This document shows positions 1 to 13,383 of a stretch of 13,383 nt of DNA, one piece after another. Within the stretch, counting starts at the first letter, position 1. Each line of letters begins with the position of its first letter. The notes below the pieces were generated by a model. It worked only from the letters and a program-made list of their open reading frames with translations. It was not told the DNA's origin and did no database searches. The translations under genes and the position numbers were made by a program. Origin of the DNA: Cellvibrionales bacterium UBA2511 (GTDB taxonomy: Bacteria > Pseudomonadota > Gammaproteobacteria > Pseudomonadales > Porticoccaceae); the NCBI GenBank assembly GCA_002341315.1, contig DDNV01000091.1, positions 718-14,100 of the forward strand, written 5' to 3'.

Positions 1-992
1 TTGGCAATAAACGGACGGCCAAAGGAGACCAGATCACAACGGCCTGCCTTGAGCCGTCGGCGTGCCTCATCGGCCGTGTATCCGCCATTGGCGATATAAC
101 AACCTTTGTACCCAGCCCGGATAGCATCGATTACCTGCTCGGGCCGACCGTCGGCATGGTTACCCTGAAAGGAATCCTCCACCACCTCAAGGTAGGACAG
201 CCCGGTCTGGTTCAGCCGCTCGGCAAAGGTCCCATAGGTAGTCACTGGATCATCATCATACATATCATTAAAACTGCCGGTGGGACTGACCCGGATGCCG
301 GAACAATCGGCACCCCAGACAGAGAGGACGGCATCCACTACCATCATAGGAAAACGCAGCCGGTTTTCTAGAGAGCCGCCAAATTCATCATCGCGCTGAT
401 TGCTGCCACTGCGCAAAAACTGGTCGATCAGATAGCCATTTGCCGCGTGGATCTGAACACCGTCGAATCCCGCCCGCCGAGCGTTCTCCGCACCGACCCG
501 GTATTGATTGACGATGCCGGGAATCTCGTCTCTGTTCAACGCCCTGGGCTGGGGAATATCCACCATTCCCGAATCGGCACTGATAAAAGTCTGCGCCCCG
601 CGTGGCTTGATTGCGGAAGGCGCTACGGGCTGTGCACTCTCCGCCTGTAGGGCGGGGTGAGAAATCCGGCCCACATGCCAAAGCTGCAGATGAATTCGGC
701 CCCCTGCCTGATGTACCGCATCCGTGACCCTGCGCCAGCCAGCGATTTGCTCGTCCGTATAGATGCCGGGAGTAAATGCATAACCTTTGCCCTGCCGGGA
801 GATCTGGGTTGCCTCACTGATAATCAGCCCCGCACCAGCCCGCTGCCGATAGTATTCAGCATTCATTTCATTTGGAGCATCGCCTGGCTGGGCGGCTCTG
901 GAACGGGTCAGCGGCGACATGACGATGCGATTCGGCAACAACAGATTACCGAGCCTGAAAGGTTCAAAAAGAATGTCTGCCTGCGTGCTCAT
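1..992 (-). CDS. Old Yellow Enzyme family NADH:flavin oxidoreductase (ene-reductase), 3' end cut off
   Basis: FMN-dependent ene-reductase of the OYE/N-ethylmaleimide reductase group, which reduces activated C=C bonds (enones, maleimides, some nitro compounds) with NAD(P)H in the cytoplasm. Reading the minus strand from the ATG at 992 gives about 330 uninterrupted codons to the window edge. The usual length is about 360-370, so some 35 C-terminal residues lie outside. Visible marks are the N-terminal LGNLLLPNRIVMSPLTRSR block, HLQLWHVGR around residues 101-109, the catalytic substrate-binding pair H182 and N185 with Y187 in HAANGY, then DQFLRSGSNQRDDEFGGSLENR, and RVSP further on. The His/Asn pair is of the classical OYE type rather than the YqjM His/His type. 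The start is supported by an AGGAGAGG ribosome binding site 3-10 nt upstream. The gene is divergent from an enone reductase, and its promoter must lie in 993-1288. The physiological substrate is unknown; NemA is the nearest named type. Confidence 0.93.
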   Translation of the reverse strand, partial: MSTQADILFEPFRLGNLLLPNRIVMSPLTRSRAAQPGDAPNEMNAEYYRQRAGAGLIISEATQISRQGKGYAFTPGIYTDEQIAGWRRVTDAVHQAGGRIHLQLWHVGRISHPALQAESAQPVAPSAIKPRGAQTFISADSGMVDIPQPRALNRDEIPGIVNQYRVGAENARRAGFDGVQIHAANGYLIDQFLRSGSNQRDDEFGGSLENRLRFPMMVVDAVLSVWGADCSGIRVSPTGSFNDMYDDDPVTTYGTFAERLNQTGLSYLEVVEDSFQGNHADGRPEQVIDAIRAGYKGCYIANGGYTADEARRRLKAGRCDLVSFGRPFIA

Positions 993-1100
993 GTTCCTCT
1001 CCTGTTCCTGTGGCAATATTCTACCAGTCCGGCACGCACCCGTTTGGCATCCAGGCTGTGCCACACATACACACCACAACATCAGTATACCTTCAGTGGA

Positions 1101-1130
1101 TTGACTATCCGCCGACCCGTGACGGGTAAT
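1101..1130 (+). promoter_or_regulatory. Candidate sigma-70 promoter with overlapping palindromic operator
   Basis: In the 296-nt gap between the two divergent reductase genes, TTGACT (1101-1106, five of six matches to the -35 consensus) is followed after 18 bp by GGTAAT (1125-1130, four of six matches to -10). The perfect palindrome ACCCGT-G-ACGGGT (1115-1127) sits in the spacer and overlaps the -10, which is where a repressor site would be expected. The promoter points to the enone reductase at 1289. On the minus strand TATACT (1089-1084) is a possible -10 for the OYE gene, but I found no convincing -35. No regulator gene adjoins, so the binding protein is unknown. Confidence 0.35.
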
Positions 1131-1288
1131 GGAAATATATGTTTTCCTGGAAAGAATTCCCCGACAATATCTGACAGTGCCGACAAATCCACCTGCTGTG
1201 GCCCATAATCAGTATCATATAACCATGTTACAGCTTTGTCGGATCGCAGCACGACAAATAACCAAACCGATCTTTGCGGGAGTAAACC

Positions 1289-2311
1289 ATGCAGCAACCG
1301 GTCAATCGCCAGGTAATCCTCAAATCAAGACCTTCCGACATTCCACAGGCGGAGAACTTTGCTGTTATCGAATCGCCGATACCCTCTCTGAATGACGGAC
1401 AGGTACTGGTTCGCAATGTATATCTCTCGGTGGAACCAGCGATGCGCGGCTGGGTCAGCGCAGTGGCCAATTATTCGGAACCGGTGGCGATAGATGGCGT
1501 AATGCGCAGTCTCACCGTGGGGCATGTGGTGGAATCGCGCCATCCCGATTTCCAGATTGGCGAGGTTGTCACAGGCATGTTTGGCTGGCAGGACTATGCG
1601 GCCGTCGAGGCAGCCGCCATTCAACGCAAGGTGCCCGATAACGGACTGCCGATCTCCACAGCGCTCGGCGTTTTGGGAATCAATGGATTAACCGCTTATT
1701 TTGGACTTTTCGATCTGAGCCAGCCGGGCCCGGGTGACACCGTAGTTGTATCTACTGCTGCTGGTGCAGTGGGCTCCTGTGTGGGCCAACTGGCCAAACT
1801 GCATGGTTGCCGTACCGTCGGTATTACCGGTGGCCCCAAAAAAGTGGGCCTTTGCCGAGAGATTTTTCAGTACGACGAAGCGATTGATTACCAGACTGAT
1901 GATTTTGAAGCGGCACTCGCCCTGGCTTGCCCGGATGGCGTGGATATCTATTTCGATAACACCAGCGGTCCGATCAGCGATGCAGTGATGCGACACATCA
2001 ATGTCGGCGCACGTATCACCCTTTGCGGCACCGCCTCAATCACTCGCTGGGACCCCATCCCTCAGGGACCAAGGGTACACCGGCAGTTGTTGGTCAACCG
2101 GGCAAGAATGCAGGGCTTTCTGGTATTCGATTATGTGGATCGCTATGGTGAGGCGCTTGAAAAACTGACCCCTCTGGTTCGCAATGGTGAGCTTCGATAC
2201 CGGGAAGCCATTCTCGAAGGCATTGAGCAGGCACCGGATTCAATCGCCAGCCTCTACCGTGGCGACAATCTGGGCAAACGCTTGATCCGTATCGCACCTG
2301 ACCGTATTTAA
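1289..2311 (+). CDS. NADP-dependent oxidoreductase, zinc-free MDR family (leukotriene B4 dehydrogenase / CurA-like)
   Basis: 340-residue medium-chain reductase of the zinc-independent branch that includes LTB4 12-hydroxydehydrogenase, plant double-bond reductases and E. coli CurA. Members reduce the C=C of alpha,beta-unsaturated ketones and aldehydes with NADPH. The N-terminal GroES-like part carries the family marks VYLSVEPAMRGW (about residues 45-56) and GHVVESRHPDFQIGEVV. The Rossmann part has the dinucleotide-binding AAGAVGSCVGQLAK (A157-K170), then DIYFDNTSG and GARITLCG. No zinc-ligand cysteine cluster is seen, as expected for this branch. The ATG at 1289 is preceded by GCGGGAG. It is divergent from the OYE gene, and both enzymes act on activated double bonds, so co-regulation from the shared intergenic region is plausible. 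Only 34-88 nt separate it from the downstream antiporter, and no terminator is visible between them. The exact substrate cannot be read from sequence. Confidence 0.9.
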   Translation: MQQPVNRQVILKSRPSDIPQAENFAVIESPIPSLNDGQVLVRNVYLSVEPAMRGWVSAVANYSEPVAIDGVMRSLTVGHVVESRHPDFQIGEVVTGMFGWQDYAAVEAAAIQRKVPDNGLPISTALGVLGINGLTAYFGLFDLSQPGPGDTVVVSTAAGAVGSCVGQLAKLHGCRTVGITGGPKKVGLCREIFQYDEAIDYQTDDFEAALALACPDGVDIYFDNTSGPISDAVMRHINVGARITLCGTASITRWDPIPQGPRVHRQLLVNRARMQGFLVFDYVDRYGEALEKLTPLVRNGELRYREAILEGIEQAPDSIASLYRGDNLGKRLIRIAPDRI

Positions 2312-2399
2312 CCGATGGCAAAACACAGGATGGCAGCCCCTTAACTTGGGTCCCTTACCATCGCAAACTACCGCAATCCATAGCAAATTATGCCCGACC

Positions 2400-4085
2400 A
2401 TGACGCCATCCTATCTCACTGACATCATCGCCCTGCTGGTGGCGGCTGTCATCGCCGTACCACTGGCTCAGACACTGCGGCTCGGCGCTGTCCCGGGTTT
2501 TCTGATCGCCGGGCTGGCAGTGGGACCTTACGGATTTGGTCTGATCAGTAATGTCGGCGACATCAGTCACCTCGCTGAAATCGGTGTGGTCTTTCTACTG
2601 TTTGTAATTGGTATTGAACTGAAACCTTCCCTGCTCTGGCAGATGCGCCGCCTGGTATTTGGCCTGGGTTCCCTGCAGGTATTGTTGACTGCGGTTCTGA
2701 TCGGCAGTATTGCCTATTTCCTATTCGATATTCCCTCCCATGCGGCCATTTTGATTGGCCCGGCGCTGGCCCTGTCTTCCACTGCTTTTGTCATCCAGCT
2801 AATCGCTGACCAAAAACTGATAAATTCAAGCTATGGTCGCTCCTCTATCGCTGTGCTGCTGATGCAGGATCTCGCTGTAGTCCCTTTACTGGCGCTGGTT
2901 CCTCTGCTCTCCGGGCCAGAAATCAAAATGGATGACGATATCTGGCTGACGCTGATCAAATCCGTTTCGATTGTCGCACTGGTAGTCTTTGTGGGGCGCT
3001 ATTTACTGCACCCGCTCTTACACCGGGTGGCCATGTCCGGTAGCCGCGAAGTATTCACGGCCTCAGCAGTACTGATTGTGATAGGCACCGCGCTGGCCAC
3101 TGAACATGCCGGCCTGTCCATGGCGATGGGCGCCTTTCTGGCGGGTATGCTGATCTCCGACTCATTTTACCGCCATCAGGTAATTGCTGAAATTGAGCCC
3201 TTTCGCGGCCTGTTGCTGGGTATGTTTTTCATGTCCATGGGGATGTCGCTGAATATAGGTCTACTACTGGACAAACCGTTTCTCTCCCTTGGCCTGCTCG
3301 GTCTCCTGTTGCTGGTAAAATTGTTAGTACTGTTACCGATCTGCCTCCTGTTTGGGTTAAAAACCCGGGTCAGCCTGGCCATCGCACTGATACTTGCCCA
3401 AAGTGGCGAATTTTCTCTGGTGCTTTTTTCTCTGGCAAATAAATCCGGCCTGCTCGGCACAGCATTGTTTCAGCAGCTTTTACTGGTGGTCTTGCTGAGC
3501 ATGCTTGCGACCCCGTTACTGGCAAGGAAAGCCGAAAAATTGGCGAAATCCCATCACGGAGAACGACATGAGCCAGAAACCATCGCTGAAGCACCGATAG
3601 TTCTGGCGGGCTTTGGCCGGGTTGGCTGCAATGTCGGTGAAATTCTCACCCGATCTGGCAAATCGTTTGTCGCGCTGGATGCAGACCCCGAGATCGTCAA
3701 GCGGGAGCGAGCCAACGGCCACCCTGTCTATTTTGGCGATGTTCGAAAACCCGAAGTTCTTATATCCGCAGGCGCAACCAATGCCCAGGTCATCATCGTC
3801 ACCATCAATGACCCGAAAGCCACAGAGGAGATCGTCGCCTCTCTGCGACGCACCTACCCCAAGAAGCATATCTATGCCCGTGGTCTCGGTCTGCCCCAGT
3901 GCCAGTCCCTGAGTGATCTGGGTGCCAACGGGGTAGTTTCGGAAAACCTTGAAGCCAGTCTCGAACTGGCCAGAATGGCATTGGCAGATATGGGCGTATC
4001 GGATGCCATTTTGTTGGATACGATCGATAAGTTTCGCCAGAGGTACCAGAGTCGGATCAAGCGCACCAAGCTCGACGAACCCTAA
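2400..4085 (+). CDS. Monovalent cation:proton antiporter-2 (CPA2, Kef-like) with C-terminal TrkA-N/RCK domain
   Basis: Inner-membrane K+(Na+)/H+ antiporter of the KefB/KefC type, 561 residues from the chosen start. Residues 1 to about 385 are the Na_H_Exchanger membrane domain, with many hydrophobic segments. Marks include GFLIAGLAVGPYGFG, FLLFVIGIELKPS, LSSTAFVIQLI, GAFLAGMLISDSFYR and AQSGEFSLVLF (residues 333-343). From about residue 399 a Rossmann RCK domain begins, with nucleotide-binding GFGRVG (404-409), LDADP, and YFGDVRKPEVL. It is somewhat shorter than E. coli KefB/KefC (about 600-620), at the C-terminal tail. An in-frame TTG at 2346 would add 18 residues. I prefer ATG 2400 because the first membrane segment follows directly, although neither start has a good ribosome binding site. 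In E. coli, Kef systems are gated by glutathione adducts and paired with a KefF/KefG oxidoreductase; here the preceding genes are different reductases. True Kef gating is unproven. Confidence 0.9.
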   Translation: MTPSYLTDIIALLVAAVIAVPLAQTLRLGAVPGFLIAGLAVGPYGFGLISNVGDISHLAEIGVVFLLFVIGIELKPSLLWQMRRLVFGLGSLQVLLTAVLIGSIAYFLFDIPSHAAILIGPALALSSTAFVIQLIADQKLINSSYGRSSIAVLLMQDLAVVPLLALVPLLSGPEIKMDDDIWLTLIKSVSIVALVVFVGRYLLHPLLHRVAMSGSREVFTASAVLIVIGTALATEHAGLSMAMGAFLAGMLISDSFYRHQVIAEIEPFRGLLLGMFFMSMGMSLNIGLLLDKPFLSLGLLGLLLLVKLLVLLPICLLFGLKTRVSLAIALILAQSGEFSLVLFSLANKSGLLGTALFQQLLLVVLLSMLATPLLARKAEKLAKSHHGERHEPETIAEAPIVLAGFGRVGCNVGEILTRSGKSFVALDADPEIVKRERANGHPVYFGDVRKPEVLISAGATNAQVIIVTINDPKATEEIVASLRRTYPKKHIYARGLGLPQCQSLSDLGANGVVSENLEASLELARMALADMGVSDAILLDTIDKFRQRYQSRIKRTKLDEP

Positions 4086-4334
4086 GCGCATGGGAAGTGG
4101 CCCTGAGCCCCAAAACTTACTGGCCATCAAATAAATCTACCATTCCTTAAAAAAACCCTATATAGTGCGTAAAGCTTGAAAGTACGTCCTATATTTATGT
4201 GCACCATTTCGATGTCTCATGTTTAGAACTTCGTCCTGTTATTCATAATTACTAGCAATACTTCCAGCAAATACCGCCTCCTCAAAAAGGCAACAATTAA
4301 TACTTTATTACCAATGAATAGATAGGAAACGAAT

Positions 4335-4544
4335 ATGTCTACAGTTACCGGCACCGTAAAATGGTTTAACGAATCAAAAGGTTTTGGATTTATCGAACGT
4401 GAATCCGGCCCCGATGTTTTTGCTCATTTCAGCGCCATTTCAAGCTCAGGCTTCAAAACCCTGATCGAAGGCCAGAAAGTGGAGTTTACTGTCACCCAGG
4501 GACAGAAAGGTCCCCAGGCTGAAAACATCGTAGTCGTCTCTTAA
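4335..4544 (+). CDS. CspA-family cold-shock protein
   Basis: 69-residue single cold-shock domain, the full length of the CspA family. It binds single-stranded RNA/DNA, acting as an RNA chaperone or transcription antiterminator in the cytoplasm. Both RNA-binding motifs are intact: RNP1 KGFGFI (residues 15-20) and RNP2 VFAHF (28-32), with the N-terminal GTVKWFN block. The start is supported by AGGAAA a few bases upstream of the ATG. The upstream gap (4086-4334) is AT-richer than the flanking genes. It may hold a promoter (weak TTTAGA 4222-4227 / CATAAT 4244-4249, 16-bp spacing) and an untranslated leader of the kind csp genes often have, but I could not define a cold box. The gene is followed by two hairpins and a strong terminator, so it is probably monocistronic. 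Whether it is cold-induced or constitutive cannot be told. Confidence 0.96.
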
Positions 4545-4566
4545 TATAGAGACCTAGAGACTACCT

Positions 4567-4611
4567 GCTGACAACTATCAGTTGTCAGCCCGCATCTTCC
4601 CGAAGAAGCGG
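4567..4611 (+). other. Two tandem hairpins in the csp 3' UTR
   Basis: Directly after the csp stop codon, a perfect 10-bp stem GCTGACAACT / AGTTGTCAGC (4567-4576 with 4580-4589, loop ATC) is followed by a second, smaller stem (CCGC 4590-4593 with GCGG 4608-4611, plus inner TCTT/AAGA). Neither ends in a T-run, so they are not terminators themselves. Together with the terminator at 4621 they would make a three-hairpin 3' end on the mRNA. Confidence 0.6.
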
Positions 4612-4615
4612 ACTG

Positions 4616-4648
4616 AAAAAGGGCAAGGTTTATACCTTGCCCTTTTTT
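4616..4648 (+). terminator. Rho-independent terminator after csp
   Basis: Perfect 9-bp stem GGGCAAGGT (4621-4629) / ACCTTGCCC (4634-4642) with a TTAT loop, preceded by five A and followed by six T. The A-tract and T-tract can extend the stem, so it could also work on the opposite strand. It separates the cold-shock gene from the cupin gene that starts at 4704. Confidence 0.93.
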
Positions 4649-4703
4649 ATTAACGCTTTATCCTGAATATTGCGAGAGCAAAGCTACGACAAGGAGATAA
4701 AAA

Positions 4704-5036
4704 ATGACAACCAAACTGAATTTTGAGGGCGTAACCCGCACTAACCGGAAAGATGTTGAGGCTGTCGAGGTCTGCCCGGGCATTTTTGAAACAAAGCTCT
4801 GGGCCGGGGAAAACGGTAGCTGGGCAGCAATCTATGAATTTAAGCCGGGTGCCAAATTTCCCGACATCGACAAACATGAGAAAGGGCCTGAGCAAATCTA
4901 TGTTATCTCGGGTGTATTTGGTGGCGGTAAAGAAGACTATCGAGAAGGTGACTTTGTTCACCAGCCCAAGAACTCCTCTCACATTCCACAATCGGAAACC
5001 GGTTGCACGCTGTTGGTGATCTACCCTGAAGGCTGA
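4704..5036 (+). CDS. ChrR-like cupin domain protein
   Basis: 110-residue single-domain cupin resembling the C-terminal cupin of the anti-sigma factor ChrR (Cupin_7 type). It lacks the N-terminal zinc anti-sigma domain, so it is probably a stand-alone metal-binding small protein. The cupin core runs from about residue 40 to 108. Motif 1 is DKHEKGPEQIYVISG (D56, H58, E63 near the metal site) and motif 2 is YREGDFVHQPKNSSHIP (H93). The position where ChrR has the first histidine of HxH appears to be D56, so metal binding may be altered. A strong AAGGAG ribosome binding site lies 8 nt before the ATG. It follows the csp terminator and precedes a methyltransferase by 115 nt on the same strand. No sigma-factor gene is nearby. 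The function is unknown; metal- or oxidant-linked roles are only guesses. Confidence 0.82.
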   Translation: MTTKLNFEGVTRTNRKDVEAVEVCPGIFETKLWAGENGSWAAIYEFKPGAKFPDIDKHEKGPEQIYVISGVFGGGKEDYREGDFVHQPKNSSHIPQSETGCTLLVIYPEG

Positions 5037-5151
5037 CATCGATATCATCAGGTTTCTGGCAGCCAAGTTCACCCCTCATCACTGCGCCCTACTTTGCCGA
5101 TGAGCAGGCTGCTGTAACTGACATTACCAACCAACGCATACTGGAGCTCCC

Positions 5152-5805
5152 ATGTCACTGCTGCGCGTCCGCTACCAGACCATAGAGTTTGGTGAACTGG
5201 ATATTCACATCCGAACCCTGCGCAGCAATCTGGAATACAGCGATCCGGACGGAGACGCTGAAGCGTTGGGCATCTCTTCAGCCAGCTGGCCACTTTTCGG
5301 TGTCGTCTGGGATTCGGCCAAAGCATTGGCACACCACATGCTCAACCAGGATACGGTGGGGAAGCGTATTCTCGAGGTAGGCTGTGGTATTGGCCTGGCG
5401 AGCCTGGTACTCAATCATGGTGGCACTGACATCACCGCCACGGACTACCATCCCCGGGCAGGGGAATTTCTCGATATCAATGTCCAGCTCAATCAGGGGC
5501 AGCCCATTCCTTTTGTCCGAACGGGCTGGGCCGATGAAGACCTGCTACTGGGTAAATTCGACATGATTATCGGCAGTGATCTGTTGTACGAGCGTGAACA
5601 CGTCGACCTGCTGGCAGCCTTTATCGATAAACACGCACGGCCCACCTGCGAAGTGATCATCGTAGATCCGGGCAGAGGCCATCACGCGCCATTCAGTAAA
5701 AAAATGATTCAGCTTGGCTACACTTCCAGCCAGCAGAAAATAGCCAACACCGACTACTTGCCAGAGACCTTCTCCTGCCAGGTGCTTCAATATTACCGGC
5801 AATGA
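5152..5805 (+). CDS. Class I SAM-dependent methyltransferase, Methyltransf_16 / METTL21-like
   Basis: 217-residue seven-beta-strand methyltransferase most like the lysine-methyltransferase family Methyltransf_16 (eukaryotic METTL21/EEF-KMT group). SAM-binding motif I is ILEVGCGIGLASL (residues 73-85) and the acidic residue closing strand 2 is D98 in ATDYHP. The family post-motif is GSDLLYE (141-147), close to the (D/E)xxY signature of protein lysine methyltransferases. The N-terminal SASWPLFGVVWDSA block (43-56) is the family's W-PxGxxxW-type element. These features suggest a protein-lysine methyltransferase, but the target is unknown and a small-molecule substrate is possible. A GGAG lies about 7 nt upstream of the ATG. 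It is convergent with the cyn operon, whose last gene ends 30 bp away. Confidence 0.85.
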   Translation: MSLLRVRYQTIEFGELDIHIRTLRSNLEYSDPDGDAEALGISSASWPLFGVVWDSAKALAHHMLNQDTVGKRILEVGCGIGLASLVLNHGGTDITATDYHPRAGEFLDINVQLNQGQPIPFVRTGWADEDLLLGKFDMIIGSDLLYEREHVDLLAAFIDKHARPTCEVIIVDPGRGHHAPFSKKMIQLGYTSSQQKIANTDYLPETFSCQVLQYYRQ

Positions 5806-5835
5806 CCACCTCCAAACTCCCGGCTGAACCCTCAA

Positions 5836-6309
5836 TCAGAGTCCCAGAGCCGAGAGACCGGGGTAATCCATTGGCCGAACTCCCGGCGACCAGTCGAATT
5901 TTCTTTCAGCTTCAGTGATGGGTATATCGTTGATACTGGCATAACGGGTTTTCATCAGGCCATTTTTGGCAAACTGCCAGTTTTCATTGCCGTATGAGCG
6001 AAACCAGTTATCCTCCCCATCGCGCCATTCATAGGCAAATCGCACCGCAATTCTGTCATCACTAAATGCCCATATTTCCTTGATCAACCGGTAGTCCAGC
6101 TCGCGTAACCACTTGTTTTCCAGAAATGTAACAATCTCATCGCGACCACAGAGAAACACTGACCGGTTGCGCCAGCGGGAATCCTCCGTATAAGCCAGCG
6201 ACACCAATGCCGGGTCTTTGGTATTCCAAGCATCCTCGGCCCTGCGCACCTTGAGCACGGCGTCCTCAAATGTAAACGGGGGCAACGGTGGCTTCAGTGG
6301 TTCATCCAT
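5836..6309 (-). CDS. DUF1348 family protein, NTF2-like fold (last gene of the cyn operon)
   Basis: 157-residue protein with the conserved DUF1348 pattern: [21 protein letters not shown] near the N-terminus, SRWRNR (residues about 48-53), [41 protein letters not shown], and the C-terminal PGLSALGL. The family adopts the small alpha+beta cone of the SnoaL/NTF2 superfamily, which often holds a hydrophobic ligand pocket. No biochemical role is established that I know of. The start is supported by GAGGAGAAG just upstream. It begins 57 nt after the cyanase stop on the same strand with no terminator visible between, so it is probably co-transcribed with cynABDS. That links it to cyanate or nitrogen metabolism by context only. 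It has no signal peptide and is presumably cytoplasmic. Confidence 0.88.
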
Positions 6310-6366
6310 AGTCTTCTCCTCGCAGCAACCGAAGTGGCATCAGCTCCCACACAATCCGGCAAGACA

Positions 6367-6807
6367 TCACCAGCTCTTGTAGGGTAGAAACTTGCCGTTC
6401 AGGGTCAGCAACACCCGGTCACCTTTGGGGTCTTCAATCTTGTCGACTTCCATGGAAAAATCGATGGCGCTCATGATCCCGTCACCAAATTTTTCCTGAA
6501 TAACCTCTTTCAGAGTATCCCCGTAGACCCCAACCACCTCGTAAAGCCGGTAGATCAACGGGTCTGTCGGCACCGACTTGTCCCAGTTTTTTGTTGGATA
6601 GCTCGCCAGTGCAGTGGCAACTTCCGGACCCAGACCCAGGTAGTCGGCAATTGCTTTCGCCTTTTCCGGTGGGGCACTGTTCATGCCGAGACAGGCGGAG
6701 GTCAGCCACACCGTCGACATACCCAGATCATCGGCCATGGTCTCCCAGCTCAAACCCTTGGCCAGCTTGATACTGATAATGGTTTCAGTCATGGATACTT
6801 TGTTCAT
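6367..6807 (-). CDS. cynS: Cyanate hydratase (cyanase)
   Basis: Catalyses cyanate + bicarbonate to carbamate + CO2, with carbamate breaking down to ammonia, so cyanate is detoxified and becomes a nitrogen source. At 146 residues it is about ten shorter at the N-terminus than the E. coli enzyme (156). The active-site triad is present with the exact E. coli spacing: R87, E90 and S113 correspond to R96, E99 and S122, in PLIYRLYEVVGVYGDTLKE and EKFGDGIMSAIDF. The N-terminal 70 residues form the POU/HTH-like domain of cyanases; the C-terminal domain ends in LTLNGKFLPYKSW. The family works as a decamer in the cytoplasm. An AAGGAG site precedes the ATG at 6807, and the gene starts 20 nt after cynD. 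A second in-frame ATG at residue 6 would give a slightly shorter protein. No cynT carbonic anhydrase is in the window to supply bicarbonate. Confidence 0.98.
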   Translation of the reverse strand: MNKVSMTETIISIKLAKGLSWETMADDLGMSTVWLTSACLGMNSAPPEKAKAIADYLGLGPEVATALASYPTKNWDKSVPTDPLIYRLYEVVGVYGDTLKEVIQEKFGDGIMSAIDFSMEVDKIEDPKGDRVLLTLNGKFLPYKSW

Positions 6808-6827
6808 GGAAACTCCTTAACTTTTCA

Positions 6828-7715
6828 TTAGATAGCAGCCTTCAGGCCTGCCGACTGTTCACTTTGTGGATGAATTTCAACAGAGGGGTCTACCTCCTGT
6901 GTGGCCCCGCCAACCTGCCCTGCAGAGCCCGACAATTGCCCGGAACGTTTCACTAGGAAATTCACCAGGTAATTGCGAATCTTGTAGTAGGCAGGATCCT
7001 CAATAATATTCGCGCGGTTGCGCGGGCGGGGGATATTGATCTTGACGGATTCGGCCACTCTGGCGTGGGGACCATTAGTCATCAACAGCACCCTGTCTGC
7101 CAGGAGTATGGCCTCGTCGACGTCGTGGGTAATCATGAAAACGGTCTGCTGGGTTTCACTCCATATTTTCAGCAGTTCATCCTGAATGACCCCCCGGGTC
7201 AGCGCATCAAGCGCACCAAACGGCTCATCGAGCAGTAACAGCTTGGGACTGGTGGCAAAGGCCCGGGCAATACTGACACGCTGACACATGCCGCCGGACA
7301 ATTCGGATGGCTTGCGATGAAGCGCCCCGGATAACCCGACCATTTCCAGGAAGTGACTGCTGTGGGCGTCCACTTTGGCTTTATTCCACTTCGGCCACCT
7401 CGCCTTGACCCCAAAACTGACATTCTGAAGAGCCGTTAGCCAGGGCAGCAAGCTGTAATTCTGAAAGACCACACCGCGATCAAGGCTCGGTCCGGAAGCC
7501 TCCTTGTTGTCCATGATCATGGTACCTGTGGTGGGGGTCTCCAATCCCGCCATCACATTTAAAATGGTGGACTTTCCACAGCCCGAGTGACCGATAATGC
7601 AAACAAATTCCCCTTTGTCGATGCCGATGTTGGCACCTTCAAACACCACCAGGTCCTGCTCTTTTGAAGGATAGACTTTAGAAAGCCCTTCGATACTGAC
7701 GAAATGTCGACTCAT
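6828..7715 (-). CDS. cynD: Cyanate/nitrate-type ABC transporter ATP-binding subunit
   Basis: 295-residue ABC ATPase of the NrtD/TauB/SsuB/CynD family that powers import through the adjacent permease. All nucleotide-binding elements are intact: Walker A GHSGCGKST (42-50), Q-loop Q85 in VVFQNYSLLPW, signature LSGGMCQR (139-146), Walker B LLLLDEP with D163/E164, and switch H197 in ITHDVDEA. The family-typical signature is LSGGM(R/K)QR; here the variable position is Cys. After about residue 250 comes a Gly/Ser/Gln-rich tail that is not part of the ATPase core. The ATG lies 3 nt after the cynB stop, with GAGG within the end of cynB as ribosome binding site. The substrate is assigned as cyanate because the gene sits in the order ABDS with cyanase; by sequence alone nitrate, taurine or sulfonate would be equally possible. 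Confidence 0.92.
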   Translation of the reverse strand: MSRHFVSIEGLSKVYPSKEQDLVVFEGANIGIDKGEFVCIIGHSGCGKSTILNVMAGLETPTTGTMIMDNKEASGPSLDRGVVFQNYSLLPWLTALQNVSFGVKARWPKWNKAKVDAHSSHFLEMVGLSGALHRKPSELSGGMCQRVSIARAFATSPKLLLLDEPFGALDALTRGVIQDELLKIWSETQQTVFMITHDVDEAILLADRVLLMTNGPHARVAESVKINIPRPRNRANIIEDPAYYKIRNYLVNFLVKRSGQLSGSAGQVGGATQEVDPSVEIHPQSEQSAGLKAAI

Positions 7716-7718
7716 GGG

Positions 7719-8546
7719 CTAATCCTCGTATTGCACCAGTTTCGTCACAGCTGCCAGGGTCATATCCAGCAACATACCGACGATACCAATCATCAAAATG
7801 GAAAAAATAACGCTGTTCAGATCCAGATTATTCCACTCGTTCCAGACGTAATAGCCGATACCGGTTCCACCCACCAGCATCTCGGCAGCGACAATCACCA
7901 GCCAGGCGATACCAATGGAAATGCGCATTCCGGTAAGAATAGTGGGCGCTGCCGCCGGTAGAATCACCAGAAAGGCCGTTTTCAATGGACTCAGCTCATG
8001 GGTACGGGCCACCTTGATCCAGTCGGTGCGGACATTGGCCACGCCAAAGGCGGTATTGATCAACATGGGCCAGATGGAACAGATAAAGATCACAAAAATG
8101 GCTGATCCCTCCGAGTCCCTGATGATGAATAGAGCCAAGGGCATCCAGGCCAGCGGTGAGATGGGACGCAGTACCTGGATAAAAGGATTGAGTGCCTTGT
8201 GCATCAGAGGCGACATGCCAATAACAAAACCCAGCGGTATCGCAATCAACGCCGCCGCCAGATAGCCGGTCAGCACCCGATAGAGGGAATAGGCCAACTG
8301 GATACCGATACCTTTGTCATTGGGACCGGCATCGTAGAAAGGGTCACTCAGCTCATGCCAGGCGTGGCTGAACACCTGGGACGGGGGTGGAACGCGGGCC
8401 TCCTGATCCGCGCCGCCCATCATCCGTTCATATTCCGACAACCCCGTACTGGCCGCAGGGGCCTGATTCATCGCCTCCCAGATGCCGAGCCCAACCAGTA
8501 ACAGCAGCAGCGAGAGCAGGGTTGCCTTCATATTCAGTGACGCCAT
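7719..8546 (-). CDS. cynB: Cyanate/nitrate-type ABC transporter permease
   Basis: 275-residue inner-membrane permease of the NrtB/SsuC/TauC type (BPD_transp_1). A first membrane segment lies at about residues 7-22, followed by a periplasmic stretch and further hydrophobic segments. The cytoplasmic EAA-type coupling loop sits around ARTHELSPLKTAFLVILPAAAPTILTGMRI, and GIAWLVIVAAEMLVGGTGIGYYVW is the family's C-terminal signature region. The open frame extends 63 codons upstream into cynA, but that extension is not homologous-looking. I chose the ATG at 8546 because it sits 1 nt after the cynA stop and has AGAGGG at a good distance. A later ATG at 8531 lacks a ribosome binding site. Near-contact with cynA and cynD indicates translational coupling within one operon. 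Confidence 0.92.
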   Translation of the reverse strand: MASLNMKATLLSLLLLLVGLGIWEAMNQAPAASTGLSEYERMMGGADQEARVPPPSQVFSHAWHELSDPFYDAGPNDKGIGIQLAYSLYRVLTGYLAAALIAIPLGFVIGMSPLMHKALNPFIQVLRPISPLAWMPLALFIIRDSEGSAIFVIFICSIWPMLINTAFGVANVRTDWIKVARTHELSPLKTAFLVILPAAAPTILTGMRISIGIAWLVIVAAEMLVGGTGIGYYVWNEWNNLDLNSVIFSILMIGIVGMLLDMTLAAVTKLVQYED

Positions 8547-8547
8547 G

Positions 8548-10014
8548 TCATACCCTCTTGATGGCAAAGCTGTTGATGTATTCCTCGGGCTCGTTGTAAT
8601 CAAACGTCTTGCCCATAATGATGTGTTTTTTGTAGGTGGTCGCCGGTGGTGTATAACCCAGCTCCTCCATGACCTTGCCGGTTTCCGATGCCACGTAGAC
8701 CTGCTCGGCGATCTTCTTGTAGTCCACATCACCACTGATATAACCCCAGCGTTTCATCTGGGTGAGTATCCATACCGCCATGGAGTGCCAGGGGAAGGGA
8801 TCAAAATCAATGCGGTCGGGAACGTCGTAAATCTTCTCCTCCAACCCATCCACATAGCGACCCGTCAGAACCTGCCTGACCACCACTTCCGGCTGATTGA
8901 GATAGTTTTTCGGCGAGATGGCCCGGGCGATTTCTTCACGGTTTTCCGCTTTGGCAGAAAAATGGGTGGCATCCACAATGGCCCTGAACAGAGCTGCATA
9001 GGTATTGGGCATCTCCGTGGCGAACTTCTGGCTACAGGCAAAGGCACAGCAGGGGTGGCCCTCCCAGATATCCTTGGTGAGAATATGCAGAAAACCGATC
9101 TTTTCGAAAACAGCACGCTGGTTGAATGGATCCGGCGACAGGTAACCATCCAGGTTGCCGGCCCGGAGGTTGGCCACCATTTCCGGTGGCGGCACGACCC
9201 GGATCTGAATATCCTGATCCGGATCCAGCCCATGCTCCGCCACGTAATAGCGCAGCAGGAAGTTGTGCATGGAATAATCAAAGGGCACCCCGAATTTGAA
9301 GCCCTTCCACTGTTTCGGGTCGCGCTTATCCTTGTGCTTGTTGTGGAGCACAATGGCCTGACCGTTGATGTTTTCCACGGCCGGCATGATGTAAGGGGTC
9401 GCGGTTGATCCCGCCCCCATGGACATGGCCAGCGGCATGGGAGTCAGCATGTGAGAGGCATCGTATTCCCCATTCAGGGACATATCCCTGGCCACCGCCC
9501 AACCGGCTGTCTTGATCACGTCCACGTCGAGGCCATACTTTGCATAGAAACCCATTGGCTGCGCCATAATAATCGGCGTGGCACAGGTAATTGCCACAAA
9601 ACCCACTTTCAGTTTGGTTTTCTCCAGTGGACCCATCGACTCCTTCACCGCCGCTTTCACTTTTTCCAGCGGGATCATGCTGCCGAGCACCGTGGCCAGG
9701 GTACCGCCACCCATCAACCGGATAAAATTTCGACGACTGGTATCGTTGTGCCCAAAAACACCGCGCACAATGGCACTTTCCACTGCCCGGTCGAGCAAAT
9801 CTTCAGAACTGTTGAAGGACAGCTCCCCTGCTGCCGTCGATTGGCTGTGGCCTTCACCCTGTTCAGCCTGTTGCTCCAACAAAACCAGGCGCTGGTCGTC
9901 GGTAAGACCGCCGGGGTTGACAGACTCGGCCTGACATAACCTGCAGGAACAATCATTGGTGTGCGTGAGGCTGGTATCGGCATCAAACGGGTTACCTAAA
10001 CTTTTCGTCGCCAT
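8548..10014 (-). CDS. cynA: Cyanate/nitrate-type ABC transporter substrate-binding protein with Cys-containing N-terminal extension and internal Tat motif
   Basis: 488-residue periplasmic binding protein of the NrtA/CmpA/CynA family. The binding domain runs from about residue 125 (KVGFVAITCATPIIMAQPMG) to the end and includes VPPPEMVANLRAGNLDGYLSPDPFNQ and GHPCCAFACS, both typical of this family. Upstream is an unusual 93-residue stretch: DCSCRLC (C22, C24, C27), a Gln/Glu-rich region, then a twin-arginine motif SRRNFIRL (R94, R95) followed by a moderately hydrophobic segment to about residue 115. The frame opens at 10059, but I use the ATG at 10014 because AGAGGAAA precedes it at normal spacing and MATKS is a natural start. 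It is the first gene of the operon, downstream of a sigma-54 promoter. Cyanate as ligand is inferred from cynS; nitrate, bicarbonate or nitrile-type ligands cannot be excluded from sequence. Confidence 0.9.
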   Translation of the reverse strand: MATKSLGNPFDADTSLTHTNDCSCRLCQAESVNPGGLTDDQRLVLLEQQAEQGEGHSQSTAAGELSFNSSEDLLDRAVESAIVRGVFGHNDTSRRNFIRLMGGGTLATVLGSMIPLEKVKAAVKESMGPLEKTKLKVGFVAITCATPIIMAQPMGFYAKYGLDVDVIKTAGWAVARDMSLNGEYDASHMLTPMPLAMSMGAGSTATPYIMPAVENINGQAIVLHNKHKDKRDPKQWKGFKFGVPFDYSMHNFLLRYYVAEHGLDPDQDIQIRVVPPPEMVANLRAGNLDGYLSPDPFNQRAVFEKIGFLHILTKDIWEGHPCCAFACSQKFATEMPNTYAALFRAIVDATHFSAKAENREEIARAISPKNYLNQPEVVVRQVLTGRYVDGLEEKIYDVPDRIDFDPFPWHSMAVWILTQMKRWGYISGDVDYKKIAEQVYVASETGKVMEELGYTPPATTYKKHIIMGKTFDYNEPEEYINSFAIKRV

Positions 10015-10150
10015 GATGTATTTCCTCTTCGTTTTGTAGCTAACGCTGTGGCAGCGCACTGTGCTGGTGCGCTGAACCCTGAGAACCGCTCTTGGACGGG
10101 CAGCGGCGTTCTATCAAACCCTGCTTGTTCGCATTGATAGCAACTGCTGC
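10015..10150 (-). other. Predicted structured 5' leader of the cyn mRNA
   Basis: If transcription starts about 12 nt after the -12 element, the cynA leader is about 136 nt long and holds three inverted repeats. These are CAGCGCAC/GTGCGCTG (10052-10059 with 10067-10074, 8 bp, 7-nt loop), AGAACCGCT paired with AGCG-(GC bulge)-GTTCT (10082-10090 with 10102-10112), and CTATCAA/TTGATAG (10111-10117 with 10134-10140). The second and third share bases 10111-10112, so they compete slightly. No T-run follows any of them and no known riboswitch is recognised. The ribosome binding site (AGAGGAAA) lies just outside the last hairpin. Confidence 0.4.
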
Positions 10151-10161
10151 CCTACTACATC

Positions 10162-10176
10162 GCAACTTTGGTGCCA
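10162..10176 (-). promoter_or_regulatory. Sigma-54 (-24/-12) promoter of the cynABDS operon
   Basis: On the minus strand TGGCACCAAAGTTGCG (10176 down to 10161) matches the RpoN consensus TGGCAC-N5-TTGC at every core base. The invariant GG (10175-10174) and GC (10163-10162) are separated by exactly 10 bp. The predicted start of transcription is near 10150, giving a 136-nt leader to cynA. The divergent gene encodes a sigma-54 activator with an intact GAFTGA motif, and an IHF site and palindromic enhancer sites lie upstream at fitting distances. Confidence 0.9.
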
Positions 10177-10193
10177 ACCCTGCTGACAACCGC

Positions 10194-10206
10194 CAAATAT
10201 TTGATT
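10194..10206 (-). promoter_or_regulatory. Integration host factor (IHF) binding site
   Basis: Minus-strand AATCAAATATTTG matches the IHF consensus WATCAANNNNTTR at every position, within an A/T-rich stretch. Its centre is about 50 bp upstream of the predicted cyn transcript start, between the sigma-54 promoter and the enhancer palindromes. IHF commonly sits there to bend DNA so that the activator can contact polymerase. Confidence 0.7.
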
Positions 10207-10244
10207 TAAAAAGATAAACAACTGGCAACAAGCCGCCATGGCAT

Positions 10245-10260
10245 CTACGAAAAGTCGTAG
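10245..10260. promoter_or_regulatory. Enhancer (UAS) palindrome 1 for the cyn regulator
   Basis: Perfect inverted repeat CTACGA-AAAG-TCGTAG, the best of three ACGA-N4-TCGT sites. Its centre is about 102 bp upstream of the predicted cyn transcript start, the usual range for sigma-54 activator sites. The 14-bp stretch ACGAAAAGTCGTAG is repeated exactly in the next site, 17 bp on. Confidence 0.72.
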
Positions 10261-10263
10261 TTC

Positions 10264-10277
10264 ACGAAAAGTCGTAG
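10264..10277. promoter_or_regulatory. Enhancer (UAS) palindrome 2 for the cyn regulator
   Basis: ACGA-AAAG-TCGT (10264-10275) followed by AG; identical over 14 bp to site 1 but with TTC in place of CT before the left arm, so the palindrome is shorter. Its centre is about 119 bp upstream of the predicted cyn transcript start and 17 bp from site 1. Confidence 0.7.
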
Positions 10278-10285
10278 ACAAAAAA

Positions 10286-10297
10286 ACGATTTTTCGT
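10286..10297. promoter_or_regulatory. Enhancer (UAS) palindrome 3 for the cyn regulator
   Basis: ACGA-TTTT-TCGT keeps both half-sites and the 4-bp spacing of sites 1 and 2 but with a different spacer. Its centre is 22 bp (about two helical turns) from site 2 and about 141 bp upstream of the predicted cyn transcript start. It lies nearest the regulator gene and may also serve autoregulation. Confidence 0.55.
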
Positions 10298-10302
10298 CGT
10301 TA

Positions 10303-10330
10303 TTGGCCCGAAATTTGTTAGCTGTATTGA
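10303..10330 (+). promoter_or_regulatory. Candidate promoter(s) of the divergent regulator gene
   Basis: Two overlapping readings exist. TGGCCCGAAATTTGTT (10304-10319) matches the 16-bp sigma-54 consensus at 14 positions, but the -12 GC is GT, which usually weakens such promoters. TTGGCC (10303-10308) with TATTGA (10325-10330, 16-bp spacing) is a weak sigma-70 possibility. Either would start transcription about 20-30 nt before the ATG at 10360. The enhancer palindromes end only 6 bp upstream, so bound activator could repress or activate its own gene. Confidence 0.3.
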
Positions 10331-10359
10331 TACCCCCCAGGACTTAACGGCAGGCCCCT

Positions 10360-12243
10360 ATGCAGGACGAACGGTTTTTCTATTATTCCGCCACCGCACA
10401 GCTGGTGATCGACCCGATTGAGGACCGGGTCCTGTTCGTCAACCAGGAGGCCTGCCGACTCCTACACAGGGATGTCATTGAGATTCAGTCCGGCCGGGCC
10501 AGTCAGCTATTCGCACCCTACCTGCCGGCGCTGATCCTGTTCACCCAGGAACTGATCGAAAAGGGGCGGGGCTGGTGTGACCACCTGCTGGTGCAATCGG
10601 CCATCGGGGAAGTCCGCCTGGAGGTCAATGGCCGCTGCTCTGATTCCAGCGGCCAACCTCAACTCTTCCTCGGTTTGCAAAGGGCCGATGACCTGGAACT
10701 GTTGCGTGAACGCTCCAGTGCCGAGCGACACTATCTGTCGGGTATCGGCCACTGGAACAGGGTGTCCCAGGTGTTCCAGGAGTTTGAGCGGGAAAACCAG
10801 CTGCTGCTGGATGCAGCCGGTGACGGCATCTACGGGGTGGAGGCCAATGGGATAACCACGTTCGTCAACCCCGCGGCGGAGCGGATTCTCGGCTACCGGG
10901 CGGAGGAACTGGCCGGCAGGAATATGCACAACATGGTGCACCACTCCCACGCGGATCACTCACATTTCAATATGCAGGAGTGCCCCATTTTCGAAGCGTT
11001 CCGGGACGGCACGGTTCACCGGGTGGAGGACGACACATTCTGGACCAAATCCGGCAAACCCATCGACGTGGAATACACCAGCACACCGGTCAGGGACAAC
11101 GGCTTCATTGTCGGCGCAGTGGTGATCTTTCGCGATATATCCCAGAAAAAAACCGACCGAAAACGGCTCCTGGAAGCACTGGCAGAAGTGGAGAAACTGA
11201 AAAACCAGCTGGAACTGGAAAATGCCTATTTGCAGGAAGAAATCAACTCTGAATTCAATCATCACCAGATCATCGGTAAAAGTGGTGCCGTGCAGCATAT
11301 TCTGCAAAAAATTGAACTGGTTGCGCCGACAGACTCTACTGTGCTCATCAGTGGTGAATCCGGCACCGGCAAAGAACTGATTGCCAGAGCGATCCACGAA
11401 ATGAGCCACCGCTCCAATCGCTCACTGATCCGGGTCAACTGTGCAGCCATTCCGGCGGACCTGTTCGAAAGCGAATTTTTCGGACACACCCGGGGCGCTT
11501 TCACCGGCGCCACCAACGATCGACCCGGTCGGTTTGAGCTGGCTAACGGCGGCACACTTTTCCTCGACGAGGTCGGTGAAATCCCCCTGCACCTCCAGGG
11601 CAAGCTGCTGCGGGTTTTACAGGAGCAGCAGTTTGAGCGCGTGGGCGAGTCGAAAACCCGCCGTGTGGACGTTCGCATCATCACTGCCACCAACCGCAAT
11701 CTCAAGGAACAGGTACAGCGGGGCCAGTTTCGTGAAGACCTTTATTTCCGACTCAATGTTTTCCCGATTGAATCGGTACCACTGCGCGAGAGGAGAGAGG
11801 ATATCCCACTCCTGACCCAACATTTTTTGAAAAAAAGCTGCACCAGAACCAACAAGCAGGGCCTGAAAATTTCACTCAGTGAGCTGGAAAAACTGAAGGA
11901 TTATCACTGGCCGGGAAATATCCGCGAACTGGAAAACGTAATTGAACGCCAGATCATACTTGCCCAGGGACCGACACTGAGATTCAGCGATCTGTTGACC
12001 AGAGATCAACAAAACGTTGCCCGGGTTGGCGAGGAACCGGACAGCAGTGTGCTGACGGCTTCCGACCTTAAACAACAGGAACGCCGCAATCTGCTGATGG
12101 CACTGGAAAAATGCCATGGCAAGGTGTTTGGCCATGACGGGGCGGCCCAGCTATTGGGCATCAAACCCACCACACTGGCATCGAGGATCAAGAAATATCA
12201 AATTGACACCAGGCTTTTTAAACAGGCTTCCACCAAACATTAA
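10360..12243 (+). CDS. cynF: Sigma-54-dependent transcriptional activator, PAS-PAS-AAA+-Fis (regulator of the cyn operon)
   Basis: 627-residue bacterial enhancer-binding protein. A divergent PAS-like region (about 1-110) and a second clear PAS domain (about 145-262, ending VGAVVIFRDIS) are followed by a coiled-coil-like linker (about 270-300). The AAA+ domain has Walker A GESGTGKE (332-339), the sigma-54-contacting GAFTGA loop (379-384, intact), Walker B GTLFLDE (398-404) and FREDLYFRLNVF. A Fis-type helix-turn-helix lies near the C-terminus (about 594-614, GAAQLLGIKPTTLASRIKKY). PAS2 carries a cluster of six histidines between residues 190 and 202, then C208. No receiver domain is present, so it senses a ligand or redox state rather than phosphorylation. 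Divergent from cynA, with palindromes and a -24/-12 promoter between, it almost surely activates cynABDS. I recall a sigma-54 regulator named CynF with cynABDS in Pseudomonas pseudoalcaligenes; the symbol is by analogy. The ribosome binding site is weak. Confidence 0.88.
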   Translation: MQDERFFYYSATAQLVIDPIEDRVLFVNQEACRLLHRDVIEIQSGRASQLFAPYLPALILFTQELIEKGRGWCDHLLVQSAIGEVRLEVNGRCSDSSGQPQLFLGLQRADDLELLRERSSAERHYLSGIGHWNRVSQVFQEFERENQLLLDAAGDGIYGVEANGITTFVNPAAERILGYRAEELAGRNMHNMVHHSHADHSHFNMQECPIFEAFRDGTVHRVEDDTFWTKSGKPIDVEYTSTPVRDNGFIVGAVVIFRDISQKKTDRKRLLEALAEVEKLKNQLELENAYLQEEINSEFNHHQIIGKSGAVQHILQKIELVAPTDSTVLISGESGTGKELIARAIHEMSHRSNRSLIRVNCAAIPADLFESEFFGHTRGAFTGATNDRPGRFELANGGTLFLDEVGEIPLHLQGKLLRVLQEQQFERVGESKTRRVDVRIITATNRNLKEQVQRGQFREDLYFRLNVFPIESVPLRERREDIPLLTQHFLKKSCTRTNKQGLKISLSELEKLKDYHWPGNIRELENVIERQIILAQGPTLRFSDLLTRDQQNVARVGEEPDSSVLTASDLKQQERRNLLMALEKCHGKVFGHDGAAQLLGIKPTTLASRIKKYQIDTRLFKQASTKH

Positions 12244-12471
12244 CACCGATTTAACAGGCCTCGACCCACAGAGTCCAGACCGTTAAAACTCCTTTTCCGG
12301 GAACCTCCCCTGCATTGTGTACTGACGGGTTATACGAAAACACGGCCCGGAGATTCTTACCCCACCGGCGCTAAAGAAATATGCCCTGCACTCGCTTGAA
12401 CAGCACAGCAAAATCAATAACCATAGGAACGCCTGATATACACAAGCAGGGCAATGAGAGAAGGAACCACA

Positions 12472-13383
12472 ATGAATAATCGATTGAAAGAAGCGGCGGA
12501 CAGCGTATTGACGAATACGGTCGCAGAGTCCGGTGGGGCACCGGGCGTTGTAGCCATGGTCACGGACAAGGGGGCCAATGTCTATGAAGGGACTGCCGGG
12601 GTGAGAGAAATGGGCAAAACAGAGCCCATTGCCACCGATTCCGTGTTCGCCATTTTTTCCTGCACCAAGGCCCTGACCGGCACTGCCTTGATGCAGCTGG
12701 TCGAAGAAGGTCTGGTAGCTCTGGATGATCCCGCCAGTGACTATGTACCCGACATTGCAGAGATTCAGGTACTCGACGGTTTTGACAGCAACGGCCAGCC
12801 AAAGCTGAGGGCACCGAAATCAGATATCACGATCAATCAACTGATGCTGCATACCGCCGGTTTTGGTTACGAGTTCTTCAGCCACGATGACCTGGCATTC
12901 CGCACCGCAAGGGAAACAGCTTCGGTGGTATCCAGCACTTATGACGGCATCAAATCCGTACTGCTGCACGACCCGGGAGAACGCTGGATGTATGGCGTCA
13001 ACCTCGATTGGGTGGGCAAGATTGTCGAAGCAGTGCGAGGCAAACGCCTGGGCGAGGTCATGCAGGAACGCATCTTTAACCCACTGGGCATGACAGACAG
13101 CGCCTTCACCCTGACCCCCGCCATGCGATCACGACTGGCCAGCCTGCACACCCGCGCCGAAGATGGCCAGCTGGCACCCTGGGATCTGGTTCTCCCGCAA
13201 CCGCCGGAAATGGATATGGGAGGGCACGGGTTGTACGGCACCGTACCGGATTACATGAAATTTATCCGGATGATACTGAATGATGGCGAGGGGCCAGATG
13301 GCCGTGTACTGAACAAAGAAACCGTAGAAAAGATGTCCAGAAATGGGCTGGCGGGTTTACAGAGTGGCGGCTGGACAACCTCG
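12472..13383 (+). CDS. Serine hydrolase of the class C beta-lactamase / EstB fold, 3' end cut off
   Basis: 304 codons run to the window edge without a stop. The family is usually 380-430 residues, so perhaps a quarter is missing. The penicillin-binding/esterase catalytic marks are present: S63-C-T-K66 (nucleophile and general base), Y174-G-V-N177 (the YxN motif), and GGHGLYG as the third, H-x-G-like element seen in esterase-type members. MLHTAGF and HDPGERWMYG are further conserved blocks. There is no N-terminal hydrophobic segment, so it is probably cytoplasmic and more likely an esterase or amidase-type enzyme than a resistance lactamase. The start at 12472 has GAGAAGGA about 10 nt upstream; an in-frame ATG at 12454 would add six residues but overlaps that site. 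A 228-nt gap separates it from the regulator, and I see no clear promoter or terminator in it. No functional tie to the cyn genes is evident. Confidence 0.9.
   Translation, partial: MNNRLKEAADSVLTNTVAESGGAPGVVAMVTDKGANVYEGTAGVREMGKTEPIATDSVFAIFSCTKALTGTALMQLVEEGLVALDDPASDYVPDIAEIQVLDGFDSNGQPKLRAPKSDITINQLMLHTAGFGYEFFSHDDLAFRTARETASVVSSTYDGIKSVLLHDPGERWMYGVNLDWVGKIVEAVRGKRLGEVMQERIFNPLGMTDSAFTLTPAMRSRLASLHTRAEDGQLAPWDLVLPQPPEMDMGGHGLYGTVPDYMKFIRMILNDGEGPDGRVLNKETVEKMSRNGLAGLQSGGWTTS

Follow-up and report, generated by a model that had tools for sequence, protein, structure and literature searches.

How does a sigma-54 activator encoded back to back with a cyanate operon find and open the promoter of that operon, and does the DNA between the two hold an operator that can be recognized in other genomes? 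We asked this of a 13,383-nt stretch of Cellvibrionales DNA (hereafter the window), which has the CynFABDS arrangement, with cynF divergent from cynABDS and a cyanase gene present (Pfam, NCBIfam). In P. pseudoalcaligenes CECT5344, according to the available text of PMC6627978, CynF is essential for cynABDS, cyanate induces and ammonium represses the operon, the authors attribute the ammonium effect to the Ntr system, a putative sigma-54 promoter precedes cynA, a sigma-70 promoter is assigned to cynF, and the cyn genes of P. mendocina are 97–98% identical. The window resembles that locus in gene order, divergent CynF and putative sigma-54 promoter of cynA; the main text of PMC6627978 mentions no palindrome, enhancer or NtrC. 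Further, according to the predictions of a 2025 survey, cyanate lyase is under sigma-54 control in alpha- and gammaproteobacteria (available text of PMC12316311). The kind of system and the sigma-54 promoter of cynA are already known; the question here is what lies between promoter and activator gene.

Results

The cyanate locus and its activator

The genes of the locus, with the family models that identify them, are as follows.

6367–6807, minus strand: cynS, cyanase; Pfam cyanate lyase, NCBIfam cynS equivalog above cut-off
6828–7715, minus strand: cynD, ABC transporter ATPase; Pfam, NCBIfam ntrCD subfamily above cut-off
7719–8549, minus strand: cynB, ABC transporter permease; Pfam, NCBIfam ntrB above cut-off
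8548–10014, minus strand: cynA, ABC transporter substrate-binding protein; Pfam NMT1-like; start codon picked by us, with an in-frame GTG further upstream
10360–12243, plus strand: cynF, sigma-54 activator of 627 amino acids; Pfam PAS region, AAA+ domain with GAFTGA, Fis-type HTH

The substrate of the transporter is ambiguous by family model because CynB and CynD exceed the NCBIfam nitrate cut-offs (ntrB and ntrCD). The protein encoded beside the promoter is a bacterial enhancer-binding protein (bEBP) with an AAA+ domain and a Fis-type HTH (Pfam), and the GAFTGA loop ascribed to it beforehand is present in the translation. A structural model of CynF residues 1–290 has two PAS-like domains (mean pLDDT 83, pTM 0.46, weak linker), for which the best Foldseek matches are PAS proteins such as DosP, PpsR and FixL, with low whole-chain TM-scores. 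We note that His190, His194 and Cys208 of the second PAS domain (190–208) are invariant in 32 sequences, possibly as a metal, redox or ligand site. A DUF1348 (SnoaL-like) gene at 5836–6309 (Pfam) lies immediately 3′ of cynS on the same strand and is possibly cotranscribed with it, and a beta-lactamase-family (serine hydrolase) gene (Pfam) starting at 12472 downstream of cynF extends past the window end at 13383.

Three palindromes at fixed spacing

The original prediction described a 345-nt gap between cynF and cynA that contains a sigma-54 promoter, an IHF site and three ACGA-N4-TCGT palindromes. We confirmed the length of the gap and every one of these elements at its coordinates, and we add two further elements (the first and the last below).

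10056–10070, either strand: NtrC-type palindrome GCAC-N7-GTGC; centre about 87 bp into the predicted transcript; sole match in the window
10162–10176, minus strand: predicted cynABDS −24/−12 promoter, GG at 10175–10174 and GC at 10163–10162; perfect core, at a set distance from the array
10194–10206, minus strand: predicted IHF site; consensus match, likewise oriented and placed in 19 of 28 gammaproteobacterial representatives
10247–10258, either strand: candidate enhancer site A, ACGA-N4-TCGT; exact match
10264–10275, either strand: candidate enhancer site B, ACGA-N4-TCGT; exact match
10286–10297, either strand: candidate enhancer site C, ACGA-N4-TCGT; exact match
10304–10318, plus strand: second −24/−12-like element, TGGCCCGAAATTTGT, GT instead of GC at −12; faces cynF

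The three palindromes are the only exact copies in the window, and none of 200 dinucleotide shuffles reached three. With 10162 taken as the C of −12, the predicted cynA start falls at about 10150 and the site centres at −102.5, −119.5 and −141.5, in agreement with the positions given earlier. The genome (2.63 Mb, 86% complete) has 12 ACGA-N4-TCGT sites, of which the 9 outside the cyn gap are all solitary. Among five same-genus genomes, changes within the sites are confined to N4.

To define the conservation of the array we scanned GTDB species genomes for CynF and took the best 80 of at least 587 candidate loci (52–74% identical), so that more distant CynF fall outside the coverage. Two loci (L053 and L067) had no upstream DNA, so that 79 of the 81 sequences, the window included, supplied regions; from these, 35 representatives with CynF identity below 80% were drawn, and counts over representatives below refer to this set. 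In some loci the estimated cynF start cut the array short, and later counts therefore extend to the tblastn match. When all 3328 gapped palindromes (256 half-sites at 13 gap lengths) were ranked, ACGA-N4-TCGT came first, occurring in 31 of 35 representatives and at least twice in 19; TCGT-N5-ACGA, the junction of adjacent sites, came second (20/35). A three-site array with at most 6 mismatches in 24 core positions, at spacings of 16–18 and 21–23 bp, was found in 34/35 representatives and 78/79 regions, with an A–B spacing of 17 bp in 31 of the 34 (18 bp in 3) and a B–C spacing of 22 bp in 27 (23 bp in 4, 21 bp in 3). By comparison, none of 700 block-shuffled regions fell below 7 mismatches for this geometry. 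Site A is better kept (exact in 26/35) than B (17/35) and C (18/35); individual arrays range from three exact sites in a P. mendocina strain (L018) to 5 mismatches in L009.

Conservation beside orthologous regulators had been proposed as a test of the motif, and on rank, frequency and spacing the palindrome passed it. Judged by conservation, the element set lies far beyond chance, and its reading as an enhancer motif for CynF-type regulators is supported. The predicted extended form, CTACGA-N4-TCGTAG, did less well: it is complete at the first site of the window but incomplete at the other two, and the CT flank of the first site differs in 5/5 aligned same-genus genomes. As a general motif it was rejected, being complete in only 4 of 102 pooled sites, the consensus of which is ACGA-wAtw-TCGT with weak flanks. 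The core of the predicted motif is therefore conserved but its flanks are not, and the clade that it serves proved wider than the cyanate regulators.

The one representative with CynF and cynA but a poor array (10/24 mismatches) is L060, which, having more than 6 mismatches, was excluded from the IHF and cynF-side counts, leaving 34 representatives. We observed that its CynF orthologue has the helix KPTTLYSR and that its gap has GTGC/ATGC-type half-sites, rather than ACGA, in a 17/23 register. The best unrestricted score for a shifted array was equalled by 3 of 100 shuffles and the proposed candidate ranked second, so that an in-register array with shifted half-sites is suggestive only; possibly helix and site have changed together.

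The predicted sigma-54 promoter and IHF site

The perfect-core promoter that had been claimed holds up: TGGCACCAAAGTTGC (minus strand, 10176–10162) carries the GG-N10-GC core at −24/−12 and is the sole zero-mismatch match to the pattern in the window. In 29 of 34 representatives, 73–78 bp separate the centre of site A from the −24 GG; the distance is 64 bp in 2 and 90 bp in 2, and in L014 the picked promoter is at 124 bp and ties with an equally scored element at 77 bp. All 34 have GC at −12, a count partly built in because the promoter picker rewards GC there. Over all 79 regions, the 64–66-bp group comprises Bradyrhizobium-type and some Pseudomonas loci and the 89–90-bp group Halomonas-type loci, and in three loci a good promoter is missing from the usual distance (L051, L052 and L076, the first two with little upstream DNA). 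Going from 65 to 76 bp adds roughly one turn of the helix; going on to 90 bp does not amount to a whole turn.

Between array and promoter, the claimed match to the IHF consensus is likewise exact (AATCAAATATTTG, minus strand, 10206–10194). Alone it would be weak, because the consensus is matched once more in the window and at least two matches arise in 8 of 200 shuffles; position 6 of the IHF match is G in the five same-genus genomes. Across loci, WATCARNNNNTTR with at most one mismatch occurs on the same strand 28–32 bp from the −24 GG in 19/28 gammaproteobacterial representatives and in 0/6 alphaproteobacterial ones (grouping assigned by hand). At other same-strand offsets between 15 and 74 each position is matched in at most one locus, and on the opposite strand offset 43 is matched in four. 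The stricter WATCAANNNNTTR was found in 12/34 at 29–31 and in none at the remaining same-strand offsets from 22 to 69. In the P. mendocina strain the array is one turn closer, and the distance from IHF match to promoter is unchanged.

No sigma-70 promoter was found in the gap by a consensus scan, a null that says little because shuffles average just 0.5 matches. Zero Rfam matches for cis-acting RNA reached gathering scores, and the fold of the 137-nt cynA leader barely beats shuffles (z −1.66; 12/200 equally low).

The array follows the regulator, not cynS

A cynS search of 150 genomes gave 20 loci in 19 genomes, some of which are already among the CynF loci (G527, for example, is apparently the genome of L037), so that the samples are partly shared. 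Ten of the cynS loci have a CynF orthologue, and nine of these carry the array at 3 mismatches or fewer; the tenth (G417) has 6. In contrast, no array was found in 11 loci without a CynF orthologue within the stretch (10 cynS loci and E. coli cynTSX), a class judged within the stretch rather than the rest of the genome and including one (G501) that ends at a contig edge. The best triples there have 8–11 mismatches, compared with 7–10 in 15 shuffles of 16-kb stretches. E. coli K-12 cynTSX is itself a cyanase operon with a divergent regulator gene, and its best triple has 11 mismatches (9 in a looser form); its CynR is a LysR-type regulator. We conclude that it is the regulator, rather than cynS as such, that the array accompanies.

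Scanning 369 and 398 genomes (some in both) for paired sites by DNA alone led to the same neighbour gene. Pairs were found in 11 and 16 genomes, 24 in total. At least one array is flanked within 1.5 kb by a CynF-like gene in 22 of the 24, and the two exceptions, L135 and L147, both have a G+C-rich N4. A backwards control pattern matched 9 and 8 genomes in the two scans, and it is therefore the neighbour gene, not the bare pair count, that constitutes the evidence. Six of the 24 genomes (L082, L087, L088, L089, L090 and L146) have neither cynA nor cynS in the 3-kb locus. One genome (G137) has two more arrays (L094 and L095) about 4 kb from the regulator.

In a 60-row tree of AAA+/HTH sequences, with L146 left out and the backbone partly unresolved, L126, L127, L128, L129 and L131 group with the cyn regulators (support 100/99) and L130 falls outside that branch. 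The L131 gene has a single exact site. As to gene neighbourhoods, those of three cyn-less regulators and of L131 include an HPP membrane protein, ChrR-type cupins, a CMD-family protein and a 2Fe-2S flavin oxidoreductase; the CynF-like, cyn-less L126, L127, L128 and L131 stand near HPP, cupin, CMD, nitroreductase-like or flavin oxidoreductase genes. Among 19 other bEBP loci (L107–L125), one had a single site and 18 had none. Regulators of the cyn branch have the recognition helix KPTTLxSR or nearly so; L130 has HPNTLRSR with the array present, and L106/L132 has PPSTLRSR with the array absent. From this we infer a helix-to-half-site code, with L130 speaking against the simplest form of it.

Two further elements of the control region

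The region had been called complete. The elements claimed for it are present, but a second sigma-54-like element and an NtrC-type site also belong to it. Past site C, TGG-N8-TTG facing cynF occurs in 19/34 representatives, compared with a mean of 0.25 and a maximum of 3 in 1000 shuffles and with 0 on the opposite strand; its GG lies 4–7 nt beyond site C. A looser form is present in 24/34, and the base after the G of −12 is then A in 11, T in 7, C in 4 and G in 2. Over all loci the element was found in 32/78. Ten further genomes were checked apart, and it was present in 5/6 gammaproteobacterial ones (one, G527, apparently the genome of L037) and in 0/4 others. The element of the window is the same in the five same-genus genomes, bar one T for C. 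Since the array abuts this element, its occupancy probably feeds back on cynF, with either sign.

The NtrC-type palindrome emerged post hoc from the ranking of gapped palindromes. GCAC-N7-GTGC is exact in 8/35 representatives (Markov null mean 0.24, largest 3 of 300), and all eight lie 32–56 bp before the cynA start codon, downstream of the predicted transcript start. With one mismatch, 15/35 have it in the leader stretch where about 2 are expected, leaving 20/35 regions with no good match; not one of those 15 is alphaproteobacterial. Compared with the NtrC consensus TGCACC(A/T)4TGGTGCA (available text of PMC4987338), the site of the window matches in half-sites and gap, but the T-rich centre and outer T/A agree only in part. 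The leader site probably adds nitrogen-status control in many gammaproteobacteria, and the ammonium repression described in the relative (available text of PMC6627978) fits such a site.

Discussion

We consider it highly likely that the region serves the cyanate operon as enhancer and promoter and that CynF dimers bind the three palindromes. The array is very probably the docking site of CynF because other bacteria show the same layout next to related regulators. In the mechanism that we propose, CynF dimers would sit on the three ACGA-N4-TCGT palindromes via the Fis-type HTH, and an inducer (cyanate in the published relative) acting on the PAS region would lead to assembly of the AAA+ ring, for which three dimer sites offer a natural scaffold. 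IHF would then bend the DNA so that the GAFTGA loops meet sigma-54 polymerase at the −24/−12 element of cynA, and ATP hydrolysis would open the promoter. Nitrogen status is probably a further input, through NtrC at the leader site, in many gammaproteobacteria. A similar layout is known from NorR/norVW, where three sites between divergent regulator and target have been shown to scaffold a hexamer (available text of PMC2941729). The NorR motif is GT-N7-AC (available text of PMC4987338) and its sensor a GAF domain, whereas CynF has ACGA-N4-TCGT and a PAS region.

Could the array serve chiefly the other gene? It sits directly before the conserved element facing cynF, as an operator for cynF autorepression would, with cynA then activated from other DNA or from solution. 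This is unlikely, given that the array also stays at a set distance from the cynA promoter, the IHF site lying between them, and that it is still present in alphaproteobacterial loci without the cynF-side element. That a different regulator such as NtrC binds the array, as the ammonium repression of the published relative (available text of PMC6627978) might suggest, seems quite unlikely: the array follows CynF (9/10 vs 0/11) and is found beside CynF-like genes away from cyn genes, and the leader has a separate match to the NtrC consensus (available text of PMC4987338), which differs from the array. As for the palindromes being chance or a local repeat devoid of function, the matches of the backwards control in 9 and 8 genomes do mean that bare pair counts prove little, but rank, spacing, neighbour gene and the split by CynF presence all contradict it, and we regard it as exceedingly improbable.

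A subtler alternative concerns the register. FhlA of E. coli and Salmonella has a related HTH with the helix KRTTLLSR, and its consensus CATTTCGTACGAAATG shares the half-site TTTCGT/ACGAAA with CynF, in reversed order and without the gap (available text of PMC4987338); the true dimer site might accordingly be the unit between palindromes, TCGT-N-ACGA, and TCGT-N5-ACGA does rank second (20/35). We think this very unlikely. The N4 gap is uniform at the three sites, whereas the gaps between sites are 5 and 9–11 bp; an FhlA-type site, in which TCGT is followed directly by ACGA (TCGTACGA), occurs in 0/35 regions; and lone palindromes survive where their neighbours have decayed. Conversely, no ACGA-N4-TCGT was found at E. 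coli hyc-hyp-fhlA, where the best triple has 8 mismatches.

Beyond CynF docking at the palindromes, the region may act as a two-sided sigma-54 switch with a helix/site code of a wider bEBP clade, a fuller scheme to which we give somewhat less than an even chance. Sigma-54 polymerase would dock in a weak or inert form at the cynF-side element of gammaproteobacteria, where −24 and spacing are kept and the GC of −12 is usually replaced. Bound CynF would block this polymerase or fire it weakly, and in that way adjust its own production, at the same time as it activates cynA via the loop at the IHF site; NtrC at the leader site would contribute a nitrogen signal. In parallel, the KPTTLxSR helix together with ACGA-N4-TCGT would form the code by which a wider clade recognizes its DNA, at targets beyond cyanate.

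A published CynF operator was not found in the searchable literature (open papers without their supplements), where one of six motif strings matched, in a paper on another subject. Within that literature we found no description of the operator, of its geometry or wider use, or of the cynF-side element and the leader site. A defined operator would allow cyanate regulons in alpha- and gammaproteobacteria to be annotated from sequence, and it suggests a cyanate reporter for cyanide-waste strains. For bEBPs it offers a case for comparing the recognition helix with the half-site and the enhancer geometry across many genomes. Finally, the second sigma-54-like element and the NtrC-type site raise the questions of how an activator may control itself and how inducer and nitrogen signals may meet at one promoter.
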